Shown piece after piece: positions 1 to 64,000 of a stretch of 64,000 bases of DNA (positions are counted from its first letter, which is position 1; each line of letters opens with the position of its first letter). The notes under the pieces were generated by a model. That model was given only the letters and a program-made list of their open reading frames with translations. It was not told where the DNA came from and searched no databases. Source of the stretch: Eubacterium ventriosum (GTDB lineage Bacteria > Bacillota > Clostridia > Lachnospirales > Lachnospiraceae); assembly GCF_025150745.1 (NCBI RefSeq), contig NZ_CP102282.1:2057501-2121500 (forward strand), read 5' to 3'. Made by a program: the position numbers and the translations under genes.

Positions 1-254
1 ATTGAATCTAAGAATTTAACAACTCCTTCATCGATATTGGATTTATTCATAATCTTCTTAAATAATTTTCTTACAAGAGAAAGAACAATCCTTCCAATAA
101 TAAATATTACTATTGCAAGAAACAAATCGAATCCAAAATCAATAGCTTTGTTAATTCCGTCATCTATTACTGTCGAAAATCTGCTTACTTTCTTATCCAA
201 TTCTTCTACATTTTGTTCAATATTTTGTTGAACCTCCGTGGCTAAAATAAACAT
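1..254 (-). CDS. MscS-family mechanosensitive channel, N-terminal part (runs off the left edge)
   Basis: Only the first 84 codons are present; the gene continues beyond base 1. The start ATG at 254-252 follows a clear AAGGAG site about seven bases upstream. The N-terminus is a short amphipathic stretch with several Gln, Asn and Glu residues. After it comes one hydrophobic helix at about residues 37-55 (phrase FLAIVIFIIGRIVLSLV), then a basic segment ending in IMNKSNIDEGVVKFL. This order (N-terminal helix, one membrane helix, basic loop, then Asp/Glu-Xn-FL) is typical of small-conductance mechanosensitive channels. Those are heptameric inner-membrane channels that release osmolytes on hypo-osmotic shock. 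The pore helix and beta domain are outside the window, so the family call rests on the N-terminus alone. Confidence 0.7.
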   Translation of the reverse strand, partial: MFILATEVQQNIEQNVEELDKKVSRFSTVIDDGINKAIDFGFDLFLAIVIFIIGRIVLSLVRKLFKKIMNKSNIDEGVVKFLDS

Positions 255-341
255 TCCTTTACTCCTTATTATTTGTCTAATTACACTTTCAAAAAGTCTT
301 ATTCCTTCTATGCATGTAAAATTGCATAATAATCTTGATTA

Positions 342-383
342 GAAAAACCGGTGAAATAAAATTATATATTTATAACACCGGTT
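342..383 (-). terminator. Rho-independent terminator after serA
   Basis: AACCGGTG (346-353) pairs perfectly with CACCGGTT (376-383). Read on the minus strand the stem is followed by TTTTTC. It lies about 95 bases beyond the serA stop and closes the leuB-ilvD-ilvB-serC-serA unit. Confidence 0.8.
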
Positions 384-478
384 CATCTTAAATATTGCAC
401 TATTTCAGATAAATACATTCTTACATAAATGTTTATCCATCTAAAATAAAATTATGTTTTATTTATAGTATTATCGTA

Positions 479-1642
479 TTATTTAATAACTCTTACCTTA
501 ATAACACCTTCAACTGCCTGTAATTTTGATACAAGCTGTTCTGTTGCAGGATCATCACAATCGATAATGGCATATGCATAATCACCTTTAGACTTATCAA
601 CCATATCTGATACGTTAATTCCTTCAGCAGCAACTACTGATGTAAGCTGTCCAATCATATTTGGAATATTCTTATGACAAACTGTAATTCTTGTAGTCTT
701 GTCGCAAACACCCAAATCACATTTTGGATAGTTAACTGAGTTAACAATATTACCATTTTCTACGAAATCCATAATTTCCTTAACCGCCATAACTGCACAG
801 TTATCTTCTGATTCAGCAGTTGAAGCTCCAAGATGAGGTGTTGCAATAACGCCTTCAACTCCTGCCACATTTGGGTTAGGAAAATCTGTTACGTATTTCT
901 TAACCTTTCCTGATGCTAAAGCTTCACACATTGCCTCATCATCTACTAATAAATCTCTTGCAAAATTAAGAACAACAACTCCGTCTTTCATCATTGCAAT
1001 AGTTTCTTTATTAATCATCTTCTTAGTATCATCTACTAATGGTGTATGTACTGTAATGAAATCACATTCTTTAAAGATTTCTTCTCTTGTCTTTACAAGA
1101 TGAACGTCCCTCTTAAGGCTTAATGCACCTTCGACTGAAATAAATGGATCATTTCCGTATACTTCCATTCCCATTGATTCAGCAGCGTTGGCTACTAATC
1201 TTCCGATAGCTCCAAGACCGATTACGCCAAGCTTTTTGCCTTTAATTTCATTTCCGGCAAAATTCTTTTTAGCCTTTTCCATATCTTTGCTGATATTTTC
1301 ATTGTCCGTATTATTAGCAACCCACTTGTTACCGCCAATAATATCTCTTGATGCAAGAAGCATGCCACAAAGCACTAATTCTTTTACTCCGTTAGCATTT
1401 GCACCTGGTGTGTTAAATACAACAACACCCTTATCTGCACATTTATCCAATGGGATATTGTTAACACCTGCTCCTGCTCTTGCAATTGCCAAAAGGCTTT
1501 CAGGTAAATCTAAGTCATGCATTGCTGCACTTCTTACTAATGCTACATCTGCATCAGCAAAATTATCTGTCATTTTGTAATTATTATTAAATAATCCTGT
1601 TCCAAGTTCAGAAATAGGATTTAAGCAATTAACTTTAGTCAT
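479..1642 (-). CDS. serA: D-3-phosphoglycerate dehydrogenase
   Basis: This enzyme catalyses the first step of serine synthesis: NAD-dependent oxidation of 3-phosphoglycerate to 3-phosphohydroxypyruvate in the cytosol. The 387-residue protein has the 2-hydroxyacid dehydrogenase fold. The Rossmann motif GLGAIG is at 142-147, the substrate/catalytic Arg is in NFARD (R229) and the catalytic His is in TPHLGAS (H270). A C-terminal ACT domain (about 317-387) could bind serine or another amino acid for feedback control. It is the short form without the extra intervening domain of the long SerA type. The start follows GAAGGAG. It is last in the run leuB-ilvD-ilvB-serC-serA, 65 bases after serC, so both serine enzymes are probably co-transcribed. 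One detail: NFARD replaces the more usual NxARG. Confidence 0.95.
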   Translation of the reverse strand: MTKVNCLNPISELGTGLFNNNYKMTDNFADADVALVRSAAMHDLDLPESLLAIARAGAGVNNIPLDKCADKGVVVFNTPGANANGVKELVLCGMLLASRDIIGGNKWVANNTDNENISKDMEKAKKNFAGNEIKGKKLGVIGLGAIGRLVANAAESMGMEVYGNDPFISVEGALSLKRDVHLVKTREEIFKECDFITVHTPLVDDTKKMINKETIAMMKDGVVVLNFARDLLVDDEAMCEALASGKVKKYVTDFPNPNVAGVEGVIATPHLGASTAESEDNCAVMAVKEIMDFVENGNIVNSVNYPKCDLGVCDKTTRITVCHKNIPNMIGQLTSVVAAEGINVSDMVDKSKGDYAYAIIDCDDPATEQLVSKLQAVEGVIKVRVIK

Positions 1643-1707
1643 CTCTATTCTCCTTCATATAAGTGGTTCTAATTAATTCAAACTAACTTATTTAACCACA
1701 AATATAT

Positions 1708-2790
1708 TTATGCGTTTTCTTTTTCAAATTTTTCCATAAACTCTACTAATGCCTTAACACCTTCAATTGGCATAGCATTATAAATGCTGGCTCTCATACC
1801 ACCAACTGTTCTATGACCTTTAAGGTTTTCAAGTCCTGCAGCCTTAGCTTCTGCAACAAACTTAGCATCTAATTCTTCGTTACCTGTTACAAAAGGTACA
1901 TTCATAAGCGAACGGTCCTTAGGAACTACAGTACCCTTAAATAATTTGCTGTTATCAAGGAAATCATAAAGAATCTTAGCCTTTTCTTCGTTACGCTTTT
2001 TCATTGCATCAAGACCACCCATCTTTTTAATCCACTTAAATACCTTACCACAAATATAAATTCCGTAGCATGGAGGTGTATTGTAAAGTGAACCTGCGTC
2101 TGCCTGTGTCTTCCACTGAAGCATTGTAGGAACTGTGCTGTCAACTTCTTCAGGAATCAAATCTTCTCTAATAATTGCAATAACAACACCTGCCGGTCCA
2201 ACATTCTTCTGAACACCACCATAAATCACACCGTATTTTGATACATCAACAGGTTCTGATAAGAAACATGAAGATACATCAGCTACTAATGTATGTCCCT
2301 TAGTATTAGGTAATTCATGATACTTTGTACCATAAATAGTATTGTTTTCACAAATGTATACATAATCTACATCATCATCAATATCTAAGTCACTACAATC
2401 AGGAATATATGAGAATGTCTTATCTGCTGATGAAGCTACTCTCTGTACCTCAAGATACTTTTCTGCTTCTGCAGCTGCTTTCTTAGCCCACTGTCCTGTT
2501 ACAATATAAGCAGCCTTACCATTCTTCTTTAAGTTCATTGGTACTGCAGCGAACTGCTGTGAAGCACCACCCTGAAGGAATAATACTTTATAATTATCAG
2601 GAATATTCATTAAATCTCTAATATCCTGTTCTGCTTCATCAATAATCTGCTGGAACATTTTTGAACGATGACTCATTTCCATTACGCTCATACCGCATCC
2701 CTTGTAATCAAGCATTTCTTCTGCTGCTTCCTTTAATACTTCTTCCGGTAATACTGCCGGTCCTGCTGAGAAATTATATACTCTAGCCAT
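1708..2790 (-). CDS. serC: Phosphoserine aminotransferase
   Basis: This PLP enzyme converts 3-phosphohydroxypyruvate plus glutamate to phosphoserine and 2-oxoglutarate, directly after SerA in the pathway. The 360-residue protein starts MARVYNFSAGPAVLP, the family's standard opening. The PLP-binding lysine is K195 in GGVQKNVGPAG. A longer in-frame opening to 2838 exists, but the ATG at 2790 has an AGGGAGG site seven bases upstream and gives the canonical N-terminus, so I use it. A perfect hairpin (2815-2843) sits just upstream and may tune expression relative to ilvB. No serB is visible in the window, so the final phosphatase must be elsewhere. Confidence 0.96.
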   Translation of the reverse strand: MARVYNFSAGPAVLPEEVLKEAAEEMLDYKGCGMSVMEMSHRSKMFQQIIDEAEQDIRDLMNIPDNYKVLFLQGGASQQFAAVPMNLKKNGKAAYIVTGQWAKKAAAEAEKYLEVQRVASSADKTFSYIPDCSDLDIDDDVDYVYICENNTIYGTKYHELPNTKGHTLVADVSSCFLSEPVDVSKYGVIYGGVQKNVGPAGVVIAIIREDLIPEEVDSTVPTMLQWKTQADAGSLYNTPPCYGIYICGKVFKWIKKMGGLDAMKKRNEEKAKILYDFLDNSKLFKGTVVPKDRSLMNVPFVTGNEELDAKFVAEAKAAGLENLKGHRTVGGMRASIYNAMPIEGVKALVEFMEKFEKENA

Positions 2791-2814
2791 TTGAAACCTC
2801 CCTTTTATGTCATA

Positions 2815-2843
2815 GGAAAATGCCTGCATAACAGGCATTTTCC
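2815..2843 (-). terminator. Hairpin between ilvB and serC
   Basis: GGAAAATGCCTG (2815-2826) and CAGGCATTTTCC (2832-2843) form a perfect 12-bp stem with a five-base loop, about 30 bases past the ilvB stop. No long T-run follows on the minus strand, so it is as likely an RNA-processing or partial-termination element as a full terminator. It separates the branched-chain from the serine genes. Confidence 0.55.
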
Positions 2844-2873
2844 GTATTTTTAGTAAATACTAATATATCTATA

Positions 2874-4565
2874 TTAGCAGTCATATCCTTTTTCTGCAAG
2901 GTCTTCTTCTGAAAAAACTTCACTAATTGCTGTATTAGCAGGAACCATAGGGAATACCTTTTCATCCTGATCTATCTGACAATCAATAACACATGGTATA
3001 TTGAGAGCTATAGCATCTTTTAATGCATTTTCAAATTCTTCAACTGTTGTTGCTCTGTAAGCCTTAGCTCCCATTCCTTCTGCAATCTTTACGAAATCAA
3101 CGCTATCGTCAAGAACAGTATTTGAATATCTCTTGCCATAGAATAATGTCTGCCACTGTCTAACCATACCAAGAACGTGGTTATTAATAACAATCTGAAT
3201 AATTGGAATATTGTAACGTGTTGCTGTTGCAATTTCATTCATGTTCATTCTGAAACATCCATCACCTGCAACATTTACACATACTCTGTCTTTATTGCCC
3301 ATCTTAGCACCAATACATGCGCCAACACCATAGCCCATTGTACCAAGTCCACCTGATGTAATAAGCTGTCTAGGTTCTTTAAACTTATAGAACTGTGCAG
3401 CCCACATCTGATGCTGTCCAACATCTGTTGTAATGATAGCATCACCATTTGTAATGTTATATAAAGAATCAATAACAGCAGGTCCTGTAAGAACATCTTT
3501 ATTAAGAGCTAAAGGATATTTTTCCTTCATTTCTTTAATTTTCTGCATCCAATCTGCATGATCCTGTTTTGTAAGAGCACTATTAAGTCTAATAAGAACC
3601 TCTTTCATATCTCCGATGATGCTTGCGTCAGCCTTAATATTCTTATTAATTTCTGATGGATCAACATCAATATGTACAATCTTTGCATTGTTAGCAAAAG
3701 CCTTAGCCTTACCGATTACACGGTCACTAAATCTTGCTCCAAGAACTAATAATAAATCACACATTGTAACACCATAGTTTGATGTTTTTGTTCCGTGCAT
3801 ACCGATCATTCCTGTATATCTTTCGCTGTTACCATCCATTGCACCTTTACCCATAAGTGAATCACAAACAGGTGCGTCAACTAATTCTGCAAGTTCTCTT
3901 ACTTCCTTAGCTGCATCTGAAATAACTGCGCCACCACCAACTAAAATAAATGGTTTCTTTGATGACTTAATCATCTCTACCACTATATCAATGTCTTCTT
4001 TTTTAATTGTGTCAGAAATTCTTTCCACTTTAACAGGTTCCTGTTTTTCGTAGTTGTACTTAGCTGCTGTAACGTCTTTTGTTATATCAACAAGTACAGG
4101 TCCCGGTCTTCCTGTCTTGGCAATACGGAAAGCCTTTCTAAGTGTATCTGCAAGATTTTCAATATCTTTCACAATAAAATTATGTTTTGTAATTGGCATT
4201 GTTGCACCAACAATATCAATTTCCTGAAACGAATCTTTTCCAAGTCCTGACTTGGCAACATTAGCTGTAATAGCAACCAATGGAACTGAATCCATATATG
4301 CTGTTGCAATACCTGTAACCAAGTTAGTTGCACCAGGTCCTGATGTTGCCATACAAACTCCAACTTTCCCTGTTGAACGGGCATATCCGTCGGCTGCATG
4401 AGCTGCCCCCTGTTCATGGGATACTAATATATGTGTAATTTCATCTGAGTGCTTATACATTTCATCATAGATGTTAAGGATTGTTCCACCCGGATAACCA
4501 AATACTGTATCAACACCCTGTTCTTTTAAACATTCTATTACTATTTGTGAACCGTTTAATTCCAT
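2874..4565 (-). CDS. ilvB: Acetolactate synthase, large (catalytic) subunit
   Basis: This thiamine-diphosphate enzyme condenses two pyruvates to acetolactate, or pyruvate with 2-oxobutyrate, to start valine/leucine and isoleucine synthesis. The 563-residue protein has the N-terminal ThDP domain with the catalytic glutamate in SHEQGA (E51). A central FAD/NAD-like domain follows, then the C-terminal ThDP/Mg domain with VAGDGCFRMN. Length is normal for IlvB/AlsS-like enzymes. Neighbours ilvD and leuB support the anabolic role over catabolic AlsS. No small regulatory subunit (ilvN/ilvH) lies beside it, so feedback control, if present, depends on a gene elsewhere. The start follows GGGAGAGG; the gap to ilvD is 21 bases. 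Confidence 0.95.
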   Translation of the reverse strand: MELNGSQIVIECLKEQGVDTVFGYPGGTILNIYDEMYKHSDEITHILVSHEQGAAHAADGYARSTGKVGVCMATSGPGATNLVTGIATAYMDSVPLVAITANVAKSGLGKDSFQEIDIVGATMPITKHNFIVKDIENLADTLRKAFRIAKTGRPGPVLVDITKDVTAAKYNYEKQEPVKVERISDTIKKEDIDIVVEMIKSSKKPFILVGGGAVISDAAKEVRELAELVDAPVCDSLMGKGAMDGNSERYTGMIGMHGTKTSNYGVTMCDLLLVLGARFSDRVIGKAKAFANNAKIVHIDVDPSEINKNIKADASIIGDMKEVLIRLNSALTKQDHADWMQKIKEMKEKYPLALNKDVLTGPAVIDSLYNITNGDAIITTDVGQHQMWAAQFYKFKEPRQLITSGGLGTMGYGVGACIGAKMGNKDRVCVNVAGDGCFRMNMNEIATATRYNIPIIQIVINNHVLGMVRQWQTLFYGKRYSNTVLDDSVDFVKIAEGMGAKAYRATTVEEFENALKDAIALNIPCVIDCQIDQDEKVFPMVPANTAISEVFSEEDLAEKGYDC

Positions 4566-4586
4566 AATCTTGTCCTCTCCCTTGTC

Positions 4587-6254
4587 TTATTTATCGATTG
4601 CAAGAATTGCTCCTCTGTTACCTGATGTAACCATAGATGCATATCTTGCCAAATAACCTGTTGTAACCTTTGGTTCTCTTGGTGTCCAGTTCTTTCTTCT
4701 TTCTGCAAGAACTTCATCAGAAACATCAAGTTCAAGAGTCATTTCAGGAATATTAATCTTAATAATGTCTCCTTCTTCTACTAAAGCAATAGGTCCACCT
4801 ACTGCAGCTTCAGGAGATACATGTCCGATAGAAGCTCCTCTTGAAGCACCAGAGAAACGTCCGTCAGTAATAAGAGCCACTGATGAACCAAGTCCCATAC
4901 CTGCAATTGCTGATGTAGGATTTAACATTTCTCTCATTCCAGGGCCACCCTTAGGTCCTTCATATCTGATAACTACAACATCACCAGGTACAATCTTTCC
5001 GCCCTTTATTGCTACAATAGCATCTTCTTCGCATTCAAATACTCTTGCAGGTCCTTTATGAACCATCATTTCATCTACAACTGCTGAACGTTTTACAACG
5101 CTACCATCAGGTGCAAGATTTCCTTTTAATACTGCAAGACCACCTGTTTTACTATATGGGTTATCAAGAGGTCTGATAACCTGTGGATTCTTGTTTTCAC
5201 AATCTTTAATATTTTCTCCAATTGTATTTCCTGTTACAGTAATACAATCTTCATGTAAAAGACCAAGTTCTCTTAATTCATTCATTACCGCATAAACACC
5301 GCCTGCTTCATTAAGGTCTTCCATATATGTAGGACCTGCCGGAGCTAAATGGCAAAGGTTAGGTGTTTTTTCACTGATTTCGTTAGCAAATGAAATATCA
5401 AAATCAAATCCAACTTCATGTGCAATAGCAGGTAAATGAAGCATACTGTTTGTTGAACAACCAAGTGCCATATCTACTGTTAATGCATTTAAAATAGCAT
5501 CTTTTGTCATAATGTCACGAGGTCTGATATTCTTTCTGTATAATTCCATTACTGCCATACCTGCATGCTTAGCAAGTTTTAACCTTTCTGAATATACAGC
5601 AGGGATTGTTCCGTTACCCTTAAGTCCCATACCCAATGCTTCTGTAAGACAGTTCATTGAGTTAGCTGTGTACATACCTGAACATGAACCACATGTTGGA
5701 CAAGCCTTACATTCATATTCATTTAATTCTTCAAGAGACATCTTGCCGGCAGCATTGGCACCTACTGCTTCAAACATTGATGAAAGACTGGTCTTATGTC
5801 CTCCAACATGTCCTGCAAGCATTGGTCCTCCTGAAACAAATACTGTTGGCACATTTACTCTTGCTGCAGCCATTAATAATCCCGGTACATTCTTATCACA
5901 GTTAGGAATCATAACTAAAGCATCAAACTGGTGAGCCTTAGCCATACATTCTGTTGAATCTGCAATCAAATCTCTTGTTACAAGAGAATATTTCATTCCT
6001 TCATGTCCCATTGCAATACCGTCACATACGGCAATAGCTGGGAACATAATTGGTGTACCACCTGCCATGGCAACACCCATCTTTACTGCGTTAGCAATCT
6101 TATCAAGGTTCATATGTCCCGGAACGATTTCATTATATGAACATACAATACCAACTAATGGTCTTTCCATTTCTTCTTCTGTCATACCCAGAGCATTAAA
6201 CAATGATCTGTGTGGAGCCTGCTGAAGTCCTTTCTTTACTGCATCACTCTTCAT
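4587..6254 (-). CDS. ilvD: Dihydroxy-acid dehydratase
   Basis: This Fe-S enzyme dehydrates 2,3-dihydroxy acids to the 2-keto acid precursors of valine and isoleucine. The 555-residue protein carries the family signatures PNCDKNVPG and, further on, [19 protein letters not shown], whose cysteines bind the cluster. The C-terminal region has [20 protein letters not shown], the ILVD signature. The start at 6254 follows AGGAGG. It sits between leuB and ilvB with short gaps (69 and 21 bases). ilvC, the step between IlvB and IlvD, is not in the window. Confidence 0.97.
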
Positions 6255-6323
6255 CTTATTTCCTCCTAAAATCGGTCTATCTATTATAGTCTATAAAATC
6301 TAAAATCATATGAAGTGACTTTA

Positions 6324-7409
6324 TTAAAGTCTGTTTACTATCTCGTCACCCATCTCTTTACAGCCAACAAGTGTCATTCCGTCTGACATAATATCAACTG
6401 TTCTGATATTGTCTTCTAACACTTTCTCAACTGCCTTTTCAACTGCATCTGCTTCCTTATCAAGATCAAATGAGTATCTCAGCATCATAGCTGCTGAAAG
6501 AATTGTTGCTATAGGGTTAGCCTTGTTCTGACCTGCAATATCAGGTGCAGCACCGTGGCTTGGTTCATAAAGTCCAAACTTATCTTCTCTAAGACTGGCT
6601 GATGATAACATTCCAATTGATCCTGTAATCATACTAGCTTCATCTGAAAGGATATCCCCAAACATATTCTCTGTTACAACAACATCAAACTGTGCCGGAT
6701 CCTTAACTAACTGCATTGCACAGTTATCTACTAACATATGTGTTAATGTAACCTCAGGATAATCCTTTGCCACTTCATTTACAACCTTATCCCATAATCT
6801 TGAAGAGTCAAGCACGTTAGACTTGTCAACGCTTATTACGTTCTTTCTTCTCTTCATTGCAATTTCAAAAGCTTTCTTTGCAATACGTCTAATTTCGTTC
6901 TCATTATATGTTAAAGTATCTGTTGCTGTAAGCACGCCGTCAACTTCTTCAGTCTTTCTTTCTCCAAAATAAAGACCACCTGTTAACTCTCTAACAATAA
7001 TCATGTCAAAACCGGCATCTGCTACCTCTTCCTTCAATGGACAGGCACCCTTTAATTCTTTGTAAAGATATGCAGGTCTAAGGTTAGCAAAAAGATTAAG
7101 TCCTTTTCTTATGGCAAGTAGTCCTGCCTCTGGTCTAAGGTTAGGTGGAAGTTCGTACCAACTGTCTTTTCCGACGACACCACCTACGGCACCAAGAAGG
7201 ACTGCGTCACTTTTCTGTGCTGTGGCTAATGCTTCATCTGTAAGTGGAACTCCGTGCTTGTCAATTGACACCCCGCCCATATCCACTTCTGTGTAGTTGA
7301 AGACATGACCAAACTTAGTTCCAACAGCATCAAGAACCTTCTGTGCTTCTCTTACAATCTCTGGTCCAATTCCATCACCGGGAATTACTGCAACATTAAA
7401 ATTCATCAT
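6324..7409 (-). CDS. leuB: 3-isopropylmalate dehydrogenase
   Basis: This NAD-dependent enzyme decarboxylates 3-isopropylmalate to 4-methyl-2-oxopentanoate in leucine synthesis. The 361 residues show the beta-decarboxylating dehydrogenase features: GDGIGPEI at the N-terminus, [13 protein letters not shown] for substrate binding, and [16 protein letters not shown] near the C-terminus for NAD. Two adjacent ATG codons are possible starts (7409 and 7406). The first overlaps the stop of a short Leu/Ile-rich ORF in an ATGA arrangement, so translational coupling is possible. It is the first gene of the five-gene amino-acid operon; leuA, leuC and leuD are not present here. Confidence 0.96.
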
Positions 7410-7453
7410 GTATCCTCTTTTCTATCGTGATTAATAAGAAGTAGCTTCTGCAT
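7406..7453 (-). CDS. Possible leader peptide [15 protein letters not shown] upstream of leuB
   Basis: A 15-codon ORF begins at 7453 and its TGA overlaps the first leuB ATG (ATGA). Codons 4-7 are CTA CTT CTT ATT, that is Leu-Leu-Leu-Ile, the end products of this operon. The leuB Shine-Dalgarno lies inside its last codons. No good ribosome binding site precedes it and I see no terminator/antiterminator pair between it and leuB, so it may be chance. It is listed because position and content fit a translational leader. Confidence 0.3.
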
Positions 7454-7661
7454 AATTAAGTACAAAAGTCTACGCTAATTCTTAAATTATATCGTAAATG
7501 ATATATTTTATCAACCTACATATATAATATATTTCTTGATTAAATTTAACCTGGTTCATAATTTATAATAAACATTCTACTTTATTTTTTCTATTTTTCA
7601 TACTTGTTTTCTTTCTTAAATAATGTTTCCGTAACAGTTTTGCTAAAAGAATAAACTAAAA
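7454..7661. other. AT-rich gap upstream of leuB
   Basis: About 200 bases of very AT-rich sequence between the leuB leader and the hairpin at 7662. I see no T-box, riboswitch or ORF with a ribosome binding site. It presumably carries the promoter of the leuB operon, but no clean -35/-10 pair stands out. Confidence 0.4.
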
Positions 7662-7702
7662 GAAGGCAACAGCCTTGCCTTTACAAGTTCACCATTGCCT
7701 TC
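7662..7702 (-). terminator. Hairpin terminator downstream of the 36-residue ORF
   Basis: GAAGGCAA (7662-7669) pairs with TTGCCTTC (7695-7702), flanked by T-rich sequence on both strands (TTTTAGTTT on minus, TTTTTATA on plus). It lies 22 bases beyond the stop of the small ORF at 7724-7834 and would end that transcript. Confidence 0.6.
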
Positions 7703-7723
7703 TTTTTATAATATAACACTATA

Positions 7724-7834
7724 TTATCGCTTGATTTTTCTTATTGAGAAGAATGCCATTCCAAGTGACATCATCAGCATAGCCATCAACATAGCCAAAA
7801 CAGAAAAAAGGTGTTTATAGACCTTAAATCTCAT
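7724..7834 (-). CDS. Possible 36-residue membrane peptide
   Basis: This ORF encodes a basic N-terminus (MRFKVYKH), one hydrophobic Met/Leu-rich helix of about 20 residues, and a basic tail (SIRKIKR). That is the layout of a single-pass small membrane protein. AAAGGTG stands four bases before the ATG. Both ribosome site and ATG lie in the first arm of the hairpin 7807-7844, and a second terminator (7662-7702) follows the stop. This makes independent expression plausible. The first hairpin may equally be just the yajC terminator and the ORF a by-product. I recognise no family. Confidence 0.35.
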   Translation of the reverse strand: MRFKVYKHLFSVLAMLMAMLMMSLGMAFFSIRKIKR

Positions 7835-7844
7835 AAACACCTTT
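7807..7844 (-). terminator. Terminator downstream of yajC (also covers the small-ORF start)
   Basis: AAAGGTGTTTAT and ATAAACACCTTT form a 12-bp perfect stem. On the minus strand it is followed by TTTTCTGTTTT, a good U-tract. It lies 40 bases past the yajC stop. Confidence 0.75.
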
Positions 7845-7883
7845 ACTTCAAGCTTTAATATTATTGTATTTATATCATAGTAA

Positions 7884-8183
7884 CTATTCAGCTTTTTCTA
7901 CATCTACAATAGCTGATTTCTGCATTGGAATACGGCAGTTCTTGTTTCCACCAAATTCAACGATAACTGTATCATCTGTTACATCAATAACCATTCCGTA
8001 AAATCCACTTGTTGTTAAAATGCTATCGCCTACTGCAACTGCATCCATAACTTCTTTCTGTTTCTTTTCCTGTTTCTTCTGTGGCTTAATAGCAAGGAAA
8101 TACATAAATCCAATAATTAATACTACATAAAGGACCATTATTCCCCAGCTTGCTGCCTGAGAACCTGCTGCTAAAATTGGCAT
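7884..8183 (-). CDS. yajC: Preprotein translocase subunit YajC
   Basis: YajC is a small single-pass membrane protein that associates with SecDF and the Sec translocon. The 99 residues have a short exterior N-terminus, one transmembrane helix at about 13-35 (IMVLYVVLIIGFMYFLAI), and the family phrase KPQKKQEKKQKEVMDAVAVG. A cytoplasmic beta-rich domain with GDSILTTSGFYGMV follows. The start follows AGGAGG. It lies 12 bases downstream of tgt, the common bacterial tgt-yajC order; secDF itself is about 16 kb away in this window. Confidence 0.95.
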   Translation of the reverse strand: MPILAAGSQAASWGIMVLYVVLIIGFMYFLAIKPQKKQEKKQKEVMDAVAVGDSILTTSGFYGMVIDVTDDTVIVEFGGNKNCRIPMQKSAIVDVEKAE

Positions 8184-8195
8184 TGTTCGTTCCTC

Positions 8196-9332
8196 CTATT
8201 TCTTGTCATTTTCTTTAAAGCCTTCTAATTTCTTAGCTTTATATTCGGCATAGTTTCCTGCCTCAATGGCATCTCTTATTTCCTCCATCATTGTATTATA
8301 AAAATACAAATTATGCAAGACGCATAAGCGCATGCCTAACATCTCCTTAGCTTTAAGAAGATGTCTGATATATGCTCTTGAGTGATACTTACATACAGGA
8401 CACTCACAACCTTCTTCTATTGGTCTTGAATCTGTTTCATACTTTGCATTAAACAAATTCAACTTACCGGCATTAGTATATACATGTCCATGACGACCGT
8501 TTCTTGATGGGTAAACACAATCAAAGAAATCCACACCACGTTCTACTGCTTCAAGTATATTAGCCGGAGTACCTACTCCCATTAAATATATTGGCTTATC
8601 CTTTGGAAGATGAGGTTCAACACTTTCAATAATTCTATACATTTCCTCGTGGCTTTCACCTACAGCCAGACCACCTATGGCATATCCATCCAAATCCATA
8701 TCAGCTATAGCCTTGGCCTGTTCAATACGGATATCAGCATAAATACCACCCTGATTAATACCAAACAATAATTGATTCTTATTAATCGTATCTTCCAAAC
8801 CGTTAAGTCTGTTCATTTCTTTCTTACATCTTTCAAGCCATCTTGTAGTTCTTGCAACAGAATTTTCAATATACTGTCTTGATGCAACACTTGAAGGACA
8901 TTCATCAAAAGCCATAGCTATAGTTGAAGCTAAGTTTGACTGAATCTGCATACTTTCCTCAGGCCCCATAAAAATCTTTCTTCCGTCTACATGTGAATTA
9001 AAGTATACACCTTCTTCTTTTATTTTTCTAAGTCCTGCAAGAGAGAACACCTGAAATCCGCCTGAATCCGTAAGAATGGGTCTGTCCCAATTCATAAATT
9101 TATGAAGACCGCCTAACTTCTTAACAATCTTATCACCCGGTCTAACATGAAGGTGATATGTATTAGATAATTCTACCTGTGTCTTAATTGTCTTTAAGTC
9201 TTCTGCAGCTACTGCACCTTTAATTGCAGCCGCTGTTCCTACATTCATAAAAACCGGTGTCTGAATCTTGCCATGAACTGTTGTAAATTCGCCTCGTTTT
9301 GCATTTCCATCTTTTGCTAAAACCTTAAACAT
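8196..9332 (-). CDS. tgt: tRNA-guanine transglycosylase
   Basis: This enzyme exchanges guanine-34 of GUN-anticodon tRNAs (Asp, Asn, His, Tyr) for the queuosine precursor preQ1. The 378-residue protein has the TIM-barrel catalytic motif DSGGFQ (Asp at about 89). A second active-site segment is DFFDCVYPSRNGRHG. The zinc site is CECPVCKYH with a downstream His in LCVLHNLYF. I use the ATG at 9332, which has GAGGTG five bases upstream and gives the usual MFKVLAKDG opening. An in-frame extension to 9353 has no ribosome site. It forms a unit with yajC. No queuosine synthesis genes are nearby. Confidence 0.96.
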   Translation of the reverse strand: MFKVLAKDGNAKRGEFTTVHGKIQTPVFMNVGTAAAIKGAVAAEDLKTIKTQVELSNTYHLHVRPGDKIVKKLGGLHKFMNWDRPILTDSGGFQVFSLAGLRKIKEEGVYFNSHVDGRKIFMGPEESMQIQSNLASTIAMAFDECPSSVASRQYIENSVARTTRWLERCKKEMNRLNGLEDTINKNQLLFGINQGGIYADIRIEQAKAIADMDLDGYAIGGLAVGESHEEMYRIIESVEPHLPKDKPIYLMGVGTPANILEAVERGVDFFDCVYPSRNGRHGHVYTNAGKLNLFNAKYETDSRPIEEGCECPVCKYHSRAYIRHLLKAKEMLGMRLCVLHNLYFYNTMMEEIRDAIEAGNYAEYKAKKLEGFKENDKK

Positions 9333-9416
9333 AAAACACCTCATTGATTTCATTTTTTTAACGCATTGTATTATTATATTATTTTATTAGTATTAACGCA
9401 AGCAGATATTTTCAAT

Positions 9417-9445
9417 TTGCTATTATCCCTATTCCTTGTTATAAT
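9417..9445 (+). promoter_or_regulatory. Promoter of aroC
   Basis: TTGCTA (9417-9422), a 17-base spacer, and TATAAT (9440-9445) form a good sigma-A-type promoter 45 bases before the aroC start. Confidence 0.65.
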
Positions 9446-9490
9446 CGTGAAAGGCAAAAATTTTTACGGATTTTATTTACGGAGGTTAAA

Positions 9491-10588
9491 ATGGCTGGTT
9501 CAACATATGGTAACATTTTTAAAATAACAACTTGGGGAGAATCTCATGGAAAGGCTGTTGGCGTTGTAGTTGACGGTTGCCCTGCAGGAGTTCCTCTTTG
9601 TGAAGAAGACATTCAGTTTTTTCTTGACAGAAGAAAGCCGGGACAGTCTGCATACACTACACAGCGTAACGAAGATGACAAGGTCGAGATTTTGTCTGGT
9701 ATTTTTGAAGGAAAAACTACCGGCACTCCTATTTCTTTGTTTGTACACAATAAAGATCATCATTCTGCTGATTACTCACAGATTGCAGAATGCTACAGGC
9801 CGGGACACGCTGATTACACTTTTGATGAAAAATATGGTTTCAGAGATTATCGCGGTGGCGGACGTTCATCAGGTCGCGAAACTATAGGAAGAGTTGCCGC
9901 AGGCGCCATTGCTTCTAAGATTTTAGAATCACTTAATATTTCCATTATGACTTATTCTAAATCTATCGGTAACGTATCTATAAATTACAATAATTTTAGT
10001 AAAGACGAAATTCAGAAGAATCCTATGTATATGCCTGATAGCAACGCTGCTAAACTTGCAGGTGATATGCTTAAAGAGAAAATGGCTGAAATGGATTCCG
10101 TTGGTGGTATTATCGAATGTGTTGTAGCCGGAATGCCAACAGGTGTAGGTGAACCTGTTTTTGATAAGTTAGATGCTAACCTTGCAAAAGCAATTATGTC
10201 CATCGGTGCTGTTAAAGGTATTGAGATTGGTGATGGTTTTGCAGTTGCCACATCTACCGGTTCTAAAGATAATGATGGTTTTAAAGTTGAAAATGGTCAT
10301 ATTTCAAAAACATCAAACCATGCCGGAGGGGTTCTTGGTGGCATAAGCGACGGCTCACCTATTGTTCTTAGAGCCGCAATCAAGCCTACTCCTTCTATTG
10401 CAATGACACAGCAGACAGTAAATAAATCTATGGAAAATATTGATATCAATATAAAAGGTCGTCACGATCCTATTATTGTTCCTAGAGCTGTAATTGTTGT
10501 TGAATCAATGGTTGCCATTACTATTGTTGATTTACTATTCCAGTCAATGACTTCCAGAATGGACAATATTATAAAATTCTTTAAATAA
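9491..10588 (+). CDS. aroC: Chorismate synthase
   Basis: Last step of the shikimate pathway: FMNH2-dependent conversion of EPSP to chorismate, precursor of the aromatic amino acids and folate. The 365-residue protein opens with GSTYGNIFKITTWGESHG, the first family signature. It carries the flavin/substrate region YRGGGRSSGRETIGRVAAGA, and GRHDPIIVPRA near the end. ACGGAGG precedes the start. It stands alone on the plus strand, diverging from tgt, with its own promoter and terminator, so it is monocistronic; other aro genes are not in view. Confidence 0.97.
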   Translation: MAGSTYGNIFKITTWGESHGKAVGVVVDGCPAGVPLCEEDIQFFLDRRKPGQSAYTTQRNEDDKVEILSGIFEGKTTGTPISLFVHNKDHHSADYSQIAECYRPGHADYTFDEKYGFRDYRGGGRSSGRETIGRVAAGAIASKILESLNISIMTYSKSIGNVSINYNNFSKDEIQKNPMYMPDSNAAKLAGDMLKEKMAEMDSVGGIIECVVAGMPTGVGEPVFDKLDANLAKAIMSIGAVKGIEIGDGFAVATSTGSKDNDGFKVENGHISKTSNHAGGVLGGISDGSPIVLRAAIKPTPSIAMTQQTVNKSMENIDINIKGRHDPIIVPRAVIVVESMVAITIVDLLFQSMTSRMDNIIKFFK

Positions 10589-10600
10589 TAAATTTATATA

Positions 10601-10644
10601 ATCTTCCAAGCATGTTTAAATATACTGTTTGGAAGATTTTTATT
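10601..10644 (+). terminator. Rho-independent terminator of aroC
   Basis: ATCTTCCAA (10601-10609) pairs with TTGGAAGAT (10629-10637), followed by TTTTATTTT on the plus strand. It is 13 bases past the aroC stop. Confidence 0.85.
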
Positions 10645-10664
10645 TTCTATTTTTTTGCTTTGCT

Positions 10665-11066
10665 CTATTTCCTGCACTCTTTTGAGTTAAGCATTTTTTC
10701 AAAAATAACACCTACAATGCACCACAGCGGTGCATAATCAATTCTAATCACACCGTTTATGTTGTACTTTTTATCGCTATAATCCCACGGACAATTATTT
10801 GTTTTCTTAAGAATACTTCCTGTAATTAATTCTACCATAAAAATTCCTATTGAATAAACTATCCCCCTGATTATTGTAGGCATTTTCATTTTCTTTAACT
10901 TAAGGCTTATTGGCTTTATAACTGATGCCAAGCCATATATGGGGAACATAATTATTGACGTATAACCAATGAATTTATTATTTTTGCTTTTTATTCCATG
11001 AAAGGCTGTCCATATAATTTCAATACACCAACCTAAAATACCACATTTTACAAAATCACTTTTCAT
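10665..11066 (-). CDS. Putative CmpB-like membrane protein (ABC-transporter type IV family)
   Basis: This 133-residue protein is hydrophobic with about four membrane segments. It shows the phrases ILGWCIEIIWTAF near the start, MFPIYGLASV, GIFMVELITGSIL and NCPWDYSDKKYNINGVIRIDY near the end. In families known to me, GWxxE, PIYG, WDYS and NxxGRI in this order mark the CmpB/putative ABC-transporter type IV proteins (PF06541) of Firmicutes; their function is not established. The length is short for the family. The start follows AGGGGGAG closely. It is a single gene converging with aroC. Confidence 0.6.
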   Translation of the reverse strand: MKSDFVKCGILGWCIEIIWTAFHGIKSKNNKFIGYTSIIMFPIYGLASVIKPISLKLKKMKMPTIIRGIVYSIGIFMVELITGSILKKTNNCPWDYSDKKYNINGVIRIDYAPLWCIVGVIFEKMLNSKECRK

Positions 11067-11138
11067 ATCTCCCCCTGTAAATCTAATCCATTACATTATT
11101 TCCAAAAATTGGGGAATTATGCAGGAAACATATTCCAT

Positions 11139-11196
11139 AAAAAACAAAATCCTTACAGCTCGCAAGACCAATCAGTCCTTTTACTGTAAGGATTTT
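11139..11196 (-). terminator. Rho-independent terminator of glyA
   Basis: A 13-bp perfect stem, AAAATCCTTACAG (11146-11158) with CTGTAAGGATTTT (11184-11196), is followed on minus by GTTTTTTATGG. It lies 55 bases past the glyA stop. Confidence 0.85.
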
Positions 11197-11250
11197 ACAA
11201 CACTATTGATTCTACTTTCTAATCAACAGTCATATTAATATTTTGTTTCT

Positions 11251-12492
11251 TTATGCATATAAAGGATATTTGTCTGTTAATGCCTTTACTTTTGCCTTTA
11301 CTGCTTCATTGTTTCCTTCCGGATCAGCAGCGATTAATGCCATGCATTCTGCTATTACATCCATATCTGCTTCATTAAGTCCTCTTGTTGTAACTGCAGG
11401 TGTACCAATTCTTACACCACTTGTAATTCCCGGTTTCTGTGGGTCATTAGGAATTGCGTTCTTGTTACATGTAATGTTTGCTTTATCAAGAGCAATTTCA
11501 AATTCCTTACCTGTAATGTTTTTGCTTCTTAAGTCTACTAACATTAAGTGATTGTCTGTACCGCCTGATACAAGGTCAAAACCTCTGTCTGTAAGACCTT
11601 TTGCAAGTGCCTGCGCATTTGCCACAATGTTCTTGCCATACTGCTGGAATTCAGGTGATAAAGCTTCTTTGAAACAAACAGCCTTAGATGCGATAACGTG
11701 CATTAATGGTCCACCCTGGATTCCTGGGAAAACTGCCTTATTAAGCTTATGTTCCAAAGCAAATTCTTCACTTGAAAGAATAAGTCCACCTCTTGGTCCT
11801 CTTAATGTCTTATGAGTTGTAGTTGTTGTTACATGCGCATATGGAATTGGGCTCATATGCTGTCCTGTAGCTACAAGGCCTGCAATATGTGCCATATCTA
11901 CCATAAGGTAAGCACCTACTTCGTCAGCGATTTCTCTGAATTTCTTAAAATCAATCTTTCTTGGGTAAGCACTTGCACCAGCTACGATAAGTTTAGGCTT
12001 GTTAGCTTTTGCAACTTCCAACACCTGATCGTAATCTATATAACCGTCTTCATTTACTCCATAAGAAACAATATTAAAATATGTACCTGAAATATTAACT
12101 TTTGAACCATGTGTTAAATGTCCACCTGCATCAAGGCTCATTCCCATAACTGTATCTCCCGGTTTAACCAAAGCGAAAAATACTGCTAAGTTAGCCTGTG
12201 CACCTGAATGTGGCTGTACATTAGCATATGTGCATCCAAATAATTTCTTTGCTCTTTCTCTTGCAAGTTCTTCTACAACGTCAACATATTCACATCCGCC
12301 GTAGTATCTCTTTCCCGGATAACCTTCTGCATATTTATTTGTTAAATGACTTCCCATAGCTGCCATTACCGCTTTGCTTACTATATTTTCAGATGCAATA
12401 AGCTCCAAATGGCTCTGCTGTCTGTCCATTTCGTCCTGCATAGCTTCTGCTATTTCAATATCTGCATTCTTAATTTCGTCAAATGAAAACAT
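11251..12492 (-). CDS. glyA: Serine hydroxymethyltransferase
   Basis: This PLP enzyme interconverts serine and glycine and charges tetrahydrofolate with a one-carbon unit. The 413-residue protein has [20 protein letters not shown] near the start. The family phrase YFGC..G is present as YYGGCEYVD, and the PLP lysine is in [16 protein letters not shown]. The C-terminal half has [14 protein letters not shown] take the ATG at 12492, six bases after AGGAGGT, giving MFSFDEIK; the longer opening to 12531 lacks a ribosome site. It is monocistronic and divergent from the HAD gene at 12774. Confidence 0.97.
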
Positions 12493-12773
12493 TTTGTACC
12501 TCCTGTATATTGTCAAATACTTATCAAACATAAGTTTACCACAATTATTTCTATTAAGAAAGTCAAAAAATAAGCTTTTTACTTATATTTATTCATTTAT
12601 TTCTTTCAAAATTAAATTTTTATAAAATATTCTCTTTTTCCCCTCTTGATTTTTCAAACATATATGATATTTTAAACTAGTAATTAATAGTTGCTATGCA
12701 CAGCACTATTATTATTTTTTATAAGCAATTTTATTAAATAGCCTTAAAGTCAAATACTAAGGAGAATTTTATT

Positions 12774-13427
12774 ATGAACATTCCAAAAGTTGCAATTTTT
12801 GATATGGATGGATTGATTTTTAATACTGAGCGTCAGTTTTTCAAGTTTGAAAGCATGGTTCATAAGAAATATGGCTATCCTTCAAGAATTGAAGATTTTA
12901 CCCAAACATTAGGGCTCTCATTTGCTTCTGTTAAAGAAGTTCACAAGAAAATCTTTGGCGAAGATTTTTCTACCGAACAGATATTTAAGGAAACTCGTGA
13001 ATTAGTTGCAAAGGATGTTGAAGAAAACGGTTTGGAAATTATGAAAGGCATTCCCGAATTATTGGAGTTTTTTAAGGAAAACGGAACAATTTGTTGTGTT
13101 GCCTCTTCAACAGTAACTCCTATGGTTGAAAAATATTTAAATATAGCCGGTATTCGTGATTATTTTAAACATATTATTGGCGGAGACCAGGTAAAAAATT
13201 CAAAACCTAATCCGGAAATTTTCTTAAAAGCCCTTGGGAAGACACCTTTTAACAAAGATGAAGCTGTTATTTTTGAGGATTCAGAAAACGGAATCCGAGC
13301 CGCACACGCAGCCGGCATTCCTGTTATCTGCATTCCTGATTTAAAATATCCAAATGATTCTTTAAAGGATATTCCTATTCATATTGTGGATAGCGCTTTA
13401 GATGTAATTGATTTGTATAGCGAATAA
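12774..13427 (+). CDS. HAD-superfamily hydrolase, beta-phosphoglucomutase-like
   Basis: A cytosolic Mg-dependent phosphatase or phosphomutase of 217 residues. Motif I is DMDGLIFNTE near the N-terminus, with both aspartates. A helical cap follows, then motif II in CVASST, a lysine in SKPNPEIFLKA, and motif IV as FEDSENGIRAAHAAG. This is subclass I, the beta-phosphoglucomutase/phosphoglycolate-phosphatase group. The Ser-Lys-Pro-xPE phrase is common to both, so the substrate cannot be named. AAGGAG lies ten bases before the ATG. It stands between divergent glyA and the Asn-rich gene. Confidence 0.85.
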   Translation: MNIPKVAIFDMDGLIFNTERQFFKFESMVHKKYGYPSRIEDFTQTLGLSFASVKEVHKKIFGEDFSTEQIFKETRELVAKDVEENGLEIMKGIPELLEFFKENGTICCVASSTVTPMVEKYLNIAGIRDYFKHIIGGDQVKNSKPNPEIFLKALGKTPFNKDEAVIFEDSENGIRAAHAAGIPVICIPDLKYPNDSLKDIPIHIVDSALDVIDLYSE

Positions 13428-13463
13428 TACTTTAAATCTAATCCTTTTATAATAAATAGCTCT

Positions 13464-13508
13464 TTAGGTTTAATTCATTTTGTACATATAATAGTGCTTT
13501 AAACCTAA
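13464..13508 (+). repeat. Inverted repeat between the HAD gene and the Asn-rich gene
   Basis: TTAGGTTTAA (13464-13473) pairs with TTAAACCTAA (13499-13508) over a 25-base AT-rich loop. There is no clear U-tract; it could be a weak terminator of the HAD gene or an operator for the next one. Confidence 0.35.
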
Positions 13509-13585
13509 CGTTTTATGAAATAATTTTTAAACCTCCTGCATATTTTGTTATATGATTTATATAGCAACTAATATGGGAGGTTTTT

Positions 13586-14407
13586 ATGTATCATATTATA
13601 GAATTAGAAAACGGCCAACCAATGATTTTCGAACAGTCAGCACGGCAAATCAAATCTTACCTGATAGCCAACGGTCGTGTTTTTTCAAAGGGCTATGTTT
13701 TTAAAAATTTCAAAAAAGACTTTAATGTTTATTCAGTCAATTCTCCACTTGTTTCCTACTACTCTGTAGATAATTCGTTCGTCCTTACCCAAGTAACACA
13801 AAATAGTTTTCAAGAAGTTCTTTGCCTTAAAACATCTTGTGCAACACTTGTTTTTAACAATAAATTATATGTTTTTTATTTGGATAATTCACTTATGGGA
13901 GTTTGTTCAGACAATCTTACCGAGAAACATTGTATTGTCGAAAACATATCCGGCTCGAATCATATCTCTGCTTTTGTACATAATAATTGCATTTTTGTTA
14001 CAACTGACAATACACTTTATGAAATCGACTTGAATTTTAATGTGGTTTGTAAGCAGGAAATTAATCTTTCTCTGAATAATATGACTAATGCTACTTCCGG
14101 GAGTGAAAATTCTTTAAGAAATAATTCTACAAACTATAACACTTCAAGCTACAATGTATCAAATAATAATATCTCAAATAACAATACTTCAATTCCTAAT
14201 ACTCCTAGAAATAATCTGCCTAAAAACAACACTACTAACAATTATAAAGCTTATAACGCCTCATATAATTCAAATTCATACAAAGAACTTGTATACAACT
14301 ACAATATCTTAAAAAGAGATGTTGAAAAATTAAACAACAAATACAATGAGCTTTCAAACTACGTTGGCAGTATGCAAGAGCAAATAAGACGACTAAGATT
14401 AAACTAG
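13586..14407 (+). CDS. Unknown protein with beta-rich N-terminus, Asn-rich linker and C-terminal coiled coil
   Basis: A 273-residue protein with no family I recognise. Residues 1-155 are rich in alternating hydrophobic/aromatic residues and short turns (for example NKLYVFYLDNSLMGV and NCIFVTTDNTLYEIDL), like blades of a small beta-propeller. Residues about 160-240 are dominated by Asn, Ser and Thr (runs such as NNNISNNNTS), a flexible linker. Residues about 242-273 form a heptad-like coiled coil (ILKRDVEKLNNKYNELSNYV). No signal peptide or membrane helix is seen, so it should be cytosolic. GGGAGG precedes the ATG, and a terminator follows at once, so it is a real single gene. Oligomeric scaffold or adaptor is a guess only. 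Confidence 0.6.
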   Translation: MYHIIELENGQPMIFEQSARQIKSYLIANGRVFSKGYVFKNFKKDFNVYSVNSPLVSYYSVDNSFVLTQVTQNSFQEVLCLKTSCATLVFNNKLYVFYLDNSLMGVCSDNLTEKHCIVENISGSNHISAFVHNNCIFVTTDNTLYEIDLNFNVVCKQEINLSLNNMTNATSGSENSLRNNSTNYNTSSYNVSNNNISNNNTSIPNTPRNNLPKNNTTNNYKAYNASYNSNSYKELVYNYNILKRDVEKLNNKYNELSNYVGSMQEQIRRLRLN

Positions 14408-14413
14408 CATCAC

Positions 14414-14441
14414 AAAAGGCTGCCCAACTGAGCAGCCTTTT
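14414..14441 (+). terminator. Terminator between the Asn-rich gene and aspS (bidirectional)
   Basis: AAAAGGCTGC (14414-14423) and GCAGCCTTTT (14432-14441) form a perfect 10-bp stem. The T-run in the arm serves both strands, so it can end both the plus-strand gene and the long minus-strand operon ending in aspS. Confidence 0.8.
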
Positions 14442-14523
14442 ATCTTTGTATTAAGCTATGTGAATCCTTGCCAACTATTATATATTCCTATAATCGTTTC
14501 TATTTCTTTACATCTCTCATTAT

Positions 14524-16314
14524 TTATTTTTCTTCTTCAACATCAATTGTTTCAATTGATAATTCTTCTAACTGTTTTGCATCTACAGCTGTTGGTGCTT
14601 CTGTCATTAAGCATGATGCATCTTTAACCTTAGGGAATGCAATTACTTCACGAATGTTGTCTTCACCTGTCATATGCATTACAAGTCTGTCAAGTCCGTA
14701 TGCAAGTCCTGCGTGTGGTGGAACACCATACTTAAATGCATCTAATAAGAATCCAAACTGTTCGTGAGCTGCTTCTGTTGTAAAACCTAATGCTTTAAGC
14801 ATTCTTTCCTGAACGTCTGCCTGATGGATTCTAACACTGCCGCCACCGATTTCTGAACCATTAAGTACGATATCGTAAGCCTTTGCCCTAACTCTGCCCG
14901 GATCAGATTCAATATAATCCAAGTCTTCATCCATAGGCATTGTAAATGGATGATGCATTGCAAGAAATCTGTTCTGTTCATCTGACCATTCAAACTGTGG
15001 GAATTCTACCACCCATAAGAAGTTAAATTTGCTCTTATCAATTAAATCTAACTGTTCAGCTAATTCTAATCTAAGTGCACCAAGAACGTTCCAAACAATC
15101 TTATTTTTGTCAGCAGCAAATACTAATAAATCGCCTGGCTGACCATCCATAGCCTTAATAAGGTTATCCATTTCCTCATCTGTCATAAACTTAGCAAATG
15201 ATGACTTAATTGTTCCATCTTCATGCATTGCAATATATGCAAGACCTTTTGCTCCGTTGCCCTTTGCAGAATCAACTAACTTATCAATCTTCTTTCTTGG
15301 CATTGCGCCCTGTCCCTTAACATTAAGACCTCTTACAGAACCGCCGTTTTCGATTGTTCCTGTAAATACACCAAAGCCACAACCTTTAACAACGTCTGTT
15401 ACGTCAATAAGTTCCATTCCAAAACGTGTATCAGGCTTATCTGAACCATATCTGTTCATAGCTTCAATCCATGTCATTCTCTGAATTGGTAACTGAACAT
15501 CAACATCAAGAATTTCTTTAAATAATGCCTTTAATAATCTTTCATTAACATCGATTACATCATCAACATCTACAAAAGAAAGTTCCATATCAACCTGTGT
15601 AAATTCAGGCTGTCTGTCAGCTCTTAAATCTTCATCTCTGTAACATTTTGCAATCTGAATATATCTGTCAAAACCTGAGCACATAAGCAACTGCTTATAT
15701 AACTGTGGAGACTGTGGTAATGCATAGAAGCATCCCGGATGTACTCTACTAGGTACTAAATAATCTCTCGCACCTTCAGGTGTACTCTTACATAATGTTG
15801 GAGTTTCAATTTCAATAAATCCTTCATTTGACATAAACTTTCTAATAAAAGTTGTAATATCACTTCTCATCTTAAGATTTCTCTGAAGATGAGGCTTTCT
15901 TAAATCAAGGTATCTATATTTTAATCTTAACTCTTCTCTAGTATTAGCATCTTCTTCAACAGGGAATGGAGGTGTTTCAGCTTCTGATAAAATTCTAAGT
16001 GTGTTTACAGTTACTTCAATATCACCTGTTGCCATATTTTCATTAACTGCACCACTACGCTGTCTAACAACACCTTCTGCTGCAATAACAAATTCGCTTC
16101 TAAGATTTTTAGCTTTTTCAAAAACTTCACCATTGTTTTCATCAAAAACTAACTGTAAAAGACCTGAACGATCTCTTAAATCTATAAAAATCAAGCTTCC
16201 TAAATTTCTTCTTTTCTGGACCCATCCCATTACAGTTACAGTTTCACCAATATTCTTATTAGATACTTCTGTACATCTGTGACTTCTATGAAGTCCCTGC
16301 ATTGACTCTGCCAT
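14524..16314 (-). CDS. aspS: Aspartyl-tRNA synthetase
   Basis: This class II synthetase charges tRNA-Asp. The 596-residue protein has an N-terminal OB-fold anticodon-binding domain with VMGWVQKRRNLGSLIFIDLR. The catalytic core has the inserted GAD domain typical of bacteria (GSDKPDTRFGMELIDVTDVV region). Motif 3 is GLAYGLDRLVMHMTG, followed by the family's ending NIREVIAFPK. I use the ATG at 16314, which has AGGAGG about seven bases upstream; a longer opening to 16338 overlaps that ribosome site. It is last in the run ending at the bidirectional terminator, 40 bases after hisS. Confidence 0.97.
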   Translation of the reverse strand: MAESMQGLHRSHRCTEVSNKNIGETVTVMGWVQKRRNLGSLIFIDLRDRSGLLQLVFDENNGEVFEKAKNLRSEFVIAAEGVVRQRSGAVNENMATGDIEVTVNTLRILSEAETPPFPVEEDANTREELRLKYRYLDLRKPHLQRNLKMRSDITTFIRKFMSNEGFIEIETPTLCKSTPEGARDYLVPSRVHPGCFYALPQSPQLYKQLLMCSGFDRYIQIAKCYRDEDLRADRQPEFTQVDMELSFVDVDDVIDVNERLLKALFKEILDVDVQLPIQRMTWIEAMNRYGSDKPDTRFGMELIDVTDVVKGCGFGVFTGTIENGGSVRGLNVKGQGAMPRKKIDKLVDSAKGNGAKGLAYIAMHEDGTIKSSFAKFMTDEEMDNLIKAMDGQPGDLLVFAADKNKIVWNVLGALRLELAEQLDLIDKSKFNFLWVVEFPQFEWSDEQNRFLAMHHPFTMPMDEDLDYIESDPGRVRAKAYDIVLNGSEIGGGSVRIHQADVQERMLKALGFTTEAAHEQFGFLLDAFKYGVPPHAGLAYGLDRLVMHMTGEDNIREVIAFPKVKDASCLMTEAPTAVDAKQLEELSIETIDVEEEK

Positions 16315-16354
16315 AATTCTTCCTCCTAATTCATCCACTGTGAAATAAAATATA

Positions 16355-17614
16355 TTATTTTAATGGGTTCTTATAGAATTCTTTGAATTCTTCATAACCC
16401 TGCTCTTTTAACTGTTCTTTCTGGAACTTTTTATTCTTATTCATTCTTGTTACAAGAACCTGAGTACCATTCTTTCTTTCTTCCTGAGCCTGTGCAATAA
16501 CATCACAAAGTGCATCTTCCTTAACACCTTTTTCAATAAGATAAGCAACCTTATTGTATTCTTCAGGAATCTTAAAGCCCTGTTCCATTAATAATAAAAC
16601 AATACGTTCAAAACCAATTGAAAAACCACAGGCTGGAACATCATGTCCAATGAATTTTCCAACCATCTTATTGTATCTTCCGCCACCACCGCAGCTTCCA
16701 CCAAATTCAGGAATTGCAATTTCAAAAATTGTTCCTGTATAATATGACATACCTCTAACTAAAGTAGGATCAAATACAATTTCAAAATCAGATGACTTCG
16801 TAGCCTTAACACTTTCAATAATCTCGTTCATCCACTGCTTAACATCATCTTCCATATAATCACCAAACTTTTCAGCCAAATAATCAATAGGATTAGCCTG
16901 CTGTTCAATTTCTTTAAATAAAGAAACGTACTTATTTACTGATTCTTCAGAAAATTCATATTTAATAAGTTCTTCCTTAACTCCTTCAAGACCAATCTTG
17001 TCCATCTTGTCAAGAATAATAAATACGCTGTCATAACTTTCTTCAGGGAAGCCACTGTAAGCAGCCATAGCCTTTAATATTCTTCTCTCGTTAATTCTAA
17101 TCTGGAAATTCTTAAATCCAAGCTTTCCAAGTGTTGTTGTAGTTGCAAGAATCAATTCGATTTCTGCCAGGTTACTTGGGTCTCCAAGAATATCAATATC
17201 ACACTGCATAAACTGACGGTAACGACCTCTCTGTGGTCTGTCAGCTCTCCAAACACTCCCCATCTGTAAAGCCTTAAAAGGTGATGGCAAGTTATTGGCA
17301 TTATTTGAATAATATCTTACAAGAGGAACTGTTAAGTCATATCTTAACCCGTTGTCAACAACATCCATATCTGTCTGTGCTGTTTCAAGATTAAGCTTCT
17401 CGCCTCTTTTTAAAATCTTAAAAATTAACTTTTCGTTTTCTCCACCCTGCTTATTAGTAAGGTTAGAAATATTTTCTACACAAGGTGTTTCAATCTGTGT
17501 AAAACCGAAAGCCTTATATGTATCTTTAATTACGTTCTGCACATAATTTCTTATTTTCATCTCTTCAGGAAGAATATCTTTCATTCCTGTAACAGGTTTC
17601 TTGCTTAATGCCAT
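16355..17614 (-). CDS. hisS: Histidyl-tRNA synthetase
   Basis: This class II synthetase charges tRNA-His. The 419-residue protein has motif 2 as VWRADRPQRGRYRQF and the second histidine signature LVRGMSYYTGTIFEI. Motif 3 is CGFSIGFERIVLLL, and a C-terminal anticodon-binding domain follows. The core phrases LRYDLTVPLVRYYSNN and QCDIDILG resemble the eukaryote-like branch of HisRS more than the usual LRPE/HQ bacterial form. That suggests the alternative HisRS lineage found in some Clostridia; a tree would settle it. AAGGAG lies nine bases before the ATG. The hisS-aspS pair is a common Firmicutes order. Confidence 0.95.
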   Translation of the reverse strand: MALSKKPVTGMKDILPEEMKIRNYVQNVIKDTYKAFGFTQIETPCVENISNLTNKQGGENEKLIFKILKRGEKLNLETAQTDMDVVDNGLRYDLTVPLVRYYSNNANNLPSPFKALQMGSVWRADRPQRGRYRQFMQCDIDILGDPSNLAEIELILATTTTLGKLGFKNFQIRINERRILKAMAAYSGFPEESYDSVFIILDKMDKIGLEGVKEELIKYEFSEESVNKYVSLFKEIEQQANPIDYLAEKFGDYMEDDVKQWMNEIIESVKATKSSDFEIVFDPTLVRGMSYYTGTIFEIAIPEFGGSCGGGGRYNKMVGKFIGHDVPACGFSIGFERIVLLLMEQGFKIPEEYNKVAYLIEKGVKEDALCDVIAQAQEERKNGTQVLVTRMNKNKKFQKEQLKEQGYEEFKEFYKNPLK

Positions 17615-17673
17615 TTTCTATGTCTCCTTATTATTTTTCTCACAACCATAAATTTTACTATTGTTTTTTATTT

Positions 17674-19155
17674 TTAACAACCCATAGATTGAAAGTATTT
17701 TCTTTTTCTTTCAATCATTTCGTCAATTCTTTCAATATATTGGTCTACATTCTTTACAGTATCTATTCTTTTGCCCTCTTTTCTATCCGGTGACAAAAGC
17801 TTAGTAACCGCTCCTGCTCCAACGGCCCATACATCCTGAAAGTCACCCATCATAAGAATATTGTAAAGGCCTTCACAACCTTCAATAGAATATCCTACAT
17901 TTTCCTGATTACCTGCCATATTCTTCTGTCTATATAGATAATAAGGTTTCATATTCATCTCTTCTGAATACTTTTCTGTAACTTTCATAAGTTCAGAACT
18001 ATTTTCCATATGCATGTCAGAATATTTATCTTTCATAATATTTAAACGTGCTGCTCTCTTTAACGCAAGAGAATGTACGGTTATTCCTTCCGGACTAAGT
18101 TTCTTTGCCTCTTCCATAGAATATCTTACCATTTTTTCATCTTCTTGTGGAAGTCCAAGAATAAAGTCCATATTTATATTATTAAAGCCACACTGTCTTG
18201 CAAGCTTAAACGCTTCCTTAATCTGTTCTACAGTATGTCGTCTTCCAATAATATCTAAAGTTTCCTGATTCATCGTCTGGGGATTAATTGAAATTCTTGA
18301 AACATTATGTTTCTTTAATGTTTTAAGCTTTTCTTCAGTAATACTGTCAGGTCGTCCCGCTTCAACAGTAAACTCTCTTACTGTGCTAAAATCAAAATTC
18401 TCCTTAAGACTTGTAATCAACCTATCCATCTGATCAGGTTCCAATGTTGTAGGAGTTCCTCCTCCAATATATACCGTGTTAAGTTCACGACCTTTTAATT
18501 GCTCACCTAAGAATTTAATCTCTTTTATGACGCTGTCTACATAACTGTCAACCTTATCCTTGTACATTGATATAGGATAAGATGTAAACGAACAATAAAG
18601 GCATGTAGTTGGACAAAAAGGAATTCCAACATAAAGACTGTATCCTTCTTTATAATTAATATCTGATAATATTCTGCTTTCCCTTCTTGAAATGTCAATT
18701 GCAAGGTTAAGCTTTTCATCAGAAATCAAATAAGTTTCCTTCATTGTCTTTCGGACCTGCTCTTCTCTCATTCCCTGTTCAAACAACATTCCTGGAATTT
18801 TGGCAGGTCGTATTCCCGTTAGATTGCCCCAAGGCAATTCCTTGCCTGTATCCTTTGACATAACACTGTACAAAAGCTTTTTTAAAACATTCTTTAACTC
18901 TGTTCTATGAGTTTTAGATAAATCGCAGTGGTTAACAATACCACTGCAGTCTATTTCATAATGTTCTTCAAAAAGCTTTTTTTCATTGTCTGACAATATT
19001 ATATTTATTCTGTTTTCTTCATAAACAACTTTTAAAATTCTATAGTAATCCTGAACCTGACTGTTAATCTTAAATGGATGTCCCATATAAAAAGCCTGAA
19101 CCATGGATTGTACATCATATTGAAATTCTTCCGGTACTATCTGAATATCAATCAT
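17674..19155 (-). CDS. hemZ: HemZ-type radical SAM coproporphyrinogen dehydrogenase-like protein
   Basis: A 493-residue radical SAM protein with the cluster motif CPTTCLYCSF (C-x3-C-x2-C). The following signatures are YIGGGTPTTLEPDQMDRL, VEAGRPDSI, RISINPQTMNQETLD and MDFILGLPQED, as in the HemN/HemZ family. The long N-terminal region without a cluster motif fits HemZ. The family's nominal reaction is anaerobic oxidative decarboxylation of coproporphyrinogen III. No other heme genes are here, and many anaerobes keep hemZ without full heme synthesis, so the true substrate is open. The ATG overlaps the stop of the MBL gene by one base (TAATG), showing coupled translation. Confidence 0.85.
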   Translation of the reverse strand: MIDIQIVPEEFQYDVQSMVQAFYMGHPFKINSQVQDYYRILKVVYEENRINIILSDNEKKLFEEHYEIDCSGIVNHCDLSKTHRTELKNVLKKLLYSVMSKDTGKELPWGNLTGIRPAKIPGMLFEQGMREEQVRKTMKETYLISDEKLNLAIDISRRESRILSDINYKEGYSLYVGIPFCPTTCLYCSFTSYPISMYKDKVDSYVDSVIKEIKFLGEQLKGRELNTVYIGGGTPTTLEPDQMDRLITSLKENFDFSTVREFTVEAGRPDSITEEKLKTLKKHNVSRISINPQTMNQETLDIIGRRHTVEQIKEAFKLARQCGFNNINMDFILGLPQEDEKMVRYSMEEAKKLSPEGITVHSLALKRAARLNIMKDKYSDMHMENSSELMKVTEKYSEEMNMKPYYLYRQKNMAGNQENVGYSIEGCEGLYNILMMGDFQDVWAVGAGAVTKLLSPDRKEGKRIDTVKNVDQYIERIDEMIERKRKYFQSMGC

Positions 19156-19778
19156 TAATAATATACCTTCTCTGTTCCTATTGTTGTGCTGTCATTATGT
19201 CCCGGTAAAACTGCTGTTTCATCAGGAAGTTTCTTTAATAATTTTTCTCTAATTGATTTCATTATTTCAGATTCGCTTCCACCCGGAAAATCTGTTCTTC
19301 CTCTGCTTCCGTGGAATAATGTATCACCGCTAAATAAGATTTCATTGTCTTCCAAATAATAACATCCGCTGCCTGGTGTATGTCCTGGTGTTGCAATAAA
19401 TGTCATATTAATTCCTGCCAATGTAATCTTCTGTCCGTCTTTTAAGAACTCATCTGCTTCAATTGTCATTGGTGAATCAAAATATGAAGAAAGATTCATT
19501 TTTTTATTTCCAATTAACTCTTTTTCAGCTTCTGATACATAAACCTTAATTCCGTATCTTTCCTTTAAAGCATTTACGGCACCAATGTGGTCATAATGAC
19601 CGTGTGTTAAAATAATTGCTACAGGTTTCATTTCCATCTTTGAAATATTTACGGAAATTTTAAGTTCGTTTTCACCCGGATCAACTATAAATCCTTCGCC
19701 TGTTTCTTTATTTTTACATAAATAACAATTAGTGTAGCACTCGCTAACTAAAAGATTTCTAATTTCAATCTTTCCCAT
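19155..19778 (-). CDS. MBL-fold metallo-hydrolase (glyoxalase II-like)
   Basis: A 207-residue metallo-beta-lactamase-fold hydrolase. The metal motif is HGHYDHIGA, a further His is in ATPGHTPGSGCY, the bridging Asp is in FSGDTLFHGSRGRTD and the last His is in LPGHNDSTT. This is the glyoxalase-II-like subgroup (YcbL type), which hydrolyses thioesters such as S-lactoylglutathione; Clostridia usually lack glutathione, so the substrate is unknown. GGAGA precedes the ATG. It lies between relA and hemZ, with the hemZ start overlapping its stop. Confidence 0.85.
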   Translation of the reverse strand: MGKIEIRNLLVSECYTNCYLCKNKETGEGFIVDPGENELKISVNISKMEMKPVAIILTHGHYDHIGAVNALKERYGIKVYVSEAEKELIGNKKMNLSSYFDSPMTIEADEFLKDGQKITLAGINMTFIATPGHTPGSGCYYLEDNEILFSGDTLFHGSRGRTDFPGGSESEIMKSIREKLLKKLPDETAVLPGHNDSTTIGTEKVYY

Positions 19779-19834
19779 ATATTCTCCATTTCAATTTTAT
19801 TTCTGTTAATGTTTTGACTTTTTATTTAAAATTG

Positions 19835-22114
19835 TCAGCCTGTTGTTCTTTCAATATCAATAATGCTGTCAATCTGTCTTATTCTTGAAATAAGACTGTT
19901 AAGTTCTTCAGTTCCCTGAATTGCAAATGACATAGATATTGTGGCTATTTCAGACTTACTTGTTCTACTGTTAATACTGTTAACATCAATGTTTTTCTCT
20001 GTAAATATTTTAGAAAGGTCTGTTAAAATACCTACTCTGTTGTGAGCATATATGACAATCTCTGTCATATACTTGCCGTCCTGCTTTCCTTCATCAGCAG
20101 CCCAGCTTGCCTCAATAAGTCTTCCTCTTTCAAAATCAGGAAGATTAATTATATTAATACAATCTGTTCTATGAATTGACACACCACGTCCTCTTGTAAC
20201 AAAACCAATAATTTCATCACCGGGAACAGGGCTACAGCATTTAGAAAATCTAACTGCCACATCATCCATACCTTCGACAATAATTCCACTCTTTGATGTA
20301 TGTGTCTTATTTTCAGCCTTTTCACCTATTGTTGAATTAAGAACATCCTGATCTGTTATTTCTTTTCTATGGGTCTTGTTGTATTCCTCAACAAGCTTAT
20401 TTACAATCTGTCCTTCTTTAAGCCCACCGTGACCTACGGATGCAACTAAAGAGTTCCAATCCTTATAGCTATATTTAAGTCTTACTTTCTCCATATATTC
20501 AGGTTTTAAAATATCCTGCAATACAATGCCTTTAGACTTACAATATTTATCTATAAGTTCCTTACCTTTAATAATGTTTTCTTCTTTATTCTGTAACTTA
20601 AACCATTGATTAATCTTGTTCTTTGCCTGTGTACTTTTAACAATCTTAAGCCAGTCCATACTTGGTCCGTTAGAATTGTTAGATGTTACAACTTCTACCT
20701 GATCACCGTTCTGAATCTTATAATCAATATTTACCATCTTTCCGTTTACTCTGGCACCAACCATCTTGTTACCTACTGCACTATGAATACTGTAAGCAAA
20801 ATCAATTGGTGTTGAACCATTAGGTAGACTCTTAAGGTCTCCATTAGGTGTGAAGCAATATACATTTTCAGAGAACATATTAAGGTCATCTTTGAGAAGG
20901 TTAAGAAACTCGTGATTATCAGACAAGTCTCTCTGCCATTCAAGAATCTGTCTTAACCAACTAATCTTCTGTTCCTCATTGTCACCTTCACCTGTTATGT
21001 TTTCTTTGTATTTCCAATGGGCAGCGATACCATATTCTGCTGTTTTGTGCATTTCCATTGTACGAATCTGGATTTCAAACGGCTGACCGTTAGGTCCGAT
21101 TAATGTTGTATGAAGTGACTGGTACATATTCTGCTTAGGCATCGCAATATAATCCTTAAATCTTCCCGGTACAGGAGTATATTTCTCGTGGATAACGCCC
21201 AATGCACCATAACATTCCATTACTGTGTCAACAATAATACGAATGGCAAAAACATCATAAATCTGGTCTAATGTTTTGTGCTGGTTAACCATCTTCTTAT
21301 AAATACTGAAATAATGTTTTACACGTCCATCTATTGTAGCTTTAATTCCTGCCTTCTCAATATATCCGGCAACTTCAGCTATAAGCTGGCTCATAAATTC
21401 TTCTCTATGTTCAAGTCTTAAATGAACACCATCTACCAAATCTTTATATTTCTCAGGTTCTAAATATCTAAGGGCCAAATCGTCTAACTCTATCTTAATC
21501 TTAGAAATACCAAGACGGTCTGCAATTGGAGCATAAATCTCCATTGTTTCCTTTGACTTTTCTTTCTGCTTTTCAGGTGTCATATACTGCAAAGTTCTCA
21601 TATTATGAAGTCTGTCGGCAAGTTTTATAAGAATTACACGAATATCCTTTGCCATGGCAAGAAACATCTTTCTAAGATTTTCTGCCTGCTTTTCTACTTT
21701 GTCAGCATCATAGTCTAATTTTGTAAGTTTTGTAACACCATCAACTAAGTCTGTTACTTCCTCTCCAAACTCGCTAATCATCTGCTCCCTTGTAACTTTT
21801 GTATCTTCCATTACATCGTGAAGCAATCCTGCCATAATTGATTCTTTATCCAATTCAAGATCAGCAAGAATCAGTGCAGTGTGAATGGGGTGAATTATAT
21901 AAGGCTCACCTGATTTACGTTTCTGGTCACCGTGAGATTTCTTTGCGAAATTGTAAGCTTTGTCAATTGCACTCAAATCACCTGCTGAAGGATGATATCT
22001 TTTAATCTTGTCTATAAGTCTGCTATATAATTCCTCCGGTGTAGCATGTTCTTCTTCTTTCGGTATAACACCATGATTTTCAATTTTTACGTTAATGTTG
22101 TTTTTTTCGCCCAT
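19835..22114 (-). CDS. relA: Bifunctional (p)ppGpp synthetase/hydrolase RelA/SpoT
   Basis: A long RSH protein of 759 residues that makes and destroys the stringent-response alarmone. The order is an HD hydrolase domain (HPIHTALILADL and LLHDVMEDT), then the synthetase domain (RFKDYIAMPKQNMYQSLHTT). The TGS domain starts at VYCFTPNGDLKSLPNGSTP, followed by a helical/zinc-finger-like region (FSKCCSPVPGDEIIGFVTRG) and a C-terminal ACT domain. Both active sites look intact, so it should be the bifunctional Rel of Firmicutes. TGGAGA precedes the ATG. It is 20 bases after apt, the widespread recJ-apt-relA order. Confidence 0.96.
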   Translation of the reverse strand: MGEKNNINVKIENHGVIPKEEEHATPEELYSRLIDKIKRYHPSAGDLSAIDKAYNFAKKSHGDQKRKSGEPYIIHPIHTALILADLELDKESIMAGLLHDVMEDTKVTREQMISEFGEEVTDLVDGVTKLTKLDYDADKVEKQAENLRKMFLAMAKDIRVILIKLADRLHNMRTLQYMTPEKQKEKSKETMEIYAPIADRLGISKIKIELDDLALRYLEPEKYKDLVDGVHLRLEHREEFMSQLIAEVAGYIEKAGIKATIDGRVKHYFSIYKKMVNQHKTLDQIYDVFAIRIIVDTVMECYGALGVIHEKYTPVPGRFKDYIAMPKQNMYQSLHTTLIGPNGQPFEIQIRTMEMHKTAEYGIAAHWKYKENITGEGDNEEQKISWLRQILEWQRDLSDNHEFLNLLKDDLNMFSENVYCFTPNGDLKSLPNGSTPIDFAYSIHSAVGNKMVGARVNGKMVNIDYKIQNGDQVEVVTSNNSNGPSMDWLKIVKSTQAKNKINQWFKLQNKEENIIKGKELIDKYCKSKGIVLQDILKPEYMEKVRLKYSYKDWNSLVASVGHGGLKEGQIVNKLVEEYNKTHRKEITDQDVLNSTIGEKAENKTHTSKSGIIVEGMDDVAVRFSKCCSPVPGDEIIGFVTRGRGVSIHRTDCINIINLPDFERGRLIEASWAADEGKQDGKYMTEIVIYAHNRVGILTDLSKIFTEKNIDVNSINSRTSKSEIATISMSFAIQGTEELNSLISRIRQIDSIIDIERTTG

Positions 22115-22134
22115 AGAGTATCTCCATCAAAAAA

Positions 22135-22659
22135 TTATTTACCTTCGTAAACTACAACTGACTCTACATTATATCCTTCAAGAGCCTTTCTTCCGTTAAG
22201 TCCTGCCAATTCAGTTAAGAATAAACATGAAACAACTTCTCCGCCTAAACGCTCAACTAAGTTAATTGCTGCCTTAACTGTTCCACCTGTAGCTATTAAA
22301 TCATCTACTATAACTACTTTCTGTCCTTCTTTAATGGCATCAGTATGAATTTCTATTTCAGCACTTCCATATTCCAAATCATATGATTCTGAAATTGTTT
22401 TCCATGGAAGCTTTCCTTTCTTTCTAATTGGAACAAATGCCTTTTTCATGTCAAATGCAATAGGTGTACCAAACATAAATCCTCTTGCTTCAAGACCAAC
22501 TATAACATCAAAATCTTTGTCCTTAATCTTATCTTCCATACTTTTAATGGCTAACTGTAATCCTTCAGGATCCTGTGTTACTGTTGTAATGTCTCTGAAA
22601 ATAATTCCCTGTTTTGGAAAATCAGGAATGCTTCTAATGTACTTTTCTACTGTGCTCAT
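22135..22659 (-). CDS. apt: Adenine phosphoribosyltransferase
   Basis: Purine salvage enzyme that makes AMP from adenine and PRPP. The 174-residue protein opens with the family phrase SIPDFPKQGIIFRDITT and has GLEARGFMFGTPIA. The PRPP-binding motif is VVIVDDLIATGGTVKAAI. Length is normal. AGGAGG precedes the ATG. It lies between recJ and relA; nucleotide salvage next to the alarmone enzyme is a conserved arrangement in Firmicutes and other bacteria. Confidence 0.97.
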   Translation of the reverse strand: MSTVEKYIRSIPDFPKQGIIFRDITTVTQDPEGLQLAIKSMEDKIKDKDFDVIVGLEARGFMFGTPIAFDMKKAFVPIRKKGKLPWKTISESYDLEYGSAEIEIHTDAIKEGQKVVIVDDLIATGGTVKAAINLVERLGGEVVSCLFLTELAGLNGRKALEGYNVESVVVYEGK

Positions 22660-22757
22660 TTTTTCCTCCTAATGTATATGGCTTCTTTAATTATTATATA
22701 TTTTAAAAAAAGTATGTTTTATACACACTTTAGGTATATAGAAGTATTTTACCCTTA

Positions 22758-24512
22758 TTAGCAAAATCTATCAATAACTATTTGTAAATCTATGTTACCT
22801 CTAAACTCATTTATTGTAGGATAAAAGGTTGCCATAAATGTAATTGCATTATTTTGACCAAGTAAAGCTTTATTAATCTCTTCCTGTCCAAATTTTTCCT
22901 TAATAAATCCCATAAATTCTTGAGTTCTGTCAAACATTATAGCCGTCATTCTGTAATTTGTACTGTTTTCAATTGTCAATTTCAGCACATTTCCGGCTTT
23001 TCCCAATATTTGAAGTTTTTTAATTTTTAAGTTTTTGTCTGCAAAAATAGGCTTCTCGTTTCCTTTTCCAAAAGGTGCAAGTGTTTTTAATTCTTCAACA
23101 AGATTCATTGAAATATACTCAATTGGAAGCTGCATGTCTATCCAGACTTTAAGGCATAAATCATCTTCCGTCAAAGTACTGTTCTCGTTTAATCTTTTTC
23201 TAAGAAGTTCTATGTTTTCTTTTGGAAGAGACACACCTGCAGCCATTTTGTGGCCACCAAACTTAAGAAACAAATCCTTAACCTTGCAAAGTTCTTCATA
23301 CATATCATATTCCTCAATAGATCTTCCTGAGCCTTTCACACAATCTTTGGCATCCGTCAGAACTATTACCGGCTTATTACACCTTTCTCTAACTCTTCCT
23401 GCAATAATTCCGGCTATACTTTCGTGACAATCTTTTAAATATATTACCAAAACATTATCATCATAGTCTTTTGCTATTTCAATTGCTTTTTTTGTTCCTT
23501 CTTCAGTCATAGCTTTTCTTTCGTCATTTAATTCTTTTAATGACGTGGCAAGAATATCAGCTTTTTCCCTATTCGTTTCACTTAAAAGTTCCATGGCTTT
23601 CTTAGCTGTATCAAGTCGTCCACTGGCATTTATGCACGGTCCCAAAACAAACCCTATATGGTATGAGTCAATGTTGTTCTTGTCTATTTTGCAGGCATCT
23701 ATTAATGCATTTAAGCCAACATCTTTGCAGTTCTTTATCATTTTAAGCCCATATTGAACAACCATTCTGTTTTCGCCCTGAAGTTCAACTACGTCACATA
23801 TAGTTGCCAAAGCAGCATATGGAAGTAACCGGTAAACGTCTCTTTTTGATATGCCATAGGACTCTGTCAGTGCTGAAATTAGTTGAAAGGCAACCATTGC
23901 CCCACACAATTCCTTAAAAGGGTATCCACAATCTTTCTGTTTGTGATTAATTACTGCATCAGCTTTTGGAATAATATATTCTCGCCCCTGTTCTGTTTCC
24001 GTATATGGAACTTCGTGATGGTCTGTTACAATTATTGTCATTCCAAGGCTTTTAGCATATTCAACCTGATCGTATGCGGCAATTCCGTTGTCACAGGTCA
24101 AAATTGTATCTATTCCCTGGTCGAAAGCTTTTTTTATAAGATTCTCGTTAATACCATAGCCATCTTCTATTCTGTGAGGTACAACAACATCAACTACTGC
24201 TCCAAGCTTTTTAAGTGATCTATACAAAATATACCCTGAGCAGACACCATCCACATCATAATCACAAATAACTCTTATTCTGTTTCCGGCAGCAATTTTG
24301 ATTTTTAAAATATCAACTGCTTTATCCATATCTTTAAACATCCATGGTGAACTTAGTCTTTCAATGTCGGGAGAAAGATATTTTTTAATATTTTCATCAC
24401 CTATAACATTCCTGTTTCTAAGTAATCTTGCCAGAATGGGACTAATGTTAAATTTTCTGCTTATTTCATTGAAATCTGCTTTTTTAGTTTGCAGATACCA
24501 TCTTTCTTTCAT
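22758..24512 (-). CDS. recJ: Single-stranded-DNA-specific exonuclease RecJ
   Basis: A 584-residue 5'-3' ssDNA exonuclease for recombination and mismatch/base-excision repair. The DHH domain has motif I VICDYDVDGVCSG and motif III IIVTDHHEVP. The DHHA1 domain contains SGRSIEEYDMYEEL and FGGHKMAAGVSL. A C-terminal OB-fold region follows (VWIDMQLPIEYIS onward). The C-terminus is shorter than in Bacillus RecJ. TGGAG precedes the ATG. It is 67 bases after secDF, the hairpin between them perhaps lowering read-through. Confidence 0.94.
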   Translation of the reverse strand: MKERWYLQTKKADFNEISRKFNISPILARLLRNRNVIGDENIKKYLSPDIERLSSPWMFKDMDKAVDILKIKIAAGNRIRVICDYDVDGVCSGYILYRSLKKLGAVVDVVVPHRIEDGYGINENLIKKAFDQGIDTILTCDNGIAAYDQVEYAKSLGMTIIVTDHHEVPYTETEQGREYIIPKADAVINHKQKDCGYPFKELCGAMVAFQLISALTESYGISKRDVYRLLPYAALATICDVVELQGENRMVVQYGLKMIKNCKDVGLNALIDACKIDKNNIDSYHIGFVLGPCINASGRLDTAKKAMELLSETNREKADILATSLKELNDERKAMTEEGTKKAIEIAKDYDDNVLVIYLKDCHESIAGIIAGRVRERCNKPVIVLTDAKDCVKGSGRSIEEYDMYEELCKVKDLFLKFGGHKMAAGVSLPKENIELLRKRLNENSTLTEDDLCLKVWIDMQLPIEYISMNLVEELKTLAPFGKGNEKPIFADKNLKIKKLQILGKAGNVLKLTIENSTNYRMTAIMFDRTQEFMGFIKEKFGQEEINKALLGQNNAITFMATFYPTINEFRGNIDLQIVIDRFC

Positions 24513-24523
24513 AGTTTCTCCAT

Positions 24524-24564
24524 AAGATTAAGAAACGGTATCACCAATGGCAATACCGTTTTCT
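24524..24564 (-). terminator. Hairpin between secDF and recJ
   Basis: AGAAACGGTAT (24531-24541) pairs with ATACCGTTTTCT (24553-24564), about 11 bp with one bulge. On minus it is followed by TAATCTTATGG, a poor U-tract, so partial termination or mRNA processing is likelier than a full stop. Confidence 0.55.
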
Positions 24565-24579
24565 AAAATCTAACAATTA

Positions 24580-26814
24580 TTATTTATCAGATTTCTTTCC
24601 TTTTAAAACATACCATAATGAACCTGTAATGAATACAGATGAGAATGCACCGGCAATCATACCTGTCATAAGTGGTAATGTAAATTCTCTAATTGATGAA
24701 ACACCCATGATGAAAATCATAAATACCATTACGAATGTTGTTAAAGTTGTATAGATACTTCTTGTAAGTGTCTGTGTAATACTTCTGTCAACTATTTCAA
24801 TCATCTTGTCATCACGCTTCATAGCTGCCTTGTTTTCTCTAATTCTGTCAAAGATTACGATTGTAGCATTAATTGAGTAACCTACGATTGTAAGCATACA
24901 TGCAATAAATGTTGTACCAACTGTAACTCTTGATAATGCATAGAATCCGATAACTATAAGTACGTCGTGGATTAATGCCATAACAGCTGCAAGAGCGAAA
25001 TGGATGTTCTTAAATCTAATCCAAATGTAGAATAACATACAGATTGTGGCAAGAACTGTTGCGACTACTGCATCACTTCTCATTTCCTTACTTACTGTAT
25101 CTGAAATCTTAGTATTAGTAAAGTTCTGTTTGTCATCTACTGCCTTGTAATCTTTTACAAGCATATCTTTCATTTCTTCAAATTCATTGTCTTTGAAGTT
25201 TCTAGTCTTAATTGTGAAAAGTCCGTCTTTGTTAGTATCTTTCTGTGCCTGAATATCAGTTGAATTTAATAATTTTTCAATTGCAGGTTTAACATTGCTG
25301 TTAAATTCATCCATTGTATAGTTTTCACTAAACTGAATTTCTGTAGATGTACCACCCTTAAATTCAATACTATAGTTAAATGCACCACCGTTGTTAGCTG
25401 AGTTAAAGATTAATCCACCAATACCAATTGCGATACAAACAATAGCGATTCCAAAGAATACTTTTCTCTTTTCAACAAAATTGATATTCTTTCTTGTCTT
25501 TTCTTTTCCGTAGAACTTAGGTGCCTGGAATCCCATATAGTAAAGAATCCATACAAATATTCTTGAAATAACAAGTGATGTGAACAACTGAATTAAAATA
25601 CCAATTCCTAATGTTGTTGCAAATCCCTGTACTGTACCTGACCCCTTCCAAAGAAGAACCAAAGCTGCGATTAATGTTGTAATGTTACCATCGATAATAG
25701 CTGAGGCTGCTTTCTTGAAACCTGTCTTAATAGCTGTTTCTGTTCTTCTGCCGGCAGCAATTTCCTCTCTGATACGTGCGTAAATAATAACGTTAGCATC
25801 AACTGCCATACCAATGTTAAGGATAATACCTGCAATACCTGGTAATGTAAGTGTTAAATCAAATCCATTTAATGCAAGTAACATTAATTCTACATATGTA
25901 AGTAATGCAAGTCCTGCAGCAAGTCCCGGAATTCTATAAACTATTAACAGGAACAAAATAATGATAATGAAACCAATGATTCCAGCTTTAATACTCTTTG
26001 ATAATGCATCACTACCAAGCTGAGCACTCTGAACCTTATGACTGATTTCCTTTAATTCTACCTTTAAAGCACCAATTCTAATGTTTGAAGCTAATTCTTC
26101 AGCTTCCTTAAGACTCTTCTGTCCGTTAATTTCAGCCTGTCCACCTGTAATAGCTGACTGAATTGTTAGTGCACTTAAAATCTCATCATTATAGATAATG
26201 TATGATGACTGTCCAACATACTGAGTTGTCATTTCACCGAAAGCTGTTGTTCCTTTCGAATTAAATTCAAGATTTACAACATATTCTGTCTTTCCTGTAT
26301 CCTTGTTTTTTGAAGCAACACCCTTAGCGTCTGCCACTTCATTACCTGATAACCAAACTTTGTAATAGTTGTTTCCAACCTTAACATATTCGTGATTATC
26401 AATCTGTTCATCTGTTGGTTTGTCTGTTGTTGCTGTACAGAAGTATAAAGCACCCGGCTTACCAAGTTCTTCTACTACTGCATCTGCATCATATTCACCC
26501 GGAATATCAACAGTGATTCTATCGTCACCTTCTTTGTAAGCTGTTGCTTCACTACTGAAAGTATGAACTCTGTTTTCAAGTTTCAATCTTGTGTCTTCTA
26601 AATCAGTTGCTGTAAAACTTTTAGTCTTGCTATCATCAACCTGATAACTAACGCTTGTACCACCCATTAAGTCCAAGCCCTGTGTTACGTTCTGTGCACT
26701 ACCTGTATGACGTCCGCCTACACCGAACATAACAACGTAGCCTAAAAATAAGACTACTGCAATAGAGATTATAAAACATATAATACTCTTTGTTTTGTTC
26801 ATTTTCATTTTCAT
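24580..26814 (-). CDS. secDF: Fused protein-export membrane protein SecDF
   Basis: SecD and SecF fused in one chain of about 744 residues. It uses the proton-motive force to help pull preproteins through SecYEG. The SecD half has the first membrane helix, GLDLMGGTSVSYQV, a large outer domain, then helices with TLPGIAGIILNIGMAVDANVI. The SecF half starts near NIN FVEKRKVFFG, has GGAFNYSIEFKGGTS, and ends in six helices with GYSINATIVIFDRIRENK. Several Met codons lie at the start. The ATG at 26814, just after the scfB stop and 12 bases after AGAGG, fits best; an earlier opening to 26838 lacks a site. It follows scfAB, an arrangement often seen in Clostridia. Confidence 0.95.
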   Translation of the reverse strand: MKMKMNKTKSIICFIISIAVVLFLGYVVMFGVGGRHTGSAQNVTQGLDLMGGTSVSYQVDDSKTKSFTATDLEDTRLKLENRVHTFSSEATAYKEGDDRITVDIPGEYDADAVVEELGKPGALYFCTATTDKPTDEQIDNHEYVKVGNNYYKVWLSGNEVADAKGVASKNKDTGKTEYVVNLEFNSKGTTAFGEMTTQYVGQSSYIIYNDEILSALTIQSAITGGQAEINGQKSLKEAEELASNIRIGALKVELKEISHKVQSAQLGSDALSKSIKAGIIGFIIIILFLLIVYRIPGLAAGLALLTYVELMLLALNGFDLTLTLPGIAGIILNIGMAVDANVIIYARIREEIAAGRRTETAIKTGFKKAASAIIDGNITTLIAALVLLWKGSGTVQGFATTLGIGILIQLFTSLVISRIFVWILYYMGFQAPKFYGKEKTRKNINFVEKRKVFFGIAIVCIAIGIGGLIFNSANNGGAFNYSIEFKGGTSTEIQFSENYTMDEFNSNVKPAIEKLLNSTDIQAQKDTNKDGLFTIKTRNFKDNEFEEMKDMLVKDYKAVDDKQNFTNTKISDTVSKEMRSDAVVATVLATICMLFYIWIRFKNIHFALAAVMALIHDVLIVIGFYALSRVTVGTTFIACMLTIVGYSINATIVIFDRIRENKAAMKRDDKMIEIVDRSITQTLTRSIYTTLTTFVMVFMIFIMGVSSIREFTLPLMTGMIAGAFSSVFITGSLWYVLKGKKSDK

Positions 26815-26818
26815 TTTT

Positions 26819-28192
26819 TTAATAAACCTCTTTCTCATTATCAGCTAACGCTGCCTTAATCATAATTGAACATTCTACTCTCTTTCTTTCCATTTCACAT
26901 CCAATCTCATATGCATCATTGATTGTTCCATGAAAATTAAATGAGTTGGCTGCACAACCGCCACTGCAATAAAATCTTGCAAAGCAGTTTTTGCATTTCT
27001 CTTTTGAGTATACGTTACAGTTTCCAAATGTTTTTACAAGGTCAGTTCTCTTTATGCCCTCATCAACATTGCCCATTAAAAACTCTTCATTTCCAACGAA
27101 CTGGTGACATGGATAAAAATCACCCCAAGGTGTTACTGCCAAATACTCTGTACCTGAACCACATCCTGATAATCTCTTGTAAACACAAGGTCCCTGATTT
27201 AAATCAATCATAAAGTGGAAGAAATTAAAGCCTCTTCCTTCTTTCTCGCGTTTAATATATTCCAAAGCTAACTTGTCATATTCTTCCATTATCTTTGGCA
27301 AATCCTCTTCTCTAATTGAATAAGGATCTTCTTCCGGTCCTACAACCGGCTCGATTGACATCTGCTTAAATCCCAAATCCGCAAAGTGCTTTACATCTTC
27401 TGAGAAATCTAAATTGTCTCTTGTAAATGTACCTCTGACATAATAATTGCTCTGATTTCTGCTTTCTGCAAGTTTTTGGAATTTAGGAACTATTAAATCA
27501 TAGCTTCCCTTTCCTGTTCTAAATGGTCTCATTCTGTCATTAACTTCTTTACGACCATCAAGACTCAAAACAACATTAGACATTTCCTTATTAAGGTATT
27601 CCATTATTTCGTCATTTAAAAGCACTCCATTAGTTGTCAAAGTAAATCTAAATTTCTTATGGTTAGATTCTTCAAGTGAACGGCCATATTCTACTAACTG
27701 CTTTACAACGTCCCAGTTCATTAATGGTTCGCCACCAAAGAAGTCAACCTCAAGATTTACTCTGCTTCCTGAATTTGCCACAAGGAAATCTAAAGCCTTC
27801 TTTCCGACTTCAAAGCTCATCATGGCTCTTCTGCCATGATATTCACCTTCTTCTGCAAAACAATATTTGCAGGCAAGGTTACAGTCGTGGGCAATATGTA
27901 AGCATAACGCTTTTACAACTGTCTGTCTCTTATCTTTGAATTCTTCAATAAAAGGCTGATAAATATCTTGAGTAAACAGCTGTCCATCTTCCTTTAATTG
28001 ATTAACCTCACTAATTGCTTCTTCAATGTCTGCCTTGTCATACTTATCTGACAACTGCTCAACAATCTTTGAGGTTTCTGTATCTTCAAATAATGCAATA
28101 ACATCATATGTAACATCATCTACTACGTGAACCGCTCCACTTTCAACATCCATTACAATATTGTATCCATTACTCTTATACTGATGAATCAC
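26819..28192 (-). CDS. scfB: SCIFF peptide maturase ScfB (radical SAM/SPASM thioether synthase)
   Basis: A 457-residue radical SAM enzyme that forms a Cys-to-Thr type thioether in the SCIFF peptide (a sactipeptide/ranthipeptide-type modification). The N-terminal 95 residues form a peptide-binding region like the RiPP recognition element. The radical SAM motif is CNLACKYCFAEEG, with FFGGEPLMNW as the following signature. The C-terminal auxiliary-cluster region has CVYKRLSGCGSG, YPCHQFVGNEEFLMGNV and CKNCFARFYCSGGCAANSF. The start is GTG, eight bases after GGAGG. The substrate gene scfA lies 74 bases upstream on the same strand, with a strong hairpin between. The downstream neighbour is secDF. 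This pairing makes the assignment nearly certain. Confidence 0.95.
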   Translation of the reverse strand: MIHQYKSNGYNIVMDVESGAVHVVDDVTYDVIALFEDTETSKIVEQLSDKYDKADIEEAISEVNQLKEDGQLFTQDIYQPFIEEFKDKRQTVVKALCLHIAHDCNLACKYCFAEEGEYHGRRAMMSFEVGKKALDFLVANSGSRVNLEVDFFGGEPLMNWDVVKQLVEYGRSLEESNHKKFRFTLTTNGVLLNDEIMEYLNKEMSNVVLSLDGRKEVNDRMRPFRTGKGSYDLIVPKFQKLAESRNQSNYYVRGTFTRDNLDFSEDVKHFADLGFKQMSIEPVVGPEEDPYSIREEDLPKIMEEYDKLALEYIKREKEGRGFNFFHFMIDLNQGPCVYKRLSGCGSGTEYLAVTPWGDFYPCHQFVGNEEFLMGNVDEGIKRTDLVKTFGNCNVYSKEKCKNCFARFYCSGGCAANSFNFHGTINDAYEIGCEMERKRVECSIMIKAALADNEKEVY

Positions 28193-28217
28193 TGTAATAT
28201 CCTCCTACCATAACGCA

Positions 28218-28242
28218 GAAAGTGCGCCCATGGCGCTCTTTC
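28218..28242 (-). terminator. Intercistronic hairpin between scfA and scfB
   Basis: GAAAGTGCGCC (28218-28228) pairs with GGCGCTCTTTC (28232-28242): 11 positions with one mismatch and a three-base loop, GC-rich against an AT-rich background. No U-tract follows, so it probably protects the 3' end of scfA mRNA or lowers scfB translation. That would give more peptide than enzyme. Confidence 0.6.
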
Positions 28243-28266
28243 CGGTTAAAATTATTTAATTTTTAA

Positions 28267-28407
28267 TTATTTATTTTCGCAAGTCTGGTTTCCTACTGTA
28301 CATGATGTCTTACATGCTGACTGACATGATGTCTGGCATTCACCACAACCGCCTTTTTTCATAGTTTCCTTTAAAGTCTTTCCTGTTAAAGTTTTAATAT
28401 GTTTCAT
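28267..28407 (-). CDS. scfA: SCIFF ribosomally synthesised peptide precursor
   Basis: A 46-residue precursor too short for ordinary gene calling. The leader begins MKHIKTLTGKTLKETMKKGG, matching the conserved SCIFF leader. Six cysteines lie at positions 21, 24, 28, 32, 36 and 43, separated by Thr, Ser and Gln; this is the six-Cys-in-forty-five pattern that names the family. GGAGG lies eight bases before the ATG and a good promoter lies 55 bases upstream. The maturase scfB follows on the same strand. The family is near-universal in Clostridia, yet the role of the mature thioether peptide is unknown; conservation suggests a housekeeping or signalling task rather than a bacteriocin. Confidence 0.96.
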   Translation of the reverse strand: MKHIKTLTGKTLKETMKKGGCGECQTSCQSACKTSCTVGNQTCENK

Positions 28408-28461
28408 AGTTATCCTCCAAAATTAATATACTTTTATGCCTATCTGCACAATTCTTACGCT

Positions 28462-28489
28462 ATTATAACACAATATGGTACAAATTCAA
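28462..28489 (-). promoter_or_regulatory. Promoter of scfA
   Basis: On minus: TTGAAT (28484-28489), a 16-base spacer and TATAAT (28462-28467), ending 55 bases before the scfA start. It could drive the run scfA-scfB-secDF and beyond. Confidence 0.65.
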
Positions 28490-28532
28490 ACGTTTTTTTA
28501 CTATATTCTGTGGTCTGTTTTCCTCATTGAAT

Positions 28533-28889
28533 TTACCCAAGCATTCCACCAAAAGTTCCAAAGCCTAAAGCTACTGCTACTCCTGTGCCAAGTCCAATTG
28601 CTCCACCTCCTGTTTCGTCCCTTATTATAAAGGAAATACCCATAATTAGCCCTATATAAATTGCTCCCGCAACAAGCCCCCACAAAAACTTTCTCTTTTG
28701 TATATTTTTTCCAAGGATTAAACCTCCTACCAATGAACAAATCCCATAAATTGCTAAAATCATAATTCTGATTATTCCATCTCCTAAAGAAAGTTCAAAA
28801 ACAATAAATGCAAGAATCACCACAAGCACTGTGCTTAAAATAATTTGAACTAATAATTCTTTTAAAATCAAGCCTGCTATTTTCTTCAT
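28533..28889 (-). CDS. Small four-helix membrane protein, TIGR04086-like
   Basis: A 118-residue protein with about four membrane helices: IILSTVLVVILAFIVF, IMILAIYGICSLVGGLILG, FLWGLVAGAIYIGLIMGISF, and a Gly-rich last helix (GLGTGVAVALGFGTFGGMLG). Size, Gly-rich ending and the phrase LVGGLILGKNIQKRKFLWGLVAGAIY (read as two pieces) resemble the TIGR04086/YrzE-type membrane proteins of Firmicutes, often found near yajC, secDF and scfA; the function is unknown. The ATG at 28889 has only a weak GCAGG. A TTG four codons earlier is an alternative start. It lies upstream of scfA on the same strand. Confidence 0.6.
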   Translation of the reverse strand: MKKIAGLILKELLVQIILSTVLVVILAFIVFELSLGDGIIRIMILAIYGICSLVGGLILGKNIQKRKFLWGLVAGAIYIGLIMGISFIIRDETGGGAIGLGTGVAVALGFGTFGGMLG

Positions 28890-29002
28890 AAAAACCTGCA
28901 AAATACACTTTCATTCTATATTATTCAGTAATTTCAAAATTAATTACGATTGTTTTTTAATTCTCATTCAACATTTTTATATATATAAAAAGTTTTTCTA
29001 TC

Positions 29003-29045
29003 AAAATAAAAAGGAACTGCATCAGCAATAACCAATGCAGTTTCC
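29003..29045 (-). terminator. Rho-independent terminator of the CorC-like gene
   Basis: GGAACTGCAT (29013-29022) pairs with ATGCAGTTTCC (29035-29045, one bulge). On minus it is followed by TTTTTATTTTG. Confidence 0.8.
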
Positions 29046-29067
29046 TGTCAGAACTTTTTTAATTTTT

Positions 29068-30378
29068 CTATTTTTGCTCTTTGTCCTCATCTTCAGATTT
29101 TTCTTCATCTTCCGTTTTTTCCACTTCCGGATCAATCTGAACTTTTACAAGGTCAATTCTCTTTTCATCCATCTTAATTACTGTAAGTTTGCAATTTGAT
29201 ATCTTAACACTATCTCCCTTGTTAGGCAATCTATCAAGATGTTCAATTATCAATCCTCCTAGTGATTCATAATCTTCTGAATCTATGTCTGTTCCCAATT
29301 CATCATTGAAATCATCTAAGTTAATTGAACCTTCAACAATATATTCATTGTCTCCGATTTTTCTAACTGCCAATTCTTCCGCCTGGTCAAACTCGTCATG
29401 AATATCGCCGATTATTTCTTCGACAATATCTTCCAAAGTTATAAGGCCTTCTGCCTGACCATACTCATCAAGAACGATACACATTCCCGGTTCATTATTT
29501 CTCATTTCAATAAGAAGATCATTTAATTCTTCTTTCTCGTGAGTATAATATGGTTCACGCATCAGCTTCTTAATATCAAAATTAGATGCATCCACCTGAT
29601 TAATAATCATATCTTTTATATTTATAATTCCAACAATATTGTCCGTGTCTTCCTTATAAACAGGAATTCTTGTATATTTGTCTGTTTTGATTACATCTAA
29701 TAACTGTTCAAAAGTTGTATCAATTGGCACCATGGTTATGTCAACCTTAGGTATCATTATATCCTTTGCGCAGGCATCTCCAAAATCGAACACATTAGTA
29801 ATCATATCGTATTCATCGTCTTCTATAATGCCCTCTTCCTGACTAACACCAACAATAGTTCTTAATTCATCTTCTGTAATTGATTTTGAGTTTAAGTTTA
29901 CTTTTACCCTAAAAAGCTTAAGTATTATGTTTGAAAACATATTCAAAATAAAAATAACCGGTGTAAGCACAAACATCAAAATACTAATTGGTTTGGCATA
30001 TTTTAATGCCATTTCATCTGCGTGCATTGATGCAACTGTTTTTGGAACAATCTCACCAAATATAATAATTAACAAAGTAAGTATTCCAACTCCTACACTG
30101 ATAAATATGTCACTTAAAAGACTTTGTGTAAAAATAGTCGCAATTGATGAAGCGGCAATATTTACAATGTTATTTCCAATAAGTACCGTGCTAAGCATCT
30201 TTCTTGAATTGTTTAGCACATTGTTTAAAACAATAGCTTTCTTATTTTCTTCCTCAACAAGAGTTCTAAGTCTAATCTTGTTAACTGTTGTCAAAGCTGT
30301 CTCGGCAGATGAAAAAAATGCCGAAAATAAAAGTAACACTACTAATACACATAGCAATGCTATGTCACTGGGTCCCAT
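29068..30378 (-). CDS. HlyC/CorC (CNNM-like) membrane transporter-associated protein
   Basis: A 436-residue membrane protein of the CNNM/CorC group, linked to Mg2+ and other divalent-cation transport and once called hemolysin. An N-terminal DUF21/CNNM domain has about four helices (SAFFSSAETALTTVNKIRL; NNIVNIAASSIATI; IIFGEIVPKTVA). Next come two CBS domains (KDIMIPKVDITMVPID; TRIPVYKEDTDNIVGIINIKD) and the C-terminal CorC_HlyC domain (EEIIGDIHDEFDQ; YIVEGSINLDDFND). The tail is acidic. I place the start at 30378, seven bases after AAGGAGA, giving MGPSDIALL. The upstream extension to 30456 lacks a site. It stands alone with its own terminator. Confidence 0.9.
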   Translation of the reverse strand: MGPSDIALLCVLVVLLLFSAFFSSAETALTTVNKIRLRTLVEEENKKAIVLNNVLNNSRKMLSTVLIGNNIVNIAASSIATIFTQSLLSDIFISVGVGILTLLIIIFGEIVPKTVASMHADEMALKYAKPISILMFVLTPVIFILNMFSNIILKLFRVKVNLNSKSITEDELRTIVGVSQEEGIIEDDEYDMITNVFDFGDACAKDIMIPKVDITMVPIDTTFEQLLDVIKTDKYTRIPVYKEDTDNIVGIINIKDMIINQVDASNFDIKKLMREPYYTHEKEELNDLLIEMRNNEPGMCIVLDEYGQAEGLITLEDIVEEIIGDIHDEFDQAEELAVRKIGDNEYIVEGSINLDDFNDELGTDIDSEDYESLGGLIIEHLDRLPNKGDSVKISNCKLTVIKMDEKRIDLVKVQIDPEVEKTEDEEKSEDEDKEQK

Positions 30379-30540
30379 ATAAATCTCCTTATTGATAATA
30401 TTTTTCAGGCAAAAGCCTATTTGCATAATTGTACAAAAACATAATATTAAAGTCAAGAATACATAGTAAAGAATATATTAGAATTTTGCAAAATGTTAAG
30501 AGTAAAATTTCACTTGTAAGCTCTATTTCAAAGTGTATAT

Positions 30541-30573
30541 TTTGAAATAGCCACCATGCTCCTGCACAGTGGC
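30541..30573 (-). terminator. Terminator-like hairpin after pyrI
   Basis: GCCAC (30550-30554) pairs with GTGGC (30569-30573), extended by inner GCAT/GTGC pairing; read on minus it is followed by TATTTC. A second hairpin, TATTTCAAA with TTTGAAATA, lies just beyond (30525-30549). Together they probably end the pyrBI transcript. Confidence 0.5.
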
Positions 30574-30594
30574 TTTATTCTCATTCTAAATGTT

Positions 30595-31035
30595 CTATAA
30601 TTTTTCCCACAACTTGCCCTGCTTTTCTTCGCAGTACTGGCAACTGTATGTTCCGTTTTCTTTATCTGTTAATACGAAAACATGTTCCAGTTCCTGTTCA
30701 ATTGAAGTGATACAACGTGGGTTCTTGCAGTGAAGTACGTTTACAATCTTCTTAGGAAGTTTAAGTTCTCTCTTCTCAATTAATTTTCCATCTTTAATAA
30801 TATCAACTGTAATATTATGATCAATGAAACCTAAAACATCAAAGTCAACAATATCAAGAGGTCCTTCTACTTTGATTATGTCCTTTCTTCCCATTTTTCC
30901 GCTTCTGGCATTTTTGATAATTGCCACCTGACAGTCAAGTTCATCAAGGTTAAGGTAATGGTAAATAGCCATTGAACGTCCTGCCTGAATATGATCTAAC
31001 ACAAAACCGTTAAAAATTTCATCTACATTAATCAT
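30595..31035 (-). CDS. pyrI: Aspartate carbamoyltransferase regulatory subunit
   Basis: The allosteric chain of aspartate transcarbamoylase: it binds nucleotides (CTP/ATP) and makes the enzyme the control point of pyrimidine synthesis. The 146 residues hold the nucleotide-binding domain ([43 protein letters not shown]). The zinc domain has four cysteines in CKNPRCI and [11 protein letters not shown]. Its ATG overlaps the pyrB stop by four bases (ATGA), so the two subunits are coupled. Bacillus-type Firmicutes lack PyrI; its presence fits the clostridial pyrBI arrangement. Confidence 0.96.
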
Positions 31036-31946
31036 ACCTCTACCTCCAACAATTTTAATATTAATGCCATTCTAACGTAAACGCCATATTGTACCTGTTT
31101 AAAGTATGCTGCTCTTGGATCCTTGTCCACTTCTACTGAAATCTCATTTACTCTAGGCAATGGATGAAGCACAAGCATATCATCTTTTGCCATTGACATT
31201 TTCTTCTTGTCTAAAATAAAACTATCTTTTAATCTAATATAATCTTCTTCGTTAAAGAAACGTTCTCTCTGAACTCTTGTCATATATAAAATATCAAGTT
31301 CACCGATTACATCCTCTAACTTATTTACTTCTTTATATTCAGCTCCAGCCTTCTGTATATTTTCAATGATATATTCCGGAACTTTTAATTCATTAGGCGA
31401 AATAAGAACAAATTTAACATTGTCATATCTTAAAAGAGCATTTATAAGTGAATGTACTGTTCTTCCGAATTTCAAATCTCCACATAAACCAATTGTAATG
31501 TTATCCAATCTTCCTTTCAAAGATTTAATTGTCATCAAATCAGCTAATGTCTGAGTTGGATGTTGGTGACCACCATCTCCGGCATTAATAACCGGAATTG
31601 AAGAATTGTTAGCTGCTACAAGTGCTGCACCTTCCTTCGGGTGACGCATAGCACATATATCTGCATAACATGATATAATTCTAATAGTATCAGCAACACT
31701 TTCCCCTTTAGAAGCTGAGCTTGATGATGCCTCCGAAAAACCTAAAACCTGGCCTCCTAAGTTAATCATTGCCGCTTCAAAACTAAGTCGTGTTCTTGTA
31801 CTTGGCTCATAAAATAATGTTGCTATCTTCTTGCCCTTACAGGCATCCTGATATTTTGTAGGATTCTTTTCGATATCACTTGCAGTTTCAAGCAACTGAT
31901 CAAGTTCTTCTACCGTAAAATCCAACGGACTAATTAAATGTCTCAT
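31032..31946 (-). CDS. pyrB: Aspartate carbamoyltransferase catalytic subunit
   Basis: Transfers carbamoyl phosphate to aspartate, the first committed step of pyrimidine synthesis. The 304-residue protein shows the carbamoyl-phosphate motif [16 protein letters not shown]. It also has [36 protein letters not shown], and [12 protein letters not shown] near the end. I place the start at 31946: GGAGG lies five bases before that ATG and would be inside the gene if the upstream ATG at 31958 were used. Its stop overlaps the pyrI start. The upstream gap holds a hairpin on minus but no recognisable PyrR site. Confidence 0.96.
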
Positions 31947-32257
31947 TTCATCCTCCATTCTGCTTATGTAAAATTTCAAGGCTTATAATAGAGTCTTGAG
32001 CAAATCTGTTTGGTGCAAGTTCTGTTATTACTTTTTTAACAGCAGAACTCCGCCACTGATTTTTGCTATTAGAAATGATACATTATTATAATCAAATATT
32101 CAATAGAAAATAACATATAAAATTCACTTTTTTCGAATATTTTTTCTTCTAAAAACTACTTTTTCATAAAATGGTTTTTTATACTTATTTTTTATTTTTT
32201 CATATCTGAAAATATGATATACTTATATTGATTTTCTTTTTTTAAAGGAGGTACTCC
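31947..32257. promoter_or_regulatory. Divergent gap between pyrB and punA
   Basis: A 311-base gap that must hold promoters for both directions. GTTCTGTTA (32019-32027) pairs with TAACAGCAGAAC (32037-32048, three-base bulge), a hairpin about 75-90 bases before pyrB on minus. No U-tract and no PyrR-binding consensus is visible. The right half (32100-32240) is very AT-rich; TATACT at 32218-32223 may be the punA -10 but has no clear -35. Confidence 0.4.
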
Positions 32258-33106
32258 ATGGAAAATATTCAAAAAACAAATGTAGAAACTTCTGCTTATA
32301 ATAAGCTTAATTTTTATTTAAGACAAATACGATCAAAAACAGATTTCATTCCTGAAACTGCCATAGTTCTTGGTTCAGGTCTTGGAAATTTTTCAGACAA
32401 AGTCAAAAAAGTTTGTATCATAAATTATTCTGATATTGAAGACTTCCCTATTAGCACTAACAAAATGCATGCTGGACGTTTTATTTTCGGATATATTGAA
32501 AGTAAACCTGTAGTTTTAATGGACGGAAGAATTCACTACTATGAAGGTTATTCAATGGAGCAGGTTGTAACTCCGATTAGAATTATGAAAATGCTTGGTG
32601 CAAAGAACCTTATTCTTACTAATGCTGCCGGTGGCATTGACAGCGATTTTAAACCTGGTGACTTAATGGTAATCACAGACCAAATTACTTCTTTTGTTCC
32701 ATCACCTTTAGTGGGACCAAACATCGAAGAATTAGGCACAAGATTTCCTGACATGACACATGTTTATGCATCCGATTTAATTAATAAGCTTGAATCAATC
32801 GGCAAAAAATATAATCTTAATTTAAAGAAAGGCGTTTACTTACAGACAACAGGTCCAAACTATGAAACGCCTTCTGAGATTAGAGCCTATAAAATTCTTG
32901 GAGCGAATGCCGTTGGTATGAGCACAGCTTGTGAGGCTATGGTAGCTGTACACTGTGGGATGAAAGTTTGTGGAATAAGTTGTATTACAAACATGGCTGC
33001 CGGAATAACAGGCCAACCTTTAGATGATAAAGAAGTTGTTGAAGTTGCCGTTACTGTTGCAGACAAGTTGGAAGCAATTTTGTATAACCTTGTGATTGAA
33101 ATGTAA
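32258..33106 (+). CDS. punA: Purine-nucleoside phosphorylase (trimeric type)
   Basis: Salvage enzyme that phosphorolyses inosine and guanosine to base plus ribose-1-phosphate. The 282-residue protein has VLGSGLGNF, GRFIFGYIESKPVVLMDGR (phosphate/ribose site), LTNAAGGID, LQTTGPNYETPSEIRAY and GMSTACEAMVA, all features of the type-I (trimeric, mammalian-like) PNP family. AAAGGAGG precedes the ATG. It is monocistronic on plus; the hairpin at 33299-33340 is its likely terminator. The bases around its stop are partly repeated just downstream (ATTGAAATGTAAT occurs twice). Confidence 0.95.
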   Translation: MENIQKTNVETSAYNKLNFYLRQIRSKTDFIPETAIVLGSGLGNFSDKVKKVCIINYSDIEDFPISTNKMHAGRFIFGYIESKPVVLMDGRIHYYEGYSMEQVVTPIRIMKMLGAKNLILTNAAGGIDSDFKPGDLMVITDQITSFVPSPLVGPNIEELGTRFPDMTHVYASDLINKLESIGKKYNLNLKKGVYLQTTGPNYETPSEIRAYKILGANAVGMSTACEAMVAVHCGMKVCGISCITNMAAGITGQPLDDKEVVEVAVTVADKLEAILYNLVIEM

Positions 33107-33298
33107 TAAGTGCGTGATTAGTTTATAATTGAAATGTAATGGAGTATATGATTAATTTGTAATTATTATAATGATTATTGTCTAATCATTATGGATAGCA
33201 TAAGCAGGTTATAATGTGATTGATATGTTTGATATGACTATTCTATGTTGTACTAGCGCTTTATAAAAATTGTTGTTATTCATTTTATATACGAATAA
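33107..33298 (+). other. 3' region of punA with a short degenerate duplication
   Basis: The sequence around the punA stop, ATTGAAATGTAAT, recurs about 34 bases downstream and again in degenerate form (ATTAATTTGTAATT), as if the gene's 3' end had been copied by slippage. Otherwise AT-rich with no ORF. Confidence 0.4.
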
Positions 33299-33340
33299 TA
33301 CGTGTGCTACGACATATTTGTTGTAGCACACGTATTTTTT
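33299..33340 (+). terminator. Strong hairpin terminator of punA
   Basis: TACGTGTGCTAC (33299-33310) pairs perfectly with GTAGCACACGTA (33323-33334). The stem extends inward by four more pairs (one G-U) to a four-base loop and is followed by TTTTTT. It shares the ACGTGT core with the array that follows and may be its first member. Confidence 0.75.
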
Positions 33341-33376
33341 GTATTTCTTATATTTTTTTCATTTATTTAATTTGGG

Positions 33377-34041
33377 ATTACATGTCATATAACAAAAATT
33401 TTATACGGCAAGTATTTTCTCTTGTTTTTAGCGTCATTTATTCTGGAATTACGTGTCACAGGACAAAAATCTTATACGACAAGTATTTTCTCTTGTTTTT
33501 AGCGTCATTTATTCTGGAATTACGTGTCACAGGACAAAAATCTTATACGGCAAGTATTTTCTCTTGTTTTTAGCGTCATTTATTCTGGAATTACGTGTCA
33601 CAGGACAAAAATCTTATACGACAAGTAATTTTTTAATCTTTTATTATAATTTGATTGAAAATTACGTGTCATACAAAAGTAATGACAAATGACACGTAAT
33701 CACTTGTTATAAAGTCTTATTCTTTCAATAAATTACGTGTCATATAGAAAACCCACTGTGTCACATGTAATTTACATCTATTACAGATTTCTGAATACCA
33801 AAACGTTATATCTTCCGTAAATATTTGATTTAAGCTTGTCCTTTCGTTAGCCATTACGAATTTCCTAATCAAAAATATTATAGTTTCCGTAATATAATAT
33901 ATTGAAATATTCTTGTTCTATCGTTGCCCATTACGGAACATAGAAACAAAAATGTTGTAACTTCCGTAATCTACAAATATTCTTGTCATTTTCGAACCAA
34001 ATTACGGTTTTTACAACAACAAATATCATATTATCCGTAAA
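33377..34041 (+). repeat. Array of ten 40-43 bp hairpin units with fixed ends ATTAC...GTAAT
   Basis: Units start at 33377, 33448, 33519, 33590, 33661, 33732, 33780, 33853, 33930 and 34000. The first six are exactly 71 bases apart. Each begins ATTAC and ends GTAAT or a near variant. Most share the middle CAAAAATnTTATA in the same orientation. Arms differ by subgroup: ATTACGTGTCA in units 1-6, ATTACGGAA-like in units 7-10. The opposite arm changes to match (perfectly in 33661-33700 and 33930-33970). Spacers of about 31 bases are identical in units 1-4 and diverged afterwards. No ORF with a ribosome site is present. It fills the gap between convergent punA and pdxT. I cannot name the family. Confidence 0.85.
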
Positions 34042-34104
34042 TAACTAAATAATGTTGCCTATACCAAACCCGGAGCGTGGACACCACCCAGAACAACTTT
34101 GTAT

Positions 34105-34146
34105 AAAAAACGAAGGAAGAAATCTTCTTACTTACATATTTCTTCC
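34105..34146 (-). terminator. Terminator of pdxT
   Basis: GGAAGAAAT (34115-34123) pairs with ATTTCTTCC (34138-34146), the latter inside the last pdxT codons. On minus the stem is followed after TTCG by TTTTTT (34105-34110). Confidence 0.65.
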
Positions 34147-34694
34147 ACGAAATATTTGTGTACCAGCAGGCTGTCATTTAATTCCGGATGAAATGATGTT
34201 ACCATTTGGTTGTCCTGTACTGCGGCAACTATGTTGCCGTTGCAGGTTGCTATGGCCCTGGCTTTAGGACCGCACTCTGTTATGTACGGTGCTCTGATAA
34301 ATGTCATCGGAACTTTTCCTATGTTGTCGAAGTTTTCTTCAGAATAGAAACTTCCAAGCTGTCTTCCGTATGCATTTCTTTTGACAGTTATGTCCATTGT
34401 TCCAATATGAACTTTTTCATCATTTTCTATTTTGTCAGCCAAAATTATCATTCCGGCACAAGTTCCAAAAACAGGCATTCCATCATTAATCATGTTTTTC
34501 AAATCTTCAAGAATATCCAGTTCTCTTAATAGTTTGCCTATTACTGTACTTTCTCCTCCCGGAATAATTATTCCATCCATTTGACCTTCAATATCCTTTT
34601 TTTGACGTATTTCAAAAGATTCCACTCCTAATTTTTCAAGGATTTTTTCATGTTCTACGAATGCTCCCTGTAATGCAAGTATACCAATTCGCAT
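34128..34694 (-). CDS. pdxT: PLP synthase glutaminase subunit PdxT
   Basis: Supplies ammonia from glutamine to PdxS for pyridoxal-phosphate synthesis. The 188-residue class I amidotransferase opens MRIGILALQGAFVEHEK. It has the oxyanion/substrate loop IIPGGESTVIGKL, the nucleophile in FGTCAGMIILAD, and the His-Glu pair in TSFHPEL. I use the ATG at 34694, eight bases after GAGAGG and one base after the pdxS stop; the longer opening to 34739 lies inside pdxS. The pair makes the DXP-independent PLP route, the usual one in Firmicutes. Confidence 0.97.
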   Translation of the reverse strand: MRIGILALQGAFVEHEKILEKLGVESFEIRQKKDIEGQMDGIIIPGGESTVIGKLLRELDILEDLKNMINDGMPVFGTCAGMIILADKIENDEKVHIGTMDITVKRNAYGRQLGSFYSEENFDNIGKVPMTFIRAPYITECGPKARAIATCNGNIVAAVQDNQMVTSFHPELNDSLLVHKYFVEEICK

Positions 34695-34695
34695 A

Positions 34696-35571
34696 TTATT
34701 TACCTCTCTCAGCCATAAGAAGTTCAATTTCCTGCTCATTTATTCCAACCATGGCTTCGCCTAAGTCTTCTGATAATTCAGCAAGGATTTTTGCATCGTT
34801 AAAGTTTGTTACAGCTTTTACTATAGCTGCTGCTCTCTTCTTAGGATTTCCTGATTTAAAAATACCTGAGCCAACGAATACACCTTCTGCGCCAAGTTGC
34901 ATCATAAGTGCTGCATCAGCAGGTGTAGCAACTCCGCCCGCTGCAAAGTTAACTACAGGAAGCTTTCCGTTTTCTGCAACATATTTAACCAATTCATAAT
35001 CTACCTGAAGGTCTTTAGCTGCCTGATATAATTCATCTTTTGAAAGACTTGTAAGTCTTCTGATTTCACTCTGCATACTACGCATATGTGTAACTGCCTG
35101 GATTACATCCCCTGTTCCGGGTTCACCTTTTGTACGAATCATTGAAGCTCCTTCGCTGATTCTTCTTAATGCTTCTCCTAAATCTTTTGCTCCACATACG
35201 AATGGTACCTGAAATTTAGTTTTATCAATGTGGTATTTACCGTCTGCCGGTGAAAGCACTTCACTTTCATCTATGTAATCTATTTCAATAGCTTCAAGAA
35301 TCTGTGCTTCTGCAAAATGTCCAATTCTACATTTAGCCATAACAGGAATTGAAACAGCTTCCTGAATACCTTTAATCATCTTTGGATCACTCATTCTTGA
35401 AACGCCACCTGCTGCACGAATGTCAGCCGGTATTCTTTCAAGTGCCATAACTGCACAAGCCCCTGCTTCTTCTGCGATTCTTGCCTGTTCAGGTGTTGTA
35501 ACGTCCATAATAACGCCACCTTTTAACATCTGTGCTAAGTTTTTGTTTAATTCATAACGATTTTCTGCCAT
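34696..35571 (-). CDS. pdxS: Pyridoxal 5'-phosphate synthase subunit PdxS
   Basis: Builds PLP from ribose-5-phosphate, glyceraldehyde-3-phosphate and ammonia; a dodecamer working with PdxT. The 291-residue TIM-barrel protein has [37 protein letters not shown] with a catalytic lysine, [16 protein letters not shown], and [19 protein letters not shown] with FVGSGIF for phosphate binding. AGGAGG precedes the ATG. The leader has a nine-base perfect complement to that ribosome site, so access may be controlled (see 35582-35647). It forms an operon with pdxT. Confidence 0.97.
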
Positions 35572-35581
35572 AATAAAAAGC

Positions 35582-35647
35582 CTCCTAAAAATTTGTTTTT
35601 CTCAGTATATATTCATAGTGACTATATAGGAATAACCATTTTAGGAG
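35582..35647 (-). promoter_or_regulatory. pdxS leader with ribosome-site-blocking stem
   Basis: The ribosome site arm (minus TTTTAGGAG, 35582-35590) is perfectly complementary to CTCCTAAAA at 35639-35647 near the start of the leader. A smaller hairpin (ATAG/CTAT around 35610-35625) lies between. TATTAT with TATAAA occurs just upstream on minus, so the transcript could begin right at the pairing arm. This would hide the pdxS start until something opens it. Confidence 0.5.
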
Positions 35648-35720
35648 ACTTTTATAATACCAGATTTATTTCTTACAAAACCAATCCAGCAAGAGAGTTT
35701 GCAATTAAACTCTTTATTAT

Positions 35721-35927
35721 TTATTTGTTAGCAAAATATTCATTGATGTTCTTTAATAATTCATCTACTTCAATTCCGTGAACCATACATGCTTCTTCAA
35801 GTGATTCACCGATAGATGAAGGACATCCGATACAGTGCATTCCTGCATTCATTAATACAACTGCAACACCTCTGTCGATGCTAAGCAATTCGCCCATTGT
35901 CATTTCCTTAGTAATATTAACTGCCAT
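35721..35927 (-). CDS. DUF1858-domain protein (possible redox disulfide protein)
   Basis: A 68-residue protein of the DUF1858 / hybrid-cluster-protein-associated disulfide family. It opens with ITKEMTMGELLSIDRGVAVVLMNAGMHCIGCPSS, here given as two features: a helix-forming DxxxGxxxVLMNAGM segment and a CxxC pair at HCIGCP. The C-terminus is helical (SLEEACMVHGIEVDELLKNIN). Family members are thought to be small cytosolic thiol proteins or domains fused to Fe-S enzymes; the function is not known. AAGGAGG precedes the ATG. It stands between rnpB and pdxS on the same strand. Confidence 0.85.
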   Translation of the reverse strand: MAVNITKEMTMGELLSIDRGVAVVLMNAGMHCIGCPSSIGESLEEACMVHGIEVDELLKNINEYFANK

Positions 35928-35955
35928 AACTTCCTCCTTGACCGTTTAAAAATTT

Positions 35956-35972
35956 TATACTCTTTTAGTATA
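35956..35972 (-). terminator. Possible terminator of rnpB
   Basis: TATACT (35956-35961) pairs with AGTATA (35967-35972); on minus it is followed by AAAATTTTT. A short stem, but correctly placed about 25 bases past the RNA's 3' end. Confidence 0.4.
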
Positions 35973-35995
35973 AACCTATTATATATTTTTATGAA

Positions 35996-36338
35996 TGAGT
36001 AAAGCTGTAAGCCGGGTTATGTCGTGGATGATCATCTATCTAGACATATCGTTACCAATATGTTCAAGCAACCTACCCGAAAGCTGGCGGGCAACCATAT
36101 GCTTTCTGCTCGGTCTTGCTTCAAGTGGGGTTTACACTGACCCTCGATGTTACCACCGAAGCGGTAGTCTCTTACACTACCATTTCATCCTTACCAGCAA
36201 GCTGGCGGTTTTATTTCTGTTGCACTTTCCTGGGAGTCACCTCCACCGGCCGTTAGCCGGCACCCTGCCCTATGAAGCCCGGACTTTCCTCACCTGCGTC
36301 CTTTCGGCAATAGCAGCTGCGATCATCTGCTCTACTCA
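35996..36338 (-). ncRNA. rnpB: RNase P RNA
   Basis: On minus the sequence holds the universally conserved RNase P cores. Near the 5' end it has GAGGAAAGTCCGGGC and GGGCAGGGTGCCGGCTAAC, in the middle CAGGAAAGTG with ACAGAAA, and at the 3' side GACATAACCCGGCTTAC. The P3/P4 region with CAGGGTGCC and TAACGGCC looks like the ancestral type A fold, not the Bacillus type B. The RNA is the catalytic part of the enzyme that trims tRNA 5' ends. Ends are estimated to within about ten bases. The GC-rich block stands out from its surroundings. The open frame on plus across it is a by-product. Confidence 0.96.
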
Positions 36339-36454
36339 CAATTAATTAAAATAGCATATTAAATATATTTTTGCAACTTATTTATATAAATCAAATATAG
36401 TATACAAAAGTTCATATTTCCACTTTTGCTTACACAATGGTATAAAAAAGTTAT

Positions 36455-38113
36455 TTATCCCACAGGGAAAATACTTCCACCTACGAACTCTCTAACAAGA
36501 GAATTATGTGGAATTGTATCCTTAGGCATTCCGAGTACATAATCAAGACATTTCAAAAGCCGCTTAGCTTCAAGATATTCAGATGTTCCCTCCGGCACGC
36601 TAAACAAAGCAGATTCTGCATATGTTTTAAGTACCGAAAGTTCATACACCATTGCCGTATCAAACACTACATCGGCTGTATCCTGGTAAGGGAAAATATT
36701 TTTTTCCTCACCTCTTCTTACCCGTTGCCACATCTCTATTGTTCTTTCTGCAGAAGAACCTCTAGTTCTAACGTCCCTTACTATTCTTCTAAGTAATCTA
36801 AGATCAGATGTTGAAACTCTATTATGTTCATCTACATTAATTGGAGTTAATGCACTAACATAAATTTTATATTTTTTATCATCCGGCAAACTATAAGACA
36901 TCTTGTCATTAAGACAATGTATTCCTTCAATAACAAGAACATCATCTTCTCCCAGTTTTAGATAATCTCCGTTAAACTTTCTCTTTCCTGACACAAAATC
37001 AAATACAGGTAGTTCTACCTCTTTTCCTGCAAGAAGATCTGTCATCTGCTCATTGAAGAATTTTACATCTAATGCTTCAATTACTTCATAATCAAGTTTT
37101 CCATCTGCATCTCTTGGTGTATCTTCCCTATTCACACAGTAATTATCTACTGAAATAGGATGAGGTTTCAAACCCTGAGCCATTAATTGAATAGATAATC
37201 TATGAGAAAAAGATGTTTTTCCTGATGAAGAAGGTCCTGCAATCATTACAACCTTAACATTTTCTCTTGAAGCAATATCTGCTGCCACATCACCTATTCT
37301 CTTTTCCTGCAATGCTTCCTGAACCATCATTATATTGTTCATTGACCCATCAGTTATTTTGTCATTTAGATATCCGATTGTAGGCACACCAATCATTTCA
37401 GCCCAATCTGTTGATTTTTTTATAACATTGTAAACCTTATTTCTAGGTACAAACTCTGGCACAACTTCCGGTTCTTCTTTTGTAGGCAACTGTAATACAA
37501 AACCTTCATCATATTTAATCAAGTCAAAATATTTAAGAATACCTGTTGAATACGCCATATATCCATAGAAATAATCTTCAAAACCTTCTATTCTGTAAAT
37601 ATTAACTGCTGAAGATCTTCGATATTTAAGCAAATGAACTTTATCCTTCATTCCATATCTTTCAAACTTCTTAATCGCTTTAGCTGTAGGTATTGATTCT
37701 TTCTGAATAAGTATATCTCTTTTGCATAACTTAATCATTTCGTTCCTAACATTTTTTAAAAGTTTATCATCTACTTCAACATTTCCAAAAACCTGACAAT
37801 AATAGCCTTTGCTAACTGAGCAGTGAACAGAAATTTTTTCTATGTTATTTCTGCCTGCCACTGCATAAAATGCCTTAAGCATAAGGAATGTTGCGCTTCT
37901 TCTATAGCACTCATTTCCAACAAAACTTGCCGTTGTAACAAATGCAATATTACAGTTTTCAACTAATACTTTAGATAATTCAGATAAAGTTCCATTGCAT
38001 TTTGCAAGAATAATCTGATGCTTATATTCACTTTGGTGCTCTCTTGCTATTTCATAAAGTGTTGTTCCATCCTCATATTCGTATGTTTTCTGTCCTATAG
38101 TTACTTTAATCAT
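36455..38113 (-). CDS. Nucleoside kinase with N-terminal TGS / ThrRS-like region (uridine-kinase family)
   Basis: A 552-residue protein combining a TGS-like domain (IKVTIGQKTYEYEDGTTLYE) and a threonyl-tRNA-synthetase second-domain-like segment (NECYRRSATFLMLKAFYA) with a C-terminal P-loop kinase. The Walker A is MIAGPSSSGKTSFSHRL, followed by the uridine kinase/phosphoribulokinase features SVDNYCVNREDTPRDADG and IEGIHCLND. Such proteins are annotated as nucleoside kinases in Clostridia; the substrate is not established. The ATG at 38113 follows GGGAGGG; an upstream TTG would include that site. It overlaps the trmK 3' end by eight bases. Confidence 0.85.
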   Translation of the reverse strand: MIKVTIGQKTYEYEDGTTLYEIAREHQSEYKHQIILAKCNGTLSELSKVLVENCNIAFVTTASFVGNECYRRSATFLMLKAFYAVAGRNNIEKISVHCSVSKGYYCQVFGNVEVDDKLLKNVRNEMIKLCKRDILIQKESIPTAKAIKKFERYGMKDKVHLLKYRRSSAVNIYRIEGFEDYFYGYMAYSTGILKYFDLIKYDEGFVLQLPTKEEPEVVPEFVPRNKVYNVIKKSTDWAEMIGVPTIGYLNDKITDGSMNNIMMVQEALQEKRIGDVAADIASRENVKVVMIAGPSSSGKTSFSHRLSIQLMAQGLKPHPISVDNYCVNREDTPRDADGKLDYEVIEALDVKFFNEQMTDLLAGKEVELPVFDFVSGKRKFNGDYLKLGEDDVLVIEGIHCLNDKMSYSLPDDKKYKIYVSALTPINVDEHNRVSTSDLRLLRRIVRDVRTRGSSAERTIEMWQRVRRGEEKNIFPYQDTADVVFDTAMVYELSVLKTYAESALFSVPEGTSEYLEAKRLLKCLDYVLGMPKDTIPHNSLVREFVGGSIFPVG

Positions 38114-38798
38114 ATGATTCCCTCCCAACTCTGTTATATTCTAAAATCTTTTCAACTTCTAAAAGATCTTTGCTTTGATTCTCAATCATTTTCTGTTTGA
38201 TTTTTTGAAATTTAGCATTCTCTTTATCCAGATATTTTTTTAAAGTTGCATCTTGTCTATCAAGTAATATTCTACCATATAATAATTCTGTTTCTGAATA
38301 AGGATAAGATTCCTGTCCTTTTTCGGCCTTTATTATCGTGTAAAACTTATTCATGTCAATAAGCATTTTTTCGTCCGTTATGTGCCACTTATGTTCTTCT
38401 AAATACTTGCGCACCAAGTCTCCCCTTTTATGAGGTGATAAAACAAGTTCTTTAACCGGTCTACTACAGTTTTCTAACTTTGCCAAACCATTCTCAAGAA
38501 TGTTAACAATAAGCTCTCCGCCCATTCCAGCAATTATTATAGTATCTGCTTTTTCAGGTTCAAGTTTTTCTAATCCATTTGATTTAATTGCCTGAATTTT
38601 TTCACTTAAACCATAGTTTTCTATATTCTTAATTGCACTTTCTATGGGGCCTTGATTAATATCCATTGCATAAGCTTTGGGACATATTCCTTTTTCTACA
38701 AGATAAATAGGCACATATCCATGATCTGTGCCTATATCTGCTATAATATTTCCTTTTGTAACCATTGAGGCTACCTGTTCCAGTCTTTTTGATAACAT
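38106..38798 (-). CDS. trmK: tRNA (adenine-22-N1)-methyltransferase TrmK
   Basis: SAM-dependent enzyme that makes m1A22 in tRNAs. The 230-residue protein opens with LSKRLEQVASMVTKG, the family's usual start. The SAM motif is IADIGTDHGYVPIYLVEKG, and IIIAGMGGELI follows, with ELVLSPHKRGDLVRKYL. The C-terminus is a coiled coil (KKYLDKENAKFQKIKQKM). The ribosome site is weak (GTAGGT). It lies 26 bases after dnaG. In many Firmicutes the sigma factor gene rpoD sits between dnaG and trmK; here it does not. Confidence 0.93.
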   Translation of the reverse strand: MLSKRLEQVASMVTKGNIIADIGTDHGYVPIYLVEKGICPKAYAMDINQGPIESAIKNIENYGLSEKIQAIKSNGLEKLEPEKADTIIIAGMGGELIVNILENGLAKLENCSRPVKELVLSPHKRGDLVRKYLEEHKWHITDEKMLIDMNKFYTIIKAEKGQESYPYSETELLYGRILLDRQDATLKKYLDKENAKFQKIKQKMIENQSKDLLEVEKILEYNRVGRESYD

Positions 38799-38824
38799 AT
38801 ATATTACCTACTTTTAGTCTATTT

Positions 38825-40588
38825 TTAATCCAATGTTACATGAATCTTTTGTAACTGATTCTGTTCTTTTATTATATTCTGTAAGTCCTGAATATCCGTA
38901 GCCTTTGAAGCTCTATAGTCAAGACTTGATTTTTTTATCTTAATAACTGCATCATTTATGGCTCTTTCCTGCTCTGCAAGACTTAAATTAGCCCTTATTG
39001 GAGAAACAAAAAGTTCAGCCACTTTCTTGTGTTCCTCCTCATCGGAATAACTGTCCATAATCTGTGCAGGATTTCCTTTTCCTGATTCCATTTGTTCCCA
39101 AAATCTTACTGCTACATCGTGATAAAACGGATCAATAAAATCCTCCGGTGAAATAACCTGAGCAACTTTCTTAAACCAGTTGTCTCTGTCTATAAGATAT
39201 GCCAACAATATTCGCTGTGTCTTTATTGCCGCATCTTCTTTAGTACTCTTCTTATTTTCAACCTGCTGTCTTTCCTGAACTGTTTCTTCCTTGCCTACAT
39301 AATTCAGGGCTTTCTTTTTTACAAGCCTTGAAAGACCGTCTTTTGAAATGTTAAAAGTCTGACAAACTGAATCTATATAATTCTCTCTTTCCAGTTCATC
39401 TTTAAAAACAAGCAACATTTCTGCAACTTTGTTCTGAAAAGCTGTTTTCTCCTGAGGATCATTCAAATCATAATTCTTTCGCTCATTGTCAACCTGGAAA
39501 ATAAAGAAGTTCGTTGCTGTCTTTATTCTTTCCTCGTAAGCTTCTCTTCCCATATTCTTAATAAATTCATCAGGATCTTTGTAAGGTTTCATGTTAAGAA
39601 CCTTAATTGCAAGACCGGATTCCCTAAGATATGGAATGGCACGTAATGCAGCTTTAATTCCTGCTTCATCACTGTCAAAAGTTAATACTGCTTCCTTTGC
39701 GTATCTTTTTATAAGTGATGCGTGACGTGAAGTAAAAGCTGTTCCAAGGGCAGCTACCGCATTATTAAAGCCTGCCTGATGAAGACTTATAACATCCATA
39801 TAGCCCTCACATATAAGCATATAATCCTTCCTTGCACTTCTTGCCACGTTTAGTCCGTAAAGATTTCTGCTTTTATCAAAAACCTTAGTTTCAGGAGAAT
39901 TTAAATACTTAGGCTTACCATCCCCCATTACTCTTCCACCGAAAGCTATAACTCTGTTATTTGCATCCATAATTGGGAACATTACACGATTCCAAAACTT
40001 GTCATTTACGCCTCTTACTTCATCAAAAGTAAAAAGTCCTGTTTCCTTTAGCTCTGTATCGTTATACCCCTTACTTCTTAAATACTGATACAAGTTGTTG
40101 CTATATTTGTCTGAATAGCCAAGTCCGAATTTCACAATTGTTTTATCTGATAACTCTCTGCCTTTTAAATAATGATATGCTGTTTTTCCTCTGTCTGAAC
40201 GTAACAAATAATGATAATACTTGGCTGCTTCTGTATTTATCTCTATTATCTTAGATTTAAGGTCCTTCTCCTGTCTTGCTTCTTTTGAATATTCCATCTT
40301 TGGAAGTTCAATTCCTGCACGGTTTGCAAGTACCTCTAAAGCCTCAACAAAAGTATAATTTTCATATTTCATAAGAAAAGATATAACATTTCCCCCTTCT
40401 CCACATCCAAAACAGTAATACATCTGCTTGTGTGGTGACACAGAAAATGAAGGTGATTTTTCGTTGTGGAAAGGACAAAGTCCAAAATATGAACTTCCCT
40501 TCTTCTGTAACTTAACATAATCACCAATTACATCTACTATATTATTTTCTGTTCTAACCTGTTCTATAATATCTTCTGAATAAAACAT
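38825..40588 (-). CDS. dnaG: DNA primase
   Basis: Makes RNA primers at the replication fork. The 587-residue protein has the zinc-binding domain with CPFHNEKSPSFSVSPHKQ and YYCFGCGEGGN. The RNA polymerase/TOPRIM core follows, with FGGRVMGDGKPKYLNSPET, ICEGYMDVISLHQAG and LTFDSDEAGIKAAL. A C-terminal helicase-binding region starts near ILLAYLIDRDNWF. All metal-binding acidic residues are in place. GAGAGG precedes the ATG. It is co-directional with dgt upstream (26 bases) and trmK downstream (26 bases). Confidence 0.96.
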   Translation of the reverse strand: MFYSEDIIEQVRTENNIVDVIGDYVKLQKKGSSYFGLCPFHNEKSPSFSVSPHKQMYYCFGCGEGGNVISFLMKYENYTFVEALEVLANRAGIELPKMEYSKEARQEKDLKSKIIEINTEAAKYYHYLLRSDRGKTAYHYLKGRELSDKTIVKFGLGYSDKYSNNLYQYLRSKGYNDTELKETGLFTFDEVRGVNDKFWNRVMFPIMDANNRVIAFGGRVMGDGKPKYLNSPETKVFDKSRNLYGLNVARSARKDYMLICEGYMDVISLHQAGFNNAVAALGTAFTSRHASLIKRYAKEAVLTFDSDEAGIKAALRAIPYLRESGLAIKVLNMKPYKDPDEFIKNMGREAYEERIKTATNFFIFQVDNERKNYDLNDPQEKTAFQNKVAEMLLVFKDELERENYIDSVCQTFNISKDGLSRLVKKKALNYVGKEETVQERQQVENKKSTKEDAAIKTQRILLAYLIDRDNWFKKVAQVISPEDFIDPFYHDVAVRFWEQMESGKGNPAQIMDSYSDEEEHKKVAELFVSPIRANLSLAEQERAINDAVIKIKKSSLDYRASKATDIQDLQNIIKEQNQLQKIHVTLD

Positions 40589-40614
40589 TTGTGCCTCTCT
40601 ATTTTAGTTTCTTA

Positions 40615-41625
40615 TTACCACATTTTCCAAAAACCCGGTTCATATATCTGCTGGAACTTTGCCACTGAATACTGGTCGCTCATTCCTGCAATGTAATCGC
40701 AAACTACTCTTTCCTCATCCTGACCTTTTTCTTCAATCAGATATATAAACTCTTCAGGCATTAATTCTACATTTCTCATATAATACTCAAACAGCATTTT
40801 AAGCATTGCCTTGGCTTTTGTTTCTTCACTTTTGGCCAACGGATTAGTATATACGTTCTTAAACATATATTTTCTAAGACCCATCATAGCATTCTCAACT
40901 TCCGGTGACATTAAAATATCATTCTTATCAATGCTATGAGATACAACATCATGTATTAAAGTATCCAATCTAACCTTTGTAGTATCTCCCAATATATCTG
41001 CATATTCTTTTGGAATATCTTTCTCTGTGATTATCTTTCCTCTTATGGCATCATCAATATCATGATTAATATAGGCTATCTTATCTGATAGCCTTACGAC
41101 CTTTCCTTCCAAAGTTGATGGATTACCGCTTGTTCTGTGGTTAACTATGCCGTCTCTTACTTCTTTTGTAAGGTTAAGCCCCTTACCGTTATTCTCCAAT
41201 ATTTCAACTACTCTTATGCTCTGTTTGAAATGTTCAAAGCCCTGACTGCAAACATCATTAAGTGCCGACTCTCCTGCGTGGCCAAATGGTGTATGCCCCA
41301 AGTCATGTCCCAAAGCTATGGCTTCTGTCAAATCCTCATTAAGCCGCAATGCCTTGGCAATTGTTCTTGCAATCTGCGCAACTTCCAGTGTATGTGTAAG
41401 TCTTGTTCTATAATGGTCACCCATAGGTGCAAGAAAAACCTGTGTCTTATGCTTCATTCTTCTAAACGCTTTACAATGTATAATTCGATCCCTGTCTCTC
41501 TGATAAACTGTCCTAATGTCACATTGTTCTTCTTCCCTGTCTCTACCCTGACTTTCACAACTTAATGATGCATAAGGGCTTAGGTATTTTCTTTCTAATT
41601 TCTCACTTTGTTCTCTAATATTCAT
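40615..41625 (-). CDS. dgt: Deoxyguanosinetriphosphate triphosphohydrolase-like protein
   Basis: A 336-residue HD-domain dNTPase that removes triphosphate from dGTP or other dNTPs. The metal ligands are in RTRLTHTLEVAQIARTIA (His) and ALGHDLGHTPFGHAGE (His-Asp), with a late Asp in RLSDKIAYINHDIDDA. It has the RDRDRIIHCKAFRRMKHKTQVF opening (split: RDRIIHCKAFRR and MKHKTQVFL) of the short Dgt type common in Firmicutes. GGAGG precedes the ATG. The dgt-dnaG pairing, with dNTP control next to primase, is a conserved clostridial arrangement. Confidence 0.93.
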   Translation of the reverse strand: MNIREQSEKLERKYLSPYASLSCESQGRDREEEQCDIRTVYQRDRDRIIHCKAFRRMKHKTQVFLAPMGDHYRTRLTHTLEVAQIARTIAKALRLNEDLTEAIALGHDLGHTPFGHAGESALNDVCSQGFEHFKQSIRVVEILENNGKGLNLTKEVRDGIVNHRTSGNPSTLEGKVVRLSDKIAYINHDIDDAIRGKIITEKDIPKEYADILGDTTKVRLDTLIHDVVSHSIDKNDILMSPEVENAMMGLRKYMFKNVYTNPLAKSEETKAKAMLKMLFEYYMRNVELMPEEFIYLIEEKGQDEERVVCDYIAGMSDQYSVAKFQQIYEPGFWKMW

Positions 41626-41727
41626 AAGGCTTCACCTCCACTAATATATGTGGTTACAAATATGTAGTCGAAAATATGTTCATAGTATTTATTTAGATTT
41701 TAACACATTTTTTACTTTTTTCATATA

Positions 41728-41758
41728 GGATTTGGGTGTTAAAACACCTAAATCCTAC
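41728..41758 (-). promoter_or_regulatory. Strong hairpin upstream of dgt
   Basis: TAGGATTTGGGTGTT and AACACCTAAATCCTA form a near-perfect 14-15 bp stem about 105 bases before the dgt start. Neither strand has a following U-tract, though T-rich sequence precedes it on plus. Read on minus it is a 5' leader hairpin. Confidence 0.4.
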
Positions 41759-42052
41759 TAAATCTGCCAAAAACCAAAAAAGCATTACCAAAGTCCTGAT
41801 ACAATATTGCCACTTGTTAAATCCCGTTCTTTTTTCATTTATTCCGCTCCGTATTTTTACTATTTCATTTAACTAGTTTACTTTTTTTAAGAAATTAATG
41901 CAATGACTGTCACCGAAAACTTCAATTACAGCTTTAATTACAGCTTTAATTACATCTTTGATTACAGAACTTTTGTCACCTGAAAAATATTGCTTGCTAT
42001 TTTATTCAAAATGTAGTAAAACTTTTAGGTAACGCAAATTACTAAGTTACAT
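41759..42052. repeat. Gap before the tRNA genes, with a 12-bp tandem repeat
   Basis: AT-rich, no ORF. AATTACAGCTTT occurs at 41924-41935 and 41936-41947, then AATTACATCTTT at 41948-41959 and a partial fourth copy. Slippage could change the copy number. The promoter of the first tRNA must lie between this and 42053; no clean consensus is seen. Confidence 0.5.
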
Positions 42053-42136
42053 GCAGTTGTGGCGGAATTGGCATACGCGCATGATTCAGGTTCATGTTCT
42101 CGCAAGGGAGTGTGGGTTCAAGTCCCATCAACTGCA
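42053..42136 (+). tRNA. tRNA-Leu, anticodon CAG
   Basis: A full cloverleaf with long variable arm. Acceptor GCAGTTG pairs with CAACTGC, discriminator A. D-stem GCG/CGC; anticodon stem CATGA/TCATG with loop TTCAGGT, so anticodon CAG reading CUG. The T-arm is GTGGG-TTCAAGT-CCCAT. CCA is not encoded. Confidence 0.96.
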
Positions 42137-42193
42137 TTTAAGTAGAAAATATGTGTTTGGTTGTCAAATTTCACTTACATAATTCTACTAAAA

Positions 42194-42234
42194 AACAACT
42201 TTTTAAAAAATTTAAACTTTTTAAAAAAGTTGTT
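42194..42234 (+). repeat. AT-rich inverted repeat between the two tRNA-Leu genes
   Basis: AACAACTTTTT (42195-42205) pairs with AAAAAGTTGTT (about 42224-42234) through a very A/T-rich stem-loop. It ends at the -35 box of the next tRNA. It may terminate the first tRNA transcript. Confidence 0.5.
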
Positions 42235-42261
42235 GACACATAGCTAAGTTGATGGTATTAT
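42233..42261 (+). promoter_or_regulatory. Promoter of tRNA-Leu (AAG)
   Basis: Perfect -35 TTGACA (42233-42238), a 17-base spacer, and TATTAT (42256-42261), 22 bases before the tRNA. A strong sigma-A promoter showing that the second tRNA is transcribed on its own. Confidence 0.85.
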
Positions 42262-42283
42262 CTTACTTGCGTGTGAAACGTAC

Positions 42284-42368
42284 GCGGAAGTGTCGGAACT
42301 GGCAGACGAGCAAGACTAAGGATCTTGTGATCAATGCGATCGTGTGGGTTCAAGTCCCATCTTCCGCA
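42284..42368 (+). tRNA. tRNA-Leu, anticodon AAG
   Basis: A full cloverleaf: acceptor GCGGAAG with CTTCCGC, discriminator A, D-stem TCG/CGA, anticodon stem CAAGA/TCTTG with loop CTAAGGA. The long variable arm is GATC-AATGC-GATC and the T-loop TTCAAGT. The anticodon is AAG, with A at the wobble position, where most bacteria use GAG for this codon box. A34 would need deamination to inosine by TadA. CCA is not encoded. Confidence 0.93.
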
Positions 42369-42373
42369 TATTG

Positions 42374-42412
42374 AAAGCTTTGGAAGTTATTCCAAAGCTT
42401 TTTTTATTTTTT
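42374..42412 (+). terminator. Rho-independent terminator of tRNA-Leu (AAG)
   Basis: AAGCTTTGGAA (42375-42385) and TTCCAAAGCTT (42390-42400) form a perfect 11-bp stem with a GTTA loop, followed by TTTTTATTTTTT. Confidence 0.92.
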
Positions 42413-42449
42413 CACATCTTAATTTTCCACACTTTTCACAACACTTATA

Positions 42450-42493
42450 AAATCCCCGAAAAGCAGGCTCATCGCCTACTCATTCGGGGATTT
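42450..42493 (-). terminator. Terminator of the Gld-type ABC operon
   Basis: AAATCCCCGAA (42450-42460) pairs with TTCGGGGATTT (42483-42493); the loop holds a second small stem (AGGC/GCCT). On minus it is followed by TATAAG, a weak U-tract. It lies 43 bases after the DUF4340 gene. Confidence 0.65.
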
Positions 42494-42535
42494 CTACAAT
42501 TCTGTAATCTTATGAAAATTTCTGCTTGTACTTTC

Positions 42536-43177
42536 CTATTCTGCAGTTGTTTCCTGTGCTGTTGTCTCGCTTACAGTAGTTGTTTCTTCTGTTGTCTCTT
42601 CCACTGTTGTTGTTTCTTCTTCCAATTCTTCAACATCTTTTGAAAAGGCATCATTTACTGTACTATCTACCACATATACGTTAGTGTCATCATTTACCAT
42701 CATATAGTATTTTGTAGAATCATATGGATTAGTACTACCAATATATATTTTATTTACTTTTCCATCATTATCTGTAACAGTTATTGAATTTGTTTCACCT
42801 GTTATATTCCCATCAGAATCCTTTGTGAATCCGTACTGTGAAATATCTTCAGGGCTATCAATCTTGGTTGATGCATCTATTTCAACCAGTGTTGAAAGCA
42901 TTTCACTATTTATATTATTTGAATCAAGACTTTTTGATGTGTCACTTTCATCTTTCCACTTGTCATCTTTTTTCACAAGATTAATTGTGGCATCTTCATA
43001 ATTATAAGAAACTTTAGTAAGGTCCTTATAATTTTCTATTTCTAAAACTTTTATAGTTGAAGCTTCTTTTTCATTTGACTCTTTATTTTTGTAATAAGAT
43101 GTGATTCCAAAATATCCACCTATGCAAACAATAAGTATCACTGCCAACACTATAAATTGAATTTTTTGTTTTCTCAT
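42536..43177 (-). CDS. DUF4340-domain membrane-anchored protein
   Basis: A 213-residue protein with one N-terminal membrane helix (FIVLAVILIVCIGGYFGIT) and an outer domain. The DUF4340 pattern is a repeated beta unit: KDLTKVSYNYEDATINLVKKDDKW, NNINSEMLSTLVEIDAS, YGFTKDSDG, and GSTNPYDSTKYYMMVNDD with YVVDS. The tail is a Glu/Thr-rich low-complexity run of about 35 residues. DUF4340 proteins accompany GldG-like ABC components; the role is unknown. Its ATG shares a base with the stop of the preceding gene (43177), so it is translationally coupled to the permease. Confidence 0.85.
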   Translation of the reverse strand: MRKQKIQFIVLAVILIVCIGGYFGITSYYKNKESNEKEASTIKVLEIENYKDLTKVSYNYEDATINLVKKDDKWKDESDTSKSLDSNNINSEMLSTLVEIDASTKIDSPEDISQYGFTKDSDGNITGETNSITVTDNDGKVNKIYIGSTNPYDSTKYYMMVNDDTNVYVVDSTVNDAFSKDVEELEEETTTVEETTEETTTVSETTAQETTAE

Positions 43178-45423
43178 TATCTCTTTCTCCTTCTAACCCA
43201 AACCACAATTCCTGCTAACAGGATAATTACAGGTACTACTACTGAAATTAAAATTCCAAATAATCTGCTTCCTGATTCTGTTACTGTTAACTGTTCACTT
43301 GAAAGACTCTTTGCGGGTACCGATACTGTTTCAACTTCTGTATCAATGTAATCTTTCAATGCGTTATTTACTATCTGAGTGTTTGACTGAGAAACACTAT
43401 TATCCATTGTGTCTGATAATGAGTATACTGAACCAAATACAAGTAAACTTGCTGTGTTAGTTGTTGTTTCATCTGTAGAGTCACTATTTTCCTCTGATGA
43501 ATTACTTGTATCTGATGATTTATTTGAATCATCATTTGTTTTAGTTGTTGTTACAGTTTTTTCTACTGAAACTACTATATCAAATGGTCCATCCACATCC
43601 CCACTCTCTTTCTTGTATGTTGTTGCTTTAGAAGCATTCGTCTTAAGAACTGAATCTGATGATGTGGAAGCAAGTGCTGTATAAGTAATTGAATCATCAC
43701 TATTTTTAACCTGCTTTAATCCTGATGTATAAGGTGCAAATACATAACTTGAAAGCCCTGATGCGTAACCTGTTATTCCATCTGCAAAAGCAAACCATGG
43801 GCCATACTGGGTTGAATAATATGAAGTATTATTTTCTGCCACTACACCTGACTGAACATTAATGCCAAACTCTTTAAGAATAGAATTAAAGTTTGGCTTG
43901 TCAACGCCCTGACTTGTAAGATTTTCCAAACCTATAATTGCTTTTCCGCCATTATTTAAATAATTAATTACTATTTTTGCTTCATCTTCTGTATAGTCCT
44001 TTTCAGGTCCCAAAATAAGAAGTGCTGCACACTCGTCCGTTGTAATTTCTGTTCTATTTACTAATTTAATAGATTCTATTTCTGCATTATATTTTGAAAC
44101 AATATCTTTTAAATTACTGTCTGAGCCAAAATTTGTTGTGTCCGTTACAGCTTCGTCATGACCTTCAATCTGATATATTTTATACGTTGTATTTGATCTG
44201 ACATATGAAATCGCACTGTCTAGCTGCCCTTCACAATCATATGAAGATGCATTGTTTGAACCGGATGTGTAGTAAGAATAGGAATCCGAAACATAAATAT
44301 CGTTGTAATCTACTACCTTTGATTTACTTGTTTTCTCATTTACAACTATTAAACTGTTTGATGTAGGTGCTGTATCAGTATATTTCTGATAGAAATTTGG
44401 ATATAAAGTTGTATCCTTATATTCAACTTTAATATGCTTTGACGTAGACTGATACCTTTCAAGAGTTTTCTTTATTGTTGAATCTGCACTTGTTTTTGGT
44501 GCCATTACGTAGATAGTTATATCCGAATCTAATTTTTTAAGCATCTTCTTTGTATCACTAGAGATTGAGAACAGTGCTGTTGATGTCATATCAATTGTTG
44601 CGCTGCTGACTTTTGATGTAACAGTTGTGGCAATCATATTTGCAAAAACAGTTACTGCTACAACAATGGCAATAAATCCCATGCTGAAAACTCCTGTACC
44701 GATAGTTTTCTTTGATACATTCCATCTTCTTTTTTGAATTGACTGACATGTAAGGAAAAGGAATAGCACTGTAATTGAAATGTAATAAACAACTGCAGAA
44801 AGACTAATTACTCCATTTAAAAAATCCTGTACCGGTGTATACAAATCAAAACATCCAAGAATCTTTGTTAAAATGTTCCCATTAGATGAAATCATATTTT
44901 CCAACGACTGCATCATATATCCCATAAGAAGCACTACAATGCTTAAAATTGCCGAAATAACCTGACTTTCTGTTATTGATGAAATAAATATGCCTATTGC
45001 TATAAAAGCTGTACCATAAAGAAATAATCCAAAAATATTTGTGTATGATGTCTTAAATGATACTGTTCCAAAACTTGAAAGAATTAAAGGATACAGACAC
45101 ATTACAAAAACAGGTACTGCATAAATAGTTTCAAGTGCAAAAAACTTTCCTACAACTATTTTTCCAACAGATACCGGTGCTGTAAGTATTAACTGGTCAG
45201 TTTTCTGTCTACGTTCATCAGCTATTACTTTCATAGTCAAAATCGGCACTGTAAATACTAAAATCAATAAGCACTGATATACGGAATACATTTCTGAAAC
45301 TCCGTAACTCAAATTATAATATACAAAAAATATTCCTGCTATTAACGTTGTAACTGCAATAAACAGGCACGCTATTACTGAAGTAAAATAGGATTTTAAC
45401 TCCCTTCTATAAATCGCTAACAT
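43177..45423 (-). CDS. GldF-GldG fused ABC permease / auxiliary protein
   Basis: A 748-residue fusion. The first ~260 residues are an ABC-2/GldF-type permease with about six helices (MLAIYRRELKSYFTSVIAC at the start). A GldG-like exterior domain follows (VAVTVFANMIATTVTSKV helix, then KKMLKKLDSDITIYVM, KVVDYNDIYV, YKIYQIEGHDEAV, CAALLILGPEKDYTEDEA). Near the end are a Thr/Ser/Asp-rich segment and a last helix (FGILISVVVPVIILLAGIVVW) with a basic tail. I take the ATG at 45423, which follows AGGAGG and overlaps the 3' end of the ATPase gene by 17 bases; the opening to 45486 is inside that gene. The substrate is unknown. Confidence 0.85.
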   Translation of the reverse strand: MLAIYRRELKSYFTSVIACLFIAVTTLIAGIFFVYYNLSYGVSEMYSVYQCLLILVFTVPILTMKVIADERRQKTDQLILTAPVSVGKIVVGKFFALETIYAVPVFVMCLYPLILSSFGTVSFKTSYTNIFGLFLYGTAFIAIGIFISSITESQVISAILSIVVLLMGYMMQSLENMISSNGNILTKILGCFDLYTPVQDFLNGVISLSAVVYYISITVLFLFLTCQSIQKRRWNVSKKTIGTGVFSMGFIAIVVAVTVFANMIATTVTSKVSSATIDMTSTALFSISSDTKKMLKKLDSDITIYVMAPKTSADSTIKKTLERYQSTSKHIKVEYKDTTLYPNFYQKYTDTAPTSNSLIVVNEKTSKSKVVDYNDIYVSDSYSYYTSGSNNASSYDCEGQLDSAISYVRSNTTYKIYQIEGHDEAVTDTTNFGSDSNLKDIVSKYNAEIESIKLVNRTEITTDECAALLILGPEKDYTEDEAKIVINYLNNGGKAIIGLENLTSQGVDKPNFNSILKEFGINVQSGVVAENNTSYYSTQYGPWFAFADGITGYASGLSSYVFAPYTSGLKQVKNSDDSITYTALASTSSDSVLKTNASKATTYKKESGDVDGPFDIVVSVEKTVTTTKTNDDSNKSSDTSNSSEENSDSTDETTTNTASLLVFGSVYSLSDTMDNSVSQSNTQIVNNALKDYIDTEVETVSVPAKSLSSEQLTVTESGSRLFGILISVVVPVIILLAGIVVWVRRRKR

Positions 45424-46423
45424 TGTCTTCTTCCTCCTGTTTATCTTTTTTCTTCTTAAATCTGCTCTTCTTTTCAGGCGTGGCATAATCTTTTGTTAAT
45501 TCAATAAATATATCTTCCAAAGTTTTCTGCTTAAAACTCATTTCCATAATAGGTAAATCATTTTCAGCACATATATAAAATATTTTTTCTCTTAAATCAA
45601 CATCTCTGTCACTTTTAATTTTCAACCTTACAATATTTTCTGCCTCCGATTCAGCAAATTCATATTCAAAAACATCTTCAAGGCTTTCTATCATCTCCTT
45701 AACTTTGTCTTTATCACCTTTTATTTCAAGTTCAAGATTATTCTCTCCTGCCATTTGTTCAACAAGCTGTTTTTCTGTTCCTTCAGCAGCTAATTGTCCT
45801 CTTGAAATAATAAAAATGTATTCACAAACTTCACTTATTTCTGATAAAATATGAGAACTTAAAATTACTGTGTGATTCTTGCCAAGTTCTTTAATTAGTT
45901 GTCTTATTTCAATAATCTGCTTTGGATCAAGTCCTACTGTAGGTTCATCTAAAATAATTATTTCAGGCATTCCAATTAACGCCTGGGCTATTCCAACTCT
46001 TTGTTTATATCCTTTTGACAAGTTCTTTATAAGTCTGTTTTCAACCTGTGTAGTTTTAGTCATTTCAAGAACTTCTTTAATATTTTTCATTTTTTCTTTT
46101 GCCGGAATCTTCTTTAATTCAGCCACAAAAACAAGATATTCTTTTACTGTCATATCCTGATAAAGCGGTGGAATTTCAGGAAGATATCCTACACATTTCT
46201 TTGCCTTTTCAGGCTCTTTAAAGATATCATATCCATCAATTTTTACCGTTCCGCTTGTTGCTCCAATATAGCCTGTAATGATGTTCATTGTAGTTGATTT
46301 GCCTGCTCCGTTTGGTCCTAAAAATCCATAGACCTTCCCCTTTTCAAGATTTAAATTCAACCCATTTACGGCAATATTATCGCCATATTTTTTAACTAGA
46401 TTTTCTATTTGTATGCCACTCAT
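45407..46423 (-). CDS. ABC transporter ATP-binding protein (GldA-like)
   Basis: A 338-residue ATPase. Walker A is GFLGPNGAGKSTTMNII, the signature is NLSKGYKQRVGIAQAL, Walker B is EIIILDEPTVGLDP and the H-loop is VILSSHILSEI. A C-terminal ~100-residue extension (SFKQKTLEDIFIELTKD) and a Lys/Glu-rich tail follow, as in Gld/Nos/Cop-type ATPases. I start at the ATG 46423, seven bases after GGAGG; a GTG two codons earlier is possible. It is the first gene of the three-gene transporter operon ATPase - fused GldFG permease - DUF4340. Confidence 0.93.
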   Translation of the reverse strand: MSGIQIENLVKKYGDNIAVNGLNLNLEKGKVYGFLGPNGAGKSTTMNIITGYIGATSGTVKIDGYDIFKEPEKAKKCVGYLPEIPPLYQDMTVKEYLVFVAELKKIPAKEKMKNIKEVLEMTKTTQVENRLIKNLSKGYKQRVGIAQALIGMPEIIILDEPTVGLDPKQIIEIRQLIKELGKNHTVILSSHILSEISEVCEYIFIISRGQLAAEGTEKQLVEQMAGENNLELEIKGDKDKVKEMIESLEDVFEYEFAESEAENIVRLKIKSDRDVDLREKIFYICAENDLPIMEMSFKQKTLEDIFIELTKDYATPEKKSRFKKKKDKQEEEDNVSDL

Positions 46424-46591
46424 TAACACACCTCCCTGTTTTTCTAACTATTAAAAATTATAGTTTTCATTTGTGTTTTTTATTAGTTAAAATTGTGATT
46501 TTTATAGGTATAAAGTGTGTTTTTATTTTGTTGAAAATGTGAATTATCCTGCAAAGTATTTTTATATATTGAAAGTTATGAGAACTTTCCT

Positions 46592-46634
46592 ATATAATAA
46601 AAACTCCACGCCAACCTGTGTCAGCGCGAAGTTT
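46592..46634 (-). terminator. Terminator of the SNF symporter gene
   Basis: AAACTCCACGC (46601-46611) pairs with GCGCGAAGTTT (46624-46634) including two G-U pairs. On minus it is followed by TTATTATATAG. Confidence 0.7.
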
Positions 46635-46713
46635 CATGTAATTATCTTTTAATATTAAATTATACTCCGATGTTCATAATCTTTCTTCAATCAATACCTA
46701 TTTATGATATAGT

Positions 46714-48087
46714 CTATTTTGCCCAAAACTTGTCATATATTCCAAAAGCAAATATAAACAATACAATTAAAGGCAATATATATGTAAGATATACTCGCAT
46801 CCAATTATGAATCTTTATACCTTTTCCTGTATTTGCCTCTTCTTTATAATTCTTCCAGCCCCAACCGAACTTACTTGTACAGAAAAGTAAGTATATTAAT
46901 GAACCAAGTGGCAACCATATATTACTTACAAGAAAATCTTCAAAATCTAGGAATGAACCACCGAATACTCCAAGCCAGTCAAATGACCAAAGATTAAATC
47001 CTAATACACATGGCATTGAAAGTAATGCCACAAGAATCATATTAACTATACTTGATTTCTTTCTGTTAAATCCTGTAAGTTCCATACCACACGATACAAT
47101 ATTTTCAAATACCGCAAGTACTGTTGAAAAAGCTGCAAATGTCATAAACACAAAGAACAAACTTCCCCAAACTCTACCAAAAGGTATGTTATTAAAAATA
47201 TTTGGTAATGTAATAAAAACAAGACTTGGTCCTTGTGTCTGATCTACACCAAATGTAAAACATGCAGGAAAAATAATTAAACCTGATGTTATTGCAACAA
47301 AAGTATCAAGAGCTGCAATTGTTACAGATTCACCTAAAAGTGAACGATCTTTTCCAATATAGCTTCCAAAAATTGCCATAGCACCTATTCCAATACTAAG
47401 TGTAAAAAATGCCTGATTCATAGCTCCTACTGCTGTATTGCCAATACCTGCCGCTTTTGCTCTTTCAATGCTTGGAATTAGATAAAAACTTAAACCTTCC
47501 TTTGCTCCCTTCATGAAGAAACTGTTAATTGCAAGGATAACCATAATTGCAAGCAATGCAACCATCATAACCTTTGTAACCTTTTCAAGTCCATTTTGAA
47601 GTCCAATGGAGCAAATAAAAAATCCCACCACTACTATAATAAGCATACAAATAGTCATTGTTACAGGTTTTTGCAACATTTCCGAAAATACATTTGCTAC
47701 TCCATCTGTATTAAGTCCAACGAATTTTCCTGTGCTTGTAAGATAAAAATAGTAAAGCATCCAACCTGCAACCGTTGTGTAAAACATCATTAGTAAATAA
47801 TTGCCTATTAAAGCAATATATCCGTGAATATGCCATTTTTGTCCCGCTTTTTCAAGAGCTTTGTATGCCTGAGCCGGACTTTTCTGGCTTGCACGTCCCA
47901 CAGCAAACTCCATTGACATGATAGGAATTCCAAGCATTACCAAAAATAATAAATAAAGTAATACAAAAAATCCTCCACCACCTTGGCCTGCCATATAAGC
48001 GAATTTCCATACATTCCCTATTCCAATTGCACATCCGGCTGAAATTAAAATAAAGCCCAAACGTGATTTCAACTTTTCTCTTTCCAC
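46714..48087 (-). CDS. Sodium-dependent symporter, SNF (neurotransmitter:sodium) family
   Basis: A 457-residue secondary transporter with 11-12 helices. The first helix has the family signature AGCAIGIGNVWKF, whose broken helix binds Na+ and substrate, followed by GGGGFFVLLYLLFLVMLGIP. Other marks are NQAFFTLSIGIGAM and FAAFSTVLAVFENIVSC. Bacterial members import amino acids (LeuT, MhsT types); the substrate cannot be read off. The start is GTG, seven bases after AAAGGA. The ribosome site lies directly behind the rplT terminator, so either read-through or a promoter inside it must drive the gene. Confidence 0.92.
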   Translation of the reverse strand: MEREKLKSRLGFILISAGCAIGIGNVWKFAYMAGQGGGGFFVLLYLLFLVMLGIPIMSMEFAVGRASQKSPAQAYKALEKAGQKWHIHGYIALIGNYLLMMFYTTVAGWMLYYFYLTSTGKFVGLNTDGVANVFSEMLQKPVTMTICMLIIVVVGFFICSIGLQNGLEKVTKVMMVALLAIMVILAINSFFMKGAKEGLSFYLIPSIERAKAAGIGNTAVGAMNQAFFTLSIGIGAMAIFGSYIGKDRSLLGESVTIAALDTFVAITSGLIIFPACFTFGVDQTQGPSLVFITLPNIFNNIPFGRVWGSLFFVFMTFAAFSTVLAVFENIVSCGMELTGFNRKKSSIVNMILVALLSMPCVLGFNLWSFDWLGVFGGSFLDFEDFLVSNIWLPLGSLIYLLFCTSKFGWGWKNYKEEANTGKGIKIHNWMRVYLTYILPLIVLFIFAFGIYDKFWAK

Positions 48088-48103
48088 AATTTTTTCCTTT
48101 CAA

Positions 48104-48135
48104 GAAAAAAGGAACTACTCATCTGAATAGTTCCT
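48104..48135 (-). terminator. Terminator of the infC-rpmI-rplT operon
   Basis: AGGAACTA (48110-48117) pairs with TAGTTCCT (48128-48135), followed on minus by TTTTTTCTTG. It lies 28 bases after the rplT stop and 16 bases before the GTG of the next gene. Confidence 0.85.
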
Positions 48136-48163
48136 ATTTTTGTATGTTAATGTATTTAATAAA

Positions 48164-48520
48164 CTATGCTAATTTTGCTTTAGCAACTTCTACTAACTTA
48201 GCAAATCCTTCAGCATCGTTAACTGCCATTTCAGCTAACATCTTTCTGTTCATTTCTACACCAGCTAACTTAAGACCATACATAAACTTGCTGTATGAAA
48301 GTCCATTGATTCTAGCTGCAGCATTGATTCTTGCAATCCATAACTGTCTGAACTGTCTCTTCTTCTGCTTTCTGCCAGCATATGAACTTGTTAAAGCTCT
48401 CATAACTGACTGCTTTGCTACTCTATACTGTTTTGATCTAGCTCCTCTATAACCTTTAGCTAGTTTTAATACTCTATTATGTTTCTTCTTAGCGTTCATT
48501 CCGCCTTTAATTCTTGCCAT
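48164..48520 (-). CDS. rplT: 50S ribosomal protein L20
   Basis: Binds 23S rRNA early in 50S assembly and, in Firmicutes, represses its own operon by binding the leader. The 118-residue protein has [21 protein letters not shown] at the start (given here to Lys-20) and [21 protein letters not shown] in the globular domain. It is Lys/Arg-rich with a long N-terminal helix. AGGAGG precedes the ATG. It is third in infC-rpmI-rplT, 22 bases after rpmI. Confidence 0.98.
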
Positions 48521-48542
48521 TTCTTCTTCCTCCTACTATAGA

Positions 48543-48740
48543 TTATAAATAAGGTAAAATCTTCTTCATATTCTTTACATTTGTAGCATCAGTTGTTGTT
48601 GCTTTTCTAAGATTTCTTTTTCTCTTAGCTGATTTCTTTGTTAAGATATGTGATTTGTAAGCTTTATTTCTTTTAAGCTTTCCTGTACCTGTTTTTTTGA
48701 AACGTTTTGCAGCTGCTCTGCTTGTCTTAATTTTTGGCAT
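48543..48740 (-). CDS. rpmI: 50S ribosomal protein L35
   Basis: A 65-residue basic protein of the large subunit with [20 protein letters not shown] at the start and a C-terminus NMKKILPYL, typical of L35. AAGGAGG precedes the ATG. It lies between infC (30 bases) and rplT (22 bases), the universal operon order. Confidence 0.98.
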
Positions 48741-48770
48741 GTTTGTGTCCTCCTTAAATATCTTAAAAGC

Positions 48771-49277
48771 TTAACGCTTTTTTTCTAAAAACATTGTCAT
48801 GTTTCTGCCTTCTAATTTCGGTGCTTTCACAACTGATGCAATATCTTCAAGCATCTTTGCAAAGTCATCAAGCACATGTGCATTACTACTAATGTGCGCC
48901 ATTTCTCTTCCTCTGAATCGAAGAGTTACTTTAACCTTATCACCTTTTTCAATAAACTTTCTGGCATTGTTAGCCTTTGTTTTTAAGTCATTAATTTCAA
49001 CGTTTGGTGATAATCTAATTTCTTTTACTTCGACAATATGTTGTTTCTTCTTTGCTTCCTTTTCACGCTTCTGCTGTTCATATCTGAACTTGCCATAGTC
49101 CATAATCTTACAAACCGGTGGCTTAGCCTTAGGTGAAATCTTAATCAAATCAAGTTCTGCTTCATCTGCTAACTTCTGAGCATCTCTTGAAGACATAACT
49201 CCCAACTGTTGTCCGTCTGTTCCAATAACACGAACTTCTCTATCTCTAATCTGTTCGTTAATCATTAAATCGCTAAT
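48771..49277 (-). CDS. infC: Translation initiation factor IF-3 (AUU start)
   Basis: IF-3 checks start codons and keeps 30S and 50S subunits apart. The body has MINEQIRDREVRVIGTDGQQ, SPKAKPPVCKIMDYGKFRYE, EIRLSPNVEINDLKTK and KVTLRFRGREMAH. I set the start at the ATT at 49277-49275, nine bases after GGAGGTG and four codons before the first ATG. From the ATG (49265) the ribosome site would be 21 bases away, too far. An AUU start is the known self-regulation device of infC: IF-3 rejects its own start codon when abundant. The protein then has 168 residues (164 from the ATG). Confidence 0.95.
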   Translation of the reverse strand: MSDLMINEQIRDREVRVIGTDGQQLGVMSSRDAQKLADEAELDLIKISPKAKPPVCKIMDYGKFRYEQQKREKEAKKKQHIVEVKEIRLSPNVEINDLKTKANNARKFIEKGDKVKVTLRFRGREMAHISSNAHVLDDFAKMLEDIASVVKAPKLEGRNMTMFLEKKR

Positions 49278-49438
49278 AGTATTGCACCTCCAAATTATTT
49301 CTTCAAAAAGAAAAGTGGATAACCCACAGATTACCCACTATTATTTCTACACAATAAAATCGTTATAAAAATATTAACCTGGAATCACTTAAAAAGTGTC
49401 TTGGTGAGAGCGGATACTCTGCTTTCTTTTTTCACATC
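49278..49438 (-). promoter_or_regulatory. Leader of the infC-rpmI-rplT operon (L20-leader-like attenuator)
   Basis: About 160 bases of structured 5' leader. At its 3' side AGTGG...TTATCCACT (49314-49339) forms a stem followed on minus by TTTCTTTTT, an intrinsic terminator about 35 bases before the infC start. Upstream, GCAGAGTATCCGCTCTCACC and an ACACTTTTTAAGTG hairpin provide the kind of fold that L20 binds in the Bacillus operon. The termination part is seen directly; L20 binding is inference from the family. Confidence 0.7.
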
Positions 49439-49445
49439 AGTGTTT

Positions 49446-49474
49446 ATATTACCATCTTCTCATCCATATGTCAA
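49446..49474 (-). promoter_or_regulatory. Promoter of the infC operon
   Basis: On minus: perfect TTGACA (49469-49474), a 17-base spacer, TAATAT (49446-49451). The transcript would start near 49439, giving the 160-base leader. Confidence 0.85.
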
Positions 49475-49492
49475 CATTTTTTATAACTTTTT

Positions 49493-49601
49493 TTGATTAC
49501 AGTGTTCCAAATGAGCATAAAAGCGAAGCTCTTGCTTTGCGATATGCGAATTTGGTGGTGGATTGCGGCAGTGCGTAGCACGTAACAATCCGTGTAATCA
49601 A
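49493..49601. repeat. 109-bp branched inverted-repeat element (three-way junction)
   Basis: Perfect 9-bp ends TTGATTACA (49493-49501) and TGTAATCAA (49593-49601) enclose two complete stem-loop arms. Arm A: CCAAAT/ATTTGG (49507-49512, 49550-49555), GCATA/TATGC (49515-49519, 49543-49547), GCGAAGC/GCTTTGC (49523-49529, 49534-49540). Arm B: GGATTG/CAATCC (49560-49565, 49586-49591) with GTGC/GCAC at its tip. It is more GC-rich than its flanks, contains no ORF, and has no U-tract on minus. It could be an untransposed miniature element or a structured RNA downstream of the DUF1540 gene. Confidence 0.75.
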
Positions 49602-49668
49602 TATATTTACATTCTACAACTCTATTTTTTCGTATGTGCTTGCACAATTGCAGAAAAATAAGTTGATT

Positions 49669-49998
49669 CTACTTACAACCACATTCAAAGCTTCCACATT
49701 CTGTCTGGCTTTCATGCTTTGCTCCATTACCTGAAATTGTAATTTTGTCCGCATGGCACTTAGAATTATCATTAAATACACAATTCTTAGCTTCACATGA
49801 TACATCTAATGTATCCTCCGGACCTGCGTTGCAATGACATGCTTGTGCTGTTGTGCCCTCAGTCTTCTCTTTAAAATCCCCACAATAAGTCGCATCAATA
49901 ACAGTTGCATCCTGTCCTTCTACATTTATGCCGTCACGACAACATTTTGATGACTTATTGTAATAACAGTTTTTTACATTACATTCTAAATTAGTCAT
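49669..49998 (-). CDS. Cysteine-rich protein with two DUF1540 domains
   Basis: A 109-residue protein made of two similar halves joined by a Thr/Ala/Gln-rich stretch. Half one: LECNVKNCYYNKSSKCC with ATYCGDF. Half two: VSCEAKNCVFNDNSKCH with TECGSFECGCK. The spacing C-x4-C-x7-C...C is that of DUF1540, probably a small metal-binding knuckle. No signal peptide is visible. DUF1540 proteins are common in Clostridia, some near sporulation genes; the function is unknown. Ribosome site GGTGGAG and ATG stand at the end of a 14-bp hairpin (50004-50055), so translation may be regulated. Confidence 0.9.
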   Translation of the reverse strand: MTNLECNVKNCYYNKSSKCCRDGINVEGQDATVIDATYCGDFKEKTEGTTAQACHCNAGPEDTLDVSCEAKNCVFNDNSKCHADKITISGNGAKHESQTECGSFECGCK

Positions 49999-50003
49999 AA
50001 TAA

Positions 50004-50055
50004 CACTCCACCTAAATTTATTTCGGATTTTATCCGATACATTTAGTGTGGAGTG
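50004..50055 (-). promoter_or_regulatory. Ribosome-site-hiding hairpin before the DUF1540 gene
   Basis: CACTCCACCTAAAT (50004-50017) pairs with ATTTAGTGTGGAGTG (50041-50055): 14 pairs with one bulge, enclosing a small GGAT/ATCC hairpin. The first arm holds the Shine-Dalgarno (GGTGGAG on minus), six bases from the ATG. On plus the stem is followed by TTTTTTATTTTTT, but no plus-strand gene precedes it. Confidence 0.6.
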
Positions 50056-50132
50056 TTTTTTATTTTTTATTCATTTAGTTTTTGTAAAAATAATTTTAAA
50101 CTAAAGTATGCTTATTTACTTTTAATTAAACA

Positions 50133-52094
50133 TTACTTGTTTTCTTCTACTTCAACTTTACGGATTTCTTTTGTTCTGATTTCCTTACAAATCTGTTCAA
50201 TAAATTCATCCAAAGGCTTAACACCTTCATCTCCTGCAAAACGGCTTCTAACTGATACTGTTTCGTCAGCTTCTTCCTGCTGTCCTACAACAAGCATGTA
50301 TGGAAGTTTATCAAGTCTTGCCTCCCTAATCTTGTAGCCAATCTTTTCTGAACGTGAATCAACTGTAACATCAATACCATTCTTCTTTAATTCAGCCGCA
50401 ACTTTGTCAGCATATTCAACATATTTGTCTGAAATAGGAAGTACTCTAACCTGTTCAGGACATAACCATGTTGGGAACTTTCCTGCATATTTTTCAATAA
50501 GCCATGCAAGTGTTCTTTCGTAGCATCCAATACTTGTTCTGTGGATGATGTATGGACGTTTCTTTTCACCATTTTCATCAATATAATACATATCAAACTG
50601 TTCAGCTAAAAGAGCATCCCACTGAATTGTAATCATTGTATCTTCTTTTCCATAAACATTTTTTGCATTAATATCAACCTTTGGTCCATAGAAAGCTGCT
50701 TCTCCAATATCCTCTACAAAAGGAATATTTAATTCATTTAAAACGTTTCTGATATCCTGTTCTGTTTCATTCCAAACTTCAGGTTCTCCGATATATTTTT
50801 CTCTATTTTCAGGATCCCATTTTGAAAGATGATATGTTACATCTTCTTCTAAGCCTAAAGTCTGTAAGCAATACTGAGCTAAAGCAATACAATTCTTAAA
50901 TTCTTCAACCATCTGGTCAGGTCTTACAATAAGATGTCCTTCTGAAATTGTAAACTGACGAACTCTTGTAAGCCCGTGCATTTCACCTGAATCTTCATTT
51001 CTGAAAAGTGTTGATGTTTCACCATATCTGCAAGGTAAATCTCTGTAGCTCTTCTGGCTTGCTTTGTATACATAATACTGGAACGGACATGTCATTGGAC
51101 GAAGTGCAAATACTTCTTTGTCTTTTTCTTCATCTCCCAAAACAAACATTCCATCTTTATAATGATCCCAATGTCCTGAAATCTTATACAAATCACTCTT
51201 TGCCATTAAAGGCGTCTTTGTACGTACATAGCCCCATTCATTATCTTCAAGGTCTTCAATCCATCTCTGTAATTTCTGAATCATTCTCTGTCCCTTTGGC
51301 ATTAATAATGGAAGTCCCTGTCCGATAACATCAACCGTTGTGAAAAGTTCCATTTCCCTACCAAGTTTATTATGATCTCTGTTCTTTGCATCTTCTAATT
51401 CTTCAAGATATTTATTCAATTCATCTTTGCTATCAAAAGCTGTAGCGTATATTCTCTGCAATCTTGCTTTTGAAGAATCACCTCTCCAATAAGCCATTGA
51501 TGATGAAATAATTTTAAATGCCTTAATTGATTTTGTGTTCATAAGATGTGGTCCTGCACATAAGTCTACAAATTCACCCTGGCTGTAAAATGAAATTGTT
51601 GAACCTTCAGGTAAATCTTTAATTAATTCAACTTTGTAAGGTTCATTTCTGTCTTCCATATATTTGATTGCATCTTCTCTTGGAAGTGTAAATCTTTCAA
51701 GTCTGGCACCCTTTTTAATGATTTTCTTCATTTCAGCTTCGATTTTATCTAAATCCTCTCTTGAAAAAGGTTCATGCTCAAAATCATAGTAAAATCCTGT
51801 ATCAATTGAAGGTCCAATTGCTAATTTTGCTTCTGGGAATAAATTTTTAACAGCTTCAGCCATAACATGTGATGCTGTATGTCTATATGCAGCCTTACCT
51901 GCTTCATCCTTAAATGTAAGAATGTTTAATGTACAATCCTTGTCAATTGTTGTTCTAAGGTCTACAACCTCTCCATCAACTTCGCCTGCACACGCAGCTC
52001 TTCCTAAACCTCCTGCAATGTCAAATGCAATATCATTTACTGACATTGGTTCTGAATATTCTTTTACTGAACCATCTTTTAAAGTAACTTTCAT
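50133..52094 (-). CDS. thrS: Threonyl-tRNA synthetase
   Basis: A class II synthetase of 653 residues that charges and edits tRNA-Thr. The order is a TGS domain (MKVTLKDGSVKEYSEPMSVN), then the editing/SAD domain (HTASHVMAEAVKNLFP; ICAGPH-like DLCAGPHLMNT). The class II core follows (motif 2 FRNEDSGEMHGLTRVRQF; zinc ligands in MTCPFQ and later His; motif 3 IGCYERTLAWLIEKYAGKFP). A C-terminal anticodon domain ends the chain (VRVLPISDKYVEYA). I start at 52094, eight bases after AAGGAG; the longer opening lies in the leader. A T-box precedes it. Confidence 0.97.
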   Translation of the reverse strand: MKVTLKDGSVKEYSEPMSVNDIAFDIAGGLGRAACAGEVDGEVVDLRTTIDKDCTLNILTFKDEAGKAAYRHTASHVMAEAVKNLFPEAKLAIGPSIDTGFYYDFEHEPFSREDLDKIEAEMKKIIKKGARLERFTLPREDAIKYMEDRNEPYKVELIKDLPEGSTISFYSQGEFVDLCAGPHLMNTKSIKAFKIISSSMAYWRGDSSKARLQRIYATAFDSKDELNKYLEELEDAKNRDHNKLGREMELFTTVDVIGQGLPLLMPKGQRMIQKLQRWIEDLEDNEWGYVRTKTPLMAKSDLYKISGHWDHYKDGMFVLGDEEKDKEVFALRPMTCPFQYYVYKASQKSYRDLPCRYGETSTLFRNEDSGEMHGLTRVRQFTISEGHLIVRPDQMVEEFKNCIALAQYCLQTLGLEEDVTYHLSKWDPENREKYIGEPEVWNETEQDIRNVLNELNIPFVEDIGEAAFYGPKVDINAKNVYGKEDTMITIQWDALLAEQFDMYYIDENGEKKRPYIIHRTSIGCYERTLAWLIEKYAGKFPTWLCPEQVRVLPISDKYVEYADKVAAELKKNGIDVTVDSRSEKIGYKIREARLDKLPYMLVVGQQEEADETVSVRSRFAGDEGVKPLDEFIEQICKEIRTKEIRKVEVEENK

Positions 52095-52164
52095 AGTGTT
52101 TTCTCCTTTACTTCTACAATGTTTATTCTGAAACATACAGGTTTCTTCTTTTGTTTTTTGTATT

Positions 52165-52405
52165 AAAAAAGTCCCTGTTTATGTTTCCATAAACAGGGAC
52201 GTAAAATACGCGGTTCCACCCTGATTGTTTCTGTCAAAATCTATTCTGACAAAAGCCTCTCATTCTGATTATAACGGAATCACCGGACTTGATTAGAGTC
52301 GCTCAGAGGTAGTCTTCAATTATCCTTCTGTAAAATGCTCTCAGCTATGCATCTCTCTCTGTGACCCTCCGGATAACCTACTCGTCTCGTCAACGCTTTG
52401 TTCAC
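52165..52405 (-). promoter_or_regulatory. T-box riboswitch of thrS
   Basis: On minus the leader holds the T-box core AGGGTGGAACCGCG (52209-52222), the antiterminator sequence. The terminator GTCCCTGTTTATG/CATAAACAGGGAC (52171-52183, 52188-52200) follows with TTTTTT. Upstream is a large stem I with the AGAGAG and GAAGACTACCTC segments. The likely specifier codon is ACC (52308-52310), matching threonine, as expected for thrS. Uncharged tRNA-Thr would bind and allow read-through. Confidence 0.93.
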
Positions 52406-52410
52406 CACTC

Positions 52411-52438
52411 ATTATATCATTGCTTTTTTTGTTGTCAA
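52411..52438 (-). promoter_or_regulatory. Promoter of the T-box-thrS transcript
   Basis: On minus: perfect TTGACA (52433-52438), 16-base spacer, TATAAT (52411-52416). It starts the transcript just before the T-box and begins three bases past the stop of the trigger-factor-like gene. Confidence 0.85.
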
Positions 52439-52441
52439 ATA

Positions 52442-53680
52442 CTATTTTGAAATCTTATAAGAAAATTTAACTTTGGCATGATCATATACCCAATCTACCG
52501 CCTTATCCATTAATGCTCCCTGACGGATTTCCTCGTCTGTATACTGTGACTTCATATCTTCTTCTGATTCAAAATCACCTTCCTGATATAACTCATCCCA
52601 CTTATTCTGAATATCTTCATCTGTAATCTTGTTAGCAAGACCTTCTTTTTCAACAATTGCCCACATAACCATTTCAGACTTAAGTGCATTCATGTATTCA
52701 TCTTCCATATCATCTTCTGTCATACCATTTATTTCCAGATATTCATCAGTTGTCATACCGAAAAATTCAGCATTATAATTGTAATCACCATCCACTTCTT
52801 CAATAACTCTCTGATATGCTGTCTCTGAATATTTATTTACGACAGAACTTTCAAGGACTTTTGACCATAACTCAGCTTTTGCATCTTCTATAAGACTCTG
52901 TTTACACCATTTATAAAAATCATCAGCATTTTCCAAGCCATAATCATCATAGTAGTTCTCTTTAACCCACTTGTCAGTTACCTTTTCTACGTATAATTTT
53001 CTAACTGATTTTATTTTTGCTACAAACTTAACATTCTTACCTGAATAGTCGCTGCCATCTGTTGCAAAATCTGAAGCATTTAAACCTTCAATAGTAATTT
53101 CTTCACCTGATTTATGTCCCTTTAGGGCATCTGAAATAATTTTTAATGCTCCTTTTGAATTTTCACCAATAATAACTTCCTGATCTTTATGTGTAATGTT
53201 GCTGTCTTTCTTATCATCAACATATCCTGTTAAATTATACTCAACCTGATCAGTATCTTCTGCAACTTTCTTTGCTGTATTATATTCATTAGTTTCATCT
53301 GAAACACTTTCATCCCACATATCCTGTGTTATCTCATAAGTTAATCCCTTATAATTTCCTAAAGAAATATAATTGCTAAAGTAATCCTTCATACTGCTAA
53401 CACCATAATTCATCTCTTTAAGCAACTCTTTCTCAGGTTCTACTTTTTTCTGATAATAAACAACACCTGCAAAAACAGCCAAAATTATAATTATTAATCC
53501 CGGAACAACAATTTTTCCGAATTTAAAACCGTTCTTTTCGTTTTTATTATCTGACGGATTCCCGTTTTTTCCATTTGTTTCAATTGTTTCTTCCTTTGTA
53601 GTTTCTTCAACTGTTTCAATTTTTTCAACACTTTCATTTGCATCTGTCTGTGTTTCTAAGTCCTTGTTTGTTTCTTCCAT
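52442..53680 (-). CDS. Membrane-anchored trigger-factor-like folding protein
   Basis: A 412-residue protein. Residues 1-52 are acidic, Glu/Thr/Asn-rich and cytosolic. One membrane helix follows (FGKIVVPGLIIIILAVFAGVVYY, given as about 53-75), so the rest lies outside. The outer part resembles trigger factor without its ribosome-binding domain. It has an FKBP-like segment (QVEYNLTGYVDDK; EVIIGENSKGALKIISDAL; KSGEEITIEGL; KVTDKWVKENY) and the C-terminal chaperone region (FFGMTTDEYLEINGMTEDDM; ITDEDIQNKW). A role in folding exported proteins is inferred. AAGGAGAGG precedes the ATG (the TG of TATG). A terminator stands upstream, so it is its own unit. Confidence 0.75.
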   Translation of the reverse strand: MEETNKDLETQTDANESVEKIETVEETTKEETIETNGKNGNPSDNKNEKNGFKFGKIVVPGLIIIILAVFAGVVYYQKKVEPEKELLKEMNYGVSSMKDYFSNYISLGNYKGLTYEITQDMWDESVSDETNEYNTAKKVAEDTDQVEYNLTGYVDDKKDSNITHKDQEVIIGENSKGALKIISDALKGHKSGEEITIEGLNASDFATDGSDYSGKNVKFVAKIKSVRKLYVEKVTDKWVKENYYDDYGLENADDFYKWCKQSLIEDAKAELWSKVLESSVVNKYSETAYQRVIEEVDGDYNYNAEFFGMTTDEYLEINGMTEDDMEDEYMNALKSEMVMWAIVEKEGLANKITDEDIQNKWDELYQEGDFESEEDMKSQYTDEEIRQGALMDKAVDWVYDHAKVKFSYKISK

Positions 53681-53757
53681 AACCTCTCCTTGGCACTTTA
53701 TTTTTTAGTTTTGCAACATTAAACTCTTTCAATTTTCCTATTCTACAATTTTAATTT

Positions 53758-53787
53758 ATAGAAAAAGGACCTTATTACAAGGTCCTT
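53758..53787 (-). terminator. Rho-independent terminator of guaB
   Basis: AAGGACCTT (53765-53773) and AAGGTCCTT (53779-53787) form a perfect 9-bp stem with a five-base loop. On minus it is followed by TTTCTATAAATT. It lies 93 bases past the guaB stop. Confidence 0.8.
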
Positions 53788-53879
53788 CTTATTCTAACAT
53801 AAATTAGTTAATTAATATATGTTTTTTTATATTTTTCATATAATTTTAACAATTAATGTTGCTATTTATTTTAACCAAA

Positions 53880-55358
<1,479 letters not shown>

Positions 55359-55375
55359 TTATTCTTAATGTATTG

Positions 55376-55440
55376 TCTGCATTGCAGAGAAAGTGCCATC
55401 CCGTATATCTATCTTTCAAGATACGTTAAGACGACACTTT
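55376..55440 (-). promoter_or_regulatory. Structured leader upstream of guaB
   Basis: AAAGTGCCATC (55390-55400) pairs with GACGACACTTT (55430-55440), 11 pairs with two G-U. The loop holds a second stem (TATCT/AGATA). A small hairpin TCTGCATTGCAGA (55376-55388) lies next to it, nearer guaB. I cannot match it to a known purine or ppGpp/PRPP riboswitch. On plus the big stem is followed by TATTTGTATTTT but no plus gene precedes it. Confidence 0.45.
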
Positions 55441-55557
55441 TATTTGTATTTTCAACATACTAACAAAAAACAATAGTATTGTCAATATTTTTTCAAGAGA
55501 CAAACCTGATTTATTTTAACGCAAGCACTTTATAATTGCTTATTTAAAAATATTATT

Positions 55558-56052
55558 TTATCTCTTTACTATTGATGGTCTCATATGACGCATTGCCTCA
55601 ATAAGCTTTTCATCAGCATTAAATAAGACCTGTACTGCTCCCTTGTCAGTATTTGTTATCATAGAATAAAGATCACTACTTCCATATCCTGTTGAATAAT
55701 CAAGCGTCACTATATTTCCTGCTCTGCTCTTAATTTCGTCAGATACAGCAGGTGCTATAATTTCAGCCTGTTTTATATCAAACTCATCAACATGTTTTCT
55801 TTTTCTTTGTCCCATGATTTTTTCAATTGTTAACTCTGTGTTTAGAAAAGAATATTCATATTCTACACTAGTGTAAGCCCACACAAGATATGTTAAATAT
55901 GCGAATAATATAGTTAATGTCAACCCAAGCATTCCTAAGAATAAAATTGTGCATAATGACAAAACTGTCAATACAACAGCTAACACTCTTAATAACATTC
56001 CCTTTATATCTACTTTTCTTTTTACTATTCTTTCTATAAAAATTTCATCCAT
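55558..56052 (-). CDS. Unknown membrane protein of the fakA neighbourhood
   Basis: A 164-residue protein. A short basic N-terminus (IVKRKVDIKGMLLR) precedes two membrane helices (VLAVVLTVLSLCTILFLGML and TLTILFAYLTYLVWAY). A cytosolic domain of about 95 residues follows, with VEYEYSFLNTELTIEKIMGQ, KRKHVDEFDIKQAEIIAP and a C-terminal KLIEAMRHMRPSIVKR. The ELTIEKIMGQRKRK phrase is like membrane proteins with a PH-like domain. I recognise the pattern from Lachnospiraceae but cannot assign a function. AGGAGA precedes the ATG. It follows fakA by 16 bases, so it is co-transcribed. Confidence 0.7.
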   Translation of the reverse strand: MDEIFIERIVKRKVDIKGMLLRVLAVVLTVLSLCTILFLGMLGLTLTILFAYLTYLVWAYTSVEYEYSFLNTELTIEKIMGQRKRKHVDEFDIKQAEIIAPAVSDEIKSRAGNIVTLDYSTGYGSSDLYSMITNTDKGAVQVLFNADEKLIEAMRHMRPSIVKR

Positions 56053-56067
56053 ACGTTAAGTCTCCTA

Positions 56068-57723
56068 CTATTCTACTGAAGCAATATAGTAGTAAATAGG
56101 CTGTCCACCCGGATATACTTCTACTTCAATTTCAGGCAAAGCTTCTGCAATCTTATCTGCCAGCTTATTTGCTGCTTCCTCTGTAACTTCAGCACCATAA
56201 TATAAACTTACGATTTCTGATTCTTCATCCTGCATCTCTTTAATCATATTAATTGTTGTATCGTCGATTTCTTCTCCTACTGCAAGGATTCCTTCATCGC
56301 CAATACCCATAATGTTGCCTTCTTTGATTTCCTTGTCATCAATAACTGTGTCTCTTACAGCGTAAGTAACCTCACCTGTCTTAACATATGACATACTATC
56401 AATCATGGCTTCTTTATTGTCTTCAGGACTATTATCCGGAATAAATCCTATCATTGCTGAAATTCCCTGTGGAATAGTCTTAGATGGAATAACAATAATA
56501 TTTTTGTCTTCAACAAGGCTTTCCGCCTGCTGAGCCGCAAGAATAATATTCTTGTTGTTAGGCAATACATAAATATTGTCTGCATTAATCTTATCAATTG
56601 CGTTTAAAATATCTTCTGTACTTGGATTCATTGTCTGCCCACCTGAAATAATATGGTCAACATTTAATCCCTTGAATATTTCATCTAATCCTTCTCCTAC
56701 TGATACAGCTACAAAACCATATTTCTTTCTTGGTTCGTCAGCTTTCTGCTGTTCAGCCATCTTTTCTGCATTCTTGATTAAGCGTTCCTGATGCTCTTCT
56801 CTCATATTGTCAATCTTCATTCTTGACAATGAACCATATGTTAAAGCTTTTGTAATCGCTACACCAGGCTCGTTAGTATGAACATGCACCTTTACTATTT
56901 CATCATCAGCAACAAGAACAATTGAATCACCAATTGATTCTAAAAATTCTTTAAATGCCTTTTCTTCTGACTTAGGCATTTCTTTATCAAGATTAATAAT
57001 AAACTCTGTACAGTAACCGAATTTAATTTCAACATCATCCATAGGAACTTCTTCTGTAACCTTAGTTCCTGCTGTCTGTACAGGTTCTAATGTGTAATCT
57101 ATCTCTTTTCCTAAAAGAGCATCAAAAGCCCCCTTGATAACTGTCATCAATCCCTGTCCACCTGAGTCAACTACTCCTGCCTGTTTCAAAACCGGAAGCA
57201 TTTCGGGTGTCTGACTTAAAACATAATCACCATGCTTAATTATTTCATCAATTACATGCACAAGGTCATCACTTTCGCCTACAAGCTCGCATGACTTATC
57301 AGCCATTCCTTTAGCAACTGTAAGGATTGTTCCTTCCTTAGGCTTCATAACTGCCTTATAAGCAGTTTCTACTGCTTTTACACAAGCTCTTGACAAAACA
57401 TCTACGTCAATCTGATCTACCTTCTTAATCTCTCTTGTAAATCCTCTAAAAAGCTGTGATAAAATAACACCTGAGTTACCTCTTGCACCTCTTAAAGAAC
57501 CAGTTGAGATAGCCTTGGCAATCGTTTCCATTGTCGGTTCTGTAATTGCGCCTACTTCTTTAGCAGCGGACATAATTGTTAAAGTCATATTTGTTCCTGT
57601 ATCCCCATCTGGTACAGGGAAAACATTCAACTCATTTATCCATTCTTTTTTTGCTTCTAAATTCTTAGCACCTGCAATAAACATTTTTTGTAATGTTTCT
57701 GCATTAATTGTTGTCATTTCCAA
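56068..57723 (-). CDS. fakA: DAK2/DegV-type protein, fatty-acid kinase catalytic subunit FakA-like (YloV)
   Basis: A 551-residue protein. The N-terminal DhaL/DAK2 ATP-binding domain has NVFPVPDGDTGTNMTLT and GARGNSGVILSQLFRGF. The middle domain contains the His of DEIVKVHVHTNEPG. A C-terminal DegV-like region ends the chain (GEVTYAVRDTV; GGQPIYYYIASVE). In Firmicutes FakA phosphorylates fatty acids held by FakB for phospholipid synthesis. No fakB is in view. The start is TTG at 57723: AGGAGG lies eight bases before it but 14 before the next ATG. It follows the Asp23 gene by 20 bases, the usual pairing. Confidence 0.9.
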   Translation of the reverse strand: MEMTTINAETLQKMFIAGAKNLEAKKEWINELNVFPVPDGDTGTNMTLTIMSAAKEVGAITEPTMETIAKAISTGSLRGARGNSGVILSQLFRGFTREIKKVDQIDVDVLSRACVKAVETAYKAVMKPKEGTILTVAKGMADKSCELVGESDDLVHVIDEIIKHGDYVLSQTPEMLPVLKQAGVVDSGGQGLMTVIKGAFDALLGKEIDYTLEPVQTAGTKVTEEVPMDDVEIKFGYCTEFIINLDKEMPKSEEKAFKEFLESIGDSIVLVADDEIVKVHVHTNEPGVAITKALTYGSLSRMKIDNMREEHQERLIKNAEKMAEQQKADEPRKKYGFVAVSVGEGLDEIFKGLNVDHIISGGQTMNPSTEDILNAIDKINADNIYVLPNNKNIILAAQQAESLVEDKNIIVIPSKTIPQGISAMIGFIPDNSPEDNKEAMIDSMSYVKTGEVTYAVRDTVIDDKEIKEGNIMGIGDEGILAVGEEIDDTTINMIKEMQDEESEIVSLYYGAEVTEEAANKLADKIAEALPEIEVEVYPGGQPIYYYIASVE

Positions 57724-57743
57724 AATAATATCCTCCTGGGGTA

Positions 57744-58103
57744 CTAATCAATGTTTCTTACGCCTTCAACGTACACATTAACTTTCTTAACTGACATACC
57801 CGTAAATTCTTCTACTTTGTATTTTACATTTGAAATAATATTGTCTGCTATTGTTGCAATATTAACACCGTAAGATACAATAATATGAAAATCTATAGTG
57901 ATTTCATTATCTTCATCAATTATTACATTAATTCCCTTAGTTGAGCTATCTCTTTTAAGAAGTCTTACAAGACCATCTTTCATGCTTACCATTGCCATAC
58001 CAACAATACCAAAGCATTCATATGCTGTTTCTGATGCGTATTTTGCAACAACTTCAGGGCTAATCAATACCTGACCTAAATCAGTGTTTAACTTACCTTT
58101 CAT
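57744..58103 (-). CDS. Asp23/Gls24 family protein
   Basis: A 119-residue protein of the alkaline-shock/Gls24 family. It has LGQVLISPEVVAKYASETAYECFGIVGMAM (signature around VxxYAxxTAxECxGVVGM), VIDEDNEITIDFHIIVSYGVNI, and VNVYVEGVRNID at the end. Members next to fakA/yloV are small soluble proteins with an envelope-linked role. AGGAGG precedes the ATG. It is the first gene of a unit with fakA and the unknown membrane protein; the hairpin at 58182-58217 separates it from rpmB. Confidence 0.93.
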   Translation of the reverse strand: MKGKLNTDLGQVLISPEVVAKYASETAYECFGIVGMAMVSMKDGLVRLLKRDSSTKGINVIIDEDNEITIDFHIIVSYGVNIATIADNIISNVKYKVEEFTGMSVKKVNVYVEGVRNID

Positions 58104-58181
58104 ATATGTTCCTCCTAAAATCGAACTTCTAATAATTATACTATCTTTTTTAGAAAAAGGAAAGAGTTACATTTATATACT

Positions 58182-58217
58182 AAAAAAAGTTATCATTCAT
58201 AAATGATAACTTTTTTT
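58182..58217 (-). terminator. Terminator of rpmB (bidirectional)
   Basis: AAAAAAAGTTATCAT pairs with ATGATAACTTTTTTT, a perfect stem with T-runs on both strands. It lies 27 bases past the rpmB stop. Confidence 0.88.
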
Positions 58218-58243
58218 ATTTCGTGCATACATGCTCTAACAAA

Positions 58244-58429
58244 CTATGCTCTTTCAACTTTACCAGATTTTAAGCAAGAAGTACAAACGTACATCTTCTT
58301 TGATCCGCCTTCAGTCTTAACTCTAACAGATTTAATATTTGATTTCCACATTTTATTAGAACGTCTATGAGAATGGCTCACAGCGTTTCCAAAGTGAGCA
58401 CCCTTACCGCAAATACTACATTTAGCCAT
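58244..58429 (-). CDS. rpmB: 50S ribosomal protein L28
   Basis: A 61-residue large-subunit protein with AKCSICGKGAHFGNAVSHSH at the start and SNKMWKSNIKSVRVKTEGG in the middle. It keeps the zinc-type cysteines: CSICG and CTSCLKSGKV. So it is the C+ (zinc-binding) paralogue form. AGGAGG precedes the ATG. It is a single gene with its own promoter and terminator. Confidence 0.98.
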   Translation of the reverse strand: MAKCSICGKGAHFGNAVSHSHRRSNKMWKSNIKSVRVKTEGGSKKMYVCTSCLKSGKVERA

Positions 58430-58452
58430 AATAGCACCTCCTTTAATAAATT

Positions 58453-58474
58453 AGGTCGAACTCTCAATCGACCT
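58453..58474 (-). promoter_or_regulatory. Hairpin in the rpmB leader
   Basis: AGGTCGA (58453-58459) pairs with TCGACCT (58468-58474) about 14 bases before the rpmB ribosome site. It may be an autoregulatory L28 site, but that is inference. Confidence 0.4.
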
Positions 58475-58486
58475 GACACAAAGAGC

Positions 58487-58515
58487 ATTCTATCAGATAC
58501 AGACAAATTTTGCAA
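58487..58515 (-). promoter_or_regulatory. Promoter of rpmB
   Basis: On minus: TTGCAA (58510-58515), 17-base spacer, TAGAAT (58487-58492). Confidence 0.7.
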
Positions 58516-58627
58516 GTACTTTTTTCCAGTATATTGTTATATATTTTTCATACGGAAAAAAGCACCTGCATTTTTGTCTTTAATCTTTGGTCCAAAAACA
58601 ATTATTATACAATATTTTTGTTAATCA

Positions 58628-61600
58628 TTATTTCTTTTTGTATTTTTTGATTGTTTTCTTCTTGCTCCACTTACCATAGTATCTGTTTCCATCCTTAACC
58701 ATGTAAGCTCGTACCTTGATATAATACTTATTATTTGCCTTTAGTTTTTTGATTGTAAAGTTAATCTTTTTAACATTTACAGTCTTTGTGTATTTTTTCT
58801 TAAAAGATTTCTTTGTAGAGTATTTTGCCTGATAATTAGTTATTCCTGAAATCTTCTTAAGACTAATTTTTGCCTTTTTATTTCCAGTACGTTTGACTTT
58901 CTTTATTACAGTTCTTCCAATACCTGCTACAAAGTTAACATCATCTGACGGTGCTGAAACAGTTCCTCTTACAGTTGTTTCTTTGTTGTCAGACTTATTA
59001 TTACCTGATGTTACCTGTGGTTTTGTAACAGGTGTTGTTGTGGTCTGTTCATTACTTGTCGTAACTTTCTCTGGCTTTGTTGTTACCTGCTCTGGTTTGG
59101 TTGTTGTTTTTTCATTATTTGTTGTAACATTTTCAGGTGTTGTTACGTTTGGTTTAGTAGTTACAACAGGTGTTGTTGTTTCCGGAACATCTACCTGGTC
59201 CTTGCCTCTTCCATATAGTTTAATTTCATATACCGAATCACCATATCCTGTTAAACGTTCACTGCAATAAATTCTTACATATTTTGCAGTTGTAACCTTA
59301 TCAAATGATACCGACTCTAATCCTGAACTTTTATTGCCATCACCGTTTTTCTGACCGCCATTTCCATTTACTCTTGTAAATACATTAGTCCAGTTTTCAT
59401 TATCAATTGATGTTTCTATTGTGTAATTCTTTGCAGCCGCTGCTTCCCAATAGATTTTAATACCACCTATTTCTTCGTTTCTTCCTAATTCAATAGTAAA
59501 ATACTGTGGATCTTCAGACTTTGATTCCCATCTTGAGTCAAAATTACCATCAATAATCTTGTCACCTGTATTGTCACCTGTTTCTGATGAAACATCTATA
59601 ACTTTTGCTCCGCTTAAATCAATTTCAGGATATCCTGATAAATCAGCTAATGTTAAATCATCTGATTCTGCTGTTGGTGGTTTAGTTCCTGCTTTATATA
59701 TCTTTATATAATTAAGATTAAATCCGCCATCAACCATTAACAATTTCATCTGATACTGACCTTGTTTTAAATGTACTGTATTTGCAGTCTTAACATTTTT
59801 CCACTCAGTTGTAGAATTATCCAGCAATGTTGTAAGTACATAATCAGAATCATTATCTGTTTTTAATTTAATTGCACTGTTCTTGTTTGTATCCGTGCAC
59901 TGTACTCTGTAATCAACAATATAGTCTCCTTCTTCTTTTACATCTAATGTATAAATAAGAGAATCTCCGTTATCAATCCATCCAACATATCCTCCTTCTG
60001 AATCGCCTGTTGTAGGTTCACATCCAAAGTTGGTATCATAATTTTCTGCCTCAACTACACCTGGTACTGTACAGACCTTATCCCTACTTTCATGTGGTAC
60101 ATATGTTGTATCTTTAGTCTTATCTTCATTCTTAGTTGGATCTACAGAAACAAGTGAGTGTGCCGGGATTTTTGCGCTACCAAGGTTACCGCTTTTGTTT
60201 ACAAAATTAACTGTTATAGTGTCATTTCCCGGATTCCATACCTGTGCAGAATACGTTGTTTTTCCGCTTTCTGTTTTTGCAAATACCTGATAGCTTGTAT
60301 AGTTACTTGCCCATACGTCTGTACAAATATTTCCTTTTGCACACATATTCTGAATAAACCAATATGAGTTAAACATTTCATCTGTTGATAATACGCCACC
60401 AACATAATCTCCATTTTCATTTAAATGAGATTTATATTCATTAGCCCAACAGCTTGCTGCTCCCTCAGCATCACTCAATGCCATAAACGGCCACAAAATA
60501 TGATACCAGCCCTCTGGATCAATTTCACCATTTGCCTGAAGTTTCTTCTGGTAAGCCTCCTGAACTTTTTCATAATCATTCCATATTTTTCCTGCTGTTT
60601 CCTTATTGTACCCCATATAAGTAATTGCAGGTGAAACAGGAAGAAGATGGATTCCCATTATACAGCATGGATTTCCTGAAAAATATGTACCGTTAGTATA
60701 TCCAAGTCCCCAAATCATTCCAATATAAGGAATATTGTTTACATTACTGTCTCCATATACATTTGTTCCATAATCAGAAGCCCAGTTATGGCTGTCTCTG
60801 TCTGTTCCCTTGTCCACATTAAACCAATACTGTTCAATTGCGTTAACTTCTGAAGTGTAACCCCAAATTCCCGCTTTTTCATATTTTTTATTTCCTGTTA
60901 CAAGTCCCCAAAGATATAATCCTGCCCAGCCAAATGTTGCTTCTGAAGCCGATTCCTGATTGTTACCACTATTATTGTCTCCATAGCCTCCTGCCCATGA
61001 ATGTCCTTCATAAACATCAAAGTTTCTCATAAATGGAAGCATATCGTCATTTTTGTCAGGATTCATACAATCTCTAATTAGTAATTCAATCATTTCGCCA
61101 TAATCGTCAACGAAAGTTGAATCATATGAGGCCAATACTGCTGCCGGGAATATAAAATATGCCCAAAGGAAATGATGGTCCGATAAGTTAATTGCCATTC
61201 CATGGTCGCCGCCATCACCACTTACAGCTCCCCAACTTGTATGATAATACATATAATATGGATAGTCTTCATCTCCATCGTATGTAAGCCAGTTTGCCAT
61301 AATTTTTTTTAATACGTCAATAAGTTTATCTCTTGTTTCATATTCTCCAAGTTGGTCTGCTATAAGAATTCCCATTGCTATAGGATGCGATTTTTTACCC
61401 TCCCAATAAGGATCTGCAACCCAATATGATTTAAGAGCACTATCTGTAAACTGTTTCAAATACGCATACATCCACTCCTTATCATAGCCATTTGATTCGC
61501 TAGGAGTCGTATACTGCGGAATAATTCCGTTAAACTTCTGACTATAAGAAAATTCATTTCCTTCATGGATTCTCAAATCACCTCTACTTGAAGTATAAAT

Positions 61601-63724
61601 AAGTGCTTCACCATTTGTCGTTTCATATGTTGCATCTGAATATTTCCACTGATGAGGCATCATACATAATAATGTACTGTTAGAAATACCACTTCCTGTT
61701 CTCTTCTGTGAAACAGATACTTTGTATGTTGTTGTACATATGCTCTTTGCATCATCGTAACTGTAATCCACAACTGTATCTGTTACGTATGAATATGCAT
61801 ATTTGTACATATATTCTAACTGCTTTACTGCATCTCCATCTCTTAATAATGAAGGTTTTGAAATGCTATCCACTTCACTTTGTGATGCCAAAAGTTTTAT
61901 TGGTTCTTCTACTGCTAAAGCACCAATAACTACATAATTGTCATTATTGCCAAGTTTAATTTTTAATTTACTGCCAACTTTTGTTGCCTTGGAATTTTCA
62001 GGTAAATAAATACCATAATAATGATACTGTTTCTTATTGCCATCTCCAGGCGCTTCACTTTCGTTTTCTGTTTCAACAAGAAAATGGTCAATTGTAACTT
62101 CCTTACCATCTTCTGTAATAATTTCACTTCCGTTTTTATCTAAAAACTTTACAAGATTATTTACATTTAGTTCTACAGAATCTCTATTGGCAAATGTTGT
62201 ATATGCAAAAGGTGAGCCTTTAATTAAAGTACTCTCCATTTTTTCTGTGTCATCATCACTATATTTAACGTTAACTGACCAATCACCATAACCATCTAAT
62301 TTAGCACTTGCCTTTCCTGTAATGTCTGATGAATTAAGTGTCAAATCATAATACTTGCTGTCTACACCCATTCCACCATTATCTGCTCTATTATACAATC
62401 CATCTGCATAATACATTGATAATCCTGTTGAGGAATATTTGTATGACATTGGAAGTGCTGGCATTGCATCACTGTACTGTGTGTAAACAATTGATGTCCA
62501 CCAGTCATTTGATGGTATTGGCGTACTTATTTTTGAAGAAACATATTTAGGTTCTCTTGGCTGTAAAAGGTTAGCATCATCAATTACATAACTTCCTTTT
62601 CCTAAAGTTACTACTTTCTTTTTTGGTATTTCAGGTATAGTATTATTAACCTTTTCATCGCCTTGCTGATATTCAAAAACCTGTAATTCTCGAATTGAAT
62701 ATCCTGAACCTCTTCCCATTAAAATCCCCTGCATTCTAACATATCTTACATTTTCAGCATAGAATTTTATATCTTCATCCTCACCATTTCCCTGAAGCTG
62801 TCTGTAAACTGTTTTAAAATTAGTTCCATCTTCTGAAACCTGCAAATCCCATATGTTACCATATTCAACCTGCCATTGTAAAAATACTCTTCCTAAAGTA
62901 TACTTCTTTCCTAAATCAACCGTAAGACTCTGATTACATTTGCTTTGTACATTGTCTTCACCTTCTGACAACCAGTATGTATCGTAATTTCCATCCACTG
63001 CATTAGATCCTGCCAATGGTGTAGATGCCCACCATGGTTTAGAATAAGATGTTGCCTCTACTTTCTTTCCCAATGCAATATTAGGTGCATCTGACTTAGG
63101 CTCATTACATTTATTGTCACCTATACCATATACTTCAAGTTCTCTAATTGCAGCGCCCCAACCTGATTTCTTATCAGCTGATTCTGACTGAGACTTACTA
63201 TAATTAATTAAAACTCTTACATATCTTCCGTTTTTTTCTGTTAACTTGTAGTCATCTGTTGAATCAGAACTTAAGGTATCCTGATAATATGTGTAATCAA
63301 CAGTTCCGTCATCTTTTAATACCTGTTTTTCAGAACCGCCATTTCCTTTTGTTGTCTCATAAATTTTAGTCCAGTTAATCTCATCATCTGAAACAAGTAT
63401 CTGGTATGCAACACCATAGCTTGCACTATTTTGCCAATTAATAACAACCTTACTTACATCTGCCTTTCCACCAAGGTCAATGTCTAACCACTGGTCAGCT
63501 TTATTGGCTACAGCTTCCCACTGAGTTCCAATTTTTTCATCCGTTGCATAGGTTGGAAGATTTCCTCCATTGGTTGAAGATGCATATGCAGGTCTTCCAT
63601 CTGACAAAAGCCACGGTGCACTTCTGTCGGCAGCCTGAGTATTTACTTTAGTATAATTAATTCCCGTAACACACAAAGCCGCACTAAGTGTTAATGCCAA
63701 AAATCTCTTAAATTTTCTTCTCAT
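58628..63724 (-). CDS. Secreted multidomain GH81 endo-beta-1,3-glucanase
   Basis: A 1698-residue exported enzyme. A signal peptide (MRRKFKRFLALTLSAALCVT) is followed by two F5/8-type C (CBM32-like) domains at about 35-205 and 210-350. The GH81 catalytic region is at about 395-1090, with IPSNDWWTSIVYTQYS, GDHGMAINLSDHHFLWAY (Asp near 852) and GNNQESASEATFGWAGLYLW (Glu near 924). A CBM6-like domain follows at about 1222-1345, then a third F5/8 domain at about 1378-1506. A Thr/Pro-rich linker (about 1511-1588) precedes a very Lys-rich fibronectin-III-like domain with NYQAKYSTKKSFKKK. I use the ATG at 63724, eight bases after AAGGAGAG; the longer opening to 63868 crosses a leader hairpin. It should cut beta-1,3-glucan (fungal wall, callose, laminarin, curdlan) outside the cell. 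Confidence 0.9.
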   Translation of the reverse strand: MRRKFKRFLALTLSAALCVTGINYTKVNTQAADRSAPWLLSDGRPAYASSTNGGNLPTYATDEKIGTQWEAVANKADQWLDIDLGGKADVSKVVINWQNSASYGVAYQILVSDDEINWTKIYETTKGNGGSEKQVLKDDGTVDYTYYQDTLSSDSTDDYKLTEKNGRYVRVLINYSKSQSESADKKSGWGAAIRELEVYGIGDNKCNEPKSDAPNIALGKKVEATSYSKPWWASTPLAGSNAVDGNYDTYWLSEGEDNVQSKCNQSLTVDLGKKYTLGRVFLQWQVEYGNIWDLQVSEDGTNFKTVYRQLQGNGEDEDIKFYAENVRYVRMQGILMGRGSGYSIRELQVFEYQQGDEKVNNTIPEIPKKKVVTLGKGSYVIDDANLLQPREPKYVSSKISTPIPSNDWWTSIVYTQYSDAMPALPMSYKYSSTGLSMYYADGLYNRADNGGMGVDSKYYDLTLNSSDITGKASAKLDGYGDWSVNVKYSDDDTEKMESTLIKGSPFAYTTFANRDSVELNVNNLVKFLDKNGSEIITEDGKEVTIDHFLVETENESEAPGDGNKKQYHYYGIYLPENSKATKVGSKLKIKLGNNDNYVVIGALAVEEPIKLLASQSEVDSISKPSLLRDGDAVKQLEYMYKYAYSYVTDTVVDYSYDDAKSICTTTYKVSVSQKRTGSGISNSTLLCMMPHQWKYSDATYETTNGEALIYTSSRGDLRIHEGNEFSYSQKFNGIIPQYTTPSESNGYDKEWMYAYLKQFTDSALKSYWVADPYWEGKKSHPIAMGILIADQLGEYETRDKLIDVLKKIMANWLTYDGDEDYPYYMYYHTSWGAVSGDGGDHGMAINLSDHHFLWAYFIFPAAVLASYDSTFVDDYGEMIELLIRDCMNPDKNDDMLPFMRNFDVYEGHSWAGGYGDNNSGNNQESASEATFGWAGLYLWGLVTGNKKYEKAGIWGYTSEVNAIEQYWFNVDKGTDRDSHNWASDYGTNVYGDSNVNNIPYIGMIWGLGYTNGTYFSGNPCCIMGIHLLPVSPAITYMGYNKETAGKIWNDYEKVQEAYQKKLQANGEIDPEGWYHILWPFMALSDAEGAASCWANEYKSHLNENGDYVGGVLSTDEMFNSYWFIQNMCAKGNICTDVWASNYTSYQVFAKTESGKTTYSAQVWNPGNDTITVNFVNKSGNLGSAKIPAHSLVSVDPTKNEDKTKDTTYVPHESRDKVCTVPGVVEAENYDTNFGCEPTTGDSEGGYVGWIDNGDSLIYTLDVKEEGDYIVDYRVQCTDTNKNSAIKLKTDNDSDYVLTTLLDNSTTEWKNVKTANTVHLKQGQYQMKLLMVDGGFNLNYIKIYKAGTKPPTAESDDLTLADLSGYPEIDLSGAKVIDVSSETGDNTGDKIIDGNFDSRWESKSEDPQYFTIELGRNEEIGGIKIYWEAAAAKNYTIETSIDNENWTNVFTRVNGNGGQKNGDGNKSSGLESVSFDKVTTAKYVRIYCSERLTGYGDSVYEIKLYGRGKDQVDVPETTTPVVTTKPNVTTPENVTTNNEKTTTKPEQVTTKPEKVTTSNEQTTTTPVTKPQVTSGNNKSDNKETTVRGTVSAPSDDVNFVAGIGRTVIKKVKRTGNKKAKISLKKISGITNYQAKYSTKKSFKKKYTKTVNVKKINFTIKKLKANNKYYIKVRAYMVKDGNRYYGKWSKKKTIKKYKKK

Positions 63725-64000
63725 ATAAACTCTCCTTCTTTCCTTATTTCCGGTACCATCTTTCGTGATTGAAACGTTTTCTATTTGAAACATAGCACAC
63801 CAAAATACATAAATCCACAAATTCAGATTAACTTTCTTAAATTTGTGGATTTTCGATAAAAAAAACATTTCAATTTATTCAATTTTACTTTTTAATTTTT
63901 TTGACAGATTTTCATTATTTTTAAGTTTTTCAATTTGATTTTTATGTTTATATAAAGGATTTTTCAACGTTTTAAGATAATTTTATAAAAATATTTTTAT
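63725..64000 (-). promoter_or_regulatory. Upstream region of the GH81 gene: operator-like palindrome and long hairpin
   Basis: TTGAAACGTTTTC (63769-63781) contains the 8-bp palindrome AAACGTTT and resembles LacI-family/CcpA operators, though one base short of the cre consensus. AAATCCACAAAT (63811-63822) pairs perfectly with ATTTGTGGATTT (63841-63852), a 12-bp stem. It could end a gene beyond the right edge or act as leader control. The rest (63860-64000) is AT-rich without ORF. Confidence 0.45.

Follow-up and report, generated by a model that had tools for sequence, protein, structure and literature searches.

The locus between punA and pdxT in Eubacterium ventriosum raises the question of what ten palindromic units, lined up between two convergent genes, are and how they came to be there. 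We examined them in a window of 64,000 nucleotides, the whole stretch of DNA that was analysed, and across the host genome, a single contig of 2.86 Mb for which genome-wide counts came from searches and from individually read stretches. A previous reading of the letters alone (here, the sequence-only reading) had proposed that a folded form of the units is selected. We found that the block belongs to a family of repeats with a fixed internal order. Our preferred explanation, which we consider somewhat better than an even bet, is that a composite interspersed repeat specific to this lineage has one of its copies here, and that its palindromes serve as helix-phased, double-stranded DNA sites of a putative protein.

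The punA–pdxT array and its relatives in the genome

The sequence-only reading had placed ten units in 33377-34041, with the first six spaced by exactly 71 bp, and both statements were confirmed (Table 1). Six 40-bp GTGTC-type units with the ends ATTACGTGTC...GACA[C/A]GTAAT are followed by four GGA-type units of 41-42 bp with the ends ATTACGGAA...TTCCGTAAT. Its further claim that the spacers of units 1-4 are identical holds for the spacers after units 1-3; the fourth differs. The open reading frames called within the block (89 and 79 aa) fall in repeat DNA. The intrinsic terminator of punA has a long stem with 16 nt in common with the array units, and the two are possibly related by descent or conversion, in which case either may have been made from the other. 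Elsewhere in the window, Rfam models matched a Clostridiales-1 RNA (49494-49600), a T-box leader (52192-52402) and RNase P RNA (35992-36338), all of them ordinary.

Table 1. Features at the punA–pdxT locus, in window coordinates, and positions of related copies in the host genome.
Feature	Position	Strand	Details
punA, purine-nucleoside phosphorylase	32258..33106	+	NCBIfam above cut-off; upstream of array in array orientation
punA intrinsic terminator	33289..33344	+	stem shares TGTTGTAGCACACGTA with array units; weak unit-model match, E 0.0036
GTGTC-type block	33377..33771	+	six 40-bp units starting at 33377, 33448, 33519, 33590, 33661 and 33732 (start-to-start step exactly 71); five 31-bp spacers; R1 profile match at all six
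Junction of GTGTC-type and GGA-type blocks	33772..33779	+	8 bp
GGA-type block	33780..34041	+	units starting at 33780 (42 bp), 33853, 33930 and 34001 (41 bp each); spacers 31, 36 and 30 bp; R2 profile matches
E2 copy	34054..34124 (ends approximate)	-	just beyond last unit, pointing at array
pdxT	34128..34739	-	NCBIfam above cut-off; far side of array, convergent with punA
13 arrays (genome)	1081, 1120, 1274, 1353, 1599, 1609, 1615, 1750, 2091 (= window), 2192, 2413, 2647, 2654 kb		
Single or broken units (genome)	121, 1147 (degenerate), 1517, 1557, 2332, 2818 kb		

The block is one of many. The arm pattern TTACGTGTN{18,26}ACACGTAA had 41 matches in the genome versus 1 for the reversed control, and these dispersed and arrayed copies bear out the suggestion, made from the window alone, of a REP-like or binding-site array. 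Profiles R1 and R2, one for each unit type, were built from units located by blastn and by the pattern, and matched every known array plus several additional places. The genome holds approximately 90 units of a 71-72-bp module (31 bp of spacer joined to a two-fold symmetric site of 40-41 bp), distributed over about 13 arrays of 2 to 12 units and several single copies. By eye, the module consensus is ATTACGTGTC-RTAGARC-RAAAATG-YTRTN-SACACGTAAT, then approximately TTATTGAAATATTCTTGT-TTTTCGCTRCCG. ATTAC/GTAA feet occur in nearly every unit, and spacer homology between arrays is weak. CRISPR was rejected since spacers repeat within arrays and drift between them, the former point having been made already from the window.

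The order of the parts is fixed. In all seven arrays measured, GTGTC units are followed by 8-11 bp and then by GGA units. A constant 3' part, made up of the last GTGTC unit, approximately 10 bp and the GGA units, is common. In the arrays at 1081 and 2413 kb, the end consists of 10 bp followed by a degenerate ATTAC start; at 1274 kb, the last unit is a truncated GGA unit adjoining E2 (see below). The 1120-kb array is 74% identical to that of the window over 396 bp, essentially within the array bounds. Related arrays resemble each other as far as their approximate ends but not in their flanks, so whole arrays have been copied to other places. Hybrid units, with the left arm of one type and the right arm of the other, were found in the 2192.6-kb array and in the 2332.6-kb unit. 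The former is a variant array (L031:2080-2394) in which spacers alternate between 11 and 20 bp instead of 31. The region from approximately 0.12 to 1.08 Mb, almost 1 Mb, holds no array or clear unit, with approximately 18 loci elsewhere (chance roughly 0.02).

Arrays lie behind genes, mostly downstream of an intrinsic terminator, and the neighbouring housekeeping genes include punA, pdxT, prfA, malic enzyme and eno. Eight of the nine arrays flanked by co-oriented genes run on the gene strand, and the remaining arrays are between convergent genes. None of the multi-unit arrays of this genome is between divergent genes; the only element in such a place is an isolated GGA unit (1557 kb).

A second element, E2 (approximately 70 bp; consensus by eye GAAGATTTCTCTTCTCATTTTTCGTACAAAGTCGTCCGGGGCGGTGTCCACGCCCCGGGGTaCAGTATA), accompanies some of the arrays. 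A search allowing three mismatches, beyond whose reach more diverged copies would lie, detected seven copies genome-wide, all beside six array loci and all seven pointing at the array. Its offset is equal at the 1081-, 1750- and 2332-kb loci, approximately 90 bp ahead of the first unit. E2 is at the 5' end at three loci, at the 3' end and inverted at three others, and at both ends at none; at 121 kb it interrupts a unit at position 25. Across loci it appears to behave like an inverted end repeat, reminiscent of a MITE, whose hallmarks are target-site duplications and terminal inverted repeats shared with an IS; neither an IS nor a duplication was identified for these arrays. The presence of E2 at one end only of any array counts against the composite-repeat reading. 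The 1274-kb array has E2 in tandem (L036:2010-2180), as three copies approximately 57 bp apart, the outermost degenerate.

Distribution, spacing and possible helix phase

The array was absent from 22 congeners, and E2 gave a single, chance-like match among them in the 3-mismatch search. In the congeners read, punA and rnpB are direct neighbours; there is no array, and pdxT/pdxS do not separate the two genes. We saw no target-site duplication or empty site, because the congeners share only approximately 70% identity at punA and their gene order is different. One of 396 other genomes of the family has the repeat, a Lachnospiraceae MAG of another genus. The strict pattern, run over approximately 85,000 species genomes, likewise returned one Lachnospiraceae MAG (RUI131, whose contig is a contig of the array-bearing genome G313), together with four isolated matches in unrelated bacteria. 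The RUI131 array is beside pta and has a unit step of 62-63 bp and spacers unrelated to those of E. ventriosum; four units were placed by their left arms, and a fifth, degenerate, occupies the remaining double step. No E2 was found in this MAG. A phage or plasmid origin was rejected: a blastn search of plasmids and phages with the 1750-kb array and its E2 gave no match, and pattern matches in viral contigs were isolated singles, as by chance. We came across no account of this repeat in the literature searched.

We then compared spacer lengths and spacer sequences. Of 53 spacers between successive GTGTC units, 48 measure 31 or 32 bp (31 bp, n = 40; 32 bp, n = 8); the 2192.6-kb array contains the other five, which measure 11 or 20 bp. 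These spacers form 21 clusters below 70% identity, with a mean identity between arrays of 44% versus a random expectation of 30%. Conservation is far stronger for the spacing than for the sequence of the spacers. Neutral DNA at such a substitution level is expected, from general indel-to-substitution ratios, to have accumulated many indels. Part of the fixed spacing could come from common descent.

The distances may also reflect the helical repeat of DNA. The RUI131 step is about one helical turn shorter than 71-72 bp, and spacers of 31, 20-21 and 10-11 bp are about one helical turn apart; clustering of these distances at 10.5 bp gave R 0.92 and p about 0.02, with five distance classes. A-tracts recur near 10.2-10.4 bp, and of ten harmonics compared, the one at 10.1-10.4 bp ranks first in 10 of 13 blocks. 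In the RUI131/G313 array, the 6th harmonic of 62.5 bp (10.4) takes the place of the 7th, and the A-tract period stays at 10.4 bp. This periodicity appeared very strong against shuffles, part of it being a trivial harmonic of the 71-bp repeat; when artificial tandem repeats served as controls, the effect was modest (p 0.01-0.26 for individual blocks, which are not independent). Together, these data suggest, but do not prove, that the arrays are helix-phased.

On our preferred reading, the putative protein would recognize the symmetric site as double-stranded DNA and would require adjacent sites at a fixed rotational setting along a curved helix; it may be a mobilising recombinase or transposase, or an architectural protein. 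The element would spread as non-autonomous DNA, its arrays would lengthen through tandem duplication, and they would persist at harmless sites behind genes and terminators. Conservation of spacing, not of sequence, offers a clear test of whether 'junk' repeats are platforms for proteins or parasitic DNA.

Two other accounts are less likely. A selfish or neutral satellite, made by tandem duplication, occasional copying and drift, would have no protein that reads it and would merely inherit its spacing. Homogenisation within arrays, relatives that lack the repeat and the lack of an attached gene of its own all fit such a satellite. We nevertheless consider it possible but unlikely, given that spacers down to 44% identity between arrays are nearly constant in length, that arms and centre are conserved, and that a second genus has an equally regular array with unrelated spacers. 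We give the same low weight to a wider reading in which the arrays are curved, helix-phased platforms where a putative architectural or recombination protein would read paired TTACGTGTC half-sites on one face of the DNA. Such platforms, present separately in two Lachnospiraceae lineages (71-72 and 62-63), might organise or insulate the chromosome behind terminators.

Folding of the units

The case for a selected fold, as RNA or single-stranded DNA, had rested on arms that seemed to co-vary within the window. We tested covariation in 57 GTGTC-type and 18 GGA-type units from the whole genome against shuffled columns. At mirror positions of GTGTC-type units, 76.6% of cells pair versus 76.9% after shuffling, and two-sided changes were fewer than in shuffles; in GGA-type units, 64.1% of cells pair versus 65.5%. 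Over the two types, pairing and two-sided changes did not exceed the shuffled values. Uncompensated mismatches recur at fixed positions: of 52 distinct units, 15 have an A facing G6 and 27 have a C or A facing C10. The left arm is nearly invariant and the right arm varies by itself. Arms change on both sides only at the switch between GTGTC and GGA types, which suits a two-fold symmetric protein site equally well. Covariation beyond column composition was thus absent from the 75 aligned units, and selected folding, as argued from covariation, was rejected; the recurrent mismatches and the hybrid units likewise oppose the view that changes had preserved pairing. More generally, palindromes that differ on both sides between subtypes are not by themselves evidence for selected folding of RNA or single-stranded DNA.

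The observation behind that argument was sound in itself. Units 33661-33700 and 33930-33970, reported to pair perfectly, have perfect outer arms and fold well as single-stranded DNA, with z scores of -5.1 and -4.3. For the five other window units tested, folding did not exceed that of shuffled sequences (z +0.2 to -0.8). Many units do fold as hairpins, and this counts against the double-stranded-site reading. The sequence-only reading had named as evidence against itself a lack of covariation together with a lack of copies in related genomes. The first is what we found; the second is true of the congeners, and an array is present in one MAG of another genus.

These results bear on two further explanations. 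The arrays might extend the upstream gene as a transcribed series of hairpin RNAs (small RNAs, a sponge or a transcription attenuator), a possibility that we rate below the satellite. It would account for the agreement in strand between most arrays and their upstream gene (8 of 9 informative cases) and for the likeness of the punA terminator to a unit, and for some REP and BOX repeats transcription is reported or plausible (PMC3733652, PMC3049150). Against it, arrays are usually downstream of the gene's intrinsic terminator, units have no U-tracts, compensatory changes are absent, and neither the window block nor any other array searched matched an Rfam family, which also led us to reject a known Rfam RNA. 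Least likely is a REP/BIME-like hairpin that a Y1 (HUH) transposase, akin to RAYT or IS200/IS605 enzymes, would move in folded single-stranded form. In its favour, the units are 40-bp imperfect palindromes with constant ATTAC/GTAAT feet, many fold well as single strands, and they are extragenic, behind genes and between convergent genes, as reported for REPs (PMC3733652). Against it, they lack a GTAG or CGTC foot and covariation, shuffled sequences fold as well as several of the window units, and Y1_Tnp (PF01797) is absent from the genome in a search that was positive in E. coli and five other controls. RAYT or Y1 mobilisation was rejected on that last result, and the transposase or recombinase that had been anticipated nearby was not found (Y1, PF01797, whole genome).

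Relation to known interspersed repeats

A REP is defined as a palindrome of 20-40 bp with an unpaired GTAG or CGTC tag on one side (PMC3733652). Like REP/BIME elements, the units are small palindromes outside genes that occur singly or in clusters on the downstream side of genes, and they lie between co-oriented or convergent genes as REPs do. They differ in having no GTAG/CGTC foot, a longer palindrome, a strictly regular head-to-tail order and no RAYT that we could find. NIME combine the 20-bp dRS3, ATTCCC(N8)GGGAAT, with RS elements of 30-160 bp, in nearly 700 copies, and the integrase of a filamentous phage targets dRS3 (PMC3898611). Here too a short palindrome alternates with spacer elements in intergenic arrays of hundreds of base pairs, but the palindrome is 40-41 bp, spacer length is almost invariant, there are approximately 90 copies, and we found no phage link for these arrays. 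The ATTCCC(N8)GGGAAT core is absent from the unit consensus. In architecture the family is of the composite-repeat kind, like BOX and NIME, and in position it resembles REP; we did not assign it to the REP or dRS3 families because their defining sequence features are absent.

The BOX elements of pneumococcus have the structure boxA-(boxB)n-boxC, with terminal inverted repeats matched to an insertion sequence, ISSpn2 (PMC3049150). The likeness to BOX of pneumococcus and S. suis is one of architecture only: a composite intergenic repeat with a variable number of internal tandem modules and perhaps with terminal modules, enriched behind genes. The number of tandem modules does vary here, from 2 to 12 per array, with single copies elsewhere. 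In contrast to BOX, the modules are 71-72 bp with a 40-bp palindrome and come as two successive types, E2 is at one end only, and the arrays are confined to a single species of Lachnospiraceae and one MAG. Streptococci and neisseriae are known to carry composite interspersed repeats, BOX and NIME among them; the family described here is a very regular example from the Lachnospiraceae.
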